Source: Buttiauxella noackiae ATCC 51607 (GTDB lineage Bacteria; Pseudomonadota; Gammaproteobacteria; Enterobacterales; Enterobacteriaceae). From it: a stretch of DNA of 64,000 bases. Numbering within the stretch: the first letter of the stretch is position 1; each line of letters starts with the position of its first letter. Positions 1 through 64,000 of the stretch are shown piece after piece. The translations under genes were made by a program, and so were the position numbers. The stretch is taken from the NCBI RefSeq assembly GCF_001654865.1, contig NZ_LXEO01000017.1, positions 124,001 through 188,000 on the forward strand, in the 5' to 3' direction. Below the pieces are notes generated by a model. That model ran no database searches and was not told where the DNA came from. It worked only from the letters and a program-made list of their open reading frames with translations.

Positions 1-591
1 GAGCGTTTTATTTTGCTCGAAGGCAAGAATATCCAGACGCGCCCAATTAAAGGCACTTTGCCGCGCCTTGCCGATCCGATTGCTGATGCGCATCAAGCTG
101 AAAAACTCGCCAATTCGCCAAAGGATCGTGCCGAAAACCTGATGATTGTCGACCTATTGCGTAATGACATTGGCCGGGTTGCCGTACCGGGCAGCGTAAA
201 AGTACCAGAACTGTTTGTTGTCGAGCCCTTCCCGGCAGTTCATCACCTCGTCAGTACGATCACAGCACAATTGCCAAAATATCTTCAGGCAACAGATTTA
301 CTGCGTGCGTGCTTCCCGGGAGGTTCTATTACCGGAGCACCAAAAGTACGAGCCATGGAAATCATCGAAGAACTGGAGCCGCAACGGCGCAATGCGTGGT
401 GTGGCAGCATTGGTTATCTGAGCTTCTGCGGCAATATGGACACCAGTATTACCATCAGGACACTCACCGCCGAAGGCGGCAAACTGTACTGCTCTGCAGG
501 TGGTGGCATAGTTGCCGATAGTGTTGAATCAGCGGAATATCAGGAAACATTTGATAAAGTTAATCGTATTCTGCCGCAATTAGAGAGTTGA
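1..591 (+). CDS. pabB: Aminodeoxychorismate synthase component I (C-terminal part)
   Basis: Converts chorismate, with the PabA amidotransferase subunit, to 4-amino-4-deoxychorismate for folate synthesis in the cytoplasm. The window opens inside the gene: the frame is open from base 1, so the apparent TTG at 13 is internal. About 196 C-terminal residues are present. They include the chorismate-binding landmarks IQTRPIKGT, the VDLLRNDIGR segment, FPGGSITGAPK and the late GGGIVADS loop, all typical of PabB/TrpE/MenF enzymes. The stop lies three bases before the nudL start, so the two are probably co-transcribed and translationally coupled, as in E. coli. Family assignment is secure; PabB rather than TrpE rests on the neighbour nudL-sdaA. 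Confidence 0.95.
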   Translation, partial: ERFILLEGKNIQTRPIKGTLPRLADPIADAHQAEKLANSPKDRAENLMIVDLLRNDIGRVAVPGSVKVPELFVVEPFPAVHHLVSTITAQLPKYLQATDLLRACFPGGSITGAPKVRAMEIIEELEPQRRNAWCGSIGYLSFCGNMDTSITIRTLTAEGGKLYCSAGGGIVADSVESAEYQETFDKVNRILPQLES

Positions 592-594
592 TGA

Positions 595-1173
595 ATGTCT
601 GGTTCCGCCTTGACCATGAACGATTTTTTATCGCGTTTTCAACTGCTGCAACCGCCCTCAACGCGGATGAGCGGTAATAAACGCCAGGCCGCCGTATTGA
701 TTCCTGTCGTACGCCGCCCGCAACCAGGGCTGTTGCTGACACAACGTTCAGCTACGATGCGCAAACATGCCGGCCAGGTGGCCTTCCCCGGTGGAGCGGT
801 TGATGACACCGATGAGTCGTTAATTGCGGCCGCGCTGCGCGAAGCCTGGGAAGAAGTCGCTATTTCTCCTGACAGCGTCGAAGTGATTGGTACTTTGCCG
901 CCGGTTGATAGCGTTACAGGATTTCAGGTCACCCCTGTCGTAGGCATCATTCCGCCCAACCTGCCCTACCATGCCAGCGAGGATGAAGTCGCGGCAGTAT
1001 TTGAAATGCCATTGATGGAGGCCCTGACACTTGGCCGTTACCATCCGCTGGATATTCACCGTCGTGGCAACGCCCATAGAGTCTGGCTTTCATGGTATCA
1101 ACACTATTTTGTCTGGGGCATGACGGCCGGAATCATCCGTGAATTAGCCTTACAGATAAGCGTGGAACCCTGA
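595..1173 (+). CDS. nudL: Nudix hydrolase NudL (probable CoA pyrophosphatase)
   Basis: Cytoplasmic Nudix hydrolase (formerly YeaB) of the family that cleaves the pyrophosphate of coenzyme A and its derivatives. The Nudix box is visible at about residues 66-88: GGAVDDTDE followed by [10 protein letters not shown], giving the metal-binding REXXEE core. At 192 residues it has the usual enterobacterial length. It starts three bases after the pabB stop, with the pabB end supplying the ribosome approach. Substrate assignment follows the family, not anything seen here. Confidence 0.93.
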
Positions 1174-1447
1174 TCACTCTTTAATCCTGTAAAAACGTCT
1201 ATATTTAGCAGAGTGTCTTGCTGCAGTTTTATTCCCTTGTATGTGTCATGGGTAATAATAAATGGTGAATGACCCTATGCTTATCCCCTACAACCGCATT
1301 CGCAGGCCGGATTAGTCAAGTTACCGTTAACCATTAGTTTAATTCATGTGAATAGTTTACAACAGTGAGCAATAAATTTTTAAACTAGCTGACTGCGATT
1401 TTGCAGCAGCAAATTTTATTTATCTGGTGCCTTGGAAGGAGTTTTGT

Positions 1448-2812
1448 GTGATTAGCATATTCGACATGTTCAAAGTCGGCATTGGGCCATCCAGTTCCCA
1501 TACCGTCGGTCCGATGAAGGCCGGTAAGTTGTTTGTCGATGATCTGGTCGAAAAAGGATTACTGGAAAGCACGACGCGTATTGCGGTCGATGTTTACGGC
1601 TCCCTGTCTCTGACAGGTAAAGGGCACCATACCGATATCGCTATTATCATGGGTCTTGCGGGTAACGAACCTGCCACCGTTGATATTGATTCAATCCCTG
1701 CGTTTATCCGTGATGTAGAAACCCGTGGCCGTTTGTGGCTGGCCCAGGGACGTCATGAGGTTGATTTCCCAAAAGATTCCGGTATGTGTTTCCGCAACGA
1801 CAACCTGTCGCTGCATGAAAATGGCATGACTATCCATGCGTTCAGTGGCGATCAAGAGATCTACACCAAAACGTACTATTCCATCGGCGGTGGTTTTATC
1901 GTTGATGAAGAAAATTTCGGTAAAGAAGCAGCCAACGAAATTGTTGTGCCTTACTCGTTCAATTCTGCCGAAGAGATGCTTAAGCACTGTAAAGAGACGG
2001 GGATGTCCTTGTCTGGCGTGATCATGCAGAACGAGCTGGCTTTGCATAGTCGTAAAGAGATTGAAGAGTATTTTGCCAACGTATGGCAGACCATGCGTGC
2101 CTGTATTGACCGTGGAGTGAACACCGAAGGCGTTCTGCCTGGACCATTGCGTGTGCCACGCCGTGCTTCTGCATTGCGCCGTATGCTGGTTTCTAGCGAC
2201 AAACTCTCCAACGACCCAATGAACGTGGTCGATTGGGTGAACATGTTTGCGCTGGCAGTTAACGAAGAAAACGCTGCAGGTGGGCGTGTGGTAACTGCGC
2301 CTACTAACGGTGCGTGCGGTATCGTTCCTGCTGTGCTTGCGTACTATGACCACTTTATCGAGTCAGTCAGCCCGGATACCTATATCCGCTACTTCCTCGC
2401 ATCAGGTGCAATTGGTGCGCTCTACAAGATGAATGCGTCTATTTCTGGTGCAGAAGTCGGCTGTCAGGGTGAAGTGGGCGTGGCCTGTTCTATGGCTGCC
2501 GCAGGTCTTGCTGAAATTTTAGGCGCAAGCCCGGAGCAGGTTTGTGTTGCAGCGGAAATCGGTATGGAACATAACCTGGGTTTAACCTGCGACCCGGTTG
2601 CAGGTCAGGTTCAGGTACCTTGTATCGAACGTAACGCCATTGCCTCGGTAAAAGCGATTAATGCTACCCGTATGGCGATGCGCCGTACCAGTGAACCGCG
2701 TGTCTCACTCGATAAGGTTATCGAAACCATGTACGAGACAGGCAAAGACATGAACGCCAAATATCGTGAAACTTCACGTGGTGGTCTGGCTATCAAAGTA
2801 CAGTGTGACTAA
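1448..2812 (+). CDS. sdaA: L-serine ammonia-lyase 1 (iron-sulfur L-serine deaminase)
   Basis: Deaminates L-serine to pyruvate and ammonia with a [4Fe-4S] cluster. The protein starts ISIFDMFKVGIGPSSSHT, the hallmark N-terminus of SdaA, and ends IKVQCD as in E. coli. I take the GTG at 1448, preceded by the Shine-Dalgarno AAGGA at 1436-1440; this gives 454 residues, the standard length. An in-frame ATG 21 bases upstream would overlap the ribosome site and add seven unrelated residues. The upstream 270 bases hold no gene and presumably carry the promoter, which in E. coli is controlled by Lrp. The first domain is the serine-responsive beta domain, the second the catalytic alpha domain with its cluster cysteines. 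Confidence 0.97.
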   Translation: MISIFDMFKVGIGPSSSHTVGPMKAGKLFVDDLVEKGLLESTTRIAVDVYGSLSLTGKGHHTDIAIIMGLAGNEPATVDIDSIPAFIRDVETRGRLWLAQGRHEVDFPKDSGMCFRNDNLSLHENGMTIHAFSGDQEIYTKTYYSIGGGFIVDEENFGKEAANEIVVPYSFNSAEEMLKHCKETGMSLSGVIMQNELALHSRKEIEEYFANVWQTMRACIDRGVNTEGVLPGPLRVPRRASALRRMLVSSDKLSNDPMNVVDWVNMFALAVNEENAAGGRVVTAPTNGACGIVPAVLAYYDHFIESVSPDTYIRYFLASGAIGALYKMNASISGAEVGCQGEVGVACSMAAAGLAEILGASPEQVCVAAEIGMEHNLGLTCDPVAGQVQVPCIERNAIASVKAINATRMAMRRTSEPRVSLDKVIETMYETGKDMNAKYRETSRGGLAIKVQCD

Positions 2813-2821
2813 TCCTTTCTG

Positions 2822-2839
2822 GCCCTCTGCAAAGAGGGC
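2822..2839 (+). terminator. Hairpin after sdaA, possible terminator
   Basis: GCCCTCT and AGAGGGC form a seven-pair stem ten bases after the sdaA stop. There is no following T run, so it may act only weakly or stabilise the transcript 3' end. Confidence 0.4.
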
Positions 2840-2960
2840 TAACCTACTCACCGGCATTCATCTTAAAGTATGATTTTACCATCGTGTATCCAATCCCCCA
2901 CTACACTTGGAATGTTCTGTGTGCCGATTTCGGTCACGGTTCTAAACAAGGTGATCGCGG

Positions 2961-4556
2961 ATGCAGACGGCACAACGCATATTAAGAGATTATCGCCGCA
3001 GACGTTTAATTGTCTGCGTTGCGTTAGCCGTATTAGCCCTGCTGCTGACACTCAGTGCGCGCTATATTGCCGATCGTGATTCGAATGAACAACGCATGCA
3101 CGCATTTAACCAAAGAGCAGTCAGTTCACTTGAAAACGTCCTGATACCGCTTGATCTGGCAAGCAAAGATGCTATGCAGTTAATGGGGTTGTCATGTGAA
3201 GCCGCACAACTGAAGATGCGTGAATTAGTGGCGCGTATGCAAACAGTACGAGATATTGGTCTAATTAAGGATGATATCTTTTATTGTTCAAGTATTTTCG
3301 GCCCGCGTTCAATACCGGTTGACCTGGTGCAACCCCGCTTGCCATCACCATTACCACTCTTATTTCTCTCGATAGACCATACGTTACTTAAAGGCACGCC
3401 GATTCTTCTGTCCTGGCATCCTGTGCGCAATAGTCAGCACGACGGAGTCCTGCAAATTATTAATATTGAATTGCTAGCGGGATTTATGCTTGAACCCAGA
3501 CGTCCCTGGGTATCCCGCGCGATGCTAAATATCGCTGATTCGCATTATGAATATGGTAAAGGCCTACTACCCCGAATAACGGTTGACCAAGGGCAAGTCA
3601 GTCATGAGCTGGCATCCGATGTTTTTCCTTTTTCCGTCACTATAATTGGCCCATCCTCCAGTCAACTGGCATTACAAAATATGCCAACACAACTGCCCCT
3701 GGCACTTATTCTCAGCATGTTGCTCGGCTATATAACATGGCTTGCCACAGCAAACCGAATGAGTTTTTCCTGGGAAATTAATCTTGGGCTTGCCCTGAAT
3801 GAGTTCGAAGTTTTTTGCCAGCCACTCGTCAGCTCACGCAATCTTCAATGTGTTGGTGTGGAGCTACTTTTGCGGTGGAATAATCCCCGCCAGGGCTGGA
3901 TTTCACCCGAGGTCTTTATCCCGCTTGCTGAACAGCAAAATTTGATAGCACCATTAACACGTTTTGTGCTAGCGGAAACAGTACGTAATATTGATATCTT
4001 TCCGAAATCCCCTGATTTCAATATCGGAATCAATATCGCGGCTATTCACTTCCACAATGGGGAGATTATCGAAGATTTACGCCACCACTGGTTTCCTGCC
4101 CACCCTATCCAGAAACTGACTCTTGAACTTACGGAACGTGATGCTTTACCGGATGTCGATCTGCGGGTGATACGAGATTTACATCGCATGGGGGTTGATT
4201 TGGCTATTGATGATTTCGGTACAGGTCAGAGCTCGCTGGCTTATCTTGAAACGTTAAATCCAAACGTGCTGAAAATCGATAAATCTTTTACCGCAGCGAT
4301 TGGGACCGACGCAGTCAATTCGACAGTCACTGACATTATTATTGCGCTGGCGCAGCGGCTGGATATTGGTTTAGTGGCTGAAGGAGTGGAAACGCCGCAG
4401 CAAGCAGCGTATCTGCGTAGCCACGGCGTAAATGTACTACAAGGATTTTTGTATGCGCGGCCAATGCCTTTGAAGGAGTTTCCACGATGGTTAGGGGGCA
4501 GCACGCCGCCCCCGCGGCGGAATGGTCATGTTATTCCCATTGTCCCGCTACGCTAA
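2961..4556 (+). CDS. pdeD: Cyclic di-GMP phosphodiesterase PdeD (CSS-motif + EAL)
   Basis: Inner-membrane enzyme (formerly YoaD) that linearises c-di-GMP and so favours motility over biofilm. A membrane segment lies at about residues 14-32, followed by a periplasmic CSS-motif domain with paired cysteines (LSCEAAQ and FYCSSIFG) and a second membrane segment near 240-262. The cytoplasmic EAL domain occupies about 270-515. Its signature reads ELLLRW, followed by NIGINIA, LELTERD, DDFGTG and a late EGVETPQQ, so the metal-binding and catalytic positions look intact. In the family, periplasmic cysteine redox (DsbAB) controls activity and proteolysis. At 531 residues it has normal length. It converges on yoaE with one base between the stops and no room for a terminator. 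Confidence 0.93.
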   Translation: MQTAQRILRDYRRRRLIVCVALAVLALLLTLSARYIADRDSNEQRMHAFNQRAVSSLENVLIPLDLASKDAMQLMGLSCEAAQLKMRELVARMQTVRDIGLIKDDIFYCSSIFGPRSIPVDLVQPRLPSPLPLLFLSIDHTLLKGTPILLSWHPVRNSQHDGVLQIINIELLAGFMLEPRRPWVSRAMLNIADSHYEYGKGLLPRITVDQGQVSHELASDVFPFSVTIIGPSSSQLALQNMPTQLPLALILSMLLGYITWLATANRMSFSWEINLGLALNEFEVFCQPLVSSRNLQCVGVELLLRWNNPRQGWISPEVFIPLAEQQNLIAPLTRFVLAETVRNIDIFPKSPDFNIGINIAAIHFHNGEIIEDLRHHWFPAHPIQKLTLELTERDALPDVDLRVIRDLHRMGVDLAIDDFGTGQSSLAYLETLNPNVLKIDKSFTAAIGTDAVNSTVTDIIIALAQRLDIGLVAEGVETPQQAAYLRSHGVNVLQGFLYARPMPLKEFPRWLGGSTPPPRRNGHVIPIVPLR

Positions 4557-4557
4557 T

Positions 4558-6117
4558 TTACTCTTCTTCATCTTCATGTTCAGAGCGTTCTTTTACCACA
4601 CGAACCAAGTCCACACGGTAATCGTTAGCCTTCACAATCTGGATTCGAAGCGGAGCCATCTCAATGACATCACCCACTTTAGGGATTTGGCCATTCACCG
4701 CGATAACTAAACCGGCGATAGAGGCAATATCTTCCTCATCGTTAACCAGAGTGTTGATATCAAGATGCTGCTGAATCGCGTGCAGATCGGTTGAGCCTTT
4801 AACTAACCAACCATCGCCATCACGTACGATTTCTGGCGTTTCGTCGGCATCAGGGAATTCACCAGCGATAGCTTCCAGAACATCCAGCGGCGTGACCAGG
4901 CCTTGAACCACACCAAATTCGTTATTAACGATAACGAAACTACCGCGAGCACGGCGAAGCACACCCAGCAAGTTAATCGGGTCCAACGTTTCCGGAACCA
5001 CAATCGCAGGTGACCGAGCAGCAATAGAAACCACATCGCCACCATTTTCTAGTGCTACCAGCAACTCTTTGGCACGCACGACTCCGATGATTTCATCAAG
5101 CTCACCGTGACAAACCGGGAACAAACTATGCGGAGATTCCAGCAGTTGCTCGCGAATTTCAGCAGTGGTTTTATCAGCATCCACCCATGATATTTCACCA
5201 CGAGGCGTCATAATGCTGCGGAGCGAACGAGATGCTAAAGTCAGCACACCGTTAATCATATAACGCTCTTCTTCAGCAAAAGATTCAGCTTCAATTGGTG
5301 TGATGGTTTTGTTGTCTTCATTTGAAGAACGCTGTTGGCGTTTGCCATTCATCAAACGCAAAATCGCATCAGCAGTACGGGCACGTAACGGTACATTTGA
5401 CTGATGGCGAATAAAGTTACGACGCGCAATTTGGTTGAAAAACTCGATGATTATCGAGAAACCGATTGCCGCATACAGGTAACCTTTCGGAATATGGAAA
5501 CCAAAGCCTTCTGCTACCAGGCTCAGACCAATCATTAGCAAGAAGCTCAGGCACAGCACAACGACCGTAGGATGTTGGTTAACAAAATTCGTTAACGGTT
5601 TCGATGCCAACAACATCACACCCATCGCAATGACTACCGCCGCCATCATCACTGGCAGATGATTTACCATCCCCACCGCGGTAATAACCGCATCAAGTGA
5701 GAACACTGCATCAAGTACCACAATCTGCAATACCACAACCCAGAAACTGGCATAGCCTTTGCCATGTCCATCATCATGCTGGCGGTTTTCCAGCCGCTCA
5801 TGCAGCTCTGTCGTTGCCTTAAACAGCAAGAACAGGCCACCAAATAGCATAATGAGATCACGCCCGGAGAACGTCATTTCGCCAACGCTGAACAGCGGTT
5901 GCGTTAGTGTCACCATCCATGAAATTAACGACAATAAGCCCAGTCGCATTACCAAAGCCAAGGATAAACCGATAAGTCGGGCTTTATCTCGTTGTTTTGG
6001 TGGAAGTTTATCCGCAAGAATGGCAATAAAGACCAGGTTATCAATACCCAGCACTATTTCCAGCACAATCAGCGTCAATAAACCCACCCATATTTGGGGA
6101 TCCATTAAGAGTTCCAT
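4558..6117 (-). CDS. yoaE: TerC-family membrane protein with CBS pair and CorC_HlyC domain
   Basis: Inner-membrane protein of unproven function. The N-terminal 230 residues form a TerC-type domain with about seven membrane segments and conserved acidic residues (EIVLGIDNL and DAVFSLDAV). Cytoplasmic CBS repeats and a C-terminal CorC_HlyC domain follow. TerC relatives such as Alx act in metal (Mn) export or metal loading of exported proteins; a role for YoaE is inference. The start at 6117 ([10 protein letters not shown]) has AGGAG seven bases upstream and yields 519 residues, close to the E. coli length. A longer frame reaching 6180 lacks similarity at its N-terminus. The gene faces away from manXYZ. 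Confidence 0.92.
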
Positions 6118-6362
6118 GACAGGCTCCTGCTTTGGGAATAACTCATCGGCATCGCGCGCAATGCGGACGCAAAGAGGCAAATTGAGGTATTAAAGGGGCG
6201 TGAAACGCCAGTGTGAAGGACTGAATTTTCAGACCTGAAATTGAAAAGACGTCGGTGACGGTCCATACGGTGGGCTACTGCCCTTTACTCCTGAGCAATT
6301 AAACGAGACGCAAACAATATCAGAGCAAAATACCCTTTTGCAAAGATTTACCTGATTTTGCA

Positions 6363-6391
6363 ATTTTACTGTCATTGACCTCGCCTATAAT
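6363..6391 (+). promoter_or_regulatory. Candidate sigma-70 promoter for manXYZ
   Basis: A perfect TATAAT at 6386-6391 has a weak TTTTAC-like -35 about 16 bases upstream. The poor -35 box fits a CRP-dependent promoter, as known for manXYZ in E. coli. No start site can be proven from sequence. Confidence 0.4.
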
Positions 6392-6451
6392 TTGCACCGC
6401 GAAACAATATGTTTGTAACAAAGCTAAATTACGGATCTTCATCACATAAAA

Positions 6452-6476
6452 TAATTTTTTCACTGTCTAAAATAAA
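6452..6476 (+). promoter_or_regulatory. Possible Mlc/NagC operator upstream of manX
   Basis: An AT-rich inverted motif with TAATTTTTT on the left and AAAATAAAT on the right, separated by a GC-containing centre, resembles Mlc/NagC sites. Mlc represses manXYZ in E. coli. The site lies downstream of the candidate promoter, a position consistent with repression. The match is only by eye. Confidence 0.35.
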
Positions 6477-6710
6477 TCCGTCTCAAGTTGCACATCTTTA
6501 CTCATACCGTTATCTGAATCGATTCGCTCATGAAACGGATAATCTACAAAACACCCATTTAAGGGTGTAGTTAATAGCCAAAATAGTTCGAGTTGCATGA
6601 AGGCGGCGACACAGTGAATCCCCCGTCAAGTAGATGACAGGGATAAGCGAGAAAAGTCAAAGCACAGGCAACTTGAAGTATGACGGGTATACCAACACAG
6701 GAGGTAGCAA

Positions 6711-7679
6711 GTGACCATTGCTATTGTCATAGGCACGCATGGCTGGGCAGCAGAACAATTGCTGAAAACCGCTGAAATGCTATTAGGCGAACAAGAAAAC
6801 GTTGGCTGGATAGATTTCGTTCCTGGTGAAAACGCCGAAACTCTGATTGAAAAATACAACGCTCAACTGGCAAACCTGAACACCGACAAAGGTGTGCTGT
6901 TTCTCGTCGATACTTGGGGTGGTAGCCCGTTTAATGCAGCCAGCCGTATTGTCGTCGATAAAGAGCATTACGAGGTCGTCGCCGGGGTCAATATTCCGAT
7001 GCTGGTTGAAACCTTGATGGCTCGTGATGATAACCCTTCATTTGATGAGTTAGTGGCAATTGCTGTTGAAACAGGCCGTGAAGGGGTTAAAGCCCTGAAA
7101 GCTAAACCTGTTGAAAAAGATGTTCCTGTTGCGCCTGTTGCTGCACCTAAAGCCGCAGCACCGCTCAAGCCAATGGGTCCAAATGACTATATGAATATCG
7201 GTCTTGCGCGTATCGATGACCGTTTAATTCATGGCCAAGTCGCTACCCGCTGGACCAAAGAAACCAACGTATCACGCATTATTGTTGTCAGTGATGAAGT
7301 GGCAGCCGATACCGTGCGTAAAACACTGTTGACGCAAGTTGCTCCTCCGGGTGTGACGGCTCACGTCGTTGACGTCGCTAAAATGATCCGCGTGTGGAAT
7401 AACCCGAAATATGCAGGCGACCGTGTGATGCTGCTGTTCACCAACCCAACCGATGTTGAACGCGTTGTGGAAGGTGGAGTGGACATTAAGTCAGTTAACA
7501 TCGGTGGTATGGCGTTCCGCCAGGGTAAAACCCAGGTTAACAACGCGATTTCTGTCGATGAAAAAGATATTGAAGCCTTCAAGAAACTTAACGAGCGCGG
7601 CATTGAGCTCGAAGCCCGTAAAGTTTCAACCGATCAAAAATTGAAAATGATGGATCTGATCGCGAAGGTGAAAAGCTAA
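6711..7679 (+). CDS. manX: Mannose PTS EIIAB component
   Basis: Cytoplasmic phosphocarrier of the mannose/glucose/glucosamine phosphotransferase system. The EIIA domain (about residues 1-130) carries the phospho-histidine in IGTHGW at His10. An Ala/Pro-rich hinge near 135-160 connects to the EIIB domain, which has its histidine in DDRLIHGQVATRW near residue 175. Phosphate flows from HPr to EIIA, EIIB and then to sugar bound by ManYZ. The start is GTG at 6711 with GGAGG ending six bases before it; 322 residues is the usual length within one residue. It is first in the manXYZ operon; SgrS and DicF small RNAs act on it in E. coli. Confidence 0.97.
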   Translation: MTIAIVIGTHGWAAEQLLKTAEMLLGEQENVGWIDFVPGENAETLIEKYNAQLANLNTDKGVLFLVDTWGGSPFNAASRIVVDKEHYEVVAGVNIPMLVETLMARDDNPSFDELVAIAVETGREGVKALKAKPVEKDVPVAPVAAPKAAAPLKPMGPNDYMNIGLARIDDRLIHGQVATRWTKETNVSRIIVVSDEVAADTVRKTLLTQVAPPGVTAHVVDVAKMIRVWNNPKYAGDRVMLLFTNPTDVERVVEGGVDIKSVNIGGMAFRQGKTQVNNAISVDEKDIEAFKKLNERGIELEARKVSTDQKLKMMDLIAKVKS

Positions 7680-7754
7680 TTACTGATGTGATTTGCTTAA
7701 TTCTACGTTTTGCTCAGTTTTCACACATAAGCCATACGTTTAAGGAGAAGTACA

Positions 7755-8555
7755 ATGGAGATTACCACTCTTCAGATTGTGCTGGTGTTTGTCGTAGCCT
7801 GTATTGCCGGTATGGAGTCGGTGCTCGATGAATTTCAGTTCCACCGTCCGCTGGTCGCTTGTACCTTAATTGGTCTGGTACTCGGTGATATGAAAACCGG
7901 TATTATTATCGGTGGTACGCTTGAAATGATCGCGTTGGGTTGGATGAACATCGGTGCGGCAGTTGCTCCCGATGCAGCACTAGCGTCAATTATCTCAACC
8001 ATACTGGTTATAGCCGGGCATCAGGGCATCGGTTCTGGTATTGCTCTGGCCATTCCACTGGCTGCAGCAGGCCAGGTTCTGACCATTATCGTTCGTACTA
8101 TCACCGTGGGCTTCCAGCACGCAGCAGATAAGGCCGCCGAAAATGGCAACCTATCGGCGCTCTCCTGGATTCACGTTTCCTCCCTGTTCTTGCAAGCAAT
8201 GCGTATCGCAATTCCTGCCGTTATCGTCGCAGTTTCCGTCGGTACTAGCGAAGTACAGAACATGCTCAATGCCATTCCTGAAGTGGTAACTAGTGGCCTG
8301 AACATCGCCGGTGGCATGATTGTTGTGGTGGGTTATGCGATGGTCATCAACATGATGCGCGCAGGCTACCTGATGCCATTCTTCTATCTGGGCTTCGTTA
8401 CCGCGGCTTTCACCAACTTCAACCTGGTTGCACTGGGTGTGATTGGTGCTGTGATGGCAATTTTGTACATCCAGTTGAGCCCGAAATACAACCGTTCTGC
8501 CGGTGCTCCAGCGCCTGCTGCCGGTGCTAACGATCTCGATAACGAATTAGATTAA
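7755..8555 (+). CDS. manY: Mannose PTS EIIC permease
   Basis: Inner-membrane EIIC subunit that, with ManZ, forms the sugar channel of the mannose PTS. The 266 residues are strongly hydrophobic with several helices, beginning MEITTLQIVLVFVVACIAGM, and the GGTLEMIALGWMNIGAAVAPD region is family-typical. An AAGGAGAAG ribosome site lies just upstream. It is 75 bases after manX and followed within a few bases by manZ. ManYZ is also the receptor for several class II bacteriocins and is used for DNA entry by lambda; this is known for the family and not shown here. Confidence 0.97.
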   Translation: MEITTLQIVLVFVVACIAGMESVLDEFQFHRPLVACTLIGLVLGDMKTGIIIGGTLEMIALGWMNIGAAVAPDAALASIISTILVIAGHQGIGSGIALAIPLAAAGQVLTIIVRTITVGFQHAADKAAENGNLSALSWIHVSSLFLQAMRIAIPAVIVAVSVGTSEVQNMLNAIPEVVTSGLNIAGGMIVVVGYAMVINMMRAGYLMPFFYLGFVTAAFTNFNLVALGVIGAVMAILYIQLSPKYNRSAGAPAPAAGANDLDNELD

Positions 8556-8567
8556 TAGGTGAGCGAA

Positions 8568-9422
8568 ATGGTTGATACCACCAAAACAACGACTACCGAG
8601 AAGAAACTCACCCCAAGTGATATTCGTGGCGTGTTCCTGCGTTCAAACCTTTTCCAGGGTTCCTGGAACTTCGAACGTATGCAAGCGTTGGGCTTCTGCT
8701 TCTCCATGATTCCGGCAATTAAACGCCTGTATCCTGAAAATAACGATGCCCGTAAACAAGCGATTAAACGTCACCTGGAGTTCTTTAACACCCATCCATA
8801 CGTTGCGGCTCCTGTATTGGGCGTTACGCTTGCGATGGAAGAACAACGTGCAAACGGTGCAGAGATTGACGATGGTGCCATTAACGGTATCAAAGTGGGT
8901 CTGATGGGGCCTCTGGCTGGTGTAGGTGACCCAATTTTCTGGGGCACTGTACGTCCAGTGTTTGCAGCACTTGGTGCTGGTATCGCAATGAGCGGTAGCC
9001 TACTTGGCCCACTGTTGTTCTTCATCCTGTTTAACGCCGTGCGTTTGCTGACTCGTTATTACGGCGTCGCTTACGGGTACCGCAAAGGGATCGATATCGT
9101 TAAGGATATGGGTGGCGGCTTCCTGCAAAAACTGACTGAGGGGGCGTCAATTCTCGGCCTGTTTGTCATGGGGGCGCTGGTTAACAAGTGGACACACGTT
9201 AATATACCGCTAGTCGTGTCGAAGATTACCGACCAGACTGGCGCGGTGAAAGTGACCACTGTTCAAACTATTCTTGATCAGTTGATGCCGGGCCTTGTGC
9301 CACTGCTGTTAACGTTCGCTTGTATGTGGTTGCTGCGTAAGAAAGTCAACGCGCTGTGGATCATCATGGGCTTCTTCGTTATCGGTATTGTCGGTTATGC
9401 TATCGGCCTGCTAGGTCTTTAA
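8568..9422 (+). CDS. manZ: Mannose PTS EIID component
   Basis: Membrane-bound EIID subunit of the mannose PTS, forming the transport complex with ManY. Family signatures are LRSNLFQGSWNFERMQ near the N-terminus and GPLAGVGDPIFWGT in the middle. I chose ATG at 8568, preceded by AGGTGA at 8558-8563, giving 284 residues. A GTG at 8559 in the same frame would overlap that ribosome site, adding three residues. The last base of the manY stop is 12 bases away. A strong terminator follows the stop. Confidence 0.96.
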   Translation: MVDTTKTTTTEKKLTPSDIRGVFLRSNLFQGSWNFERMQALGFCFSMIPAIKRLYPENNDARKQAIKRHLEFFNTHPYVAAPVLGVTLAMEEQRANGAEIDDGAINGIKVGLMGPLAGVGDPIFWGTVRPVFAALGAGIAMSGSLLGPLLFFILFNAVRLLTRYYGVAYGYRKGIDIVKDMGGGFLQKLTEGASILGLFVMGALVNKWTHVNIPLVVSKITDQTGAVKVTTVQTILDQLMPGLVPLLLTFACMWLLRKKVNALWIIMGFFVIGIVGYAIGLLGL

Positions 9423-9437
9423 TTAGTTTTTTATACG

Positions 9438-9463
9438 AACCGGGGCCTTTGCCCCGGTTTTTT
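9438..9463 (+). terminator. Rho-independent terminator of manXYZ
   Basis: The perfect nine-pair stem AACCGGGGC / GCCCCGGTT with a CTTT loop is followed by a T run, 15 bases after the manZ stop. Confidence 0.92.
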
Positions 9464-9487
9464 ATTGTTTAGAGTGAAGGTAGTGTT

Positions 9488-9946
9488 ATGACTTTGACGG
9501 ATGTAGTTCTGCTGGTATTTATTGTGCTGTTGCTTGCCTGGGCGGTTTACGATGAGTTCATCATGGATAAACTCAAAGGCAAGACTCTACTTAAAGTGCC
9601 CCTTCTGCGCCGTAACCGTATCGACGGAACCATTTTCTTCGGGTTGGTTGCTATCCTCATCTACAACAACGTCACCTCTGGCGGCGCTCCGGTCACTACA
9701 TGGTTATTATCTGCGCTGGCACTCATTGCTATTTATATTTCGTGGATTAGACAACCTAAATTACTGTTTAAAGCTGAAGGCTTCTTCTTCGCGAATGTGT
9801 GGGTTTTATATTCCCGAATTAAAGAAATTAATTTATCTGAGGATGGTGTTCTGGTATTGCAATTAGAACAACGCCGCTTGCTTGTCCGGGTGAAAAACAT
9901 TGATGACCTGGAGAAGATTTATAAGTTTATGGTGGTTACTCAATAA
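9488..9946 (+). CDS. yobD: UPF0266-family membrane protein YobD
   Basis: Inner-membrane protein of unknown function, 152 residues as in E. coli. Three hydrophobic segments are visible, at about residues 4-20, 43-62 and 65-84, and then a soluble C-terminal part. It sits between the man operon terminator and mntP. AAGGTAGTGTT upstream of the ATG provides a ribosome site. Nothing in the sequence reveals its role; the conserved position beside mntP does not by itself link it to manganese. Confidence 0.9.
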
Positions 9947-9952
9947 GTTACC

Positions 9953-9972
9953 AACATAGCAAAGTCTATATT
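9953..9972 (+). promoter_or_regulatory. Candidate MntR operator upstream of mntP
   Basis: AACATAGCAAAGTCTATATT resembles the MntR palindrome, whose half sites read roughly AACATAGC and GCTATGTT; the right half has two mismatches. MntR activates mntP in E. coli. Its place about 170-190 bases before the riboswitch start fits an activator site only if the promoter lies close downstream. Confidence 0.5.
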
Positions 9973-10065
9973 CATATATTTATTGAACGACGTATAAAAT
10001 ATAGCCACTGCTATTTCGCACAATTAGTGTGCTCTTATTATAACAATTCGCTCATCAATTAAGGC

Positions 10066-10086
10066 AAATGAAAATCGTTATCATTT
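10066..10086 (+). promoter_or_regulatory. Possible Fur box upstream of mntP
   Basis: AAATGAAAATCGTTATCATTT matches the Fur consensus (alternating GATAAT-like half sites) at most positions. It lies between the MntR-like site and the riboswitch. Control of mntP by iron is therefore possible but not established by the sequence. Confidence 0.4.
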
Positions 10087-10140
10087 AAACATTAAGAATA
10101 ACAACTTCAATTATTGTTTTATCTTTAAAGAATATGTTAA

Positions 10141-10284
10141 GGTTGCGCCCGTCGTTGGGGAGTAGCCGATTTTCGCGATTGCGAAAATGTACATGTCAAC
10201 ATACTCGTTACTTGTTTAAGCAAGAATTATAACGTGGCATGTACGACTCAAATACTGAGTAGGCGAGACCATAGGCACGTAACC
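10141..10284 (+). ncRNA. yybP-ykoY manganese riboswitch
   Basis: The leader carries the yybP-ykoY core GGGGAGTAGCC near 10158-10168 and the second conserved internal loop ACTGAGTAGGCGAGACC near 10254-10270. The closing P1 stem pairs GGTTGCG (10141-10147) with CGTAACC (10278-10284). The class binds Mn2+ directly and raises mntP expression. A second stem, AGTTGGG at 10293-10299 with CCCAACT at 10325-10331, ends right at the GAGG ribosome site and is the likely expression platform. Confidence 0.95.
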
Positions 10285-10342
10285 ATCATTTAAGTTGGGG
10301 ATGGTTGACGTGTATATGGATATTCCCAACTGAGGCGTTTGC

Positions 10343-10915
10343 ATGAATCTCTCCGCTACTATTATTCTCGCTTTTGGCATGTCGATGGATGCTTTTGCTG
10401 CGTCAATCGGGAAAGGTGCCTCTCTCCATAAACCTAAGTTTTCCGAAGCCTTACGAACCGGGCTTATCTTTGGTGTAATCGAAACTATCACCCCGCTTAT
10501 CGGCTGGTGCCTCGGTCTTCTGGCAAGCCAGGTTGTACTGGAATGGAATCATTGGGTTGCATTCATCCTGCTCGTATTTCTCGGCATTCGTATGATTTAT
10601 GAAGGTGTGCGCGGCAATGATGATGAAGAAGCGCCAAAGCTACAACGTCATGGATTTTGGCTATTAGTCACCACGGCTATCGCCACGAGTCTTGATGCTA
10701 TGGCAGTTGGTGTCGGCCTCGCATTCCTGCAAGTCAATATCATTGAAACCGCTTTGGCCATTGGTTGCGCGACCATGATTATGTCCACGCTGGGTATGAT
10801 GCTGGGCCGCTTTATCGGCCCGCTGCTCGGTAAGCGCGCCGAGATCCTCGGCGGAGTGGTATTAATTGGGATTGGTTGTCAGATTCTTTATAGCCACTTC
10901 AGCGCACTAAACTGA
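10343..10915 (+). CDS. mntP: Manganese exporter MntP
   Basis: Inner-membrane Mn2+ efflux pump (formerly YebN), 190 residues, two more than E. coli. About six membrane segments are present, with the duplicated acidic motifs [14 protein letters not shown] and [12 protein letters not shown] that carry the metal-coordinating aspartates. ATG at 10343 follows GAGG at about 10333-10336. Expression is expected to be induced by Mn through MntR and the upstream riboswitch. Its 3' end overlaps the rlmA 3' end by nine bases on opposite strands. Confidence 0.97.
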
Positions 10916-11719
10916 TGCTTCGCGTCGCCAGACGCGGATCACAAAATCTGTCTCACAAACAAATGCCGTTTCAGCCGTCAAAGCCTGCCACACTTCCGGG
11001 CGGGCACGCCAGGCGAACGGCGTCATTTGCAATAGCGCAGCCGCTTCATTTCCCTGTAACGTCATTGGCCAGCCAATGCTCTGCGTCTGTTCTGCAATAA
11101 AACCGGGTAAGGATTCAGACTCCGTGCTATGCAGTACCACATTGTCATAAATTAAACCTTTCAGCTGCATTAAATGGCGTGGGCCCGGCGTGGCAGTGAT
11201 GACGATGCCGCCAGGTTTAACCACCCGCGCAAGCTCTTCCGCTTTGCATGGAGCAAAAATACGCACTACGGCATCCAGACTATTATCATCAAATGGCAAA
11301 CGGTGGCTTGATGCCACACAGAACTGCACCTGCGGATAGCGCTTTGCCCCATAGCGAATCGCTACTTTTGCAACATCTAATCCCCAGGTCATTCCTTCAT
11401 GTTTTGCAACAATCTGTGCAAAACCAGCCGTGTAATACCCTTCCCCACAGCCTATATCCAGCAACGTAACCGGCGCGGTTTGTTCTAAGATCAGGCAGAT
11501 AGCATCACGCAGCGGCTGATAGTGCCCGGCATCAAGGAATGTTCTGCGGGCCTGCATCATTTCGCTGCTATCACCGGGGTCTTTTGAACGCTTATGCTGA
11601 ACCGGCAGCAAATTCACATATCCCTCTTTTGCCTTATCAAATTGGTGGCCTTGCGGGCAAACAAAGCTCTTCCCTTTGGGATCAAGCGGTGCATGACAAA
11701 GCGGGCAAAGATAAGACAT
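10907..11719 (-). CDS. rlmA: 23S rRNA (guanine-745-N1)-methyltransferase RlmA
   Basis: SAM-dependent methyltransferase that modifies G745 of 23S rRNA. The N-terminal zinc ribbon is seen as CPLCH and CPQGHQFD (residues about 5-25). The Rossmann fold has the SAM motif [13 protein letters not shown] start at 11719 (MSYLCPLC), with GGAG five bases upstream, giving 270 residues; a longer frame to 11749 adds ten unrelated residues. The gene runs toward mntP and their ends overlap. Confidence 0.95.
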
Positions 11720-11781
11720 AAGAACTCCAGGCAATCGTAAAGGGCGCAAGTGTACCGCTTACTCCCCGCTTCGAAAAGCCA

Positions 11782-13533
11782 CTAACCTGCAGGACCCTCT
11801 ACAACAGCTTTATTTAACACCGTTAAATTGGTATCCCCCTGTGGCAAACCATCAGGTTCAATATTCTCCAGGCGCAACACATCGCTCATTATCTGGCTGA
11901 AGACCGGCGCCGAAACTGCACCACCGTAATAAGCGCCATTTTCCGGATCGTTAATTACCACCACCAGCGCAAAGCGTGGATTACTTGCCGGAGCGACACC
12001 TGCGGTGTAGGCAATATATTTATCGATGTATTTGCCATCATCACCAATTTTCTTGGCCGTTCCGGTTTTAATGGCAACTCGATAGCCACGGACCGCGGCT
12101 TTAATCCCGCCGCCGCCCGGCAGTGCCACACTTTCCATCATATGTTCAACCTGATGGGCAATGGTTTCAGACATCACCCTTTGCCCGACGACTGGTGGAT
12201 CAACACGGGTTATCGAAAGTGGGCGGGTAATACCGTAGCTGCCGATGGTGGCATAAACATGTGCCAGTTGCAGAGGTGTAACCATCAAACCATAACCAAA
12301 GGAAAACGTGGCGCGATCCAACTCTCCCCAGAACTTACGGTGTGGTAACAGCCCGCTGCTCTCCCCTGTCAGCCCCAATCCTGTTGGCATGCCAAAACCG
12401 AAGTTCTTATAGGTATCCAACAATTTTTGGATGGGCATCGCCAGTGAAAGGCGTGAAACCCCTGTATCACTCGATTTTTGCAGGATTCCGGTCAACGTAA
12501 GTTGCGGGTAGTAACCCACGTCGCGTATACGGTGACCATCAATGGTGTAAGGACGGGTATCCACCACGCTATCAGGTTGAACAATTCCCTGTTGCAGAGC
12601 GGTCATGACGACCATCGGTTTAACAGTTGAACCTGGCTCAAAAGTGTCACTGATTGCCCGATTGCGGAAATCGTTCAGCGTAGCACCATCACGATTATTT
12701 GGGTTAAATGTCGGGCAACTCGCCATTGCTAACACTTCGCCAGTATTCACATCAAGGATAACTGCGGCGGCAGATTCAGCTTTGTTCCAGGAGACAGCAT
12801 TACTCAGTGCATCTTCCGTCACCGTTTGCAGCCGTTCATCAATACTTAGCATGAGATTATGAGCAGGGTTTGCAGCCGTTTCCGTGATATTTTCTATGAC
12901 ATGCCCGTGTCTGTCTTTACGGACCAGTCTCTCACCCGCCTTACCCGTCAACTGGCGATTGAAGCTCTTCTCAATACCTTCAATTCCCTGATCATCAATG
13001 TTGGTAAAACCGAGCAAGTTCGCAGCAACATGGCCGGCGGGATAAAACCGACGTGATTCATCACGCAATGAAATTCCTGGCAGTTTCAGGCTCTCGATGT
13101 ACTGCGCTTGTTGTGGATCAAGTTGACGGGCGAGGTAAATGAAGCGATCGGTTGGATTACGGCGAATACGGGCGGCAATTTCATTCAGTGGCATGTGTAA
13201 GGTTGTTGCCAGAGCCTGCCAGCGGCTACTGATTTGCACGCCACCTTTTTCCATTACTGTTTTCGGGTCAGCCCAGATTGCTTTTACCGGGACGCTAACC
13301 GCCAAAGGTCTGCCATTGCGATCTTCTATCATTCCGCGGGGTACGACGATGGGTTCTTCACGTAAAGAACGCATGTCTTCCTGCTTAACCAGATTTTCGG
13401 GCGAGATGATTTGCAACCAGGCAACACGGCCCAGCAAAAACACCAGACACATGAAGATAGCGATGCAAAGAAGAGCAAAACGCCACTGAATAAAGTTACC
13501 CACGATTCCAGGGGCAATTTTTCTCACATTCAA
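11782..13533 (-). CDS. FtsI-like class B penicillin-binding protein (PBP3SAL-type paralogue)
   Basis: Second PBP3-like D,D-transpeptidase, anchored by one N-terminal helix (about residues 19-40) with a periplasmic pedestal and a C-terminal transpeptidase domain. Active-site motifs are STVK (Ser302), SSD at 354-356 and KTGT at 489-492. The position matches the PBP3SAL gene of Salmonella, which supports septation at acidic pH inside host cells; E. coli K-12 lacks it. The canonical ftsI lies in the dcw cluster elsewhere, so this is a paralogue, 583 residues long. The middle motif carries Asp where FtsI has Asn. It is transcribed alone, 62 bases from rlmA, both on minus. Confidence 0.9.
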   Translation of the reverse strand: MNVRKIAPGIVGNFIQWRFALLCIAIFMCLVFLLGRVAWLQIISPENLVKQEDMRSLREEPIVVPRGMIEDRNGRPLAVSVPVKAIWADPKTVMEKGGVQISSRWQALATTLHMPLNEIAARIRRNPTDRFIYLARQLDPQQAQYIESLKLPGISLRDESRRFYPAGHVAANLLGFTNIDDQGIEGIEKSFNRQLTGKAGERLVRKDRHGHVIENITETAANPAHNLMLSIDERLQTVTEDALSNAVSWNKAESAAAVILDVNTGEVLAMASCPTFNPNNRDGATLNDFRNRAISDTFEPGSTVKPMVVMTALQQGIVQPDSVVDTRPYTIDGHRIRDVGYYPQLTLTGILQKSSDTGVSRLSLAMPIQKLLDTYKNFGFGMPTGLGLTGESSGLLPHRKFWGELDRATFSFGYGLMVTPLQLAHVYATIGSYGITRPLSITRVDPPVVGQRVMSETIAHQVEHMMESVALPGGGGIKAAVRGYRVAIKTGTAKKIGDDGKYIDKYIAYTAGVAPASNPRFALVVVINDPENGAYYGGAVSAPVFSQIMSDVLRLENIEPDGLPQGDTNLTVLNKAVVEGPAG

Positions 13534-13687
13534 TCCTTAACCACAACTAAGCGATTGAAAATTTAAACATAATGAGGAAGTTAACCGGACAGGAACAGTG
13601 CTACAAGATGCGCTGCTTTGCTACAAGACATAACTGGGAGGGCTTTTCAGAAACACATAGAAAAATCATGGTCAAAATTCAGACATG

Positions 13688-13715
13688 AAAAAGCCCCGCT
13701 ACAAGAGCGAGGCTT
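13688..13715 (-). terminator. Rho-independent terminator of yobF-cspC
   Basis: On the minus strand AAAGCCTCGCT pairs with AGCGGGGCTTT (one G-T pair) around a CTTGT loop and is followed by a T run, 45 bases after the cspC stop. Confidence 0.88.
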
Positions 13716-13760
13716 TCATCAAAATTTGGCGTTATTCGCGCCAGGTCTAATTCAGACGAA

Positions 13761-13970
13761 TTAGATAGCAGTTACGTTAACTGCTGCAGGGCCTTTCTGG
13801 CCGTCCTGGATTTCGAACTCAACGTTCTGGCCTTCAGCCAGAGTTTTGAAGCCGTTACCCTGGATTGCAGAGAAGTGAACGAACACGTCTTTGCTGCCGT
13901 CAGCAGGAGTAATGAAGCCAAAACCTTTAGACTCGTTGAACCACTTAACTTGACCTTTAATCTTTGCCAT
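13761..13970 (-). CDS. cspC: Cold-shock-family RNA chaperone CspC
   Basis: Constitutive member of the CspA family, 69 residues, single cold-shock domain that binds single-stranded RNA and DNA. The RNP1 motif KGFGFI and RNP2 motif VFVHF are intact. To my reading the protein is identical to E. coli CspC. It is the second gene of the yobF-cspC operon, 13 bases after yobF. In E. coli CspC acts as an antiterminator and stabilises rpoS mRNA. Confidence 0.98.
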
Positions 13971-13983
13971 TTTGCAAAATTCC

Positions 13984-14127
13984 TTAGATTGTTTTCTTTG
14001 CCCGAAGGCATAACTTAGCTAAAACAGAGACATTACTGCATGAGGCACTAATATAAGGCTCGGCAGAGAAGCGGTATTCAACGACAACGTGTTTACTCAG
14101 AACTTCTTTACTGAAAATGCCACACAT
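13984..14127 (-). CDS. yobF: Small stress protein YobF (DUF2527)
   Basis: A 47-residue protein beginning [13 protein letters not shown] and ending LCLRAKKTI, matching E. coli YobF apart from a few residues. The start at 14127 is set by that match and by GAGGT about 12 bases upstream; the frame is open further upstream but unrelated there. It is known to accumulate under heat and other stress in E. coli and its function is unknown. It is co-transcribed with cspC. Confidence 0.93.
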
Positions 14128-14658
14128 AAACAGAACTGTACCTCGTTTAACCCAACGTGTTATCACATACAACGCAATCAATGGCAAGCCATTTTTCGGC
14201 ATGTATCGATCTGCCGCACAAATTCCGAAACTCATATTGTCACGAAAATGAAATGCACAATTTGTGCATAGATTAACAGTGAACAAAGATGATTCCGTAC
14301 ATTTACATGACGACCACGGACAACGTTTTTACCATAGCCCAAAGATATCTATTCGTCCAGGTTAAGTGCAAAAAAGTCGATATCATCCGCATTATGCTTA
14401 TGATTTTTTTAGCATAGCTATGCAAAAAATGAACAATCTCACATTGCTATGAAAACAATGTAATTGGTATAAGAAATAACGAGAATAGTAAAATGAATAA
14501 AGCTTGAGCAATTGTTTGTTTATATTGCACCAAAAAAATGAAAGTTTAATCAACCCATGCTTCATGATGAGGCAATAAAAACGTTTCGCTATATTTTCGA
14601 TGTAATAAAGTAACCAAAAGATAGCGCATAATACTGTCTTAAAATTTTTCAATAATGT
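14128..14658. other. AT-rich intergenic region upstream of yobF-cspC
   Basis: 531 bases without a convincing gene. It carries the leader and promoter of yobF-cspC on the minus strand and spacer before the MBL gene end. An 84-residue minus-strand frame at 14398-14652 is rich in Phe, Leu, Tyr and Ile in a way that merely reflects base composition, and I do not call it a gene. Confidence 0.6.
14253..14269. repeat. Perfect 17-base palindrome upstream of yobF-cspC
   Basis: ATGCACAATTTGTGCAT is a perfect inverted repeat with a single central base, about 125 bases before the yobF start, in the likely promoter region. It looks like an operator for a dimeric regulator, or it may form a small RNA hairpin in the leader. 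I cannot assign a regulator. Confidence 0.6.
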
Positions 14659-15660
14659 TTAGGTCTTAATTTTAATTAAGTGTGAACTTTGACCAATACA
14701 CAACGGCGAAAAGAGCCGACTTTCCTCACCTTCATCAGCAAGTGCGGTTTGTAGCTCTTGCGGTGGCATATCCAGAGATTCATCAGCCAGTTCAAAGACC
14801 CCCCAATGGATAGGAACCGTAAAAGGCCTGCCCAACTGCTGCCAAAGCTTAACGGCCTGCTGCGGATCCATATGGTGGCTACTCATGAACCAGCGTGGAG
14901 AATAAGCACCTATTGGTATCAATGCAGCATCCAGGGGGCCTCTGAACAAAGCAATATCAGCAAGGCCTGCTGTATAACCCGTATCACCGCTAAACCATAT
15001 CCGTAAATGGCTACTTTCGATAATCCATCCGCACCACAAACTCCGGTTACGATCCCAGAATGAGCGCATGCTCCAGTGCTGCGCCGGTACCGAAGTAAAA
15101 ATCATTTCCTGCCAGCTAAAGCTCTGCCACCAATCAAGCTCTGTGACATGGTGAATGCCCCGACGGGTAAACCATGGTTTTAAGCCCAATGGGACAAAGA
15201 AATGAGTGTCGGGGAAATGACGGGAAATCTGTCGAATCGTGGAGTGATCCAGATGATCGTAATGATTATGTGAAATCAAAACCGCATCAAGCTGATGCAA
15301 CTCATTGATATGAATTGGGGTCGGAGTCTTACGTATGGGGCCAGCAAATGATAAAGGTGAAGCCCGTCGGGACAATACAGGGTCTGTCAGTAAATATTTG
15401 CCATTAATACGCAATAATACTGTTGCATGTCCTAGCCACCATAACCGGTCATCCTGTCCTTTAAGCTCAACCTTCTGACACCACCGCTCCGTAAAAGCGG
15501 CATAACCATCGCTCGGAGGATGAGGTAACCCCTGTGCTTTTCGCTCTTTTCGCCAGCGTTCAACATCACCCGGTTTTCGTAGGCTTGACTCCAGATTACG
15601 AAAACCGTCGATTTGGTGATGAGATTTTAGAGGATCAAACCAGGGATTTTTCCACCGCAT
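14659..15660 (-). CDS. MBL-fold metallo-hydrolase, NAPE-PLD/RomA-like (COG2220 type)
   Basis: A 333-residue metallo-beta-lactamase-fold enzyme. The zinc motif appears as ISHNHYDHLDH, with GHATVLL before it, a later FSGDTGY aspartate and a PIHWG histidine near the C-terminus, so the dinuclear metal site looks complete. This arrangement is that of the UlaG/NAPE-phospholipase D-like group, which includes RomA of Enterobacter; the real substrate is unknown. The start at 15660 has GGAG five bases upstream. A frame reaching 15681 would begin MCCCGV. It lies 36 bases after yebO on the same strand and could share its transcript. E. coli K-12 has no gene here. Confidence 0.8.
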   Translation of the reverse strand: MRWKNPWFDPLKSHHQIDGFRNLESSLRKPGDVERWRKERKAQGLPHPPSDGYAAFTERWCQKVELKGQDDRLWWLGHATVLLRINGKYLLTDPVLSRRASPLSFAGPIRKTPTPIHINELHQLDAVLISHNHYDHLDHSTIRQISRHFPDTHFFVPLGLKPWFTRRGIHHVTELDWWQSFSWQEMIFTSVPAQHWSMRSFWDRNRSLWCGWIIESSHLRIWFSGDTGYTAGLADIALFRGPLDAALIPIGAYSPRWFMSSHHMDPQQAVKLWQQLGRPFTVPIHWGVFELADESLDMPPQELQTALADEGEESRLFSPLCIGQSSHLIKIKT

Positions 15661-15696
15661 GGTTACTCCACAGCAACACAAACAGGTTAATCAGGA

Positions 15697-15984
15697 TTAG
15701 CGCTCAGCGACCAGACGAATAAAATCGTCTTCCACTTCTTCATCTTCCTTTGCTACGTCTGGTTCTTCCTTAACGACTTCAGGCTCGTTCGCTTCACACA
15801 AACGTCGTAACAGAGCAGTCTGGCGCTTTTGCTGATCCAGCAACTCTTCAAGAAGCTCGATCTGTTCATTGGTGCGGCTACTCGCACGGTTAACAAAGAA
15901 CCACATTACGAGGCCAATAACCAGTACCACCAGGGAAACTGTCAGGGACACGATATTCAACGCGCCAACACTTAATTCGTTCAT
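15697..15984 (-). CDS. yebO: Membrane protein YebO
   Basis: Small inner-membrane protein, 95 residues as in E. coli, with one N-terminal hydrophobic segment (about residues 11-31). The cytoplasmic part holds a likely coiled coil (EQIELLEELLDQQKRQ) and an acidic stretch near the end, closing IRLVAER. It neighbours mgrB as in E. coli. Function unknown. Confidence 0.93.
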   Translation of the reverse strand: MNELSVGALNIVSLTVSLVVLVIGLVMWFFVNRASSRTNEQIELLEELLDQQKRQTALLRRLCEANEPEVVKEEPDVAKEDEEVEDDFIRLVAER

Positions 15985-16058
15985 ATTACCACCTCAGCAA
16001 AACGCGCTATTCTACACCTGCCGGGCCTTAAGGTAAGCACTATGTGGATAAAAACACA

Positions 16059-16202
16059 CTACCAGGGAATAAATTTATTAATGGTACAAATGCCGCTGAA
16101 AAATTGTACATCCTGATCGCACATTACATTGACCATTTGGGTCCACAGCAGCAAACAGACGAAAAAAACCGCAATCAGTATAAGCCATCTGTACTTTCTC
16201 AC
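16059..16202 (-). CDS. mgrB: PhoQ inhibitor MgrB
   Basis: A 47-residue inner-membrane peptide that binds PhoQ and damps the PhoP/PhoQ system; loss of MgrB gives polymyxin/colistin resistance in enterobacteria. Translation from GTG at 16202 gives [14 protein letters not shown] at the start and INKFIPW at the end. One membrane segment (about 6-24) precedes a periplasmic tail with the two functional cysteines, Cys28 and Cys39, in MCDQD and SGICT. GGAG lies seven bases upstream of the GTG. The GTG start and small size make it easy to miss. The gene appears intact. Confidence 0.93.
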
Positions 16203-16241
16203 TACACTCTCCACCTCTTTCCTATTTATTGTAAAGTCTTA

Positions 16242-16258
16242 CATATACAGCCTAAACC
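16242..16258 (-). promoter_or_regulatory. Possible PhoP box for mgrB
   Basis: On the minus strand GGTTTA, five bases and TATATG resemble a PhoP direct repeat with the second half degenerate, and TACAAT downstream could be the -10. PhoP activates mgrB in E. coli, giving feedback. Only the first half site is convincing. Confidence 0.4.
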
Positions 16259-16359
16259 ACACATAACTCTCACTCATATTATTTAAGAATCATCATATTG
16301 CTACTACAGTGCAATCCGCTACGCTTAGAAGTCTAATTACTTAATAATAAGAGGTATCT

Positions 16360-16602
16360 ATGCGTATTGTGATCCGCACTATTATTGTAATAGCGCTTTT
16401 GTGGATCGGTTTGCTCCTCTCGGGATATGGAGTTTTGATTGGAAGTCATGAAAATGCTGCTGGTATGGGGCTTCAATGCAAATACCTGACCGCTCGAAAT
16501 GTCACCACAGCACAATTTGTTCATACCAGTAGTGGAATTATCGGACTTAGCGATTGCCCAGTATTGCGTAAAAGTGATGAAGTTATCGATACAGGTAACT
16601 AG
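16360..16602 (+). CDS. yobH: YobH family protein
   Basis: Uncharacterised 80-residue protein matching E. coli YobH, with an N-terminal hydrophobic segment that could be a signal peptide or anchor (about residues 5-27). The following part contains LQCKYLTARN and SDCPVLRK, giving two conserved cysteines that may form a disulfide in the periplasm. It diverges from mgrB and converges on kdgR. Confidence 0.9.
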   Translation: MRIVIRTIIVIALLWIGLLLSGYGVLIGSHENAAGMGLQCKYLTARNVTTAQFVHTSSGIIGLSDCPVLRKSDEVIDTGN

Positions 16603-16613
16603 GAATGTATAAA

Positions 16614-16641
16614 GAAAACGCCGCTAAATAGCGGCGTTTTC
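16614..16641. terminator. Bidirectional terminator between yobH and kdgR
   Basis: GAAAACGCCGCT and AGCGGCGTTTTC form a perfect twelve-pair stem around AAAT, with T-rich flank on the plus strand and A-rich flank giving Ts on the minus strand. It serves both converging genes. Confidence 0.9.
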
Positions 16642-16648
16642 TATTTCA

Positions 16649-17440
16649 TCAAAATGGGTACTCGTGATAACCCATTTGTTCAGAAATAGTTCGGGCTGCG
16701 TCATGAAGCATCGCTACATATTCATGGAGCCTGTCTTCAGAAAAACGAAGTGTCGGGAATGAAATACTCAAACCAGCAATAACGACACCAAATCGGTCAA
16801 AAACAGGGACGCCGATGCAGCGTAAACCTTCTTCCTGTTCTTGGTTATCTTCACCGTAGCCCTGCTCACGCACGGTATCCAGAACGTCCAACAATTCGTC
16901 AGTGCTCATGATAGTGCGCTCAGTGCTGCGGTTATATTCCACATCAGCAAGGATTTCACGCACTTCATTGCGATCGCGCCACGCCAGAAGCACCTTACCA
17001 ATCGCGGTGCTGTACAACGGGTTACGACGACCGATGCGCGAGTACATGCGCAGGTTGTACATAGAGTCAATCTTATGGATATAGACAATACTGTCTTCAT
17101 CCAACGCACCCAAGTGGATGGTTTCTTTCGTCAGACGCGATAACTCTCGCATTTGAATGTCTGCGCTACGAATTAAATCAACGTTCTGCAATGCACGCGC
17201 ACCAAGCTCAAACAGCTTTAGGGTAAGCGAGTATTTTTCAGATTCGCCTTCCTGAGCGACATAACCCAGGGATTTCATAGTCTGCAAAAAGCGATAGACG
17301 GTGCTTTTTGACATCATTACGCGTTGCGATAATTCAGTAATACCAATTTCGCGTTCTTCGCCAAGCGCCTGTAAAATGCCAAAAACTTTCAGGACAGAAG
17401 AGACAGAATCAGGTTGTTTATCCAGATCTGCGATAGCCAT
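16649..17440 (-). CDS. kdgR: IclR-family repressor KdgR
   Basis: Transcriptional repressor of pectin and hexuronate catabolism; its ligand is 2-keto-3-deoxygluconate. The N-terminal winged helix-turn-helix spans about residues 15-75 (SVLKVFGILQAL, then MSKSTVYRFLQTM). The C-terminal IclR effector domain includes ETIHLGALDEDSIVYIHK and ends GYHEYPF. At 263 residues the length equals that of E. coli. It diverges from yebQ. Confidence 0.96.
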   Translation of the reverse strand: MAIADLDKQPDSVSSVLKVFGILQALGEEREIGITELSQRVMMSKSTVYRFLQTMKSLGYVAQEGESEKYSLTLKLFELGARALQNVDLIRSADIQMRELSRLTKETIHLGALDEDSIVYIHKIDSMYNLRMYSRIGRRNPLYSTAIGKVLLAWRDRNEVREILADVEYNRSTERTIMSTDELLDVLDTVREQGYGEDNQEQEEGLRCIGVPVFDRFGVVIAGLSISFPTLRFSEDRLHEYVAMLHDAARTISEQMGYHEYPF

Positions 17441-17619
17441 TAAATCACCTCGATCGCATTTGTTTTATAAAAATCAGAACTGGTTTTTAGTATAAGTTGA
17501 CTACCATGTCATCGCAATGAATCTATTCTATTTCGTTACAAATCTGCGACATATCCCTTAAATTTAGTGCTATTATTATTGCTCTTCGAATAAATCACCC
17601 ATGAATTTAAATTTCCCTT

Positions 17620-18996
17620 ATGGATAAAACCCTTGCTGATGGGCTTCCAATACCACAGCGCTATGGTGCTATTTTGGCCATTGCGTTGGGTATCACAATG
17701 GCAGTTCTGGATGGCGTGATCGCAAACGTAGCACTTCCAACTATTGCCCGAGAACTAAACGCCAGCCCGGCAGAATCAATCTGGATAGTGAATAGCTATC
17801 AAATCGCAATAATTGTTTCGTTACTGTCGATGTCTTTCTTAGGTGACATTTTTGGCTATCGCCGGATATATCAATGCGGGCTAGTTTTGTTCTGCATGAC
17901 TTCACTATTTTGTGCGCTGTCGAATTCATTGCCCATGTTAACATTCGCTCGTGTGCTTCAGGGCTTTGGCGGTGCCGCATTAATGAGCGTCAATACTGCT
18001 CTGATTAGGCTTATCTATCCGCAAAAATATCTCGGTCGTGGAATGGGGATAAACTCGTTTATTGTCGCCGTATCCTCAGCTGCCGGGCCAACTATTGCCG
18101 CAGCTATTCTTTCTGTTGCGTCTTGGAAATGGCTGTTTTTGATTAATGTGCCAATTGGCATTCTCGCGCTATTGTTAGCAATTCGTTTTCTGCCTCCCAA
18201 TCAACAAAAATCACAGGGCCAACGCTTCGATATTCCCAGCGCGATTATGAATGCCTTGACGTTCGGCCTGTTGATCTCGGCAATTAGTGGTTTTGCCCAA
18301 GGGCAGTCAGGCTGGCTGATCATTTCAGAACTCGTTGCATTAAGTGTGATTGGCTTCTTCTTTATTCGCCGCCAATTGAAACTCCCCTTCCCTCTGTTAC
18401 CCGTAGATTTATTGCGTATTCCAGTATTTTCATTATCTATAGGAACGTCCGTATGTTCCTTCGCCGCTCAAATGTTAGCGATGGTTTCGCTTCCCTTTTT
18501 CTTGCAATCAACGTTAGGACGCAGCGAAGTAGAAACGGGTCTGCTTCTCACACCATGGCCAATTGCAACAATGATAATGGCACCTGTTGCTGGTCATTTG
18601 ATTGGACGAGTACATGCAGGGCTGCTGGGTGGACTCGGGCTTGTTGTTATGGCATTCGGTTTATTTGCTTTGGCGTTGTTACCGCACAACCCTACCGATA
18701 TCGATATCATCTGGCGCATGCTTTTGTGTGGCGCTGGTTTCGGTTTGTTCCAGTCACCGAATAACCACACCATTATTTCTTCAGCACCGCGTAACCGCAG
18801 CGGCGGTGCCAGTGGCATGTTAGGCACGGCTCGATTGTTAGGCCAGAGTTGCGGTGCAGCTCTGGTGGCTCTGATGTTCAACCTTTTCGCGACTCACGGA
18901 ACGCATGCCTCGCTGTTACTGGCAGGGAGCTTTGCAACCATCGCGGCTATTGTCAGCAGTTTACGCATGTCCCAACCTACGCCATCACAGGCATAA
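17620..18996 (+). CDS. yebQ: MFS drug-efflux-like transporter YebQ (DHA2 family)
   Basis: Inner-membrane proton-coupled exporter of the 14-helix DHA2 family, 458 residues. The motif-C-like GGAALMSVN segment and LGRGMGINSFIVAVSSAAGPT are clear. Its substrate is unknown. The ATG at 17620 has no good ribosome site, which suggests a leaderless or weakly translated message or a different start; the match to the family from GLPIPQRYGAIL onward is firm. It may be co-regulated with the divergent kdgR. Confidence 0.92.
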   Translation: MDKTLADGLPIPQRYGAILAIALGITMAVLDGVIANVALPTIARELNASPAESIWIVNSYQIAIIVSLLSMSFLGDIFGYRRIYQCGLVLFCMTSLFCALSNSLPMLTFARVLQGFGGAALMSVNTALIRLIYPQKYLGRGMGINSFIVAVSSAAGPTIAAAILSVASWKWLFLINVPIGILALLLAIRFLPPNQQKSQGQRFDIPSAIMNALTFGLLISAISGFAQGQSGWLIISELVALSVIGFFFIRRQLKLPFPLLPVDLLRIPVFSLSIGTSVCSFAAQMLAMVSLPFFLQSTLGRSEVETGLLLTPWPIATMIMAPVAGHLIGRVHAGLLGGLGLVVMAFGLFALALLPHNPTDIDIIWRMLLCGAGFGLFQSPNNHTIISSAPRNRSGGASGMLGTARLLGQSCGAALVALMFNLFATHGTHASLLLAGSFATIAAIVSSLRMSQPTPSQA

Positions 18997-19026
18997 AAAA
19001 AGCGTGCCAGCGATGGCACGCTTTTT
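18997..19026. terminator. Bidirectional terminator between yebQ and htpX
   Basis: AAAAAGCGTGCCA pairs with TGGCACGCTTTTT around GCGA. It has A runs before and T runs after, so it works for both converging genes. Confidence 0.92.
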
Positions 19027-19041
19027 CATTGCGACTTACGA

Positions 19042-19923
19042 CTACTTCAAATATTCGCCGTTACGCAGCGCTTCAATACGCTTATCCAGCGGCGGGTGAG
19101 TCATGAACAATTCACTCATAGACTTCGCCTTACCATTGATACAAAACGCCATCATGCTGCTGGCTTCTTGCGGTTCATAGCTGGTTTTCAGGCGCTGCAG
19201 TGCGGCAATCATTTTTTCACGACCGACCAACTTTGCAGATCCGGCATCAGCATGGAATTCACGATGACGTGAGAACCACATTGTGATGATGCTCGCCAGA
19301 ATACCAAATACCAGTTCCAGTACGGTCGCAATAGCAAAATAGACAAACGGGTTGCCGTTGTTGCTCTCACCTTCATCCCGATTACCAGACAAGAAGCCAG
19401 AAGCGACTTGCGCGATGATACGAGAAATAAAGATTACGAAGGTGTTCACCACGCCCTGAATAAGCGTCATGGTTACCATGTCGCCATTCGCGATATGGCT
19501 GATTTCGTGTGCGATAACCGCTTCTGCTTCATCACGGCTCATGTTCTGCAGAAGGCCGGTGCTCACTGCAACAAGCGATGCATTACGACGAGCGCCAGTG
19601 GCAAACGCATTAATATCTGGCGCATGGTAAATAGCCACCTGCGGCATCGCGATACCCGCTTGCTGAGACTGTTGGCGCACTGTTTCCATCAGCCAGCGCT
19701 CTGTTTCATTACGTGGTTGCTCAATCACTTCCCCGCCCACTGAACGCAATGCCATCCATTTGGACATCAGTAAGGAGATGATTGAACCACCAAAGCCAAA
19801 CAACACCGCCATGATCATCAGACCCTGTACGCTGCTCGACTGGATCCCCGTCAGGCTTAGCACTAGCCCGAAAACGACCATGACTGCCAGGTTGGTCAAC
19901 AGGAAAAGCCCGATACGCATCAT
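19042..19923 (-). CDS. htpX: Membrane zinc metalloprotease HtpX
   Basis: M48-family protease of the inner membrane that helps FtsH degrade damaged membrane proteins. The zinc motif HEISH is at about residue 139 and the third ligand Glu lies in [12 protein letters not shown]. Four hydrophobic stretches are visible. I start at 19923 (MMRIGLF), giving 293 residues as in E. coli, with GAGGT upstream; an ATG at 19956 would add eleven residues with no homology. In E. coli transcription is induced by CpxR. Confidence 0.95.
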
Positions 19924-20084
19924 AATTTTCTTTTTACCTCGGTTAAAAATACGCATTCTGCGTTACCCCACATCGTAGGGGCAAGCTTGCTATTTTCAAG
20001 CATTCATCGTTGCCAAGTAGTTAATAATACATAACTTTACATTTAAGAAGAGGTTGATTTACGCGGCTTGATGGAGATAAAAAA

Positions 20085-20110
20085 AACGGGCACAAAATTT
20101 TGTGCCCGTT
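20085..20110 (-). terminator. Rho-independent terminator of proQ-prc
   Basis: AACGGGCACAAAA and TTTTGTGCCCGTT form a perfect inverted repeat. On the minus strand it is followed by a run of eight Ts, immediately after the prc stop. Confidence 0.92.
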
Positions 20111-20117
20111 GGAGGAG

Positions 20118-22166
20118 TTACTTAGCAGGAGCGGGTTGCTCAGCTGGTTTATCTTGCTGCATTTTTGCAAAATCCAGCGCGATATGAACCGTTTCATCGA
20201 GATAAGGATCAGGTTCCTGATAGTCCTTCGGCAGGTCGTCGAGTTTCTTCAACGGCGCTTTTCCTTCTCGTTTATAGCGGTCATTAATCCGCTCCAGGCG
20301 CGTAGCATCATCTTCCTGATTCTCTTTCTCGCGCTGAGCAAGATTCAGGGAAACAATATTACGTTTATCTTTCAGGGCATTGAAGCGAGCAATATCCTTC
20401 ATGATGTACTGGAACTCAGGATCGGCTGCTATTCTATCCTGGTGCAGTTTAAGCAACTGCGGCTCAAACTGAGTCAGATCGCCTGACTTAACGTAGGTAG
20501 CGGCGTTAATGCTATCCCAGGGGAGCGCATTATCTTCAAACTTCTCACCAGTCTCAGTCTCTTCAGTACCGGTAGGCATCATGATGTCCGGCGTTACACC
20601 TTTACGCTGAGTACTTCCGCCATTAATACGGTAGAACTTCTGGATAGTGTATTGCACAGAACCAAGCGCAGGCCATTCCGGACGCAGCATCTGGTCATAA
20701 ATACGATTCAAAGAACGGTACTGTTGAACAGTGCCTTTACCGAAGGTAGGCTCACCTACAATCAGCGCACGACCATAGTCTTGCATTGCTGCTGCGAAGA
20801 TTTCAGAAGCTGAAGCACTGAAACGGTCAACCATTACAACCAGCGGACCTTTGTAGTAGACAACGCCGTCAGTATCGCTATCTTCACGCACTTTACCGTT
20901 GTTATCACGTACCTGAACAACTGGGCCACTTGGGATAAACAGGCCAGAAAGTGAGACAGCTTCGGTTAATGCACCGCCGCCGTTAGAGCGTAAATCGATG
21001 ATCACGCCCTTCACGTTCTGTTTTTCCATCTTCTGAAGCTGGACTTTGACATCATCTGTCAGACCAACGTAGAAGCCCGGAATATCCAACACACCCACTT
21101 TATCTTTACCAACCGTTTTTATCGTCAATTTGACGGCGCGATCTTCAAGGCGAATGCGTTCACGAGTTAACGTAACTACACGTGTTTTAGTCCCCTTACC
21201 TGCAGGTAAGATTTCCAGGCGAACCTTGCTACCTTTTGGCCCTTTGATCAGCGCAACAACATCATCAAGACGCCAGCCGATCACATCAACCATAGGTTTG
21301 CCTGTTTGGCCGACGCCAACAATACGGTCACCAACGGTAATCGTTTTGCTTTTCGCAGCAGGGCCACCCGCTACCATCGAGTTGATAACCGTGTAGTCAT
21401 CGTCCATTTGCAGCACGGCACCAATACCTTCCAGAGATAAACTCATTTCGGTATTGAATTGTTCTGTATTACGTGGCGATAAGTAATTGGTATGCGGGTC
21501 GATTTCGTGGGCAAAGGCGGTCATCGCAAGCGAGAAAACATCTTCGCTATTGGATTGAGCCAGACGGCGAATGGCGAACTGATAACGCTTGGTCAGCGTT
21601 TCGCGAATTTCCTGATCGGTTTTGCCGGTCAGTTTCAGGCTCAGCTCGTCAAACTTAACTTTGCTATCCCACAGGGAATTTAACTCTGTAACGTTTGCAG
21701 GCCACGGCGATTTGCTGCGGTCGACGTTAAAGGTATCGTTACCCGTGAAATTCATTGGTTTTTCCAGCACCTTTAACGCGTATTGATAACGTTCAAAACG
21801 ACGTTGTTGGGCCAGATTGTAGAGATCGTAAAATACGTCCAGTTTCCCAGTGCGCAATTCATCGCCAATCTGTTTTTTCCGCGACATAAACTGCTCAACG
21901 TCACTGGCAAGCAGCACGTTGTGGCTATAGTCGAGGAGGTTTAGGTAGCGATCGAAAATTTTTGCGGAAAAATTTTCATCCAGGTCAAACTGACGATAAT
22001 GCGAGCGGGTGAAGCGTGAAGTTACACGCTCACTCACTGTTGCATGCTGTGTCTCTTCCTTTAACTGCGGGATTTGAGAAACTTGCGTGATGTTTTCGAC
22101 GGCCAGTGCGCTACCTGCAAGAAACAACAGACTAGCGACAGCCGTACGCTTAAAGAATTTGTTCAT
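20118..22166 (-). CDS. prc: Tail-specific periplasmic protease Prc (Tsp)
   Basis: S41 serine protease that degrades ssrA-tagged and other periplasmic proteins with nonpolar C-termini and trims PBP3 (FtsI); with NlpI it controls MepS. A signal peptide covers the first 22 residues (ending SALAVE). A PDZ domain is at about 240-320, the catalytic domain follows with Ser in DRFSASASE and Lys in PTFGKGT, and a C-terminal DUF3340 helical region closes the protein. At 682 residues it has the exact E. coli length. It follows proQ by 20 bases. Confidence 0.97.
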   Translation of the reverse strand: MNKFFKRTAVASLLFLAGSALAVENITQVSQIPQLKEETQHATVSERVTSRFTRSHYRQFDLDENFSAKIFDRYLNLLDYSHNVLLASDVEQFMSRKKQIGDELRTGKLDVFYDLYNLAQQRRFERYQYALKVLEKPMNFTGNDTFNVDRSKSPWPANVTELNSLWDSKVKFDELSLKLTGKTDQEIRETLTKRYQFAIRRLAQSNSEDVFSLAMTAFAHEIDPHTNYLSPRNTEQFNTEMSLSLEGIGAVLQMDDDYTVINSMVAGGPAAKSKTITVGDRIVGVGQTGKPMVDVIGWRLDDVVALIKGPKGSKVRLEILPAGKGTKTRVVTLTRERIRLEDRAVKLTIKTVGKDKVGVLDIPGFYVGLTDDVKVQLQKMEKQNVKGVIIDLRSNGGGALTEAVSLSGLFIPSGPVVQVRDNNGKVREDSDTDGVVYYKGPLVVMVDRFSASASEIFAAAMQDYGRALIVGEPTFGKGTVQQYRSLNRIYDQMLRPEWPALGSVQYTIQKFYRINGGSTQRKGVTPDIMMPTGTEETETGEKFEDNALPWDSINAATYVKSGDLTQFEPQLLKLHQDRIAADPEFQYIMKDIARFNALKDKRNIVSLNLAQREKENQEDDATRLERINDRYKREGKAPLKKLDDLPKDYQEPDPYLDETVHIALDFAKMQQDKPAEQPAPAK

Positions 22167-22186
22167 GCCCGGGTCTGGCCTCCGTT

Positions 22187-22867
22187 TCAGAACTGCAAGT
22201 GTTCTGCGCGTACGATCATTGCCATACCAGAAGTCAGCTGTACACGGACGCCATCTTTGGTAATTTCCAGTACGGTGGCATCCATCGCGTTATTACCCGC
22301 TTTGACTTTGATTGCCTGACCCACCTGCAAAGCAGAAATGTCTGTAACCGGAGTGCGTTTTTCTTCACGCGGAGCTTGCGGCGCCGGTTTTTCTACACGA
22401 GGTTTACGTTCTGTAGCTTCTGGACGACGCGGAGCAGGACGAGGCTTGCGTTCGCGGCGAGGCTTATCAGTAACGGTTTCGCCCTTAGCAATAGCCGCTT
22501 CACGTTTTTTCGCTTGCTGCTCTGCACGCTGTGCCTGAACACGAGCTTTTGCTTCTTCAAGCTGCTTACGAGCATGCTCAACGTGCTGCTCATCGAGTTC
22601 ACCACAAGGGTTACCGTCGAGATCAACACGGATTGCGCCGACTTTGATACCGTACAGGTAACGCCAGCTTGAAGTGTAAAGACGTAACGCGGAACGAAGT
22701 TGAGTTTTACTGAGACTCATCTCCCCTTCAACGCGCGCGACCAAATCCTGGAAGATACCAATCTTCAGGGGGCGGGCTTCACCTTCAGCGCTAAAGCACT
22801 GTGGGAAACGCTCTGCCAAAAAGGCGATGACTTCTTTGCTACTATTCAACTTAGGTTGATTTTCCAT
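22187..22867 (-). CDS. proQ: RNA chaperone ProQ
   Basis: Global RNA-binding protein of the FinO/ProQ family that stabilises small RNAs and mRNA 3' ends, first found through osmotic activation of ProP. The FinO domain spans residues 1-120 ([29 protein letters not shown]). A basic, disordered linker rich in Arg, Lys and Pro follows, then a Tudor-like C-terminal domain ([15 protein letters not shown]). Length 226 is slightly below E. coli because of the linker. AGGAAATTTC precedes the ATG. Confidence 0.96.
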
Positions 22868-22971
22868 GAAATTTCCTGATTACAACGGAGTTGCCAACAA
22901 TCCGCAGGCATGAACAGGCGACATTATAATGACGCTATCGGCAAATGCCACGTTATCCGTTGTTTATCATG

Positions 22972-23460
22972 CTAACGAGTGAAGAATTTTTTAAAATCCG
23001 TATCGGCAAGCGTCAGCGAAAGCTGCGTTACCAGTTGAGATAAGCCGAGTTGGTCTTCAGGTGTGAAGCGCCCGAACTCCGTGCTATCAATGTCCAGAAC
23101 ACCTATTAACTCGCCATTTACCGTCAGTGGCAGGACAATTTCGGAGTTGCTGGCAGCGTCACAAGCGATGTGACCATCAAAAGCATGCACATCTTCGATG
23201 CGCTGGATGCTTTTAGTGGAAACCGCTGTACCGCAAACACCTTTTCCTACCGGGATACGGACGCAAGCAATCTTGCCCTGGAAAGGTCCCAGAACCAGAG
23301 TCTCGCCTTCTAATAGATAAAAACCTGCCCAGTTAACGCCTTCGAGACGTTCGAACAGCAACGCGCTGGTATTTGCCAACGTCGCCAAAAAGCTTGTTTC
23401 ACCTGCCATTAATGCACTGAAATCGCGGTTCAAGTCCGCGTAAAATTGTTCTTTGTTCAT
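22972..23460 (-). CDS. msrC: Free methionine-(R)-sulfoxide reductase (fRMsr)
   Basis: GAF-domain enzyme (formerly YebR) that reduces free L-methionine-(R)-sulfoxide using thioredoxin. Three conserved cysteines are visible in KIACVRIPVG, GKGVCGTA and GHIACDAASNSE, the latter two being resolving/catalytic positions in the family. At 162 residues it is a little shorter at the C-terminus than the E. coli protein. No strong ribosome site is apparent at the start. Confidence 0.94.
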   Translation of the reverse strand: MNKEQFYADLNRDFSALMAGETSFLATLANTSALLFERLEGVNWAGFYLLEGETLVLGPFQGKIACVRIPVGKGVCGTAVSTKSIQRIEDVHAFDGHIACDAASNSEIVLPLTVNGELIGVLDIDSTEFGRFTPEDQLGLSQLVTQLSLTLADTDFKKFFTR

Positions 23461-23631
23461 TGATTAACCATAGTATGTTGTCTTACTCAACTGCATAGCA
23501 TAGTAAAATAAGCATTAAATGCCTTATGCCACAAGGTGTATCATTCAATGAATTACTATACGCTTAACGAATATTTCATAACTCATTGAGATACCCCATG
23601 CACCAGCGGTTTTCCCTGTTTACGATGACAC

Positions 23632-24876
23632 ATGAAAATACACGCCATTAGCCATGCTGTACCGCAGGCACGTTATCAGCGTTGCCCCCAATGCGATACA
23701 CTTTTCTCGTTACCGTCGGTTAAATCCTCGCAGAGCGCGTATTGCCCGCGCTGCGATGCCAAAGTTTACCATGGGCGCGATTGGTCACTTACTCGTCTGG
23801 CCGCTATGGCAATTGCCATGCTATTGCTGATGCCTGTCGCTTTTTCCGAGCCTCTGGTACGCATCTATTTATTGGGGACGCGAATAGATGCCAACTTATT
23901 TCAGGGCATATGGCAGATGACTAGCCAGGGTGATCCCCTCACAGCCGCAATGGTGTTGTTCTGTGCGGTGGGTGCGCCTGCAACATTAGTTGCCGCTATC
24001 GTTTACCTCTACTTTGGTAATATTCTTGGGATGAATTTACGCCCGGTATTACTCATGCTTGATAAGCTCAAAGAATGGGTAATGTTAGATATTTATCTGG
24101 TCGCTATCGGTGTGGCCTGCATCAAAGTCAGAGAGTTTGCATTTATTCAACCAGGCGTGGGTCTTGTGGCATTTATCGCATTAGTGGTGCTGAGCCTATT
24201 GACGCTAATTCACCTGAATGTAGAACAGTTATGGGCTCGCTTTTATCCCCAGCGACCTCCTCGAGCATGGAGTCCCCAATTACGAGTTTGCCTGGGATGC
24301 CATTTCACAGGAGTGCCTGACAACCGTGGGCGCTGCCCGCGTTGCCATGTACCGTTAAGAGCTCGCCGTCGCCACAGCTTACAAAAATCCTGGGCAGCAT
24401 TAATTGGTTCGTTAATTTTCCTACTGCCTGCCAACTTGCTGCCAATTTCGATTCTTTACGTCAATGGTTCACGTCAGGAAGATACGATCCTTTCCGGTAT
24501 TATCTCCCTCGCCAGCAGTAATGTTGCCGTTGCCGCAGTAGTTTTCATTGCCAGTATTCTGGTGCCTTTCACTAAGGTCATCGTACTGATTTCATTGCTG
24601 GTAAGCATTCATTTCAAATGCGAGCGAGGACTTAGAACACGAATTTTACTGCTACGCTTTATTACCTGGATTGGCCGCTGGTCAATTTTAGACCTCTTTG
24701 TTATTTCGCTAACGATGTCGCTGGTTAACCGCGATCAATTACTGGCATTTACTATGGGACCTGCTGCGTTTTATTTTGGCGCAGCGGTTATTTTAACTAT
24801 TCTTGCAGTCGAATGGCTGGATAGCCGACTACTTTGGGACGCACATGAGTCAGGAAATGCCCGCTTCACCGACTGA
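23632..24876 (+). CDS. letA: Lipid-transport membrane protein LetA (YebS, PqiA-like)
   Basis: Inner-membrane partner of the LetB MCE tunnel in phospholipid transport across the periplasm. Two PqiA-type modules each have a zinc-ribbon-like cysteine set, CPQCDTLFS with CPRCDAKVY and CLGCHFTG with CPRCHVPL, followed by groups of four membrane segments. At 414 residues it is slightly shorter than the E. coli protein at the N-terminus, because the E. coli start region is not conserved. The ribosome site is weak. The last 32 bases overlap letB. Confidence 0.93.
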
Positions 24877-27478
24877 AGCGCGAATTAAAACAAAACGCCG
24901 AATTTCGCCCTTCTGGTTACTGCCAATTATCGCCCTGATGATTGCCAGTTGGCTCATCTGGACAACCTGGGAAGAGCGAGGTACCACGGCGACCATTGAT
25001 TTTATTTCAGCCGACGGCATTGTCGCCGGGCGCACCCCTGTACGCTACCAGGGTGTTGAAGTGGGCACGGTGCAAAGCGTCAGCCTAAGTAAAGATCTGC
25101 GCAAAATAGAAGTTAAAATTAGCGTCAAAAGCGATATGAAAGACGCGCTACGTGAAGATACGCAATTTTGGCTGGTGACACCGAAAGCTTCGCTGGCCGG
25201 GGTTTCTGGGCTAGATGCGTTAGTAGGCGGGAATTATATTGGCATGATGCCAGGTAAAGGCGAGCCGCAGGAGCATTTTTCCGCGCTCGATACCCAACCG
25301 AAATATCGCCTGAATAACGGCGAGTTGATGATTCATCTTCATGCTCCTGACTTAGGTTCGCTTAACAGTGGATCGCTAGTTTATTACCGCAAAATCCCGG
25401 TAGGCCGTGTGTATGACTACACCATTAATAACAATAAGCAGGGAGTTACCATTGATGTGCTTATTGAACGCCGCTTCACCCAACTGGTGAAAAAAGGCAG
25501 CCGTTTCTGGAATGTATCCGGCGTAAAAGCTAACGTAAGCCTTTCCGGTGCGCAGGTTCAGCTAGAAAGCCTGGCGGCATTGGTCAACGGCGCTATCGCC
25601 TTCGACTCACCGGAAAACTCAGCCGTAGCCAAAGCGGATGATGAGTTTGGTCTGTATGAAGATTTGGCGCATAGCCAGCGCGGCGTAATCATCGATCTTG
25701 ATTTGCCAAGCGGACAAGGCTTAAACGCGGGTTCAACTGCTCTGATGTATCAAGGACTTGAAGTCGGAACGCTGACCAAACTAAACCTCAATCCAGGCAG
25801 CACGGTAACCGGCCAAATGACGGTAGACCCAAGCGTGGTCAATCTGATGCGGAGCGGAACACGCATTGAGTTACGCAGCCCTAAGATTTCCCTCAGCAAC
25901 CCGAATATCAGCAGCCTGTTAACGGGAAGTACCTTTGAATTGGTGCCCGGTGAAGGTGAACCACAAAACCATTTTGTGGTTTTCCCAAGCGATAAAACGC
26001 TCTTGCAGCAGCCTGATGTTCTGACTCTCAACCTGACGGCACCGGAAAGCTATGGCATAGATGCAGGTCAGCCGATTATTTTGCATGGCGTGCAGGTGGG
26101 GCAGATTCTTGAGTGCACATTATCGGCCAAAGGCGTAACCTTCTCTGCAGCCATTGATCCTGAATATCGGCATTTGATTCAGGGCGACAGCAAATTCGTC
26201 GTCAACAGCCGTATTGATGTGAAAATGGGTATCGATGGCGTTGAACTTTTAGGTGCCAGTGCCAGCGAGTGGATCAACGGCGGTGTCAGAGTCATTCCAG
26301 GTAACAAAGGCGCTATGAAAGAGAGCTATCCGCTCTATGCCAACCTTGAAAAGGCGGTGGAAAACAGCCTGAGCGACCTACCAACAACCACGTTGACGTT
26401 AACGGCGGCCAGCCTACCTGATATTCAGACCGGCTCCGTGGTGTTGTACCGTAAATTCCAGGTTGGGGAAATCATCAGCGTACGTCCCCGGGCTAACAGT
26501 TTTGACATTGATGTAAACATCAAACCGGAATACCGCAGCTTGCTGACCTCCAATAGCGTGTTCTGGGCTGAAGGTGGTGCTCGTGTGCAGCTCAATGGCA
26601 GCGGTCTGACCGTCCAGGCCTCCCCGCTTTCGCGTGCCTTAAAAGGGGCTATCAGTTTCGACAACTTAAGTGGCGCCAGCGTCGGCCTGAAAAAAGGCGA
26701 CAAACGAATGCTGTACGCCTCTGAAACTGCCGCCCGTGCGGTAGGGAGTCAGATCACGCTGCACACTTTCGATGCCGGTAAACTTTCTGCCGGTATGCCA
26801 ATCCGTTATCTAGGCATAAATATTGGGCAGCTTGAGTCGCTGAACCTGACAGCTTCTCGCAGTGAAGTAGAAGCCAAAGCGGTGCTCTACCCTGAGTTTG
26901 TAGAGACATTTGCTCGCAGCGGCACCCGCTTCTCTGTTGTCACTCCGAAAATTTCGGCCTCCGGCGTGGATAATCTCGATACTATTCTCCAGCCGTACAT
27001 AAACGTTGAACCAGGTCGCGGCGCAGCACGCCGTGACTTCGAATTGCAGGAAGCCTCTATTACTGACTCCCGCTATTCAGACGGTCTGAATATCGTTGTC
27101 GAAGTGACTGAAGCAGGCGCACTAAACATCGGCACGCCAGTACTGTTCCGTGGCATCGAAGTCGGTACGGTAACCGGATTAACTCTCGGCAATCTTTCTG
27201 ACCGTGTGATGGTCGGCCTGCGTATCAGCAAACGCTTCCAGCATCTGGTGCGTGATAGCTCCGTATTCTGGCTGGCCTCTGGTTATAGTCTCGATTTCGG
27301 TCTGACGGGTGGTGTAGTGAAAACCGGTACCTTCAACCAGTTCATCCGCGGTGGTATCGCATTCGCCACACCGCCGGGTATACCACTGGCACCGAAAGCG
27401 GAAACGGGTAAACACTTCCTTTTAGAGGAAAGTGAACCTAAAGAGTGGCGTCAATGGGGCACCGCACTGCCTCGCTAA
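24845..27478 (+). CDS. letB: MCE-repeat lipid-transport bridge LetB (YebT)
   Basis: Forms a hexameric tunnel of stacked MCE rings spanning the periplasm between the inner and outer membranes. One N-terminal membrane helix is followed by seven MCE domains; each begins with a hydrophobic strand and a [10 protein letters not shown]-like turn (examples [49 protein letters not shown]). ATG at 24845, inside the letA end, gives 877 residues, the exact E. coli length. An earlier ATG at 24803 is unlikely because it encodes LetA-overlapping residues with no MCE homology. Confidence 0.96.
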
Positions 27479-27484
27479 TACCTT

Positions 27485-27507
27485 CGCCCCGGTGTCTCAC
27501 CGGGGCG
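27485..27507 (+). terminator. Terminator after letB
   Basis: CGCCCCGGTG and CACCGGGGCG pair around TCT, directly followed by TTTGTGTT. The stem is strong and the T run imperfect. Confidence 0.8.
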
Positions 27508-27550
27508 TTTGTGTTACAATCCCTCCTTCATTTTTTTCTGGACTTCCTTA

Positions 27551-28993
27551 GTGGCTCACTCTCACACCGCCTTTCTCCCGCAAGCTTTTCTTGATGTTAT
27601 TCGCGACGCACTCCCGGCAGATCAAACGCTCGAGAGCTTTATTGAGTATTGCCAGCGCCCGCTGCGTCGCAGCTTGCGTGTTAATACCCTCAAGATTTCG
27701 GTCAGCGATTTTCTTGCGCTGGTCGCCTCTTATGACTGGCATCTGACACCCATTCCGTGGTGCGCAGAAGGGTTCTGGATTGAACGTGATGATGAAGAAA
27801 GCCTGCCACTGGGTAGTACTGCCGAACATTTGAGTGGCTTATTTTACATCCAGGAAGCAAGCTCAATGTTGCCCGTTGCGGCGTTGTTTGCTGACGGTAA
27901 TCAACCGGATCGGATTATGGATGTCGCCGCGGCTCCTGGCTCCAAAACTACACAAATTGCAGCGCGTATGAACAATCATGGCGCGATTCTAGCCAATGAA
28001 TATTCCGCCAGCCGGGTGAAAGTGCTGCACGCTAACATCAGCCGCTGTGGTATCAGCAACGTCGCTTTGACGCATTTCGATGGCCGCGTGTTTGGTGCTG
28101 CGCTCCCGGAGTGTTTCGATGCAATTTTGCTGGATGCGCCCTGCTCAGGTGAAGGTGTGGTACGTAAAGACCCTGACGCCCTGCGAAACTGGACACCAGA
28201 AAGCACCTCCAGTATTGCCGATACGCAGCGTGAACTGATTGCCAGTGCTTTCCATGCGTTGCGCCCCGGGGGTACATTGATCTATTCCACCTGCACTTTA
28301 AACCGTGAAGAGAATCAGCAGATTTGCCAGTGGTTACTGGATGAGTGGCCTGATGCAGTTGAAATCGCCCCGCTTAACGATCTGTTCCCGGAGGCGAATA
28401 AAGCTATTACTGCCGAAGGCTACTTGCATGTTTTCCCGCAAATTTACGATTGCGAAGGATTCTTCGTTGCGCGTCTGCGTAAAACTGCGTCCGTAGAAGC
28501 GCTCCCGGCCCCCGGTTATAAAGTGGGGAAATTCCCGTTTGTACCCATGCATGGGAAGCAAGCTGCGGAAGTCCGCGCGGCAGCAAAACAATCGGGAATA
28601 ATCTGGCAGGATGACCAACAGCTTTGGCAACGAGACAAAGAAATTTGGTTATTCCCGAAAGAGATCGTTTCTTTGTTCGGCCAGGTTCGTTTCTCACGCA
28701 TTGGTTTGCGCCTTGCAGAGCAATACAACAAAGGTTACCGCTGGCAGCATGAGGCCGTCATAGCCCTGGTGCCTGGCGATTCACCGCTAGGATTTGCACT
28801 TACTGAATTTGAAGCGGACGAGTGGTATCACGGTCGCGATATTTACCCCGAATTGCCCCCCGCGCTAAATGAGGTTGTCGTGACATACCAGGGTCAACCT
28901 CTTGGTCTGGCAAGAAAGGTGGGCTCTCGCCTGAAAAATAGCTACCCGCGTGAATTGGTTCGCGACGGAAAACTGTTTGCAGCCAGGGGCTGA
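27551..28993 (+). CDS. rsmF: 16S rRNA (cytosine-1407-C5)-methyltransferase RsmF
   Basis: Methylates C1407 of 16S rRNA with SAM (formerly YebU). The NOL1/Nop2/Sun fold shows the catalytic DAPCSGEG and the second cysteine motif [10 protein letters not shown], with the SAM loop [14 protein letters not shown]-terminal PUA-like extension ends [12 protein letters not shown] choose GTG at 27551, which gives 480 residues and matches the E. coli N-terminus. An upstream GTG at 27509 falls just after the letB terminator stem and encodes unrelated residues. Confidence 0.94.
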
Positions 28994-29104
28994 TGTGTAA
29001 AAAATAGTCACCATGTAGTTTGCAGTTTTTGTACGTTTGTCTACGCTCTACTGTGGGAGACCTTACTGGTCATACCACACGTACTCAGACCCAAGGAGAG
29101 CGAG

Positions 29105-29344
29105 ATGACGAAAACTAGCGTACGAATAGGCATCTTCGAAATTGATGATGCTGAATTACATGGCGAGCAGCAAGGGGACCGCACATTGAGCATCCCTTGT
29201 AAATCCGACCCGGACCTGTGCATGCAACTTGATGCCTGGGATGATGAAACAAGCATTCCCGCCGTCCTCGATGGCGAACATTCAGTCCTCTACCGTCAAC
29301 ATTACGACCAAAAATCTGATGCCTGGGTCATGCGCCTTGCATAA
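29105..29344 (+). CDS. yebV: YebV family small protein (DUF1480)
   Basis: A 79-residue soluble protein of unknown function, one residue longer than E. coli YebV. It contains the conserved stretches VRIGIFEIDD and IPCKSDPDLCMQLDAWD. Acidic, with no membrane segment. A ribosome site AAGGAGAGCG precedes the ATG. Confidence 0.93.
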   Translation: MTKTSVRIGIFEIDDAELHGEQQGDRTLSIPCKSDPDLCMQLDAWDDETSIPAVLDGEHSVLYRQHYDQKSDAWVMRLA

Positions 29345-29353
29345 CTCAAAGTG

Positions 29354-29372
29354 ACCCGTCGCCCAGACGGGT
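29354..29372 (+). terminator. Hairpin after yebV, probable terminator
   Basis: ACCCGTC and GACGGGT pair around GCCCA, followed by an AT-rich stretch without a clean T run. Ten bases after the yebV stop. Confidence 0.5.
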
Positions 29373-29449
29373 TAATTAATTGCCCCTTATTACCCTCTTC
29401 TCGTGACTTACCCTACAATTAAGCCAAACGGTGCAACTTAAAGGCAATC

Positions 29450-29641
29450 ATGTTTGCGTTGGTTTTATTTGTTTGCTATCTGGACGGCGGCTGTGAAGAT
29501 ATCGTAGTAGATGTCTTTAATACTGAACAGCAGTGCCTGTTCGCTATGGATGAGCAGCGGATACGCTCCGGTGGCTGTTTCCCGGTTGAAGATTTTATTG
29601 ATAGTTTTTGGCGCCCGGCGCAAGAATACAGCTCTTTATAG
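29450..29641 (+). CDS. yebW: YebW family small protein (DUF1482)
   Basis: A 63-residue protein matching E. coli YebW. The N-terminal FALVLFVCYL is hydrophobic and could be a short export or membrane signal; cysteines recur in GGCEDIV, QQCLFAM and GGCFPVE. Function unknown. Its stop lies two bases from the pphA stop on the other strand. Confidence 0.9.
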   Translation: MFALVLFVCYLDGGCEDIVVDVFNTEQQCLFAMDEQRIRSGGCFPVEDFIDSFWRPAQEYSSL

Positions 29642-29643
29642 TG

Positions 29644-30288
29644 TTACTGAACCTGCACCATAGTCAGCTTATTACCAAACACCGCACCGGTATCAATATA
29701 GAATTGATTATGAAAATGATTCACTTCTTTGAGCGGTGTATGACCGAAGTAGAACTCATCAGCTCCGTCAATATCTTCGCCTCGCCCCTGTAAATTCTTA
29801 TTGAGCCGCTCCCGACTCCAGACCAGTAAATGTTCATCAACGGGCTGATTCCAGCTGTAATGCGCTGAAGGGTAGTCTGCATGAGCAATAACCAGCGTCT
29901 TGTCATGTGTATGAAGTTCAATAACTAACGGCAAATTGCGGCACTGCAATAAAGCTAGCCGCACATCATGTTGACGCTGTTCTGGCAACTCTCGATACCA
30001 CTCTCCGCCATTCATCTGCCAGAGGATCCCCTCACCTTCATCGAGCGCTTCTAAAGCCATCGCTTCATGGTTGCCCTTCACTGCTTTGAACCACTTATTG
30101 CCGAGTAGAGCCAGGCATCCCGGGCTGTTTGCTCCGCGATCGATAAGATCACCCACCGAGATAAGTAAATCCTGATGGTAGTCAAAATGATGAAGTTTAA
30201 GCTGGCTAATTAATTCAGAGAGGCAGCCGTGTAAATCACCAACAATAAACACATGCCGCCACTCCTCTCCGTCTATTCGCTGATACAT
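29644..30288 (-). CDS. pphA: Protein serine/threonine phosphatase PphA (PrpA-like)
   Basis: Metal-dependent PPP-family phosphatase, active in misfolded-protein signalling in E. coli. All signature motifs are visible: GDLHGC, GDLIDRG, GNHEAMA, a later HADYP and GHTPL near the C-terminus, so the Mn/Fe site should be complete. At 214 residues it is a few residues shorter at the N-terminus than the E. coli protein. Confidence 0.9.
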   Translation of the reverse strand: MYQRIDGEEWRHVFIVGDLHGCLSELISQLKLHHFDYHQDLLISVGDLIDRGANSPGCLALLGNKWFKAVKGNHEAMALEALDEGEGILWQMNGGEWYRELPEQRQHDVRLALLQCRNLPLVIELHTHDKTLVIAHADYPSAHYSWNQPVDEHLLVWSRERLNKNLQGRGEDIDGADEFYFGHTPLKEVNHFHNQFYIDTGAVFGNKLTMVQVQ

Positions 30289-30343
30289 ACCGACCCCACT
30301 TTGTTTATTTATTGCTCAATTATAAACCAGTGGGCGGCAATGG

Positions 30344-30871
30344 TTAGCGGACAGGACGAATGAACATTTTGATTTGCTTGCCGTGGTATTCAACAAAGTG
30401 CTGAAACTGAAAACCAAACCGTTCAGCAAGATAGATAGAACGCAGGTTATCATCATCAATAATGCAACAAACTGGTGTCGCAAACTCACGGTCAGCCCAT
30501 TGCAGGATAGCGTTTAGCGCTTCACTGGCGTAGCCTTTACCGTGCACAGCCGGAATCAGTGACCATCCTGCCTCCGGAAGTTCAAGCGCCGGAGTTAACT
30601 CACGGTGGGCGTCCTGAAAACCGAACGAACCAATATAACTCTCGGTATCTTTTTCAAAGACAGCCCAATAGCCATAACCCAGCGCCTGCCAGTGACCGAT
30701 ATAACGCAGCAATCTTCCCCAGGTCATTTCAGGGCCTTGCGGTTGTCCACCACCAATAAACTTCACCATTTCGGGATCCGCCCAACAGGCAGCTAATGCC
30801 GGAAAATCATCCAGTGTAAAATGGCGGAGAATTAGACGTTCAGTTTCCAGACGAGGTGCTGCATTAACCAT
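30344..30871 (-). CDS. GNAT-family N-acetyltransferase (RimJ/RimL-like)
   Basis: Acetyl-CoA-dependent acetyltransferase of unknown substrate. It begins PRLETERLILRHF, the usual RimJ/RimL/MccE start, and carries the acetyl-CoA loop region GKGYASEALNAILQWA. I place the start at 30871 (MVNAAP), which has AAGGA seven bases upstream; two further ATGs at 30880 and 30895 have poor or no ribosome sites. The resulting protein has 175 residues. It is not linked in an operon with pphA, which is 55 bases away on the same strand, although read-through is possible. Confidence 0.82.
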   Translation of the reverse strand: MVNAAPRLETERLILRHFTLDDFPALAACWADPEMVKFIGGGQPQGPEMTWGRLLRYIGHWQALGYGYWAVFEKDTESYIGSFGFQDAHRELTPALELPEAGWSLIPAVHGKGYASEALNAILQWADREFATPVCCIIDDDNLRSIYLAERFGFQFQHFVEYHGKQIKMFIRPVR

Positions 30872-31008
30872 GCTCATATCCTTCGATGTAGTCATGTAAA
30901 TGATTTTTTAACCATTCTGCCGTCTCAAGGACCACGACACAATAAACACCACGAGAGGAAACCATCAGATAGGTTACAAATATGAAAAGTGGATACGATA
31001 AAATAGAA

Positions 31009-31031
31009 AAGGCTGCAAATATGCAGCCTTT
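31009..31031 (-). terminator. Rho-independent terminator after the small membrane ORF
   Basis: On the minus strand AAGGCTGCA pairs with TGCAGCCTT, followed by TTCTATTTT. It lies 18 bases after the stop of the 38-residue ORF, which supports that ORF as a transcribed unit. Confidence 0.75.
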
Positions 31032-31048
31032 AGAAGATGTGATACGAG

Positions 31049-31165
31049 TTATCTGGCAAATTTTTCCGCTTCTTCAAGCGTTTCAATATGGCTTATACCA
31101 AAGAGTATCGTGGTCATTAGTCCTACCACGCACCCCACCAGTTTACTATCGAGGAACAGTTTCAA
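31049..31165 (-). CDS. Probable small membrane protein (38 residues, TTG start)
   Basis: A short minus-strand frame reads MKLFLDSKLVGCVVGLMT, then TILFGISHIETLEEAEKFAR. The segment LVGCVVGLMTTILFGIS would span a membrane and the tail is acidic and charged. GGAGGT lies 11 bases before the TTG, and an in-frame GTG at 31189 would give 46 residues. A terminator follows the stop. The sequence looks protein-like rather than random, but I do not recognise a family and the start codon is uncertain. The opposite-strand frame of 110 residues looks like its shadow. Confidence 0.55.
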   Translation of the reverse strand: MKLFLDSKLVGCVVGLMTTILFGISHIETLEEAEKFAR

Positions 31166-31297
31166 ATTTCTCTGGCACCTCCGTTTCACTCTGGAACTAC
31201 TGGAAATCTAGCACTCTTGAAACTTCAAAAGTAACGGCAGATTCACAGTTTTGTCATCTGGAATTCAAACACGCCAATTTATTATCGAAAGCGTTGT

Positions 31298-32788
31298 TCA
31301 GACCTTGCCGCTAAGGCGCTCATGGAAATCGCTGCTGCGTAAATCAAGACCGACAATTTGCACCTTACTTTCATAGCGTTGATAGCGGGTTTCAATAGCA
31401 TCAAGCACGGCAACTGTCGATACATCCCAAATCTGAGCCTCAGACAAATCAATAATCACGTTTTGCGGATCGTCGGCATACTGGAAATGCTCAACCAAGT
31501 CGTTGCTGCTGGCAAAAAACAACGGCCCAGTCACTTTATATATTACGGATCGCCCGTCATCAGCTAATGTCCTTTCTGCAATCACCACGTGTGCAAGACG
31601 ACGAGCAAACAAAATCATCGCGAAAATAACCCCACCGACCACTCCCAAGGCCAGGTTGCCCGTCGCAACTGTGACAACAACGGTCGTCACCATCACCAGC
31701 GTTTCGGGAAGCGGTATTCTCTTTAACGTCGCAGGTTTGATACTGTGCCAGTTAAGTGTTTTCACCGCCACAATCACCATAATTCCCGCTAAAACGACCA
31801 TTGGAATTTTTGACATTAGGTCACTTAAGCCTGTTACCAAAAGCAACAACACCAAACCAGCAGCAATTGTTGAAATGCGAGTGCGCCCTTTGCCTAATTC
31901 CACATTTACCATGGTCTGGCCAATCATGGCGCAACCTGCAATTCCGCCATAGAAACCTGCAAAGATATTAGATATTCCCAATCCCCAACATTCACGACGT
32001 TTACTCGAAGGTGTGTCAGTCAGGTCATCAACCAGTTTGGCGGTTAACAACGACTCCATTAAACCAACAAAGGCAATGCTCAAAGCACATGGCCAGATAA
32101 TTCGTAAAGTATCCAGATTCAAGGGTACCAACAACTCTGTCAGTCCAGGTAATCCAGCAGCCATTGGTCCCGCCTCACCGACTGTTGGTACGGATAACCC
32201 CATCCCACTGCATGCGGCGGTAATCACAATAATCGCCACCAACGGCGACGGAACCATTTTAAATACCCGCGGGAGAAACAGCACAATTGCCAGGGTGAGC
32301 GCAAACAGTCCCCAAACCAACGGGTTATCCCCCCAAATATGGGGTACCTGGGCAAAGAAAATGAGAATGCCCAACGCGTTCACAAACCCAGTCATCACCG
32401 ACAATGGTATATAGCGCATCATACGTGCAAGCCCTACGACGCCGAACAAGATCTGGATTAGCCCTGCCAGCAACACCGCAGGGAAAATATATTCAACTCC
32501 ATGTAGATGAACCATCGGACCGATAACTAATGCTACTGAGCCGGCAGCAGCGGTCACCATTGCAGGACGTCCACCGAGCAGTGACATTGATAAACAAAGA
32601 ACAATAGAGGCGACGAGGCTGACTTTCGGGTCAACTCCAGCGATTACTGAGAATGAAATGATTTCAGGTACGAGTGCCAACGCCGTTACCACTCCCGCAA
32701 GGGATTCGCGAGCAAGCAAGCGAGGGCTACGCAGAACCGATGCGAGAGAGTTTTCCCGACGATGTGTTTCAGTTTGAGTTGTGGTCAT
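31298..32788 (-). CDS. SulP/SLC26-family anion transporter with STAS domain
   Basis: Inner-membrane permease of the SulP family, which moves sulfate, bicarbonate or dicarboxylates, usually with Na+ or H+. The transport domain covers about residues 20-395 with many hydrophobic segments and opens with ARESLAGVVTALALVPEIIS, the family entry motif. The STAS domain runs from about 405 to the end (VIYKVTGPLFFASS, NVIIDLSEAQIWD, TVAVLDAIE). Substrate cannot be read from the sequence. Length 496 is normal for the bacterial group. It is a single gene; there is no carbonic anhydrase beside it. Confidence 0.88.
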   Translation of the reverse strand: MTTTQTETHRRENSLASVLRSPRLLARESLAGVVTALALVPEIISFSVIAGVDPKVSLVASIVLCLSMSLLGGRPAMVTAAAGSVALVIGPMVHLHGVEYIFPAVLLAGLIQILFGVVGLARMMRYIPLSVMTGFVNALGILIFFAQVPHIWGDNPLVWGLFALTLAIVLFLPRVFKMVPSPLVAIIVITAACSGMGLSVPTVGEAGPMAAGLPGLTELLVPLNLDTLRIIWPCALSIAFVGLMESLLTAKLVDDLTDTPSSKRRECWGLGISNIFAGFYGGIAGCAMIGQTMVNVELGKGRTRISTIAAGLVLLLLVTGLSDLMSKIPMVVLAGIMVIVAVKTLNWHSIKPATLKRIPLPETLVMVTTVVVTVATGNLALGVVGGVIFAMILFARRLAHVVIAERTLADDGRSVIYKVTGPLFFASSNDLVEHFQYADDPQNVIIDLSEAQIWDVSTVAVLDAIETRYQRYESKVQIVGLDLRSSDFHERLSGKV

Positions 32789-33097
32789 AGTTTTGTCTTT
32801 GCAGGTTTATCGTTATTAGTTGGGGCGACCTTCAGGCCGGGCGTGATTGTACAGAGAGGATAGTAAGGATGCTAATTAATGTGATCCCTATCGCAGATCT
32901 ATCCTCTGAGCTTTTGCTGGTTTCAAGTGGATGATTTCAGGGAGAGGTATATTGAGACATGCCAGGAATATAGATATTAATGGCTATTACTGGAAAGACA
33001 ATAATTAGTAAACCTACACAAAAGCAATTACAATACCACTGAGACTTTCTAATTATATAATTATACTTTAGCCATTTTCATTAATGGAGGCTTGCTT
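32789..33097. other. Divergent intergenic region, SulP gene and solute-binding protein gene
   Basis: 309 AT-rich bases with the promoters of both flanking genes and no gene of their own. I see no clear operator. GGAGG at 33086-33090 is the ribosome site of the plus-strand gene. Confidence 0.6.
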
Positions 33098-34012
33098 TTG
33101 TTTAGTCATTTGACTCATTGTAAAACGATTGGTTCTTTTCTGTTAGCTTCAATGATATTCTTTTGCAACAATGCTGTTGCCGATCCTGTGCTTAATAAAA
33201 TACTTAGCACACATAGTATTACATTAGCCTGGGTGGGTAGTGCTAAACCTATTTCCTGGGAGCTAAATGGAAAACCGACCGGTATGGCGGTGGATATCTG
33301 CCAGGGTGTTGTCGATAGTATAAAAAAACGCTACAACACAAATATAAATATACAATGGGTAGAAGTTGCCTCAGCTGCTCGCTTTGAATATATATCTCAC
33401 CATAAAGCAGATATTCTCTGCGCCATTGCCGGAAATACAGCGCAACGTAATAAATTCGTGACTTTTTCAAAGCCATGGTTTTTTACCCGAACAAATTTTC
33501 TGGCTAAAAAATCGCAGCATATAAATAGCTTCGAGATGCTTTCGGGGCGGACCGTAGGTGCCATTAGTGGCGGAACATCTGCATTATTACTATCTGCAAT
33601 GAATCAAAACATTAACTATTCGATCTCAGTTAAGCTGATGAGAAGTTTGGATGAAGGATTTGATTTACTAGAACAAGGGCACATCTCAGCATTCGTTACT
33701 GATGACATTATCATACATAGCAAATTATCTGAAATGACTGACAGAGATGACTATCAAATGAGCACCGAAGGATTTGGTGACGTAATACCCTATGGAATGG
33801 TGGTAGCTAAAGACGCAGGTGAAATAGAGTCCATCATCAATGATGAATTAAAATATCTATTTATCTCACAGAAATTTGATGAGTTATATAATAAATGGTT
33901 TATGTCCCCTATCTCCCCTAGTGGTGAAAACATGCGACAGCCCATGTCAAAAGAACTCATCAAAGAAAAAAATAGCTATCTACCTACACCAAAAACTCTT
34001 GTCGGAAACTAA
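33098..34012 (+). CDS. Periplasmic amino-acid-type solute-binding protein (SBP_bac_3)
   Basis: Family 3 extracellular solute-binding protein, the receptor part of polar amino-acid ABC transporters. A signal peptide is seen at the N-terminus (hydrophobic stretch IGSFLLASMIFFC, cleavage probably after VADPV region). The mature part has the family start ITLAWVGSAKPISW and GMAVDICQGVVD, then RTVGAISGGTS and DEGFDLLEQGHISAFVTDD. TTG at 33098 is preceded by GGAGG with seven bases spacing; a TTG at 33092 is too close to it. No permease or ATPase gene follows. Ligand unknown. Base composition is lower in GC than in the conserved genes to the left. Confidence 0.8.
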   Translation: MFSHLTHCKTIGSFLLASMIFFCNNAVADPVLNKILSTHSITLAWVGSAKPISWELNGKPTGMAVDICQGVVDSIKKRYNTNINIQWVEVASAARFEYISHHKADILCAIAGNTAQRNKFVTFSKPWFFTRTNFLAKKSQHINSFEMLSGRTVGAISGGTSALLLSAMNQNINYSISVKLMRSLDEGFDLLEQGHISAFVTDDIIIHSKLSEMTDRDDYQMSTEGFGDVIPYGMVVAKDAGEIESIINDELKYLFISQKFDELYNKWFMSPISPSGENMRQPMSKELIKEKNSYLPTPKTLVGN

Positions 34013-34014
34013 AA

Positions 34015-34575
34015 ATGAAAAGAGGAATTTTAAAAGAACACCTACAAGAGTGTTTGCATAAAGAAGTAATGATGACTAATAAGCCATTTTCATGGTCAAG
34101 AGTGATCCATAAAGCGTTTAAATGCCCAGAGAGACGATTCAATTTTTGGTGGCGAATTGCATCATATCTTTATAAGACGGAAAAAAATCTCAATAAAATC
34201 ATTGCCAGAAAAATCAACAGAAACCTGATCAAAAAATACAATACCGAAATTCAATTGTCCGCAACAATCGGGCCTGGCCTGAACGTTACACATTTTTTAT
34301 CCGTTGTGATTAATGGTTGCTCAACCATTGGTTCTAATTTCAAAATCCGGCAAAACACCACAATTGGTCTTGGTGGCAGCGTGGGTGAAAAATTCAACTC
34401 GCCAACAATATCTATCGGCAACAATGTTGAAATCGGTGCATGCTGCTGTATTCTTGGGCATGAATTATCTATTGGAAATAATGTTACCATTGGCGCCATG
34501 TCATTTATTAATAAAGATATCCCTGATGATACTGTTGTCTATACTGAGAAAACACAAATAATGAGATTAAAGTAA
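34015..34575 (+). CDS. Serine O-acetyltransferase-like hexapeptide protein
   Basis: Left-handed beta-helix acyltransferase of the CysE/serine acetyltransferase type. The hexapeptide region begins near residue 80 (ATIGPGLNVTHFLSVVING) and includes IGSNFKIRQNTTIG, SIGNNVEIGACCCILG and NNVTIGAMSF. At 186 residues it lacks the full N-terminal helical domain of CysE, resembling short SAT-like acetyltransferases found in polysaccharide or amino-acid modification loci. It starts two bases after the solute-binding gene stop, so the two are translationally coupled. Substrate not known. An internal ATG at 34072 (MTNKPFSW) is an alternative start. Confidence 0.75.
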   Translation: MKRGILKEHLQECLHKEVMMTNKPFSWSRVIHKAFKCPERRFNFWWRIASYLYKTEKNLNKIIARKINRNLIKKYNTEIQLSATIGPGLNVTHFLSVVINGCSTIGSNFKIRQNTTIGLGGSVGEKFNSPTISIGNNVEIGACCCILGHELSIGNNVTIGAMSFINKDIPDDTVVYTEKTQIMRLK

Positions 34576-35046
34576 ATTGGCCTGCTCATCGAGGAAAAGT
34601 ATAGCTTTTCTAAATATTGATGAAAATTCATTGCAGGTTTTTCTGAGACTGTTTTCAATGAAGTTATATTTCTTATAAAACTCAATATATTAATTTATTC
34701 TGACATTGGGTGAACAGGAACTTCCAAGAGTGTTTTGGGATTTATTGACTCAAAATCTCCTGCCTTCATCAAGAAAACGCCCGAAAAGTATTTGGATTCA
34801 GCCCAAAAGAAGTTTATGTTGTTATGAGTCTGTTACGGCGTTCACGCAAGATCCAATAAGGAAAGTTGAAATTTTTTCGGGAACGTTCAGACAAGCCGAG
34901 CTAAGTCTTTGTATAGAAAGGCAGATAAAAAAAGACCGAATACTAAACTATTTATTATAAATCAATATGTTAAATGGCATCTTGGCGCAAAATTGTCTAC
35001 ATGCCATATGGTTGCTACAACCTAGTGCCTTGAAGCCATTATTCTT
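34576..35046. other. Gene-poor junction region between host genes and prophage accessory genes
   Basis: 471 AT-rich bases with no convincing gene. A plus-strand frame of 84 residues from 34706 has no recognisable features, while another frame near 34735 reads FIDSKSPAFIKKTPEKY before stopping and may be a gene remnant. This is the most likely place for the left attachment site, but I cannot identify a core. Confidence 0.5.
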
Positions 35047-35868
35047 TTAGTTGGTTTTATAATCACAAGTATATATTTTAAATGTCATAATTTCCCCATT
35101 CCGTTTAGCATGTAATATTTTATCATCCCCTATAAATGCCACTTTCCCCTCAGGGATATCCTTGCAAGGAGACTTTGAATACATTTCAAACGTATAAATG
35201 AAACTTTTTGAATTCTTATATAGAAAATTAGAGTACTCATTAAGGGTATTTTGAAAGAATGAATATACATACACACAATATAAAGATATTGAAAGTATTT
35301 GTACTAACCGTGTTGTTTTATGAAGGAATTTTTTCTTCCTTACATCATACTCCGGGAAAATAAATGTTTTAAATCCATGATCATAAAGCAGTACAAATAA
35401 TGCCCATAGTGATGATGTAACCAAAATTGCGAAGTACATAAGCAGCATAACAATAGCAATAATCATAGGTATAACACCTATAGATATTAGTATTACTGCA
35501 TGTGGGAAATTAGAAGGTGATACAGTCGTAATATCATTTACGACAATACCAGCTATTGATAAAGCCACGTTAGTACATAGTGTAAACCCTAATAATAACA
35601 ATGCTTTCCCAACAAGATGAGAATATATGATATTATAAGCTCTAGTTAGGTCATAAATGACCACGGCACTCCAATAAAATATAAATATTAATAAAAGACC
35701 TTTCTTTATAAATGAGCCAAATAAAAACCCAAAAATTGGCAGAAGTAGTAACAGTAACAGAAGATTAAAATATAGCTTTTGTCGAACATCTAATCTCTCA
35801 CGAAAATCATGAATTATTCTGACAACAGAAGCAATCCCATTACGTATTTTAAAGGACTCTGAGCGCAT
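35047..35868 (-). CDS. Uncharacterised multi-span membrane protein
   Basis: A 273-residue AT-rich gene whose product has a basic N-terminus and about five hydrophobic segments (near 33-50, 52-67, 88-110, 120-150 and 190-207), then a soluble C-terminal part of about 65 residues. I recognise no family. It follows the HNH gene on the same strand by 25 bases, so it probably forms a unit with it and with the PH-SHOCT gene. AGGT upstream of the ATG is a fair ribosome site. In such a cassette it could be a membrane effector, which is inference only. Confidence 0.65.
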   Translation of the reverse strand: MRSESFKIRNGIASVVRIIHDFRERLDVRQKLYFNLLLLLLLLPIFGFLFGSFIKKGLLLIFIFYWSAVVIYDLTRAYNIIYSHLVGKALLLLGFTLCTNVALSIAGIVVNDITTVSPSNFPHAVILISIGVIPMIIAIVMLLMYFAILVTSSLWALFVLLYDHGFKTFIFPEYDVRKKKFLHKTTRLVQILSISLYCVYVYSFFQNTLNEYSNFLYKNSKSFIYTFEMYSKSPCKDIPEGKVAFIGDDKILHAKRNGEIMTFKIYTCDYKTN

Positions 35869-35893
35869 AAAATAAACCTATCATTAAAAGTAA

Positions 35894-36835
35894 CTAAAAA
35901 CAGGCATCAAATAATGTCCACCTATCTTTCAAAGCTTCAATAGACAACGAATGATTTATAGATATTTTCTTACCTTCAAATTCTAGGTAATATTTTTCTT
36001 TGACTAGTTTAGAGAAATGAATCGTAAGATGATGTGGATGAATTGCCATAAGGTTTAAATCAAAAAGTGTATGTATATCGCTCCTTAATAGGATACCATT
36101 TCTAACATTATTATGGCTGTCATTTCTATATGCATCAATATGCGCAGCCTCGAGAATATCAACTAATTCACAACCTGTGATGGCACATTTTGCATTTTTG
36201 GTGATCAAGCAATTCCTGAAACTTCTTTGCCCTCTTCTTTGTTTTATTGAGCGTTCAACAATTTTTCTTTCATCCGATGAACTTCTTTCAACATCTTCAT
36301 CAGCATCATGTATATTGATTGTTGGCCCTAAGAATGATGCCAAGCCAAATACTGAAGAAACCCAATTTAAATCAACTTCTTGTATAGAGCTCTGAACGTT
36401 ATAACGGAGGGTTTTTTCTTTGAGCTGAGCCATATTAATAGAATTAACCTGCCTATAATTATCACCATACTCAGCTGTAAATTCCGTAGCAGGTCCAGAA
36501 ATAATTAGGGGGCTATCAAATGTATGATTATTGCTGCAACGCCATTTTGGTTGAAGTGTTTTTCGAATCAATAATTTCTTTGCATTACATTCAGGATACG
36601 GACATTTATTACTACTTTTCTCTACACCGCGAGTTGTTAATTGGGTTATCAAAGAAACCCCTAACACTGCATTTCTATCTGTAATTATTACAACATCCCC
36701 AACCTTCACATTTTTGTGATTAGCGACGAAGTTATTATATCTATAATGCTTAGAGTAATCATCATCATATCCGTCATTTCCATGATACCTTAAATCATCA
36801 TGCTTGATTGTTTTAAAAGACCATGCTTGCTGCAT
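35894..36835 (-). CDS. HNH endonuclease with PUA-like and zinc-ribbon N-terminal region
   Basis: The N-terminal 75 residues look like a PUA/EVE-type reader (NFVANHKNVKVGDVVIITD, AVLGVSLITQL). A zinc ribbon follows, CPYPEC and CSNNH near residues 78-103. The C-terminal half holds an HNH nuclease: CAITGCELVDILEAAHIDAY, RNGILLRSDIHTLFD and NLMAIHP. This reader-plus-nuclease layout is typical of modification-dependent restriction enzymes, which attack incoming modified DNA. Which base is read is unknown. AAGGA lies upstream of the ATG. It lies between the PH-SHOCT and membrane genes on one strand. The region is AT-rich compared with the phage structural genes, as expected for a cargo gene. Confidence 0.75.
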   Translation of the reverse strand: MQQAWSFKTIKHDDLRYHGNDGYDDDYSKHYRYNNFVANHKNVKVGDVVIITDRNAVLGVSLITQLTTRGVEKSSNKCPYPECNAKKLLIRKTLQPKWRCSNNHTFDSPLIISGPATEFTAEYGDNYRQVNSINMAQLKEKTLRYNVQSSIQEVDLNWVSSVFGLASFLGPTINIHDADEDVERSSSDERKIVERSIKQRRGQRSFRNCLITKNAKCAITGCELVDILEAAHIDAYRNDSHNNVRNGILLRSDIHTLFDLNLMAIHPHHLTIHFSKLVKEKYYLEFEGKKISINHSLSIEALKDRWTLFDACF

Positions 36836-36912
36836 CAGTACACATCCTTAAAGTCCATTATTTTACTCGCCCTATTTTCAAGGGCGATTTAATTATCTAG
36901 CCTGCTGACTAC

Positions 36913-37413
36913 TCAAATTAGTTCCATTAGCTTATTTTTCTTCGATTGGAATTCTTCTTCTGATAGCACACCTGCATTTTTCAGTTCTGCAAGCTTCTTT
37001 AACTGTTCGAATGGGTCGCTATTTATTTGAGAAATCATGCTAATACTATCTTCAGGTTTTAAATTTCTACCCGATTCTATTGCATTAATTAGAGATATTT
37101 CGGTATCCTTGCTAAATGTTTTGAATTCCAGATCATCATGGCTAGTATGAATTCTAAGCGAACGATGTCCCATAGTAGATTTTCGTTCAATAGACGTAAT
37201 GGATTTCAAAGGGATACTTTCGATTACTTCTCCAATGAAGCCCTTTCTATAAAAAGTAACTCTTACATCAGTGACGAGTAATACACCGTTATGCTGGGTA
37301 TCTTTTCCCTTACCCATCATTTTACCGATATACCCTTCGCCCCATGAAACAATCGACTCACCACTTTGTAAATGGCTATTTTTGAATTTATCTACATGCT
37401 TATTTGTTTTCAT
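36913..37413 (-). CDS. PH-like domain and SHOCT domain protein
   Basis: The first 110 residues form a bacterial PH-like domain (GVLLVTDVRVTFYRK, ESIPLKSITSIERKS). The last 30 residues are a SHOCT motif, LKKLAELKNAGVLSEEEF followed by KKNKLMELI, a short helical element often at the end of membrane or oligomerising proteins. ATG at 37413 has AAGGG nine bases upstream; an ATG at 37422 abuts that site. Function is unknown. Its position next to the CI repressor and before the HNH gene suggests lysogen-expressed cargo. Confidence 0.72.
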   Translation of the reverse strand: MKTNKHVDKFKNSHLQSGESIVSWGEGYIGKMMGKGKDTQHNGVLLVTDVRVTFYRKGFIGEVIESIPLKSITSIERKSTMGHRSLRIHTSHDDLEFKTFSKDTEISLINAIESGRNLKPEDSISMISQINSDPFEQLKKLAELKNAGVLSEEEFQSKKNKLMELI

Positions 37414-37499
37414 TTGAAACATCCCTTATAAGTATTTTCGCAATCCATATTTTTCTTTTAAACACAACTTATCAACATTGAAATATAATTAATTTACAT

Positions 37500-38339
37500 C
37501 TAAAAATCATCTTGCATGGTAAGCACTACCTTACCTGAAACCTTTACTTCATCAGCTCCGCAAGTGAAAGCGGAGGCTTTACTTGTAACAGTGATTTTTC
37601 GCCCTGGTAAAAGAGCAACATCATAGATATCGTATTTATCATCTACACCAAGTAACCAACGTCCATTACTGATTTCATTCACACTAGCATCGATTACCCA
37701 TGAAATAGCATTGCTAACAATAAATACAGGCTCGATAATTTTATGAGGGAGGAAACTTAAATCAATATTCCAGGTTCCTGAATCCTCTAGAACACCTGCA
37801 ATTAATTTTTTTCTAGGAATATAAAAATTATTGCTAATCATTATATCTTGATGTTGCAGCCCTTTACCCGTAGCTAACCACTGTAATGACACTCCAGTAT
37901 CGAGAGCACAAGCCACAACTACATCGCCAGGAAAATAGCCTCTACGTACCCAAGTACTTACTGTACCGGAAGAAATATCTAGCAGGTCGCATAACTGTTT
38001 TTGCAATGTAAAGCCATACGCCTCCATTATCCGGCGTAACACAGGCTTACCGCCGTTTGACATGATCTCATCGTAGAGAGCTTTGCCCTGCACGGAAACG
38101 CTCATTTCTTTTAAACTTGCATTTGCAAACTTTCCAGTGGTTAGCCAATAAAGATCACTACCGGTATCAAGTGCACATTTCACAAAGGCACTGCCAGGAA
38201 CGCTATCACGCTGTACCCAATTACTTACGTTAGCGGCTGGAACACCAATGCTTTCAGCTAATGCTTTCTGTGTTGTAACCCCATACGCAGAGCATAAACG
38301 CTCGACAATTTCTAGGGCAGTGCCTTCGCTAAAGTCCAT
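37500..38339 (-). CDS. CI-type prophage repressor with duplicated DNA-binding domain
   Basis: Represses the early lytic promoter and maintains lysogeny. Residues about 8-70 and 97-160 are two copies of the CI helix-turn-helix domain: ANVSNWVQRDSVPG with CALDTGSDLYWLTTGK, then GTVSTWVRRGYFPG with CALDTGVSLQWLATGK. The C-terminal part (about 165-279) is the dimerisation/oligomerisation domain. The phage 186 repressor has only one HTH and about 192 residues, so this 279-residue form is a fused double-headed variant. No RecA-dependent cleavage Ala-Gly with Ser/Lys pattern is obvious, as expected for this family, which is relieved by an antirepressor. It diverges from the early genes. Confidence 0.9.
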   Translation of the reverse strand: MDFSEGTALEIVERLCSAYGVTTQKALAESIGVPAANVSNWVQRDSVPGSAFVKCALDTGSDLYWLTTGKFANASLKEMSVSVQGKALYDEIMSNGGKPVLRRIMEAYGFTLQKQLCDLLDISSGTVSTWVRRGYFPGDVVVACALDTGVSLQWLATGKGLQHQDIMISNNFYIPRKKLIAGVLEDSGTWNIDLSFLPHKIIEPVFIVSNAISWVIDASVNEISNGRWLLGVDDKYDIYDVALLPGRKITVTSKASAFTCGADEVKVSGKVVLTMQDDF

Positions 38340-38454
38340 AAACCACCAAATAAATAAACAATTGTTGTTTACATAAATTCATTTGTTGATCTATGATGTT
38401 TCACACCACATGTAACACCATAGAACAGAACCATTAATACGGAGATACTGCGTT
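38340..38454. promoter_or_regulatory. Lysogenic/lytic divergent promoter-operator region
   Basis: 115 bases between cI (minus) and the cox-like gene (plus). It contains the palindrome AACAATTGTT at 38357-38366 and repeated TTGTT(G/T) motifs at 38363-38388, likely repressor or Cox operators. CGGAGA precedes the cox start. Exact promoters are not clear. Confidence 0.6.
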
Positions 38455-38856
38455 ATGCATACTGAAAATGCAAATTCTCAGCTCACATCTCAGATGCTGG
38501 CCTCCCCTGACTTCATTGCAAGTATTGCAGCTCAGTTAGTTCCAGCCATCAATACTGCTCTTGATCAGGCTCTGGAAAAAGCCGCTGCACTGGCTAACTC
38601 CCCTACCATGTCTAAAGAAAACTTCTGCGCTGCCAATGGCATCAGTAGTTCTGTATTGGAAAAGTGGATTGCAAATGGCGTGGTGCTTCTCGCTCCTACG
38701 CCAACCTCGACAGTCACAAGAACTATTACCTGCAAAGAGACCGGTAAATCACGTAAAGACGTGATGGAAAAACATGGTAACGCATTGATTAACGTTGCTG
38801 CATGGCGTGAAAAGAATCGCCAACATGCGGTTAATTGTCGCTACATCAAACGATAA
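38455..38856 (+). CDS. Cox/Apl-like phage regulatory protein
   Basis: First gene of the rightward early operon, in the place of P2 cox and 186 apl, which repress the lysogenic promoter and act as excisionases. The 133 residues carry a winged HTH-like segment, MSKENFCAANGISSSVLEKW, followed by a basic C-terminus (RKDVMEK, NVAAWREKNRQHAV) like the Cox family. The N-terminal 50 residues form an extra helix-rich extension. Name rests on position and motif. Confidence 0.65.
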   Translation: MHTENANSQLTSQMLASPDFIASIAAQLVPAINTALDQALEKAAALANSPTMSKENFCAANGISSSVLEKWIANGVVLLAPTPTSTVTRTITCKETGKSRKDVMEKHGNALINVAAWREKNRQHAVNCRYIKR

Positions 38857-38887
38857 CTTGATTATGCAAGTTTAAGGATGAGCAACC

Positions 38888-39397
38888 ATGTTTGATTATC
38901 AAGTTTCTAAACAGCCCCACTACGAAGATGCATGCCGTAATTTCGCAACTAAGCACAATCTGGCTGAACTGGCGGAAAAACTCGGCATGCGCCCTCAGGT
39001 GCTGCGCAACAAGCTCAATCCAGAGCAACCTCATCAGTTGAATATTCCTGAGCTGATGGCTCTCACTGATGTGACCGAAGATCCATCGTTAGTTGACGGG
39101 TTTCTGGCGCAATTGCATTGCTTGCCCTGTGTGCCGACTAACGAATTAGCCGATGACAAACTCCAGTTATACGCGCTGAAAGCCACTGCCGAAGTTGGTC
39201 AGATTGCTGCGGGTGCGGTATCTGAGGAAAAGCTGACCGCGAGCCGAAAGCACTCAATGGTTGAGAGTGTCAATTCAGGCATTCGATATTTATCTCTTGC
39301 CGCACTAACGATGCATGCACGCTTACAGACCAACCCTGCCATGAATAGCGTGGTTGATACAGTCAGTGGGTTAAGTGCTTCATTCGGTCTGATTTGA
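38888..39397 (+). CDS. Phage regulatory protein CII (186 CII family)
   Basis: Activator that helps establish lysogeny in 186-type phages. The 169 residues have the family length, with an HTH region NLAELAEKLGMRPQVLRNKL and the typical QLNIPELMALTDVTED segment. AAGGATGAGC lies upstream of the ATG. It follows the cox-like gene by 31 bases. Confidence 0.88.
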   Translation: MFDYQVSKQPHYEDACRNFATKHNLAELAEKLGMRPQVLRNKLNPEQPHQLNIPELMALTDVTEDPSLVDGFLAQLHCLPCVPTNELADDKLQLYALKATAEVGQIAAGAVSEEKLTASRKHSMVESVNSGIRYLSLAALTMHARLQTNPAMNSVVDTVSGLSASFGLI

Positions 39398-39407
39398 GGT
39401 GATGCAC

Positions 39408-39596
39408 ATGGAACCGTCATTCGCTTCATTACTGAAACGTCAAAGCCCGTCCATGAGCTACGGCCACGGTTGGATTATGGGTGAAAACAATCATCGCTGG
39501 CACCCGAGCCGCGACCAGTCTGCATTGTTAAATGGACTGAGTGCTCACAAGCCATCACTCGTTACCAGGTTGATTAACCGCTGGAAGACAAAATGA
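39408..39596 (+). CDS. Fil-family protein (filamentation protein of P2/186-type phages)
   Basis: Small early protein, 62 residues, with the family core SYGHGWIMGENNHRWHPSR. Phage 186 Fil inhibits host cell division when made in excess. ATG at 39408 has GAGGTG six bases upstream; the earlier ATG at 39402 and GTG at 39399 overlap that site. It overlaps the next gene by four bases. Confidence 0.8.
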   Translation: MEPSFASLLKRQSPSMSYGHGWIMGENNHRWHPSRDQSALLNGLSAHKPSLVTRLINRWKTK

Positions 39597-39976
39597 AAAG
39601 TGCTGCTCTGGCAAAATCCGTAAAGGCACCACAAGCGACATTTAACAATGTGTACTTAATTCACGCGCGTATTGATGGCCCGATAAAAATGACCGGTGAC
39701 GAATGTCTCGCTCGTTTTCGCCAGCAATTAAAAGCCACCAACAACACGGCGCTGCGTAATTTTAATAAGCTCGACAACAACTTTAAATTCGTTGTTCTGA
39801 CCCTGGCTAACCGCCTGGAGCCTTCATCATTTAAACCCGATGAAATCGGCAAGCCATTTGAATATTTCGAACAGGCGCGCCGCTTACTGATTATCCGCTC
39901 AATGAATGAAATTACCCGTTGGGGAACACTGCTCCCGGCGCGGTTTTCAAAGCACGACTGTTATTTAACCGAGTAA
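39593..39976 (+). CDS. DUF5347-family early phage protein
   Basis: A 127-residue cytoplasmic protein typical of this place in P2/186-like genomes, with the conserved GDECLARFRQQLKATNN and RSMNEITRWG. Function unknown. Its start overlaps the end of fil (ATGA). Confidence 0.75.
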   Translation: MKSAALAKSVKAPQATFNNVYLIHARIDGPIKMTGDECLARFRQQLKATNNTALRNFNKLDNNFKFVVLTLANRLEPSSFKPDEIGKPFEYFEQARRLLIIRSMNEITRWGTLLPARFSKHDCYLTE

Positions 39977-40046
39977 TTAATTCATTCCCAAAAATCAGGC
40001 GTAAACCCGCCGGGCATTCTTTTGCCCAAAATAAGGAAACAGAGAT

Positions 40047-40274
40047 ATGCGAAACATCGAAAACCACAATTTTGAAACTGACAACACCGCGTTGGTTTCT
40101 CTGCTGAATAAAGCAAAAAACGAAGAACGAAAAGACCGCGCCCTGGCTGTCTCATTGCGCCTTGAGGCTCTGGCTGTACACATCACGCGCGAAGGTATGG
40201 ACGGGAAAGAAGCTGCTGAACTGTTGCGCCGCGAAGCACTGCGCTATGAAAACGAATCTCAGGAGTTGCACTAA
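40047..40274 (+). CDS. DUF2732-family early phage protein
   Basis: A 75-residue highly charged, helical protein (NKAKNEERKDRALAVSLRLE) of unknown function found upstream of the DksA-like and replication genes in P2-like phages. AAGGAAACAG gives the ribosome site. Its stop overlaps the start of the next gene (TAATG). Confidence 0.78.
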   Translation: MRNIENHNFETDNTALVSLLNKAKNEERKDRALAVSLRLEALAVHITREGMDGKEAAELLRREALRYENESQELH

Positions 40275-40501
40275 TGGCTGACTCAATGGATTTAGTACAA
40301 CTGCGCGTGGATGAAGAACTGGCGCGTAATATCAAGCAGGCCCGCCGACAGCCTCAGCGTGCCGCCAGCGCATTCTTTTGCGAAGAATGTGACACTGCTA
40401 TCCCTCAGGCGCGTCGTGCTGTCGTGCCGGGTGTCACGCACTGCATTACCTGTCAGGAAATCGCAGAGCTGAAAAATCAGCATTACAAGAATGCGATATG
40501 A
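40274..40501 (+). CDS. TraR/DksA-type C4 zinc-finger protein
   Basis: A 75-residue protein with a C-terminal four-cysteine zinc finger, FFCEECDTAIPQARR then HCITCQEIAE. Relatives bind in the secondary channel of RNA polymerase; the phage forms may adjust host transcription during infection. It overlaps gene A by four bases, so the three genes are coupled. Confidence 0.85.
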   Translation: MADSMDLVQLRVDEELARNIKQARRQPQRAASAFFCEECDTAIPQARRAVVPGVTHCITCQEIAELKNQHYKNAI

Positions 40502-42852
40502 ACGGGATTAAATTCGCCTGGCCGTGGAACGCACCACGGCAGGCGATTGCCAGCCCATATCAGACCTATAAAGAACAGCACCGCCGTGATCGAGAGATTG
40601 CGGCGTTGCTGCGTGCGCGTGATGCACTGGCGAAACAGCCGGATTGCGTGCGTTACGATATTAATCGCCGGGTTGATTATTTAGAGCGTAATTTTGGTGT
40701 TCAACGAGCCAATGCTCACCTCGTCACGTTTGTCAGGCGGGCATTGCCACGGCTTGAACAGGTCGCCGGTATTTATCAAATCACCGGCATCGACAGTCAT
40801 CTTTCACATCAGTTGTTTGGCGGTCATTTTGATGCGCCAGATATCCGCTTTCTTGCCTCAAAACTTGTGAATCTGACCGCCCGATATAACCGTCTCCAGG
40901 ATATGTCCAAAGCCGATATTGAACTGCTGGCCGCTGATATTGCCAATTACATTAATGGCGAGATTGGAACCATAGACGGCGATGTCAGCAGGCTAAAAAT
41001 ATTGCACGCGATTTACATGCGAGCGGCACAGATAGCCCGTCATTTTAAATGCCAGCCGCCACTGTGGGAGCGCGTCACTACTAAGTTAGTTTCCCTTGAT
41101 GATATCGGCCCTGCCGTGCTGCGCATGGTCAATGAAAAATGGTGGCGTGGCCGCTTGCGCCGTGTCGCCTCTGAATGGCGTGAACACCTGCAAATTGCCC
41201 TGGGCAATGTCAGTAAAAAACACACCCCGTATGCCAGTAAATCCTGTGTTGCGGAATGGCGCGAACAAAGACGGCGCACGCGTGAATTTCTCAAGGGCAT
41301 GGATCTTGAGGACGAAGAAGGAAACCGCATCAGCCTTATCGATAAATACGATGGCAGTGTGGCTAATCCGGCCATTCGTCGCGGCGAATTAATGACGCGT
41401 ATCAGCGGGTTTGAAAAGATCTCAACTGAACTGGGTTATGTGGGAGAGTTTTACACCCTGACCGCGCCGTCGAAATACCACGCCACAACGAAAGCAGGCT
41501 ATCGCAACAGCAAGTGGAACGGTGCCAGCCCCGCAGAAACGCAGAGTTATTTAACCTCCGTCTGGTCGCGTATTCGCGCCAAACTCCACCGAGCTGAATT
41601 GCGCATTTTTGGTATCCGGGTTGCAGAGCCTCATCACGATGGAACACCACACTGGCACATGCTGATATTCATGCGCCCGGAGGATGTATCTCGCGTGCGT
41701 GCCGTTATGCTGAAATATGCACATCAGGAAGATGCCGCAGAGCTGGTGAGTGATAAAGCCCGCAAAGCTCGCTTTCATGCCGAAGCTATCGACCCGGAAA
41801 AAGGTAGCGCCACCGGCTATGTGGCGAAATACATCAGTAAAAACATTGATGGTTTTGCGCTGGACGGTGAACGCGATGACGAAAGCGGTGAGCTGTTAAA
41901 AGAAACGGCTCCGGCAGTTGCAGCCTGGGCGGCTCGCTGGCGTATCCGTCAGTTTCAGTTTGTGGGCGGTGCGCCTGTAACGGTTTATCGCGAACTGCGA
42001 AAAATGGCTGACAGCGAGACAGCCCACGCGCTCAGTATTGAGTTTGCCGCCGTACATGATGCGGCTGATGCGGGTAAGTGGGCGGAATACGTCAACGCAC
42101 AGGGTGGCCCGTTTGTGCGCCGTGATGAGTTGCAGGTGCGCACCTGGTATGAACAAAGCGAAACCCTCAACGAATACGGTGAGGAATGCACGCGAATTAA
42201 AGGTGTTTTTGATGCCACCGTTGGCATTGATACTCCGATTTTAACCCGCCTCATACAGTGGAAGATTGTCCCAAAACGTGCCGTTGATTTGGACGTTGAC
42301 CTTAAGGGCGATCCTTCGCCCTCTCGGAGTTCTGTCAATAACTGTACGGGGGAGAATGTCGGTGCTCCCCCTTCCCCACCAGAAATAGACCTCAGTAAAC
42401 CGCTGAGCCGGTCGGCCAGACGAAAATTAACGGAGCGAATAACAGAGAAGAAACCAAAACGACATCATTTATCACCTTATCCTGACGTATCTAACGATAA
42501 GGCGGTGAACTTACTCATTGAGAACGCTAAGAAACAAACGGGTGAAACCATAAATCGTGGCACAGCTCTGCATCTTATCGCTGGCAGTAAAATATCTATC
42601 GATGGCAATTGGTATCGAGGCTCATCCAATGGGGAATTAATCGCTACAAAACCAGATACCACAGCATTGAGGGTTAAAAAGCTTTGGAAAAGTATGAACG
42701 AAATGCACAACGTTGATACAGGTAAGGTCATTCATGACCCATTTGGCCAATATGCGCAGATGCTCAAGAAAGCCGACCCTCTAGCGTGGGATCGTCTTTT
42801 CGGAACTGATGAAATGAGGCTACGAATTTGCACAACTTTCAGACCGCAGTAA
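40498..42852 (+). CDS. A: Replication initiation endonuclease A (HUH family)
   Basis: Nicks the phage origin and starts rolling-circle replication by linking to the 5' end. The HUH metal motif appears as GTPHWHMLIF near residues 382-391, and the paired catalytic tyrosines as YVAKYISKN at about Tyr441 and Tyr445, four residues apart as in P2 A. The length, 784, is slightly above P2 A (761). In P2 the origin lies inside the A gene, so the same is likely here. The tail of the gene (after about residue 610) is less conserved and AT-richer. Confidence 0.94.
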   Translation: MNGIKFAWPWNAPRQAIASPYQTYKEQHRRDREIAALLRARDALAKQPDCVRYDINRRVDYLERNFGVQRANAHLVTFVRRALPRLEQVAGIYQITGIDSHLSHQLFGGHFDAPDIRFLASKLVNLTARYNRLQDMSKADIELLAADIANYINGEIGTIDGDVSRLKILHAIYMRAAQIARHFKCQPPLWERVTTKLVSLDDIGPAVLRMVNEKWWRGRLRRVASEWREHLQIALGNVSKKHTPYASKSCVAEWREQRRRTREFLKGMDLEDEEGNRISLIDKYDGSVANPAIRRGELMTRISGFEKISTELGYVGEFYTLTAPSKYHATTKAGYRNSKWNGASPAETQSYLTSVWSRIRAKLHRAELRIFGIRVAEPHHDGTPHWHMLIFMRPEDVSRVRAVMLKYAHQEDAAELVSDKARKARFHAEAIDPEKGSATGYVAKYISKNIDGFALDGERDDESGELLKETAPAVAAWAARWRIRQFQFVGGAPVTVYRELRKMADSETAHALSIEFAAVHDAADAGKWAEYVNAQGGPFVRRDELQVRTWYEQSETLNEYGEECTRIKGVFDATVGIDTPILTRLIQWKIVPKRAVDLDVDLKGDPSPSRSSVNNCTGENVGAPPSPPEIDLSKPLSRSARRKLTERITEKKPKRHHLSPYPDVSNDKAVNLLIENAKKQTGETINRGTALHLIAGSKISIDGNWYRGSSNGELIATKPDTTALRVKKLWKSMNEMHNVDTGKVIHDPFGQYAQMLKKADPLAWDRLFGTDEMRLRICTTFRPQ

Positions 42853-42929
42853 TTTGTCTATTGTTTTCATGACTATAAATGCAGTCAAGGAATGATAATT
42901 TCCTTCACAAATGTTAACAGCACATGATA

Positions 42930-42945
42930 CTGTATATTCATACAG
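42930..42945 (+). promoter_or_regulatory. LexA (SOS) box
   Basis: CTGTATATTCATACAG matches the LexA palindrome CTGT-N8-ACAG exactly in both half sites. It ends 21 bases before the following start codon, at promoter position, so that gene should be DNA-damage inducible. Confidence 0.9.
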
Positions 42946-42966
42946 TGAATTTATCGAGAGGAACTC

Positions 42967-43152
42967 ATGCTGATGGAAGAGACCAGGCGTACCCAACATA
43001 AGTGGGCGTGCGTACAATTTATCGCTGAGGTATCACTGATAGCGAATTGCAAACCATCAGATTTAAAGCTGGCGCTTTCGCTGATAGCTGACCTGGCGAA
43101 CAGTGAAAATGTGAATCAGGAAAGCGATGATGTTTACTACGAAGCGAAGTGA
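42967..43152 (+). CDS. SOS-controlled small prophage protein (possible antirepressor)
   Basis: A 61-residue protein, MLMEETRRTQHKWACVQFIA at its start, mostly helical with an acidic end. A perfect LexA box covers its promoter and AGAGG precedes the ATG. In 186 and Fels-2, prophage induction is achieved by a LexA-controlled antirepressor (Tum) that inactivates CI. This gene is in a different place and shorter than 186 Tum, so equating them is inference. It is alternatively a helper of the induction cascade. Confidence 0.65.
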   Translation: MLMEETRRTQHKWACVQFIAEVSLIANCKPSDLKLALSLIADLANSENVNQESDDVYYEAK

Positions 43153-43268
43153 TTTTTTTGCTGAAAATCTTGCATCCATTTTTTGCAGAAAACCCCATTT
43201 AACGTGCTAAAACGCGTGCATGCATATAGTGCATGGAAACGCATGATCGTAAATGGATCGTTTTTATC

Positions 43269-43294
43269 AAAGCCTGCCAGCTCTGGCGGGCTTT
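43269..43294 (+). terminator. Hairpin at the end of the early region
   Basis: AAAGCCTGCCAG pairs with CTGGCGGGCTTT (one mismatch) around CT and is followed by GTTGTC, not a T run. Probably terminates transcription before cos. Confidence 0.6.
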
Positions 43295-43340
43295 GTTGTC
43301 TCTGTTGCACCTGCATTAAAACCGACCCATGAAGCGGGCA

Positions 43341-43359
43341 GGCGTGGCGGGGATAGCAT
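43341..43359. other. P2-type cos site (cohesive-end core)
   Basis: GGCGTGGCGGGGATAGCAT differs by one base from the 19-base cohesive end reported for 186-like phages (GGCGTGGCGGGGAAAGCAT) as I remember it. It lies between the early region and the portal/terminase genes, where P2 has cos. Terminase (P and M) would cut here when packaging. Confidence 0.88.
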
Positions 43360-43425
43360 TGCGCGCAACTCGCTGATATGTTTATCCTGAGTGATTCATA
43401 ATACATTAAATAGAGAGAACAAAAA

Positions 43426-46182
43426 ATGAGCATCGAAGATCGACTTAGATTGCTTGCGCAAACAAACTCAAATTATTCTTTATTATTATCCCAATGGGAA
43501 TTTGATAAAAAACTCATACATCGGGCACTGAACTCTGTTGCAACAACATTCCCACATTATAGCCTTCATGACTCATCCCATTCCTCAACAATTTTGACAC
43601 AAATTGAGAAAATAATCTTACCTGACATAGATAGTTTATCCGCTACTGATTGTTGGTTGCTGCTGGAATCATGCTACTGGCATGATGCAGGTATGATTAT
43701 TACTAAAGAGCAAAAGCTGGAATTAGTAAAGAGCCCCGAATTTAGACGTTTCTTAGATGAGCATATAGAGTCAGACTCGGATTTGATAAAGCATGCAATT
43801 GACATTAAAGATAAGAATATCATCGATAATTATGTTGAAATAATTGCGTTATCGGACTCAATGACCTTTATAATTGCTGATTTTTTCAGAAAAAAACATC
43901 CTGAATTATCTGGGAGATATGTGAGTAATCCTCAGATGGCAAATATAAACTCACCTAGAAACTATTTAATCCCAAGCAGATTGTTTGGGATATTATCAAA
44001 AATCGTTGCTTGCCATGGTCAAGAGCGTGATGAAATAATAAAATTACCTCATTGCAATGATGGGATGGATGCGAATGATTATGCACACCCACGTTATGTA
44101 GCGGCTCTTTTAAGGCTTGGAGATTTATTAGATATCGATGATGGGCGATTTTGTGAAACACTTCTCGCTTCTATTGGAGATATCCCAAAAACATCTCATG
44201 ATCATAAGAAAAAACATTCATCCATTACAAGTCTCCTCATTAACAATGATATTATAGAAATTGAAGCGATATGCTCAGAGTATGGTAGTTACAATGCGCA
44301 AATATCTTGGTTTGATTATATAAGAGAGGAGTTTGAATTTCAAAAAAACCACTGGCTTGAAATTTGCCCGAATAACAAGCACTCATCTCTACCAATTATA
44401 TCAAAGTTAGACTGCCAGTTAATTGACCATATTGGAATTGATAATTTACCACCAAAAATAACATTGGATGAAAAAAGGGTTTATGAATATATAACTAGCT
44501 CTGCTATTTACAATGAGAAATATCCTTTTATAAGAGAGATTGTTCAAAATGCAATTGATGCAACCATGTATAAATGCTGGGGAGATTTATTGTATAAGAA
44601 AAATGGAGAAATCAATGATTGTAATAAGCACGATCTTCGTTGTGAGTTCGAAAACCATCTCATTCAAGAGCAGATAGAGATTCATTTAGAACCTTTAACG
44701 TCCGATAATGAATATATTAACTACATTTTTCGAGTGCGCGATTACGCCACAGGTATGTCAATAGAAGATATTAAAAAAGTACTTAAGGTTGGCTCTCCTA
44801 CAGGATCTAAACGAAAGCGAATGCTAGAAAAAATGCCTGATTGGGCAAAACCAACAGGCTTTTTCGGAATTGGCCTTCAAAGTGTCTTTACAATGTGTCA
44901 CGATGTTTCTATCAAAACACGTTGCCCATATGGCACTGGCTATCAAATAACCATTATTCAAACAAATTCTAATCCAGATTTCATAATTAAGAAATTTGAG
45001 GATGAATTTTTCCACGGGACGGAGGTTAAACTCACTATTAGTGAACTAAAAATTCCTCGATCGGTGCCATTTTCAGCAACTGAAGCCATGAGAAAATTTG
45101 ATCCTTTTCATCACGATAAATTTGAAATCGCCCCATCAATTATTAAAGAAACACTTGCCAAAACATTTATAACATCTCCAATAAAAGTTCTTTTTAACAA
45201 CGAAAATGTAATAAATAACATTCCTTTCATTGAAGAAGATTCTATAGCAACACCAAGCACCTCAACAGACTTTGATAATGGTGTGGATTTTAATCTTCGA
45301 GTTGACCTAGCCCGAAATTACTCCATATCTGTTTATTATAAAAATAGCAAGCTTGAAACAAAAGGCATCTCATTTGGAATGATGGGAGTGGCAGGGTTTA
45401 TAGATATATTTTCTGGAAATGCTGGTGAATGGGTAACTATAAACAGAACTCAACTAAAACAAAACAAAAATGATGACTTGGCCTTTTTGCTGGATGCAAT
45501 AATCCAAAAGCATAAAGATGCCATCACACAAAATACAGAAAATAAAAACGAGGCTTCTTTTTACTTTCATTCACAATTTAATGATATTAGCAATAAGTTG
45601 TGGGAAAATTATATGATTAATAATATAGCCATTAAAGATTACATTGATGGTAGCAATGTAATTGAGTTTTATGCTGGAAGCACAACCATAAAACATTCAT
45701 CTATTGAGTTCACGCAGAACCCAATAACTTACTGCTTATCAAAGCTTGTACGAAATCATAATTTGAAAGCATATTTTTCTTTTGAAGGGGACTTCGAAGA
45801 CAACACTCCTTTTAAAAATAAATACTTCTCTTTCAATGTCAAGATTATTAATGAATACCCAACGGATAAATATATAGACAAAATCATAATCCAACGATTA
45901 TATGGTTTAAAATCTAAAGAATATCGATATCTTGCACCATGCTTTGATAAAAAATATCTCGACATTTCATTTAGTGCTATTGATACTCCCCCATGGGTGT
46001 TCAAGCTATTCTATCCTTGGGAGTTCGAAAATTACCTAGTAATGCCTCACAACTCATCCTCAAATAGATCAGATGATGCAAGAGCTATTTATGGGTATTA
46101 CAAAGAGAGAGGTCTTACCAGCTTAGATGTGGATCTATTCACAAAAAAATACATTTCCATGTGGGAAGACTTGGGTTTGTAA
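43426..46182 (+). CDS. HD-domain and GHKL/Hsp90-like ATPase fusion protein, candidate anti-phage defence
   Basis: A large AT-rich cargo gene with its own start (ribosome site AGAGAG) and terminator. Residues about 40-240 form an HD-type metal-dependent hydrolase domain: SLHDSSH (His48, Asp49), YWHDAG (His86, Asp87), ACHGQ (His197) and RLGDLLDID (Asp233). Residues about 360-620 form a GHKL ATPase: REIVQNAIDA (N box, Glu371, Asn375), RDYATGMS (G1 box, Asp439) and GFFGIGLQS (G2 box). The remaining 300 residues have no recognised fold. Nothing suggests membrane segments. It lies between cos and the portal gene Q, where P2 has no gene. Role in defence is inference from slot, composition and domain type. 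I recognise no described system with this exact architecture. Confidence 0.75.
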   Translation: MSIEDRLRLLAQTNSNYSLLLSQWEFDKKLIHRALNSVATTFPHYSLHDSSHSSTILTQIEKIILPDIDSLSATDCWLLLESCYWHDAGMIITKEQKLELVKSPEFRRFLDEHIESDSDLIKHAIDIKDKNIIDNYVEIIALSDSMTFIIADFFRKKHPELSGRYVSNPQMANINSPRNYLIPSRLFGILSKIVACHGQERDEIIKLPHCNDGMDANDYAHPRYVAALLRLGDLLDIDDGRFCETLLASIGDIPKTSHDHKKKHSSITSLLINNDIIEIEAICSEYGSYNAQISWFDYIREEFEFQKNHWLEICPNNKHSSLPIISKLDCQLIDHIGIDNLPPKITLDEKRVYEYITSSAIYNEKYPFIREIVQNAIDATMYKCWGDLLYKKNGEINDCNKHDLRCEFENHLIQEQIEIHLEPLTSDNEYINYIFRVRDYATGMSIEDIKKVLKVGSPTGSKRKRMLEKMPDWAKPTGFFGIGLQSVFTMCHDVSIKTRCPYGTGYQITIIQTNSNPDFIIKKFEDEFFHGTEVKLTISELKIPRSVPFSATEAMRKFDPFHHDKFEIAPSIIKETLAKTFITSPIKVLFNNENVINNIPFIEEDSIATPSTSTDFDNGVDFNLRVDLARNYSISVYYKNSKLETKGISFGMMGVAGFIDIFSGNAGEWVTINRTQLKQNKNDDLAFLLDAIIQKHKDAITQNTENKNEASFYFHSQFNDISNKLWENYMINNIAIKDYIDGSNVIEFYAGSTTIKHSSIEFTQNPITYCLSKLVRNHNLKAYFSFEGDFEDNTPFKNKYFSFNVKIINEYPTDKYIDKIIIQRLYGLKSKEYRYLAPCFDKKYLDISFSAIDTPPWVFKLFYPWEFENYLVMPHNSSSNRSDDARAIYGYYKERGLTSLDVDLFTKKYISMWEDLGL

Positions 46183-46186
46183 TAAT

Positions 46187-46211
46187 AAAGGGCGATAATA
46201 TATCGCCCTTT
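46187..46211. terminator. Bidirectional terminator between the HD-ATPase gene and Q
   Basis: AAAGGGCGATA pairs perfectly with TATCGCCCTTT around ATA. It lies four bases after one stop and six before the other gene's end. Confidence 0.88.
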
Positions 46212-46217
46212 ATTTAA

Positions 46218-47252
46218 TTAAAAGTCAGCGCCTAGAGTATAATTTTTAAAAAGCACAACCTCGGCACCAATCCACTCATTAACCTCTTTAATCCGCTCCT
46301 GCAAAGGCGTCAGCTCGTTACGCACAAACACCTGTGCGGCTTTCACCACGTCACCGAAACCACCGGTATTGTTGGGAATGACGCCCATCATTTGCGGCGG
46401 CACGCGATGCGCACTCATCAAGTCTTCGGCACTGGCTTTCTTGATGTTAAAGAAATCGTCTTTGGTCGCCACTTCACTGAGTGGCACAATCTTGATGCCG
46501 TCCGGTTTGCCGTTGGGTGCGTAGAAAAACAGGTTCTTAAAATTCCCCAGGCCTTTTGAGCTGCGCATCGCCTCGCGCAGCGCTTCCACGTCGGTGCTGC
46601 TCTGCGCGGCGTCAGTGACATACATGATATAACCGGCGTGCGCGCCGTTCTGGTAATACTTGCGGCGAAACAGCGTGGCCGACTCATTCAGCCAGGCCGA
46701 ATTAAGCGCGCTGAGGTATTCCGGCAGGCCGTACAACTCCTGATTAATATCCGGCTCCAGCAGATGAAACACCGAACCCGGCGCGAACTCATGCGGGGTG
46801 ACAAACGACTGCACAAACCAGTACGCATCCTCGCCGGTGCCCTTGCGGGTGTATTTGGCCGGTGAGGTTTCCAGCCTTAACAGCTTGCCGGTCACGCTCA
46901 TGCGCTTTTCTAAAAACGCATTACCGAACACCAGAAAATCCAGCGCAAAGCGGCTGAAATCCTGCTGTGAAAGTAACGGATGCGGAATGAATGTCGAGGC
47001 CAGAATATTGCGCTTCACATAAATCGGCGAGCTGTGGTGAACGGCTGCGCGCAACGTTTTGGCAAGGCCGGTAAAGCTTACCGGCGGCTCAAACCATTTG
47101 CCGTTACCGACGCACTCGGTGTAATCCAGAATGTCACGGCGGTCGAGCACCGGCGACGGTTCGCCAAAGGTGAACGCTTCCATTTTTTGCGGTGCCGCAG
47201 CCGGTGGTGTGAGGGTGTTTTTTGCTGCGTGATGTTTGCGTTTCTTCGCCAT
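46218..47252 (-). CDS. Q: Phage portal protein (gpQ)
   Basis: Forms the dodecameric portal vertex through which DNA enters the capsid. The 344 residues match P2 Q closely in order of motifs: EAFTFGEPSPVLDRRDILDY, VHHSSPIYVKRNILASTFIP, GLPEYLSALNSAWLNESATL and a C-terminal GAEVVLFKNYTLG. It is the second gene of the leftward packaging operon, its ATG overlapping the P stop (TAATG). Confidence 0.96.
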   Translation of the reverse strand: MAKKRKHHAAKNTLTPPAAAPQKMEAFTFGEPSPVLDRRDILDYTECVGNGKWFEPPVSFTGLAKTLRAAVHHSSPIYVKRNILASTFIPHPLLSQQDFSRFALDFLVFGNAFLEKRMSVTGKLLRLETSPAKYTRKGTGEDAYWFVQSFVTPHEFAPGSVFHLLEPDINQELYGLPEYLSALNSAWLNESATLFRRKYYQNGAHAGYIMYVTDAAQSSTDVEALREAMRSSKGLGNFKNLFFYAPNGKPDGIKIVPLSEVATKDDFFNIKKASAEDLMSAHRVPPQMMGVIPNNTGGFGDVVKAAQVFVRNELTPLQERIKEVNEWIGAEVVLFKNYTLGADF

Positions 47253-49024
47253 TAGTTGAACTCCAGAATTGAGGTGGATGCCTGACCGCTACCGGCGGTT
47301 AATGGCTCATTTAACAGCGCGTGCATGGTCGCCCACGCGACATCGGCGTGGCTGGCTTCTTCACTGCGGCTGGCGTCGTAAGTGGCGCTGCGCCCGCTGC
47401 TGGTCATGGTTTTGCGGATAGCCATAAACGAGGCGGTGATGTCGGTATAACTCACGTCATATTCCAGGCAACCACGGCCAATGGTGTCTTTGGCTTTGAG
47501 CACCATCGCGGTTTTTACCTCGGGGCTATAGCGGATTTCTCGCGCTGCCGGGTAGAACGCGCGCACGAGCTGGTAGACACCCTGGCCGATGCCGGTCGCA
47601 TCGATACCGATGTACTCGACGTGGTATTTTTCAGTGAGCTTTTTGATGGACTCGGCCTGTGTGGCAAAGTCCATCCCCTTCCACTGGTGGCGCTCCAGAA
47701 TGCGGAATATCCCCCCGGCCACCACCGGCGGTGCCAGTACCACGCAACCGGCACTGTCACCGGTGTGTGACGGGTCATAACCAATCCATACCGGGCGATA
47801 GCCAAACGGGCGCGTGGCGAACGGCTGCCAGTCATCCGCCCAGGCTTCCATGCTGTCGACCATGCAGCGTTGCAGCTCCTCGAACGGAAACACCGAGGCT
47901 TTATCGTCGACAAATTCGCACATGAATAAATTGCGGAAATCATCGGCGCTGTTTTCGCGTTTCAGCGTGTCGAGATTAAACAGGTCGCAGCCCCCGGCGA
48001 GCGCATCTTCGATATTCACAATCTGCCGCCACTGCCCGTCGGCGCAGGCCATGCCGTTTTTGAGTGCCGCGTGGCTGATATCCAGATCCACACACTCGCT
48101 TTTATCCGCGCGGCCCTTGTTAAACAACTCGCCTGACCAGAACGGGTAAGCCCCATGCGCCAGCGTCGACGGTGTCGAGAAATAGGTCGAGCGCAGGTGC
48201 TGCTGTGACGCCATGCCCGATGCCACTTTGCGCAGCTTCTGAAAATTGGGGATCCAGAAAATCTCATCGACCAGCAGGTCGCCGTTGTGGCTCTGCGCGG
48301 TGTTGGAATTGGTGCCGAGAAAAATCAGTTTTGCCCCGTTGTTGCCAATGACAATCGGGTCGCCGGTGAGGTCAACATCGACCAGGCGCGCGAACTGGAT
48401 AATGTATTCGCGGAACACATACGCCTGCGTCTTGCTGGCCGAGAGAAAAATCTGGTTATGGCCGGTTTTCAGGGCGCGCAGCAGCGACTCGCGCGAGAAA
48501 TAAAACGTCGCGCCAATCTGGCGGGATTTAAGAATATTGCGGATACGGTGTTGCAGTCCTGCCTGATGCCAGCCGAGCTGATATTCAAAGGATTCCGCAA
48601 AGAATATCTCCTCGAGTTTCTCAATAGCCTCATCGCTGAAATAGTTCTTTTTCGGCTTCTTGCGCTCGCCTTTATTGCGGTTCGCCACATTGGGATTTAA
48701 ATCGGCTTCACTGCCGGTCTGGTTGTAGCGGTTCACCCGCGCCAGGCGCTCAATCTGTCGGCCTAACAGGTCAATTTCTTTGAAGTCGCCGCCGTCTTTT
48801 TTGGTCTTGATGATGAGTTGAATTAAGCGCGCTTCGAGGCTGTTTTCGACGCGGGTGATCGGCGCAATGCCGTCCCAGCCGTCGCGCTGCTTCCAGCTCT
48901 GCACGGTCGGGCGTTTCTGGCCGAGCATCTCAGCAATCTGCGGCACGGAAAACCCCTGCCAGTAAAGCAGTGACGCCTGTCGACGTGGGTCAAGCATCAG
49001 GGAGGTGTCGGTGGTGATGGTCAT
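47252..49024 (-). CDS. P: Terminase large subunit, ATPase (gpP)
   Basis: Packaging ATPase that acts with gpM to cut cos and translocate DNA. An N-terminal HTH (SVPQIAEMLGQKRPTVQSWK) precedes the ATPase, with the Walker A-like LKSRQIGATFYFSRE and Walker B LLVDEIFW. A RuvC-like nuclease region is indicated by GYDPSHTGDSAGCVVL and IGIDATGIG. Length 590 equals that of P2. It is transcribed leftward with Q. Confidence 0.96.
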   Translation of the reverse strand: MTITTDTSLMLDPRRQASLLYWQGFSVPQIAEMLGQKRPTVQSWKQRDGWDGIAPITRVENSLEARLIQLIIKTKKDGGDFKEIDLLGRQIERLARVNRYNQTGSEADLNPNVANRNKGERKKPKKNYFSDEAIEKLEEIFFAESFEYQLGWHQAGLQHRIRNILKSRQIGATFYFSRESLLRALKTGHNQIFLSASKTQAYVFREYIIQFARLVDVDLTGDPIVIGNNGAKLIFLGTNSNTAQSHNGDLLVDEIFWIPNFQKLRKVASGMASQQHLRSTYFSTPSTLAHGAYPFWSGELFNKGRADKSECVDLDISHAALKNGMACADGQWRQIVNIEDALAGGCDLFNLDTLKRENSADDFRNLFMCEFVDDKASVFPFEELQRCMVDSMEAWADDWQPFATRPFGYRPVWIGYDPSHTGDSAGCVVLAPPVVAGGIFRILERHQWKGMDFATQAESIKKLTEKYHVEYIGIDATGIGQGVYQLVRAFYPAAREIRYSPEVKTAMVLKAKDTIGRGCLEYDVSYTDITASFMAIRKTMTSSGRSATYDASRSEEASHADVAWATMHALLNEPLTAGSGQASTSILEFN

Positions 49025-49190
49025 GATTGCCTCGCATTAATTGATACGGAGCAAGGCTACTTAAGCGGCGGGTGATGTGCGCTAAGGTGCTGTTGTGTCA
49101 GGGGTAAGCCATCCGGGATGAATGGCAGGCCGGGTGCGGAGTCAGGAAACTAAGCCTGACCTAATCACCTCACCATCAGGACTCCTGACC
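49025..49190. promoter_or_regulatory. Divergent late-promoter region between P and O
   Basis: 166 bases that must carry the two divergent late promoters activated by Ogr in P2. I could not find a clear Ogr box by eye. Two hairpins are present: GTCAGG with CCTGAC (about 49140-49161) and TCAGGACTCCTGA at 49176-49188, whose left arm contains the AGGA ribosome site of O. Confidence 0.6.
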
Positions 49191-50045
49191 ATGGCAAAAA
49201 AAGTATCGAAGTTATTCCGCATCGGTGTCGAGGGTGACACCTGTGACGGGCGACTTATCAGCGGCACCGACATTCAGGAAATGGCGAGCGCATTCGACCC
49301 GCGTGTTTACGGTTGCCGCATTAATCTGGAGCACCTGCGCGGCATCCTTCCCGATAGTATTTTCCAGCGCTACGGCGACGTGGTGGAACTGAAAGCCGCA
49401 CAGATTGAAGACGACTCCGTGCTCAACGGCAAATGGGCGCTGTTTGCGAAAATTGCTCCGCTGGACAACCTGGTCGACATGGTTGGCAAAGGCCAGAAGG
49501 TTTACACCTCCATGGAAATTCAGCCGAACTTTGCCAATACCGGCAAGTGCTATCTGGTTGGCCTTGCCGTTACTGATGACCCGGCAAGTCTCGGCACCGA
49601 ATACCTGGAGTTTTGCCGCACTGCAAAATCCAACCCGCTTAACCGCTTTAAAACCAGCCCGGAAAATCTGATTTCCGTCGCTACCCTCGCCGAGTTGGAG
49701 TTTGAAGACCAGCCCGACACCCTGCTTAACAAGCTGACCGACACCGTGAAAGGCATTTTTAGCCGTAAACAGGCCGACGATGACGCGCGTTTTAACGACG
49801 TGCATGAAGCGGTCACCGTCGTCACTGAGCAGGTGCAGGCCAACCACGATGCCACTGAGCAGCGTCTTTCCGCCATGGAGCAGTCATTCAACACCCTAAA
49901 GGGTGAACTCACCACGCAGCTTGAGGAAAGCCAGCAAAAACTCGCCTCACTTGAAACGTCGCTGGATAAAACCGAGAGCTTTGCGCAGCGCCGCCGTGAA
50001 CCGTCGAGCGGCGGCAATGGCGACTCGCTGCTGACCAACTGCTAA
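49191..50045 (+). CDS. O: Capsid scaffold and protease (gpO)
   Basis: Internal scaffold of the procapsid and serine protease that trims N, Q and itself. The P2 catalytic triad Asp19, His48 and Ser107 is present at exactly those positions (CDGRL, LEHLRG, YTSMEIQ). The C-terminal half is a helical scaffold domain. I start at ATG 49191 (MAKKVSKLFRIG), giving 284 residues, the P2 length. A start at 49122 would add 23 residues unlike the family. Confidence 0.96.
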   Translation: MAKKVSKLFRIGVEGDTCDGRLISGTDIQEMASAFDPRVYGCRINLEHLRGILPDSIFQRYGDVVELKAAQIEDDSVLNGKWALFAKIAPLDNLVDMVGKGQKVYTSMEIQPNFANTGKCYLVGLAVTDDPASLGTEYLEFCRTAKSNPLNRFKTSPENLISVATLAELEFEDQPDTLLNKLTDTVKGIFSRKQADDDARFNDVHEAVTVVTEQVQANHDATEQRLSAMEQSFNTLKGELTTQLEESQQKLASLETSLDKTESFAQRRREPSSGGNGDSLLTNC

Positions 50046-50080
50046 TCCCGGAATAAAACTCAACTCATTCAGGAATAACG

Positions 50081-51166
50081 ATGAAGCCACAGACCCGATT
50101 TAAATTTAATGCCTATCTCACCCAGGTCGCGAAGCTCAACAACGTCGACGCCAGTGACATGACCAAAAAATTCAGCGTCGACCCGTCCGTCACCCAGACG
50201 CTGATGAACACCATGCAGGAGTCATCTGACTTTCTGACCCGCATCAATATGGTGCCGGTCGCTGAAATGAAGGGTGAAAAAATCGGCGTCGGTGTCTCCG
50301 GCTCGATTGCCAGCACCGCCGATACCGCGAGTGGTGATGAACGTCAGACCGAAGATTTCACCGCGCTGGAATCCAATAAATACGAATGCGATCAGATTAA
50401 CTTCGATTTCCATATCCGTTTCCGCACCCTGGATTTATGGGCGCGTTTCCAGGATTTCCAGCTCCGTATTCGTAACGCGATTATCAAACGTCAGTCGCTC
50501 GATTTAATGATGGCCGGTTTCAACGGTATCAAACGTGCGGCGACATCTGACCGCAGCAAAAATCCGCTGTTGCAGGACGTGGCGGTCGGCTGGTTGCAGA
50601 AGTACCGCAACGAAGCGAAAGCGCGCGTGATGGATAAAGTCACCGCCGACGATGGCAGCGTGATTTCTGCGGTGATCCGCGTAGGTAAAAACGGTGATTA
50701 CGCAAACCTCGACGCGCTGGTGATGGATGCAACCAACAATATGATTGCGCCGTGGTATCAGGAAGATCCGGATTTAGTGGTCATCTGTGGCCGCCAGTTG
50801 TTAGCGGATAAATACTTCCCGATTGTGAACCAGGAGCAGGCTAACACCGAAGCGATGGCCGCTGACGTGATTGTCAGCCAGAAACGCATCGGCAACCTGC
50901 CCGCGGTGCGCGTGCCGTACTTCCCCGCCAACGGTCTGATGGTGACCACACTGGAGAACCTGTCGATTTACTATATGGACGACAGTCACCGCCGCATCAT
51001 CGATGAGAACGGCAAGCTCGACCGCATCGAAAACTACGAATCAATGAACATTGATTACGTGATTGAAGACTACGCCGCCGGTTGCCTGGTGGAAAACATC
51101 ACGCTCGGTGAGTTCCCTGAGCCGCCGAAAGAAACCCAGGCTGATGAACCGGCGCAGGAGGCGTAA
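50081..51166 (+). CDS. N: Major capsid protein precursor (gpN)
   Basis: Building block of the T=7 head, cleaved near residue 31 by gpO in P2. The 361 residues begin MKPQTRFKFNAYLTQVAKLN and match P2 N over their length, with GVSGSIASTADT and IYYMDDSHRRIIDENGKLDR. AGGAATAACG gives the ribosome site. Confidence 0.97.
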   Translation: MKPQTRFKFNAYLTQVAKLNNVDASDMTKKFSVDPSVTQTLMNTMQESSDFLTRINMVPVAEMKGEKIGVGVSGSIASTADTASGDERQTEDFTALESNKYECDQINFDFHIRFRTLDLWARFQDFQLRIRNAIIKRQSLDLMMAGFNGIKRAATSDRSKNPLLQDVAVGWLQKYRNEAKARVMDKVTADDGSVISAVIRVGKNGDYANLDALVMDATNNMIAPWYQEDPDLVVICGRQLLADKYFPIVNQEQANTEAMAADVIVSQKRIGNLPAVRVPYFPANGLMVTTLENLSIYYMDDSHRRIIDENGKLDRIENYESMNIDYVIEDYAAGCLVENITLGEFPEPPKETQADEPAQEA

Positions 51167-51169
51167 GCC

Positions 51170-51910
51170 ATGACGAGTCCCGCCGCACGTCACATGATGC
51201 GGGTCTCGGCCATTGTGACCGCGCAGCGGGACGATAATCCGCTGCGCCATGCGTCTGCTTACGAGCAGATGCTGGTCAAACTGGCTGCCGACCAACGCAC
51301 GTTAAAAACCATTCATTCCATCGAGCGCAAGGCCGACAAAAAGCGTGCGCTGTTGCCGTCCTATGCCCCATGGGTCGCCGGTGTGCTGAGCGAGGGCAAA
51401 GGCGCGCAGGATGACATTGTGATGACGGTCATGCTGTGGAAGCTCGATGCCGGTGACATTGCCGGGGCGCTGGAGATTGCCCGCTATGCGTTGCAGTACA
51501 GTCTCACCATGCCATCCCTGCACAAACGCACCACGCCGTATGTGCTCGCCGAAGATGTGGCACTGGCCGCCATGCGCGCCCATGCCGCCGGTGAACCGGT
51601 TGATGTCGGTCTCCTGCTGGCAACGCAAACCCTGACAAGCGCGTCAGATATGCCCGATAAAGTGCGTGCAAAACTGCACAAAATCACCGGGCTGGTACTG
51701 CGTGACGCGGGACTGCTGGCGGATGCGCTGGCACAACTCCAGCGTGCGATGCAGCTCGATGCACAGGCGGGTGTGAAAAAGGATATTGAGCGCCTCGAAA
51801 GCGCACTGAAACCAAAGTCTGCAACGGCTAAAAATCCGCGACCGCGTAAACCTGCGACCACACCGGGTAAACGCGGTCGCCCCCGCAAAGTGGCAAAAAC
51901 CACCGGTTAA
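51170..51910 (+). CDS. M: Terminase small subunit (gpM)
   Basis: DNA-recognition and nuclease subunit of the packaging machine, working with gpP on cos. The 246 residues match P2 M (247), beginning TSPAARHMMRVSAI. The last 30 residues are Lys/Arg/Pro-rich with repeated PRKP and RGRPRK, a likely DNA-binding tail. It starts three bases after N. Confidence 0.94.
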   Translation: MTSPAARHMMRVSAIVTAQRDDNPLRHASAYEQMLVKLAADQRTLKTIHSIERKADKKRALLPSYAPWVAGVLSEGKGAQDDIVMTVMLWKLDAGDIAGALEIARYALQYSLTMPSLHKRTTPYVLAEDVALAAMRAHAAGEPVDVGLLLATQTLTSASDMPDKVRAKLHKITGLVLRDAGLLADALAQLQRAMQLDAQAGVKKDIERLESALKPKSATAKNPRPRKPATTPGKRGRPRKVAKTTG

Positions 51911-52001
51911 GAATGCGCCCCGCGCCGGACGGCACGCCGGTTGAGACAGGTTCGTCCTTCATCGATACCGGCGTCCACCGTCCACCTGTTTAGAGGTTGT
52001 C

Positions 52002-52502
52002 ATGACGACAGTGATTATCAGTAAGCCCGACACATCGCAGGCCGGTGTGGTTATTCCGCCGCAGCCGGTACGCGAGCCGGTTATCGGCAACACCTTCTTT
52101 TTCCCGGCAGTCGACCCGGTGCGCGTCCGTGAGCTGATGCGCCTTGAGCACACCGTCACGCCGGAACGTCTGCGCGTGGCGATTAAGGACGGTATCGCCG
52201 AAACCAACGCAGAACTATTTGATTACCGCAGCACGCAGATGGCCCTCGGTTTTAAGCACCTGGCCGATGTGCCTGCCGAAACGCTCGACGGCGAAAGCGT
52301 GCGCTGTTTTTACTACCTGCGTGCCGTGGTGGCGATGACCACCGCGACCCTTTACGAGCGTTATCGCGGCGTGGATGCGAGCGCGAAAGGTGACAAGAAA
52401 GCCGACGACGTGGAAAGCACCATTGATGAGCTGTGGCGCGATATGCGCTGGGCGGTCTCCCGCTTACAGGGCAAATCACGCTGCATCATCGGGCAAATCT
52501 GA
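52002..52502 (+). CDS. L: Head completion/stabilisation protein (gpL)
   Basis: Fills the head-tail connector after packaging. The 166 residues match P2 L, including RELMRLEHTVTPERLRVAIK and YRSTQMALGFKHLADVPAE. Its stop overlaps the X start by one base (TGATG). Confidence 0.94.
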   Translation: MTTVIISKPDTSQAGVVIPPQPVREPVIGNTFFFPAVDPVRVRELMRLEHTVTPERLRVAIKDGIAETNAELFDYRSTQMALGFKHLADVPAETLDGESVRCFYYLRAVVAMTTATLYERYRGVDASAKGDKKADDVESTIDELWRDMRWAVSRLQGKSRCIIGQI

Positions 52503-52705
52503 TGAAGGTGACAGCCCTCCAGGGCGACACGCTCGATGCACTGTGTGCGCGGTATTACGGGCGCACTGAGGGTGTGGTCGAGGCGGTGCTGCGGGCAAAT
52601 CCCGGACTGGCAGAGCTGGGCGAGGAAGTGCCGCACGGCACCGCCGTTGAACTGCCGGATGTTGAATCTTCACCGGTCACGGAGACGCTGAACTTATGGG
52701 ACTGA
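52502..52705 (+). CDS. X: Tail protein X (gpX, LysM-like)
   Basis: A 67-residue essential tail protein with a LysM-like fold (LQGDTLDALCARYYG, RANPGLAELG). The length equals P2 X. The start ATG overlaps the L stop. A longer frame from 52433 would overlap L heavily and is not the gene. Confidence 0.93.
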   Translation: MKVTALQGDTLDALCARYYGRTEGVVEAVLRANPGLAELGEEVPHGTAVELPDVESSPVTETLNLWD

Positions 52706-52707
52706 AC

Positions 52708-52917
52708 ATGGAAAAAATCACGACGTTTGTCACCTACTGGCTGTCGGTGGCGCTGGCGTATTTCGGCACGCAGACGCCCGAAAAGCTGGCGCTGTATGTC
52801 GGCGGCGGCTGTGCGATTTTCACCGCGCTGGTGAATTTCTGGTATCGCCGTCAGACCTTCCGTTATCTGCGCGCCATGGGAATGAATGAGGAGGTGATAC
52901 GTGGCATCAATCGTTAA
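52708..52917 (+). CDS. Class II-type holin
   Basis: Makes the membrane lesion or, in pinholin form, triggers release of the SAR endolysin. The protein has two membrane segments, TYWLSVALAYFG and ALYVGGGCAIFTALVNFWY, and a charged C-terminus. It resembles phage 21-type holins rather than P2 Y. ATG at 52708 has GGGA upstream; an ATG at 52696 inside the X gene adds four residues. It overlaps the endolysin gene by 17 bases. Confidence 0.8.
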   Translation: MEKITTFVTYWLSVALAYFGTQTPEKLALYVGGGCAIFTALVNFWYRRQTFRYLRAMGMNEEVIRGINR

Positions 52918-53410
52918 ACGTTGCAGTGTGGCCGTGGTACTGGCACTCGCCGTCCTGGTGCCGGATTTCAGGATGCTGAAAACCTCCCCCGACGGGCTGG
53001 CGCTGATTGCCGACCTCGAAGGGTGCCGCCTGAAACCGTACCAGTGCAGCGCCGGTGTCTGGACATCCGGCATCGGTCATACCGCTGGTGTCACGCCGAA
53101 AGGTGATATCACCGAGCCGCAGGCGGCGCAGAACCTGGTCAGCGACGTGCTGAATGTTGAGCGCCGTCTTGCGGTCTGCGCACCGGTTGCCATGCCGCAG
53201 CCGGTCTATGACGCCGTAGTGAGTTTTGCGTTTAACGTCGGCACCGGTGCGGCCTGCCGTTCAACGATGGTGAGTTATATCAAGCGTCACCAGTGGTGGC
53301 AGGTCTGTGAGCAGTTCCCGCGCTGGGTGTTTGTGAATGGCGTCAGAAATACCGGGCTGGAAAATCGCCGCACGCGTGAACGGGCTTACTGCCTCAGGGG
53401 GATTGAATGA
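52901..53410 (+). CDS. K: SAR endolysin, GH24 lysozyme (gpK)
   Basis: Muramidase that degrades peptidoglycan at lysis. A signal-anchor-release segment (residues about 9-22, VAVVLALAVLV) replaces a cleavable signal. The catalytic triad reads Glu40-Cys49-Thr55, that is E-x8-C-x5-T, in the Cys variant of the T4-lysozyme fold. GTG start with a perfect GGAGG upstream. The 169 residues end RAYCLRGIE. It overlaps lysB by four bases. Confidence 0.92.
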   Translation: MASIVKRCSVAVVLALAVLVPDFRMLKTSPDGLALIADLEGCRLKPYQCSAGVWTSGIGHTAGVTPKGDITEPQAAQNLVSDVLNVERRLAVCAPVAMPQPVYDAVVSFAFNVGTGAACRSTMVSYIKRHQWWQVCEQFPRWVFVNGVRNTGLENRRTRERAYCLRGIE

Positions 53411-53832
53411 AAACGCTGATTATTCTGCTGTTACTGGCCGTCGCTGGTCTGGGGTGGATGAAGCGCGAAAACAGCACGCTGCTCCGGTCGTTTGAAAAGG
53501 CTAACCGCGTGGCCGGAGAGCAGAAAACCCAGATAACCATGCTGCGTAATCAGCTCGAGGTTGCCGCCACTGTCCGTAAGCGCAACGAGCAGGCGCAGGT
53601 CGATTTACGCAACAAACTCACCGCCGCTAACACACTGGCGGCGAACCGTGGCAACACCGTGACGAGGTTACTCAATGAAAATAAAGCGCTGCGTGAGTGG
53701 TATGAGTCTGATTTGCCTGATGACATTATCCGGCTGCACACCCGCCCGGCCTTTAACACCACCGCCGATTATTTACAGTGGCTGTCCGAAAGTGTCGCTG
53801 TGCCCGATACCGGCAAGCAGCCCGCGCACTAA
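53407..53832 (+). CDS. lysB: Inner-membrane spanin subunit LysB
   Basis: Inner-membrane half of the two-component spanin, needed to fuse inner and outer membranes at lysis. The N-terminal hydrophobic segment (TLIILLLLAVAGLGWM) is followed by a long coiled coil (residues about 25-95). At 141 residues it has the P2 LysB length. The lysC gene is nested within it in another frame. Confidence 0.9.
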   Translation: MKTLIILLLLAVAGLGWMKRENSTLLRSFEKANRVAGEQKTQITMLRNQLEVAATVRKRNEQAQVDLRNKLTAANTLAANRGNTVTRLLNENKALREWYESDLPDDIIRLHTRPAFNTTADYLQWLSESVAVPDTGKQPAH

Positions 53833-53965
53833 CGGTGATTTAAGCGTGGATATTCGCCAGCTTGAGGCGGCACTGGTGAGTTGTGCCGCCCAGACTGAAA
53901 CCATCAGACACTGCCAGGACGAACTCGATGCTCAAGCCAGCCAGTTTACGCAAAGCCCTCTGTGA
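53675..53965 (+). CDS. lysC: Outer-membrane spanin lipoprotein LysC (nested in lysB)
   Basis: Outer-membrane half of the spanin pair. The frame overlaps the end of lysB and is real: a lipoprotein signal with lipobox LSGC (Cys21), a Pro-rich segment PARPLTPPPII and a helical C-terminus. At 96 residues it has the P2 LysC length. It also overlaps gene R by 38 bases. Confidence 0.9.
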   Translation: MKIKRCVSGMSLICLMTLSGCTPARPLTPPPIIYSGCPKVSLCPIPASSPRTNGDLSVDIRQLEAALVSCAAQTETIRHCQDELDAQASQFTQSPL

Positions 53966-54395
53966 CGCAGCGCCGGTGCTGCGTAATAACCCGGACATGC
54001 TGCGCATCTTTATCGACAGCGGGAAAATCGCCTCAACCCTTGCGACCTCGCTGTCGTTTGAAAATCAGTACACATTAAACATCGTGGTCACGGATTATCA
54101 CGGCGACCTGGATTACCTCATCGTGCCGGTCAATGCCTGGCTGCGGGAAAACCAGCCCGACATCATGACCACCGATGAGGGGAAAAAAAGAGGCTTCACG
54201 TATATTGCCGATATTAACGACGACGAGAGTGTCGACGTGAGTATCAGCCTGTTACTGACAGAGCGCACGCTGGTCAGGCAGGAAGGTGAAGCGCTGCACG
54301 TGAAGCACGTTCCTGAACCACCTTTGCCGGAGAACGTCACCCGCCCAATGGAACTGTACGCTCACGGCGAGCTAGTGAGTCAGTGGCATGAATGA
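53928..54395 (+). CDS. R: Tail completion protein (gpR)
   Basis: Required to complete the tail tip/connector. It starts at MLKPASLRKAL (53928), matching P2 R, and has 155 residues as there. The start is inside lysC, and an upstream ATG at 53883 would add 15 residues without homology. Motif NQPDIMTTDEGKKRGFTY is clearly conserved. Overlaps S by eight bases. Confidence 0.94.
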   Translation: MLKPASLRKALCDAAPVLRNNPDMLRIFIDSGKIASTLATSLSFENQYTLNIVVTDYHGDLDYLIVPVNAWLRENQPDIMTTDEGKKRGFTYIADINDDESVDVSISLLLTERTLVRQEGEALHVKHVPEPPLPENVTRPMELYAHGELVSQWHE

Positions 54396-54837
54396 ATTTA
54401 AACCCTTTGAGGACAAAATCGCCGGGCTGATTGCCAGCCTGTCACCGGCTGCGCGCCGCAGAATAACGGCAGAGATTGCAAAGCGGCTGAGAGCCTCGCA
54501 GCAGCAGCGAATTAAACGGCAACAGGCCCCCGACGGTACGCCCTATGCAGCCCGTAAACGCCAGCCGGTGAAGGGTAAAAAAGGTCGGGTTAAACGTGCG
54601 ATGTTTACCAAACTGCGCACCAACCGGTATATGAAAGTCAAAGGCACTAACGAGGCTGCTGTGGTGGAGTTTACCGGGCGTGTGCAGCGCATGGCTCGAG
54701 TGCATCAGGAGGGATTAAGAGATCACCCTAACCTTTACAGTGAACTTGTGCAGTATGAGGCGCGCAAACTACTAGGGTTTAGTAGTCATGACATGAGCAA
54801 TATTAGGGATAGTATTATTAAAATACTAACATATTAA
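54388..54837 (+). CDS. S: Tail completion protein (gpS)
   Basis: Tail completion protein, 149 residues, one shorter than P2 S. Shows PAARRRITAEIAKRLRASQQ and a basic middle segment with KRQPVKGKKGRV. The last residues are AT-rich in coding and unlike P2, right before the inserted moron. Confidence 0.92.
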   Translation: MNEFKPFEDKIAGLIASLSPAARRRITAEIAKRLRASQQQRIKRQQAPDGTPYAARKRQPVKGKKGRVKRAMFTKLRTNRYMKVKGTNEAAVVEFTGRVQRMARVHQEGLRDHPNLYSELVQYEARKLLGFSSHDMSNIRDSIIKILTY

Positions 54838-54889
54838 AAACCATGAAGTTAAGTATTAAATAGCCTATTATTAAGAGCACTTACAGAAT

Positions 54890-54920
54890 AAAGTCCATAA
54901 CAACATAGTTATGGACTTTT
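54890..54920. terminator. Bidirectional terminator between S and the moron gene
   Basis: AAAGTCCATAAC pairs with GTTATGGACTTT around AACATA, with T-rich ends on both strands. It ends the O-S operon and the leftward moron. Confidence 0.85.
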
Positions 54921-54936
54921 ATAATTGAAAAAAGAA

Positions 54937-55665
54937 CTACACATCCCAAAACACCCAGTGAGAATCATCAACAATATTTACTGATATTAATTCATCACCA
55001 AGACAGCTTTTTAGTGACTCGGTTCCTGCGGCAAAAAATGCACTTGCAGCCGCCATTCCTCCGGAAATTAATGCCGCCAAGATGGCTGCAATAGTTGCAC
55101 TTGTAAATGCGCGACTAAGACACTCACGGACCTTACTTTCATCAGGTCCATCTACAGTAATAATTATTGAATGTGTCAGTTTTTTCATTTCAGGATGTGG
55201 TACTGGTAAACCAAAAGGTCCATCATTTTTCCAGTGAATGGTACCTGTGGGTTGAATGCTATCGTCATACGAAGCCAATTGCTGACTGATTAAAGAACGG
55301 GTTGCATCACGGTTTTGTGACCGTTGAAATAGCTCATACTTTAAACTCTCATTAAGTTCAATTGGTGCCATTACAGATTTGCTTGCATTTATTCGTACTG
55401 CTTTTAGCCAACTCAGTTTGGGTACAATTGAGCGTAATTCAAATGGTTCAATAACCTGTAGTACCATTCCAACAGGTTCCTTGGCTATAAGACCGAAATC
55501 CCAAACCCCATCACTTGGATCAGAAATATATATGTAAGGAGAAAGATTAACAGGCCCCCACCCACTTGTTGGCAAATTACCTGACACAGTGATTACAACC
55601 AACTCTTCTCCTAACGGAGAGTTAAATTGTTGTGCAGTTACGGAAGTTACATCTATAAGACTCAT
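54937..55665 (-). CDS. Uncharacterised moron protein between S and V
   Basis: A 242-residue protein of unknown function, encoded on the strand opposite to the tail genes and AT-rich compared with them. P2 itself has a moron (orf30) in the same slot. The N-terminal half looks like beta-rich (EELVVITVSGNLP, SPYIYISDPSDG); an Ala/Ile-rich hydrophobic stretch near residues 189-213 (TSATIAAILAALISGGMAA) may be a membrane hairpin; then ELISVNIVDDSHWVFWDV. It is likely expressed in the lysogen. No family recognised. Confidence 0.7.
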   Translation of the reverse strand: MSLIDVTSVTAQQFNSPLGEELVVITVSGNLPTSGWGPVNLSPYIYISDPSDGVWDFGLIAKEPVGMVLQVIEPFELRSIVPKLSWLKAVRINASKSVMAPIELNESLKYELFQRSQNRDATRSLISQQLASYDDSIQPTGTIHWKNDGPFGLPVPHPEMKKLTHSIIITVDGPDESKVRECLSRAFTSATIAAILAALISGGMAAASAFFAAGTESLKSCLGDELISVNIVDDSHWVFWDV

Positions 55666-55866
55666 AACTATACCTCTACATTCATTGATTAATCGGCTTA
55701 TAACTCTTTATTTAAAATTTTAATAGTTATTAGCGCGATGTAATTAATACGAAAGTTGTACGAAAACTTGTAACCCCAGTCGTTTCAATTAACCACTGTG
55801 TTGTGTTGATATTCAGAGAGCAAAGCTAAATTGAGTAATGTGAACACTCTAGGCATCCTTTTCTAC

Positions 55867-56508
55867 ATGAATACTCTGACATCTTTAAATGACCTTGCAC
55901 GTCTGCTGCGCAATCTTATCCGCACCGGTGTCGTGACTGAAGTCGACACCGCGCGGGCATTATGCCGTATTGAAACTGGCGGTATCACCACCGACTGGCT
56001 CAACTGGCTGACGCCCCGCGCCGGTCGCTCACGGACCTGGTGGGCACCGTCGGTCGGTGAACAGGTTTTGCTGCTGGCGATTGGCGGCGAACTGGACACC
56101 GCTTTTGTTCTGCCTGGCATTTATTCCGATGATAACCCCGCGCCCTCAGCCTCTGCCAATGCGCTGCATATTTCTTTCCCTGATGGTGCCGTTATCGAAT
56201 ACGAACCGGAGACCGGGTCGCTCACCGTTTCAGGCATTAAAACCGCCTCGGTAACGGCGTCTGAATCTGTGGTCGTCACGGTGCCGGTTGTGACGGTTAA
56301 GGCCAGCCAGAAAATCACCCTGGATACGCCGGAAGTGGTCTGCACGAACAAGCTCACCACCGGTACGCTTGAGGTGAAGCAAGGCGGCAAAATGAGCGGC
56401 AACATTGAGCACAGCGGCGGCACCTTCAAATCCAACGGTGTGCAGGTGGATAACCATAAGCATGGTGGTGTTGAGCGCGGTGGAAGTCAGACGGAGGGGA
56501 CGCAATGA
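55867..56508 (+). CDS. V: Baseplate assembly spike protein (gpV)
   Basis: Central baseplate spike that pierces the cell envelope. The 213 residues match P2 V (GVVTEVDTARALCRIETGG, WWAPSVGEQVLLLA) with the beta-helical region near the end (DTPEVVCTN, DNHKHGG). Start at ATG 55867 follows the P2 N-terminus; an ATG at 55831 would add 12 residues. The ribosome site is weak, perhaps because of the upstream moron insertion. Confidence 0.94.
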   Translation: MNTLTSLNDLARLLRNLIRTGVVTEVDTARALCRIETGGITTDWLNWLTPRAGRSRTWWAPSVGEQVLLLAIGGELDTAFVLPGIYSDDNPAPSASANALHISFPDGAVIEYEPETGSLTVSGIKTASVTASESVVVTVPVVTVKASQKITLDTPEVVCTNKLTTGTLEVKQGGKMSGNIEHSGGTFKSNGVQVDNHKHGGVERGGSQTEGTQ

Positions 56509-56855
56509 CGGTGCAATACCCCGGCATGAACCGTGCCACTGGCCTGAGTTTGTCCGATTCCGGACATATCAGTCAGAGCGTGCGCGACATTCTGATCACC
56601 CCCATCGGCTCGCGCGTCATGCGCCGCGATTATGGCTCACTGCTCTCGGCACTCATTGACCAGCCTGACAACCCGGCGCTGCGCCTGCAAATTATGGCCG
56701 CCTGCTACATGGCAATTCTTAAGTGGGAGCCGCGTATCCGGCTGACGGCCATCACTTTTGAAAGCGCCAGCGCAGGCGCGTTGTTTGTCGATATTACCGG
56801 CGTGCGTACCGGCACCGGCGGCACGCCTTTTTCCTTAACCATTCCCCTGAGCTGA
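56505..56855 (+). CDS. W: Baseplate wedge protein (gpW)
   Basis: Baseplate protein with T4 gp25-like lysozyme-related fold. The 116 residues include MNRATGLSLSDSGHISQSV and SRVMRRDYGSLL. Overlaps V by four bases. Confidence 0.95.
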   Translation: MTVQYPGMNRATGLSLSDSGHISQSVRDILITPIGSRVMRRDYGSLLSALIDQPDNPALRLQIMAACYMAILKWEPRIRLTAITFESASAGALFVDITGVRTGTGGTPFSLTIPLS

Positions 56856-56859
56856 GATT

Positions 56860-57768
56860 ATGGCAACCATTGACCTGAGCCAGTTACCCGCCCCGGATGT
56901 GGTCGAGGTGCTGGACTATGAAACCCTGCTCGCCGAACGCAAAGCGACACTGATTTCACTCTATCCCGAAGATGAGCAGGAAGCCGTCGCGCGCACGCTC
57001 GCGCTGGAATCCGAGCCTATCGTCAAACTGCTGGAAGAAAATGCGTATCGTGAGCTGATTTTGCGACAGCGCATTAACGAGTCGGCACTGGCGGTGATGC
57101 TGGCCTTTTCCCGAGGGAATGACCTCGATGTGCTCGGCGTAAACAATAACGTCGCACGCCTGGTGATTACGCCAGCAGATGAGACTGCCATCCCGCCGGT
57201 GGCGGCGGTGATGGAATCGGACAGCGATTACCGTTTACGTATTCAGCAGTCGTTTGAGGGGCTGAGTGTCGCGGGGCCGGTCGGGGCGTATCAGTTCCAC
57301 GGCCGCAGTGCCGACGGGCGGGTCGCGGATGTGTCGGTGATAAGTCCGTCGCCTGCCTGCGTCACTATTTCGGTGCTGTCGCGTGAGGGTAACGGTACGG
57401 CCAGTGACGAGCTGGTGAATATCGTCAGCCTTGCCCTGAATGACGAGAACGTCCGCCCGGTGGCCGACCGGGTGACAGTGCAGTCGGCGGTCATCGTCAA
57501 CTATGAAATTGACGCCACACTTTATCTGTATCCCGGCCCCGAAATGGAGCCGGTCAGACAGGCCGCCGAGGCAAAGTTAAAAGCCTACATCAGCGCGCAG
57601 CACCGCCTCGGGCGGGATATCCGCAAATCCGCCATTTATGCCGCCCTACACGTGGAAGGTGTGCAGCGTGTCGAGCTGGCAAAACCGCTGGCCGACATCG
57701 TCCTTGATGACACTCAGGCTTCTTTCTGCGCTGATTACAAAATCACGATTGGGGGTGCCGATGAATAA
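56860..57768 (+). CDS. J: Baseplate wedge protein (gpJ)
   Basis: Baseplate wedge component, 302 residues as in P2 J, with LPAPDVVEVLDYETLLAERK and AFSRGNDLDVLGVNNNVARL. Overlaps gene I by eight bases. Confidence 0.95.
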   Translation: MATIDLSQLPAPDVVEVLDYETLLAERKATLISLYPEDEQEAVARTLALESEPIVKLLEENAYRELILRQRINESALAVMLAFSRGNDLDVLGVNNNVARLVITPADETAIPPVAAVMESDSDYRLRIQQSFEGLSVAGPVGAYQFHGRSADGRVADVSVISPSPACVTISVLSREGNGTASDELVNIVSLALNDENVRPVADRVTVQSAVIVNYEIDATLYLYPGPEMEPVRQAAEAKLKAYISAQHRLGRDIRKSAIYAALHVEGVQRVELAKPLADIVLDDTQASFCADYKITIGGADE

Positions 57769-58291
57769 CGTCCGGCTGCTGCCGGTGGGTTCCTCTGAGC
57801 TTGAGCTGGCCGCCGCAAAAGCCTGCGCCGAACTGACCCGTGTGCCGGTGCCACTGCGCCAGCTCTGGAATCCGCAGGAATGCCCCGCACCGCTGCTACC
57901 GTATCTGGCCTGGGCGTTTTCGGTCGACCGCTGGGATGAGAACTGGACGGAGGATGCCAAACGCGCCGTTATTCAGGCGGCAAAATATATTCATAGCCAC
58001 AAAGGCACTATCGGGGCCATCCGGCGCGTGGTGGAGCCGCTCGGCTACCTGATTAACGTGACCGAATGGTGGCAGACCAGTGATGCCCCCGGCACCTTTC
58101 GTCTGGATATCGGCGTGCTGGAAAGTGGCATTACGGAAGAAATGTATTACGAGATGGAGCGCCTCATCGCCGATGCGAAAGCGGCCAGCCGTCACCTGAT
58201 TGGCCTGAACATCATCCAGGACATTCCCGGTTATCTGTACACCGGCGGCGTCAGCTATGACGGCGACATTCTTACTGTTTACCCCGGCTAA
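57761..58291 (+). CDS. I: Tail protein (gpI)
   Basis: Tail/baseplate protein, 176 residues, as P2 I. Start at 57761 (MNNVRLLPVGSSELE) lies inside J; a longer frame from 57638 is unlikely. DRWDENWTEDAKRAVIQAA and HKGTIGAIRRVVEPLGY are conserved. Confidence 0.94.
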   Translation: MNNVRLLPVGSSELELAAAKACAELTRVPVPLRQLWNPQECPAPLLPYLAWAFSVDRWDENWTEDAKRAVIQAAKYIHSHKGTIGAIRRVVEPLGYLINVTEWWQTSDAPGTFRLDIGVLESGITEEMYYEMERLIADAKAASRHLIGLNIIQDIPGYLYTGGVSYDGDILTVYPG

Positions 58292-58302
58292 AAGAGGCAG
58301 GC

Positions 58303-60510
58303 ATGACCGTTAAATATAAAACACTCATTACCACCGCCGGGGCGGCAAAATTTGCCGCCGCGACCGCAGGCGGCACAAAAGTCACCATCACGCAGATGGC
58401 CGTCGGTGACGGCGGTGGCACACTGCCGGTGCCGGACGTCGGCCAGACAAAGCTCATCAGTGAGAAATACCGGGCTGCGCTCAATAAAATCAGTGTGGAC
58501 GCGAAAAAGAAAAATTACGTGATTGCCGAGCTGGTGATCCCCCCGGAGGTGGGGGGATTCTGGCTGCGTGAAATGGGGCTTTACGATGCCGCAGGCACAC
58601 TGGTTGCGGTGGCGAATATGGCGGAGAGCTACAAGCCAGAGCTTGCCGAAGGCTCGGGACGTGCACAGACGCTGCGCATGGTGATTATCGTCAGTGCGGT
58701 GGAGTCAGTCGACCTGGTTATCGACACCACGATGGTGATGGCAACCCAGGACTATGTCGACGACAAAATCGCCGAGCACGAACAGTCCCGCAGGCATCCT
58801 GATGCCTCACTCACGGCGAAAGGGTTGACCCAGCTCAGCAGTGCCACCGACAGTGCCAGTGAGGTGCTGGCGGCAACGCCGAAAGCGGTGAAAGCGGCTT
58901 ACGACCTGGCGAACGGCAAATACACCGCGCAGGATGCGACCACCGCGCGCAAAGGCCTCGTCCAGCTCAGCAGTGCCACCGACAGCACCAGTGAGGTGCT
59001 GGCGGCAACGCCGAAAGCGGTCAAGACGGCTTATGACCTGGCGAACGGCAAATACACCGCGCAGGATGCAACCACCGCGCGCAAGGGTATCGTTCAGCTC
59101 AGTAGTGCTACCGACAGCATCAGTGAGGTGCTGGCAGCCACGCCGAAAGCGGTTAAGGCGGCGAATGACAATGCTAATGGTCGCGTACCGTCAAACCGGA
59201 AAATCAATGGTCACGTCCTCACTGCCGATGCAAATTTAACTGCGGAAGATGTTGGAGCGCTATCGCTTGCTAATGGCGGGACGTTAACGGGCGGGATAAA
59301 AATAAAATATGGGAATGCTGGCGCGCCAATTCGACTGTATCAGGACAATGGTGCAAACGAATACGGTGTATTTCTGTTCAAACCAGCCTCGGATACGTTT
59401 GCAATCTATCCAACAGCGAAGGGCGGAGCCGAAACCGGAAATGCGGCGTCCGGTATTAAGCCATTCACTATAAACCTCGGCAACGGGCTGGTTTCACTGG
59501 GGAATGGCTTATCTATCGGAACTGCGACTAGCAGCGCTATGGGAAGCAATAGTATTGCTATCGGTGATAGTGATACTGGTTTTAAATGGAACAACGACGG
59601 CAACTTTGATGTGATGGCTAACGCCTACGCAATCATGAACGTCGCACCATCTGCCATTAACCCGAAAAAGTTAATTCAGCTTGAAACCACTAACGGCTCC
59701 TACATTTCTGGTCGTACACAAAATACCGTCCTCGTAAACCGCACTGCCGTTTCAAACGGCTCAGTCAGTGTGATGGTTAGACAAGAACACACTAACTACA
59801 AGTGGATGCTGGGTGGGCTGGGTAACTCTTACTTTGGGTTCTTCATGAACGCAAACAGTCATGCCGAGTCAGATAACTCACATGATATGTCGGCATATCT
59901 GACAACGACGGGCTGGTACACAAGCGGCACATTATCGAGCGCAGGGGCTATCAGCACGGCGTTGTCAATCACGGCAGGGGGCAAGGTTCAAGCCAACACT
60001 ATCAGTAATGGCGCTTTCAGTTGGGGTAATGCTGGGGCAATGACAGCTAATAACGGTGACATATTTGGCACTGTATGGGCGAGTGCATCCCTGGGCGGCG
60101 ATGGTAAAGCGGGGATCTGGCTCTCTACCGCACTAAATCGCGCCTATGCGCGTGGTTCCGCTGGTATAACGGCCGCCGAAGCCGCACAGACAACAGCCAA
60201 TGCCGCAGCGCCAAAAAGCACTGTTTATACAAAAACGGAGGCTGATACCCGTTTTCAGCCTAAAGGCAGCTACACACCTGCGGGTGAGGCATACACAAAA
60301 GCTGCATCTGATGCCCGATATTTGCAGGGAACGAAACTGGGTGCTGAAGGGCACATAGTGATTAATTCATCAGGTGCAATTTCGAGAGTCCCTGCCGGAT
60401 GTGTGATGACGGGATGGCAGCCTGAAGGGCAAAACATCGGTGGCGATCCGTGTTACTACAAACCGATTCAGCAAAATATCAATGGCACATGGGCCACAAT
60501 CACAGGCTAA
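58303..60510 (+). CDS. H: Tail fibre protein (gpH)
   Basis: Long tail fibre that binds the host surface; its C-terminus sets host range. The N-terminal 160 residues (MTVKYKTLITTAGAAKFA) are conserved across P2-like phages and attach to the baseplate. Repeats of 44 residues (GLVQLSSATDS, EVLAATPKAVKAAYDLANGK) follow at about 175-290. The C-terminal half is phage-specific. The 735 residues end near ATITG, overlapping nothing but followed four bases later by G. A chaperone (G) is beside it. Confidence 0.94.
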   Translation: MTVKYKTLITTAGAAKFAAATAGGTKVTITQMAVGDGGGTLPVPDVGQTKLISEKYRAALNKISVDAKKKNYVIAELVIPPEVGGFWLREMGLYDAAGTLVAVANMAESYKPELAEGSGRAQTLRMVIIVSAVESVDLVIDTTMVMATQDYVDDKIAEHEQSRRHPDASLTAKGLTQLSSATDSASEVLAATPKAVKAAYDLANGKYTAQDATTARKGLVQLSSATDSTSEVLAATPKAVKTAYDLANGKYTAQDATTARKGIVQLSSATDSISEVLAATPKAVKAANDNANGRVPSNRKINGHVLTADANLTAEDVGALSLANGGTLTGGIKIKYGNAGAPIRLYQDNGANEYGVFLFKPASDTFAIYPTAKGGAETGNAASGIKPFTINLGNGLVSLGNGLSIGTATSSAMGSNSIAIGDSDTGFKWNNDGNFDVMANAYAIMNVAPSAINPKKLIQLETTNGSYISGRTQNTVLVNRTAVSNGSVSVMVRQEHTNYKWMLGGLGNSYFGFFMNANSHAESDNSHDMSAYLTTTGWYTSGTLSSAGAISTALSITAGGKVQANTISNGAFSWGNAGAMTANNGDIFGTVWASASLGGDGKAGIWLSTALNRAYARGSAGITAAEAAQTTANAAAPKSTVYTKTEADTRFQPKGSYTPAGEAYTKAASDARYLQGTKLGAEGHIVINSSGAISRVPAGCVMTGWQPEGQNIGGDPCYYKPIQQNINGTWATITG
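58831..59165 (+). repeat. Tandem repeat of 132 bases in the tail fibre gene
   Basis: Two full copies and a partial third start at 58831, 58963 and 59095, each with CAGCTCAGCAGTGCCACCGA-like beginnings and GCGGCAACGCCGAAAGCGGT. They code for 44-residue tail-fibre repeats. Near-identity suggests recombination-driven copy-number change. Confidence 0.88.
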
Positions 60511-60514
60511 TAAT

Positions 60515-61033
60515 ATGACTCTTATTGAATTAAAGCGTTACTACCCTGAAGAAATGCCGCTGGGTAACGGTGTGCAGTATTTTATTGATGTTAATGGAAA
60601 GGACTGGTTTAAATCGCTGCCATTATTCACAAAGAAATATTCAATTGCATTTGAGCCAGCTTCGGGCGTTATCCGCAGTTATTGCGATGATGTTTCGCGC
60701 CTGTATCCGGTTGACCTGAATGTCACGGATGTCGATACGCTACCCGATGGATTTGATATTGACGGAACATGGATATTTGATGAGGGAGTTATCTCACAGC
60801 GAGTATTAAGTTCTGAGGAATTAACCGCGCAGGCTGGAAATAAGAAACAGATGTTAATGAATGAAGCAAATACAGCCATTGCAGTGCTTCAGGATGCAGT
60901 TGAGCTGAACATCGCTACTGAAAGCGAGGCGGCGCTGCTGCGGGTCTGGAAAAATTACCGTGTACTACTGAGTCGGATTGATGTTACGCAGACTGACGGG
61001 ATTGAATGGCCACAGCCGCCAGTTACTGACTGA
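60515..61033 (+). CDS. G: Tail fibre assembly protein (gpG)
   Basis: Chaperone for folding the tail fibre, 172 residues. Start at 60515 (MTLIELKRYYPEEMPLG) is just four bases after H; an earlier frame overlapping H is not the gene. It has the assembly-protein core VQYFIDVNGKDWF and ends PPVTD. Sequence in the fibre region is AT-richer than neighbours, showing exchange. Confidence 0.88.
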   Translation: MTLIELKRYYPEEMPLGNGVQYFIDVNGKDWFKSLPLFTKKYSIAFEPASGVIRSYCDDVSRLYPVDLNVTDVDTLPDGFDIDGTWIFDEGVISQRVLSSEELTAQAGNKKQMLMNEANTAIAVLQDAVELNIATESEAALLRVWKNYRVLLSRIDVTQTDGIEWPQPPVTD

Positions 61034-61042
61034 CAGGCAAAC

Positions 61043-61064
61043 AAAAGCCCGCACAAGGCGGGCT
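61043..61064 (-). terminator. Hairpin terminator for the small minus-strand ORF
   Basis: AGCCCGC pairs with GCGGGCT around ACAAG. On the minus strand it is followed by TTTTGTTTG and overlaps the stop of the small ORF. It may also act on the plus strand after G. Confidence 0.65.
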
Positions 61065-61182
61065 AGTCATACGGGCATTCCTGATATTCATCATCGTCAT
61101 CATCAACAAACCAGACACACCAGAAGTAGCCTGCTAACAACCAGCCGACCAGTGCCGCCACGCCCCACAAAATATATTCCAT
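61063..61182 (-). CDS. Small membrane protein in the G-FI gap (39 residues)
   Basis: Minus-strand frame with a perfect GGAGGTGATGCG ribosome site before ATG at 61182, giving MEYILWGVAALVGWLLAG, a single membrane span, then a tail with five Asp in a row and YQECPYD. It is opposite to the flanking late genes and sits where P2 has the accessory gene Z/fun, which blocks phage T5. The strong ribosome site and terminator make it credible. Function unknown. Confidence 0.65.
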   Translation of the reverse strand: MEYILWGVAALVGWLLAGYFWCVWFVDDDDDEYQECPYD

Positions 61183-61423
61183 CGCATCACCTCCGTGAAT
61201 GGCAGTCACGATAGCGACAATAACCCCTGATAGATAATGGATATAAACGATCAATTCTCCCGGATTGATCGCTCTCACCGATCAATCCCCGCCTCATTCG
61301 AGCCGCTGATTTTGTTCTGCTTTCCGGTTTGTTGTGCCTGATGCCAGCCAGCGCTGATTGCTCGCCTGCACGACACACAACACCTGAGAATGGACTTCCC
61401 TGAACAAATACGGAGTGACCCGG

Positions 61424-62611
61424 ATGGGCGACTATCACCACGGCGTACAGGTTGTTGAAATCAACGACGGCACGCGTGTTATTTCCACGGTCTCGACGGC
61501 AGTCATCGGCATGGTGTGTACCGCCAGCGATGCTGACGCGAAAACCTTCCCCCTCAATGAGCCGGTGCTCATTACCAATGTGCAGGCCGCCATCGGCAAA
61601 GCCGGAACCAGTGGCACGCTCGCGGCTTCACTCCAGGCGATTGCCGACCAGTGCAAACCGGTCACAATTGTCGTGCGCGTTGAAGAAGGCAGCGGCGATA
61701 ACGAAGCAAATGCACACGCGCAGACCATCACCAATATCATCGGCGGCACCGATGAGCACGGCAAATACACCGGCATTAAAGCGCTGCTGACCGCCGAAGC
61801 TGTCACCGGTGTCCGTCCGCGCATTCTCGGCGTGCCGGGGCTGGACTCGCAGGAGGTGGCGGTCGCGCTCGCCTCAGTGTGTGTCAGTCTGCGCGCCTTT
61901 GGCTATGTCAGTGCCTGGGACTGCAAAACGATTTCTGACGCCATCAAATACCGCGACAATTTCAGCCAGCGCGAGCTGATGGTTATCTGGCCGGACTTTA
62001 TCGCCTGGGACACCGCAAAAAGTGCCAGCGCCATGGCGTATGCGACGGCGCGCGCCCTCGGTTTACGTGCTTACATCGACCAGACGGTCGGCTGGCACAA
62101 AACCCTGTCTAACGTCGGCGTGCAGGGTGTCACTGGCATCAGTGCGTCGGTGTTCTGGGATTTACAGGCACCCGGCACCGATGCTGACCTGCTCAACGAA
62201 GCGGGTGTCACGACGCTTATCCGCAAGGATGGTTTCCGCTTCTGGGGCAACCGCACCTGCTCGGATGATCCGTTATTCCTGTTTGAAAACTACAGCCGCA
62301 CCGCGCAGGTGATTGCCGACACCATGGCGGAGGGGCATATGTGGGCGGTGGATAAACCGATCACCCCGGTGCTCATCCGCGACATTGTTGACGGTATCAA
62401 AGCCAAATTCCGCGAGCTGAAAAGCGGCGGCTATATCGTGGATGCGGATTGCTGGTTTGATGAAACGGCCAACGATAAAGAGTCGCTGAAAGCCGGGAAA
62501 CTCTATCTCGATTATGACTACACGCCGGTGCCGCCACTGGAAAACCTCACCCTGCGAAGCCGCATCACCGATAAATACCTGGTGAACCTGATTGCCTCGG
62601 TTAACGGATAA
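61424..62611 (+). CDS. FI: Contractile tail sheath protein (gpFI)
   Basis: Main sheath protein of the contractile tail, 395 residues, matching P2 FI across its length (GDYHHGVQVVEINDGTRVIS, FRFWGNRTCSDDPLF). ATG at 61424 has GGAG upstream; a GTG at 61415 is less likely. Confidence 0.96.
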   Translation: MGDYHHGVQVVEINDGTRVISTVSTAVIGMVCTASDADAKTFPLNEPVLITNVQAAIGKAGTSGTLAASLQAIADQCKPVTIVVRVEEGSGDNEANAHAQTITNIIGGTDEHGKYTGIKALLTAEAVTGVRPRILGVPGLDSQEVAVALASVCVSLRAFGYVSAWDCKTISDAIKYRDNFSQRELMVIWPDFIAWDTAKSASAMAYATARALGLRAYIDQTVGWHKTLSNVGVQGVTGISASVFWDLQAPGTDADLLNEAGVTTLIRKDGFRFWGNRTCSDDPLFLFENYSRTAQVIADTMAEGHMWAVDKPITPVLIRDIVDGIKAKFRELKSGGYIVDADCWFDETANDKESLKAGKLYLDYDYTPVPPLENLTLRSRITDKYLVNLIASVNG

Positions 62612-62622
62612 GGAGTGCTCAA

Positions 62623-63144
62623 ATGGCCATGCCCCGCAAACTTAAATCGCTCAACCTGTTTAACGACGGCCTCAGCTACATGGGGGTGGCGTCCTCCGTC
62701 ACGCTCCCCAAACTCACCCGCAAACTGGAAGCCTGGCGCGGTGCCGGGATGAACGGTGCCGCGCATGTGGATTTTGGTCTTGACGATGAGGCGCTCACCC
62801 TGGAGTGGACGCTCGGTGGCTTCCCGGATGAAGCACTCTGGGCGCAGTACGCGCTGCCGGGTGCCTCCAGTGTGCCGCTGCGTTTTGCTGGCTCCTATCA
62901 GCGCGACGACACCGAAGAAGAAACCGCCGTCGAGGTGGTGGTGCGTGGCCGTCACAAGGAATTTGACGGCGGCGACAGCAAACAGGGTGAGGACACCGAG
63001 ACCAAAATCACCACCCTGTGTACTTACTACAAGCTGACGATGAACGGCAAAGAGCTGATTGAAATCGACACCATCAACATGATTGAGAAGGTCAACGGCA
63101 TCGACCGTCTGGAGCAGCGCCGCCGCAATATCGGCCTGTCTTAA
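62623..63144 (+). CDS. FII: Tail tube protein (gpFII)
   Basis: Inner tail tube protein, 173 residues, with AMPRKLKSLNLFNDG and ETKITTLCTYYKLTM as in P2 FII. It is 12 bases after FI. Confidence 0.96.
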   Translation: MAMPRKLKSLNLFNDGLSYMGVASSVTLPKLTRKLEAWRGAGMNGAAHVDFGLDDEALTLEWTLGGFPDEALWAQYALPGASSVPLRFAGSYQRDDTEEETAVEVVVRGRHKEFDGGDSKQGEDTETKITTLCTYYKLTMNGKELIEIDTINMIEKVNGIDRLEQRRRNIGLS

Positions 63145-63206
63145 TGCACCTGCCGGTCAGGATTGCTGGCCGGTTAACCCTGTTTTAATTCCCGGAGAAA
63201 AACCTC

Positions 63207-63512
63207 ATGAGCAACGCAAAAAAATACAAGAACACGTCTGATAACCCGAACATTGTGACCCTGGTGAAACCGATTAAACGCGGTGACATCGTGATTGAAA
63301 CCCTCACCCTGATTAAGCCGACGGCGGGCACCCTGCGCGGGGTGAGTCTCGCCGATGTGGCCAGCTCAGATGTGAATGCGCTGATTAAAGTGCTGCCGCG
63401 CATGACCTACCCGAGCCTCACCGAGTCGGATGTCATCGCCATGGAATTACCGGACATGATGACCCTTGCCGCGAAGGTGATCGGTTTTTTGGCTCCGGCT
63501 TCGGCGGTTTAA
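63207..63512 (+). CDS. E: Tail assembly protein gpE
   Basis: Short form of the tail assembly pair, 101 residues (P2 E is 91). It starts SNAKKYKNTSDNPNIVTLV. The slippery TTTTTTG near its end leads to the longer E+E' form. Confidence 0.92.
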   Translation: MSNAKKYKNTSDNPNIVTLVKPIKRGDIVIETLTLIKPTAGTLRGVSLADVASSDVNALIKVLPRMTYPSLTESDVIAMELPDMMTLAAKVIGFLAPASAV

Positions 63513-63664
63513 CCTTCCCGCCGGGCTTATCGGTCGACGACCTGATGGCGGATATCGCGGTGATTTTCCACTGGCCGCCGTCAGAGCTGTATGCCCTGAG
63601 CCTGACCGACCTCATCACCTGGCGCGAGATGGCGCTGAAACGGAGCGGAAATTCTCATGAGTAA
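63207..63664 (+). CDS. E': Tail assembly protein E+E' by programmed -1 frameshift
   Basis: At 63485-63491 the heptamer T-TTT-TTG is aligned with the E frame as X-XXY-YYZ. After a -1 shift reading continues GSGFGGLTFPPGLSVDDLMA to a stop at 63662-63664, giving about 152 residues in all. P2 produces E+E' by the same device, as lambda makes gpG-T. The extension's end overlaps the T start. Confidence 0.88.
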
Positions 63665-64000
63665 TAACGTCAGAATCGAAGTGCTGCTAAAAGCCGTTGA
63701 CCAGGCGACGCGCCCGTTTAAGCACATCCAGACGGCAAGTAAGACGCTGGCGGGTGATATTCGTGACACGCACAAAACCCTCAAAGACCTCAACGGTCAG
63801 GCGTCACGTATCGAGGGTTTTCGTAAAACCAGCGCGCAGCTCGCCGTCACCGGGCAGTCACTGACAAAAGCAAAGACCGAAGCCGAAGCACTGGCAACGC
63901 AGTTTAAAAATACTGAACGCCCGACGCGCGAGCAGGCCAAAGCGCTGGCAACGGCAAAAGCGGCGGCGGAAGGATTGCAGGCCAAATATAACAGTCTCAC
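63657..64000 (+). CDS. T: Tail tape measure protein (gpT), N-terminal part
   Basis: Determines tail length; the window ends after about 114 residues. Beginning SNNVRIEVLLKAVDQATRPF and SRIEGFRKTSAQLAVTG match P2 T. ATG at 63657 overlaps the end of E+E'. Confidence 0.93.
   Translation, partial: MSNNVRIEVLLKAVDQATRPFKHIQTASKTLAGDIRDTHKTLKDLNGQASRIEGFRKTSAQLAVTGQSLTKAKTEAEALATQFKNTERPTREQAKALATAKAAAEGLQAKYNSL

Follow-up and report, generated by a model that had tools for sequence, protein, structure and literature searches.

What is the gene lying between the cos site and the portal gene of a P2-type prophage of Buttiauxella noackiae ATCC 51607, and what may its product, a predicted HD hydrolase domain followed by an Hsp90-like ATPase, do for the phage or its host? 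The window, i.e. the whole stretch of 64,000 nt that was analysed, holds an intact ORF with an ATG start at 43426-46182 of the forward strand, where an earlier note on this DNA had placed it, coding for 918 aa. Since a simple composition estimate assigns to 918 sense codons a probability of about 6e-32, the gene is not expected by chance. Its parts, and the features that surround it, are the following.

43426..46182, + strand: protein of 918 aa with HD-CE and Hsp90-like ATPase parts, candidate single-gene immune protein
43549..44334, + strand: HD-CE domain, residues 42-303 (Pfam PF24391; conserved residues)
44476..45051, + strand: GHKL/Hsp90 N-domain-like ATPase, about residues 351-542 (hhalign, NCBIfam HtpG, HATPase_c_3)
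45052..45585, + strand: probable Hsp90-type middle domain, borders approximate (Foldseek alignments; R674 unchanged)
45586..46179, + strand: C-terminal part, about 200 residues, no family match (Pfam, NCBIfam; model of moderate confidence)
43341..43359, + strand: cos-like 19-mer
46184..46214, either strand: hairpin, terminator-like on both strands, between the convergent gene and Q (folding energy)
46218..47252, - strand: portal gene Q, bordering the slot on the right (Phage_portal, 1.4e-15)
40498..42852, + strand: replication gene A, bordering the A-Q region on the left (Phage_GPA, 6e-123)

The flanks are those of a phage of the P2/186 type. Pfam recognizes the A, portal, GPO scaffold, CII and CI families, and at the DNA level the flanks match Klebsiella, Erwinia, Salmonella, 186, PSP3 and P2 records. 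Of the 19 bases of the cos-like site, 16 are those of P2 cosL, and the sequence to its left is similar to the cosR side of P2. The ATG of the 918-aa gene is found 66 bases to the right of this site, and its stop is 35 bases away from the stop of the convergent portal gene Q. As noticed earlier, the gene is AT-rich amid GC-richer flanks, its GC content being 0.339 versus 0.51 in A, 0.542 in Q and 0.567 in P. A ribosome site and a terminator of its own had also been claimed, and both were recognized, as the purine-rich AGAGAGAA preceding the ATG and as a hairpin in the interval between the gene and Q (-18.5 kcal/mol, z -5.6; -19.0 on the other strand). This hairpin is absent from the output of a pattern scanner, and promoter-like sites in the region (16, versus a mean of 14.8 in shuffles) are not above chance. 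Between A and cos, a LexA-type palindrome, CTGTATATTCATACAG, occurs at 42930-42945 (chance would give 0.71 such sites in the window), and is directly followed by an ORF of 61 aa (42967-43152). The latter sits where 186-type phages have their SOS-controlled tum gene; tum is named within the matched stretch of one matching phage record.

An HD-CE domain in front of an Hsp90-like ATPase

Residues 42-303 match the HD-CE family of Pfam (PF24391) at 2.6e-47 and 162.2 bits (cut-off 27), over positions 1-261 of the 263 of the profile. The HD residues H48, D49, H52, H86, D87, H197 and D233, and H221 in addition, are unchanged in every row covering them in an alignment of 15 sequences, the window included; the first ones are missing from one viral-contig sequence (L213), and H44 is not conserved, being N in L179. 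A metal site of the HD type had been proposed at about residues 48-87, 197 and 233, and the residues are found at these places; their metal-binding role is an assumption carried over from HD enzymes. H-HD-H-H-D is the pattern of two-metal HD phosphodiesterases, and the intact set H52, H86-D87, H197, H221 and D233 is unlike the inactive iHD-CE type. The protein shares with the Pfam family a near full-length match, intact HD residues and a HATPase next to them, as in other members. Judged by its sequence, it is a member of the HD-CE family, and nothing in the sequence excludes membership.

The part that follows carries the three motifs of a GHKL ATP-binding fold, as proposed in the earlier note, i.e. 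the N box (R370-A379), G1 (D439-M444) and G2 (G478-S486). In the 15-sequence alignment, E371, N375, D378, D439, G443, G481, G483 and R674 are unchanged in all covering rows, R674 being missing from one sequence (L006). The profile of the 15 sequences was aligned by hhalign with six HtpG-type proteins over residues 339-542, at a probability of 98.5%; no alignment extends past residue 542, and R674 falls outside it. The NCBIfam HtpG model (NF003555) matches residues 351-540 at 9.3e-9, with 34.3 bits versus an equivalog cut-off of 371, and HATPase_c_3 of Pfam reaches 0.0015, below its cut-off. By equivalog score, the ATPase part is to be classed as Hsp90-like, and not as an HtpG. GHKL N-domain motifs are shared with Hsp90 chaperones (HtpG, TRAP1), and so, probably, are the fold over N and middle domains and a conserved arginine in the middle part; in contrast to these, the 918-aa protein has HD-CE in front, and scores far below the HtpG equivalog. 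R674 is plausibly the counterpart of the Hsp90 catalytic arginine, because its NR motif can be set beside NVSRE of HtpG. The C-terminal stretch of about 200 residues gave no Pfam or NCBIfam match. A solved relative was sought among PDB sequences with phmmer and the search was set aside, having returned only weak Hsp90 (TRAP1) matches, the best at E 0.018.

AlphaFold2 modelled the full-length protein with a pLDDT of 54.4 (six sequences), and residues 335-918 with a pLDDT of 68.4 (seven sequences). In the HD half of the full-length model pLDDT is mostly <50 before residue 80 and over residues 173-257; as this half is modelled with low confidence, it is the profile match that supports its fold. 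The best 50 of 280 PDB matches of the full-length model found by Foldseek (E ≤ 0.001), and the best 50 of 300 of the 335-918 model (E ≤ 0.001), all belong to the Hsp90 family by title. Among the matches listed, alignments to Hsp90 mostly span 400-500 columns, with large rmsd. The models support an Hsp90 layout made of N and middle domains, the relative placement of which is unreliable. Structure prediction and search, suggested earlier as a check, thus led to the Hsp90 family for the ATPase part and to a low-confidence model for the HD half; the reading of the protein as made of two domains is well supported by Pfam HD-CE, NCBIfam HtpG, hhalign and Foldseek.

HD-CE was reportedly named by Nicastro, Burroughs, Iyer and Aravind in 2023. 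The same authors are said to have viewed HD-CE as an immune effector directed at nucleotides and HSP90 modules as analogues of STAND, and to have predicted the coupling of HD-CE and HSP90. Pfam names the domain, and with this reported proposal the idea of the earlier note would coincide with a prediction already made, at which it arrived independently. Among the open-access papers listed, which cover the field in part, none was found that tests an HD-CE/HSP90 protein by experiment, and such a test may exist. The additions of this work are a new HD-CE/Hsp90 member, evidence for its Hsp90 N and middle domains, a count of the cosL-Q slot and the pairing of P2-like and P4-like copies.

Comparable features have been described in other systems. 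VcSduA, the GHKL-ATPase Shedu of Vibrio cholerae, is reported to be active against phages, and its GHKL ATPase has been hypothesised to control an effector enzyme within one protein; the effector is however a C-terminal PD-(D/E)xK nuclease, versus the N-terminal HD here (PMC12137116). In Clover, as far as the accessible sections tell, an HD enzyme (the dNTPase CloA) similarly acts on nucleotides in anti-phage defence, but the system consists of two proteins, a dNTPase and an NTase, without an Hsp90 part (PMC12265719). ParaMORC GHKL ATPases, likewise joined to a predicted effector in conflict systems, differ in having HEPN at the C-terminus and in belonging to another GHKL lineage (PMC3710099). 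In a 2026 paper (PMC13092281), HATPase appears in the legend of a figure showing defence domains that are predicted and unvalidated; an HD-CE protein may or may not be meant there.

Relatives and the cosL-Q slot

A search of the protein with PADLOC 2.0.0 (5,027 models) gave 0 families at E ≤ 1; the attribution to a named defence system was rejected, and no system name is assigned for this reason. The earlier note knew of no named system with this layout, and took a placement in a described family by profile search as refuting its reading. The protein is so placed, as PF24391 matches far above its cut-off, and proteins combining HD-CE and HATPase occur in other bacteria.

The distribution of relatives is patchy. 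One distant match was found in 50,697 phage records and four in 72,556 plasmid records, and no DNA match to the gene was found by megablast or blastn in 5,426 E. coli genomes. At least five contigs of IMG/VR carry a relative, one identical, others at 59%, 37% and 31%, and a partial one (L213), which was the one new relative in two degenerate motif scans of viral contigs (5 stretches each); a Q match is present on 2 of the 5. The contig with the identical relative (L001) equals the window over 18,754 of 18,754 bases, and is therefore regarded as one element with it, lending no independent support. Of the 295 genomes of the host family, 2 match at E ≤ 1e-5, and in the order 6 of 394 have a match over >450 profile positions among the matches listed, the genome of the window being included in both counts. 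An order-wide profile search matched 359 of 394 genomes; this number was set aside as a count of relatives, because most of the rows listed, which are ordered by E-value, cover little more than the ATPase, in frames about 620-700 aa long, and were taken for HtpG. The HD-CE family is above its cut-off in 17 of 398 genomes of the phylum, and in 0 of 14 control genomes.

Fourteen HD-CE proteins, the window one included, were scanned with Pfam. HATPase_c_3 matches nine of them, and is below cut-off in the window protein and in the second protein of one order genome (L233). Other partners are WD40 repeats (L047), nSTAND with a weak TPR (L048) and, next to an iHD-CE match, a wHTH-HSP90-associated domain (L049); two proteins (L045, L046) have nothing further of note beside HD-CE. 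Varied partners are what one would expect if HD-CE were an effector whose sensors can be exchanged. The L049 protein (8334-11717, - strand, 1128 aa) combines iHD-CE, HD-CE and wHTH-HSP90-associated matches with a weak match to the ATPase part, and perhaps is, from these domain matches, a protein of the HD-CE/HSP90 kind whose HD part is inactive.

Some of the relatives, but not all, reside in mobile elements. On plasmids, three copies have integrases or recombinases, an AbiEii-type gene or an Abi family gene in their vicinity, and one copy in a viral contig adjoins an HNH gene, RecT and tail-fibre genes being nearby. Three relatives (L005, L038 and L234) are in contrast located amid metabolic genes, and no mobile or defence family was detected among the 6, 4 and 3 neighbour proteins scanned, respectively (2, 0 and 1 of which matched no family).

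The gene had been described as sitting where P2 has none. This is true for the cosL-Q side only, where P2 carries the Q terminator alone, since P2 tin and old lie just across cos, on the cosR side; moreover, the gap is often filled in other P2-like phages. A scan of IMG/VR for cos sequences gave at least 120 loci; in 87 of these Q was located rightward of cos, and in 33 no Q was found. Among the 87 loci listed, the cosL-Q gap measures ≤250 bases in 55, 251-931 bases in 8 and >1 kb in 24. Large inserts are distinct at the DNA level, falling into 25 clusters when 26 of them, with those of the window and of L002, are compared. The window insert and that of L002, a P2-like viral contig with its own cos, A and Q, are 72% identical over 1,635 bases, and the 59% homologue of L002 lies exactly in the gap. 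The survey of the gap, earlier suggested as a check, thus identifies the cosL-Q side of cos as a regular cargo slot in P2-like phages.

Ten of the 24 inserts >1 kb were scanned, one long ORF each, chosen among the longest. PADLOC matches were found in seven of the ten ORFs (L112, L096, L098, L072, L077, L116 and L087), the models matched being two related retron RT-Toprim, DRT UG36, an AAA ATPase (PARIS/Septu-like), PDC-S59 (weak), LmuB (Lamassu) and REase_II (type II REase); the L112 and L098 inserts are mutually related. The L139 ORF has no PADLOC match and contains a NACHT domain by Pfam. For two further ORFs (L110, 665 aa, and L109, 545 aa) neither Pfam nor PADLOC gives a match, so that this part of the slot's cargo is unexplained. 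The inference that the gene occupies a defence slot is therefore well supported. Rousset et al. had previously described the A-Q region as a hotspot containing validated anti-phage systems in E. coli, and P2-like hotspots also host non-defence cargo, such as partition genes (PMC9122126). The 918-aa gene lies between A and Q, beside cos, hence at the position by which this hotspot is defined. P2 old/tin and the hotspot share with it the A-Q region next to cos; differences are that the survey deals with E. coli genomes, where this gene has no DNA match, and that old/tin of P2 are on the cosR side (PMC9122126).

Proposed role, and other explanations

The observations establish that the protein has two domains with intact catalytic motifs, and that its gene sits in a slot used by other P2-like phages for genes matching defence models. 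A function of the 918-aa protein in defence is quite probable. The HD domain is likely to be a nucleotide-acting effector, and the Hsp90 part is favoured, by a slight preference, as sensor and gate. Taken as a whole, we lean towards a single-gene, prophage-encoded immune protein having the HD domain as effector. According to this model, the C-terminal two thirds would work as an Hsp90-like N-middle ATPase clamp, able to sense infection or a client made by the phage. ATP-driven closure of the clamp would release the N-terminal HD-CE domain, and the latter, once freed, would hydrolyse nucleotides, or a nucleotide signal. The infecting phage would be halted, probably along with the cell; both the nucleotide substrate and the abortive outcome are what we infer. 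Less favourable to the model are the relatives located amid metabolic genes, the ORFs of the slot that PADLOC leaves unmatched, the non-defence cargo of P2-like hotspots, and the presence of a Q match on just 2 of the 5 viral contigs with a relative.

Other roles may be envisaged for the same protein. By destroying the cyclic-nucleotide messengers of CBASS, Thoeris or Pycsar, the HD domain could guard the carrier phage, with the Hsp90 part regulating or stabilising it. Such counter-defence would agree with the unchanged H-HD-H-H-D set, the two-metal phosphodiesterase pattern, and with a phage-borne gene at the end of the genome, but relatives reside in chromosomes and plasmids too, HD-CE is fused in cells to nSTAND and WD40, partners taken as typical of immune effectors, and its size exceeds what one would expect of an anti-defence factor, the protein being large. 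We assign to this explanation a low probability. It is similarly improbable that the gene is a lysogenic-conversion or stress gene, by which an Hsp90-like chaperone joined to a signalling-nucleotide hydrolase would change host physiology and have no part in defence. The patchy occurrence (2 of 295 family genomes and, for long matches among those listed, 6 of 394 order genomes, own included), the lack of a DNA match in 5,426 E. coli genomes, and the presence of copies in cos-side slots of both a P2-like phage and a P4-like element all argue against this role, although three relatives (L005, L038 and L234) lie among metabolic genes, and the GHKL part is closest to HtpG/TRAP1. Because the gene starts 66 bases from cos, a role at cos or in packaging was also considered. 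Its position alone speaks for this possibility, which is highly improbable: the gap is ≤250 bases in 55 of the 87 P2-like loci listed, and large inserts are distinct (25 clusters among 26).

As it stands by itself, with a start and a terminator of its own, is hosted by a P2-type prophage and has no DNA match in the E. coli genomes searched, the candidate immune gene is a ready test case to learn whether an Hsp90 fold can sense infection, and what HD-CE hydrolyses.

A second HD-CE gene in the same genome

The sole other HD-CE match above cut-off in the genome of the window is on contig C65, and corresponds to an HD-CE/HATPase protein of 863 aa. By BLASTP this divergent protein shares only 25% with the window protein, over the ATPase part. 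The C65 gene is flanked on one side by an integrase adjoining tRNA-Leu(CAA), and on the other by a cos-like site, the 19 bases of which are the same as in the window; two Ogr/Delta zinc fingers follow (the element is at L037 6463-11537). This is, we assume, the layout of a P4-type satellite, and the element is labelled P4-like because of the tRNA-Leu(CAA), the integrase, the cos-like site and the two Ogr/Delta fingers. Several observations speak against this label. Pfam recognizes nothing in the ORF at L037 11537-12004, and contigs other than C65 carry the partial match to Psu and the primase zinc ribbon of P4 type. Phage records match only the tRNA-Leu stretch of the C65 region and 64 further bases, and none matches the HD-CE protein. 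The element may be a remnant. A relative of the L037 type (49%) is carried by genome G048; neither a tRNA nor a match to the cos pattern was found in the 19.5 kb around it.

A more speculative scenario, which we regard as rather unlikely, is that the Hsp90 N-M clamp is a chaperone-derived counterpart of NLRs, in which a phage protein would be bound as client, and the ATP cycle would fire the HD hydrolase. Helper phage and P4-like satellite, together in one cell, would each carry a divergent version of their own beside cos, as rival or complementary receptors in a contest among helper, satellite and invader.

Two HD-CE/HATPase genes also occur within 3 kb in a genome of the order (L233), where they face each other at 2716-6120 (+ strand) and 8823-11723 (- strand).
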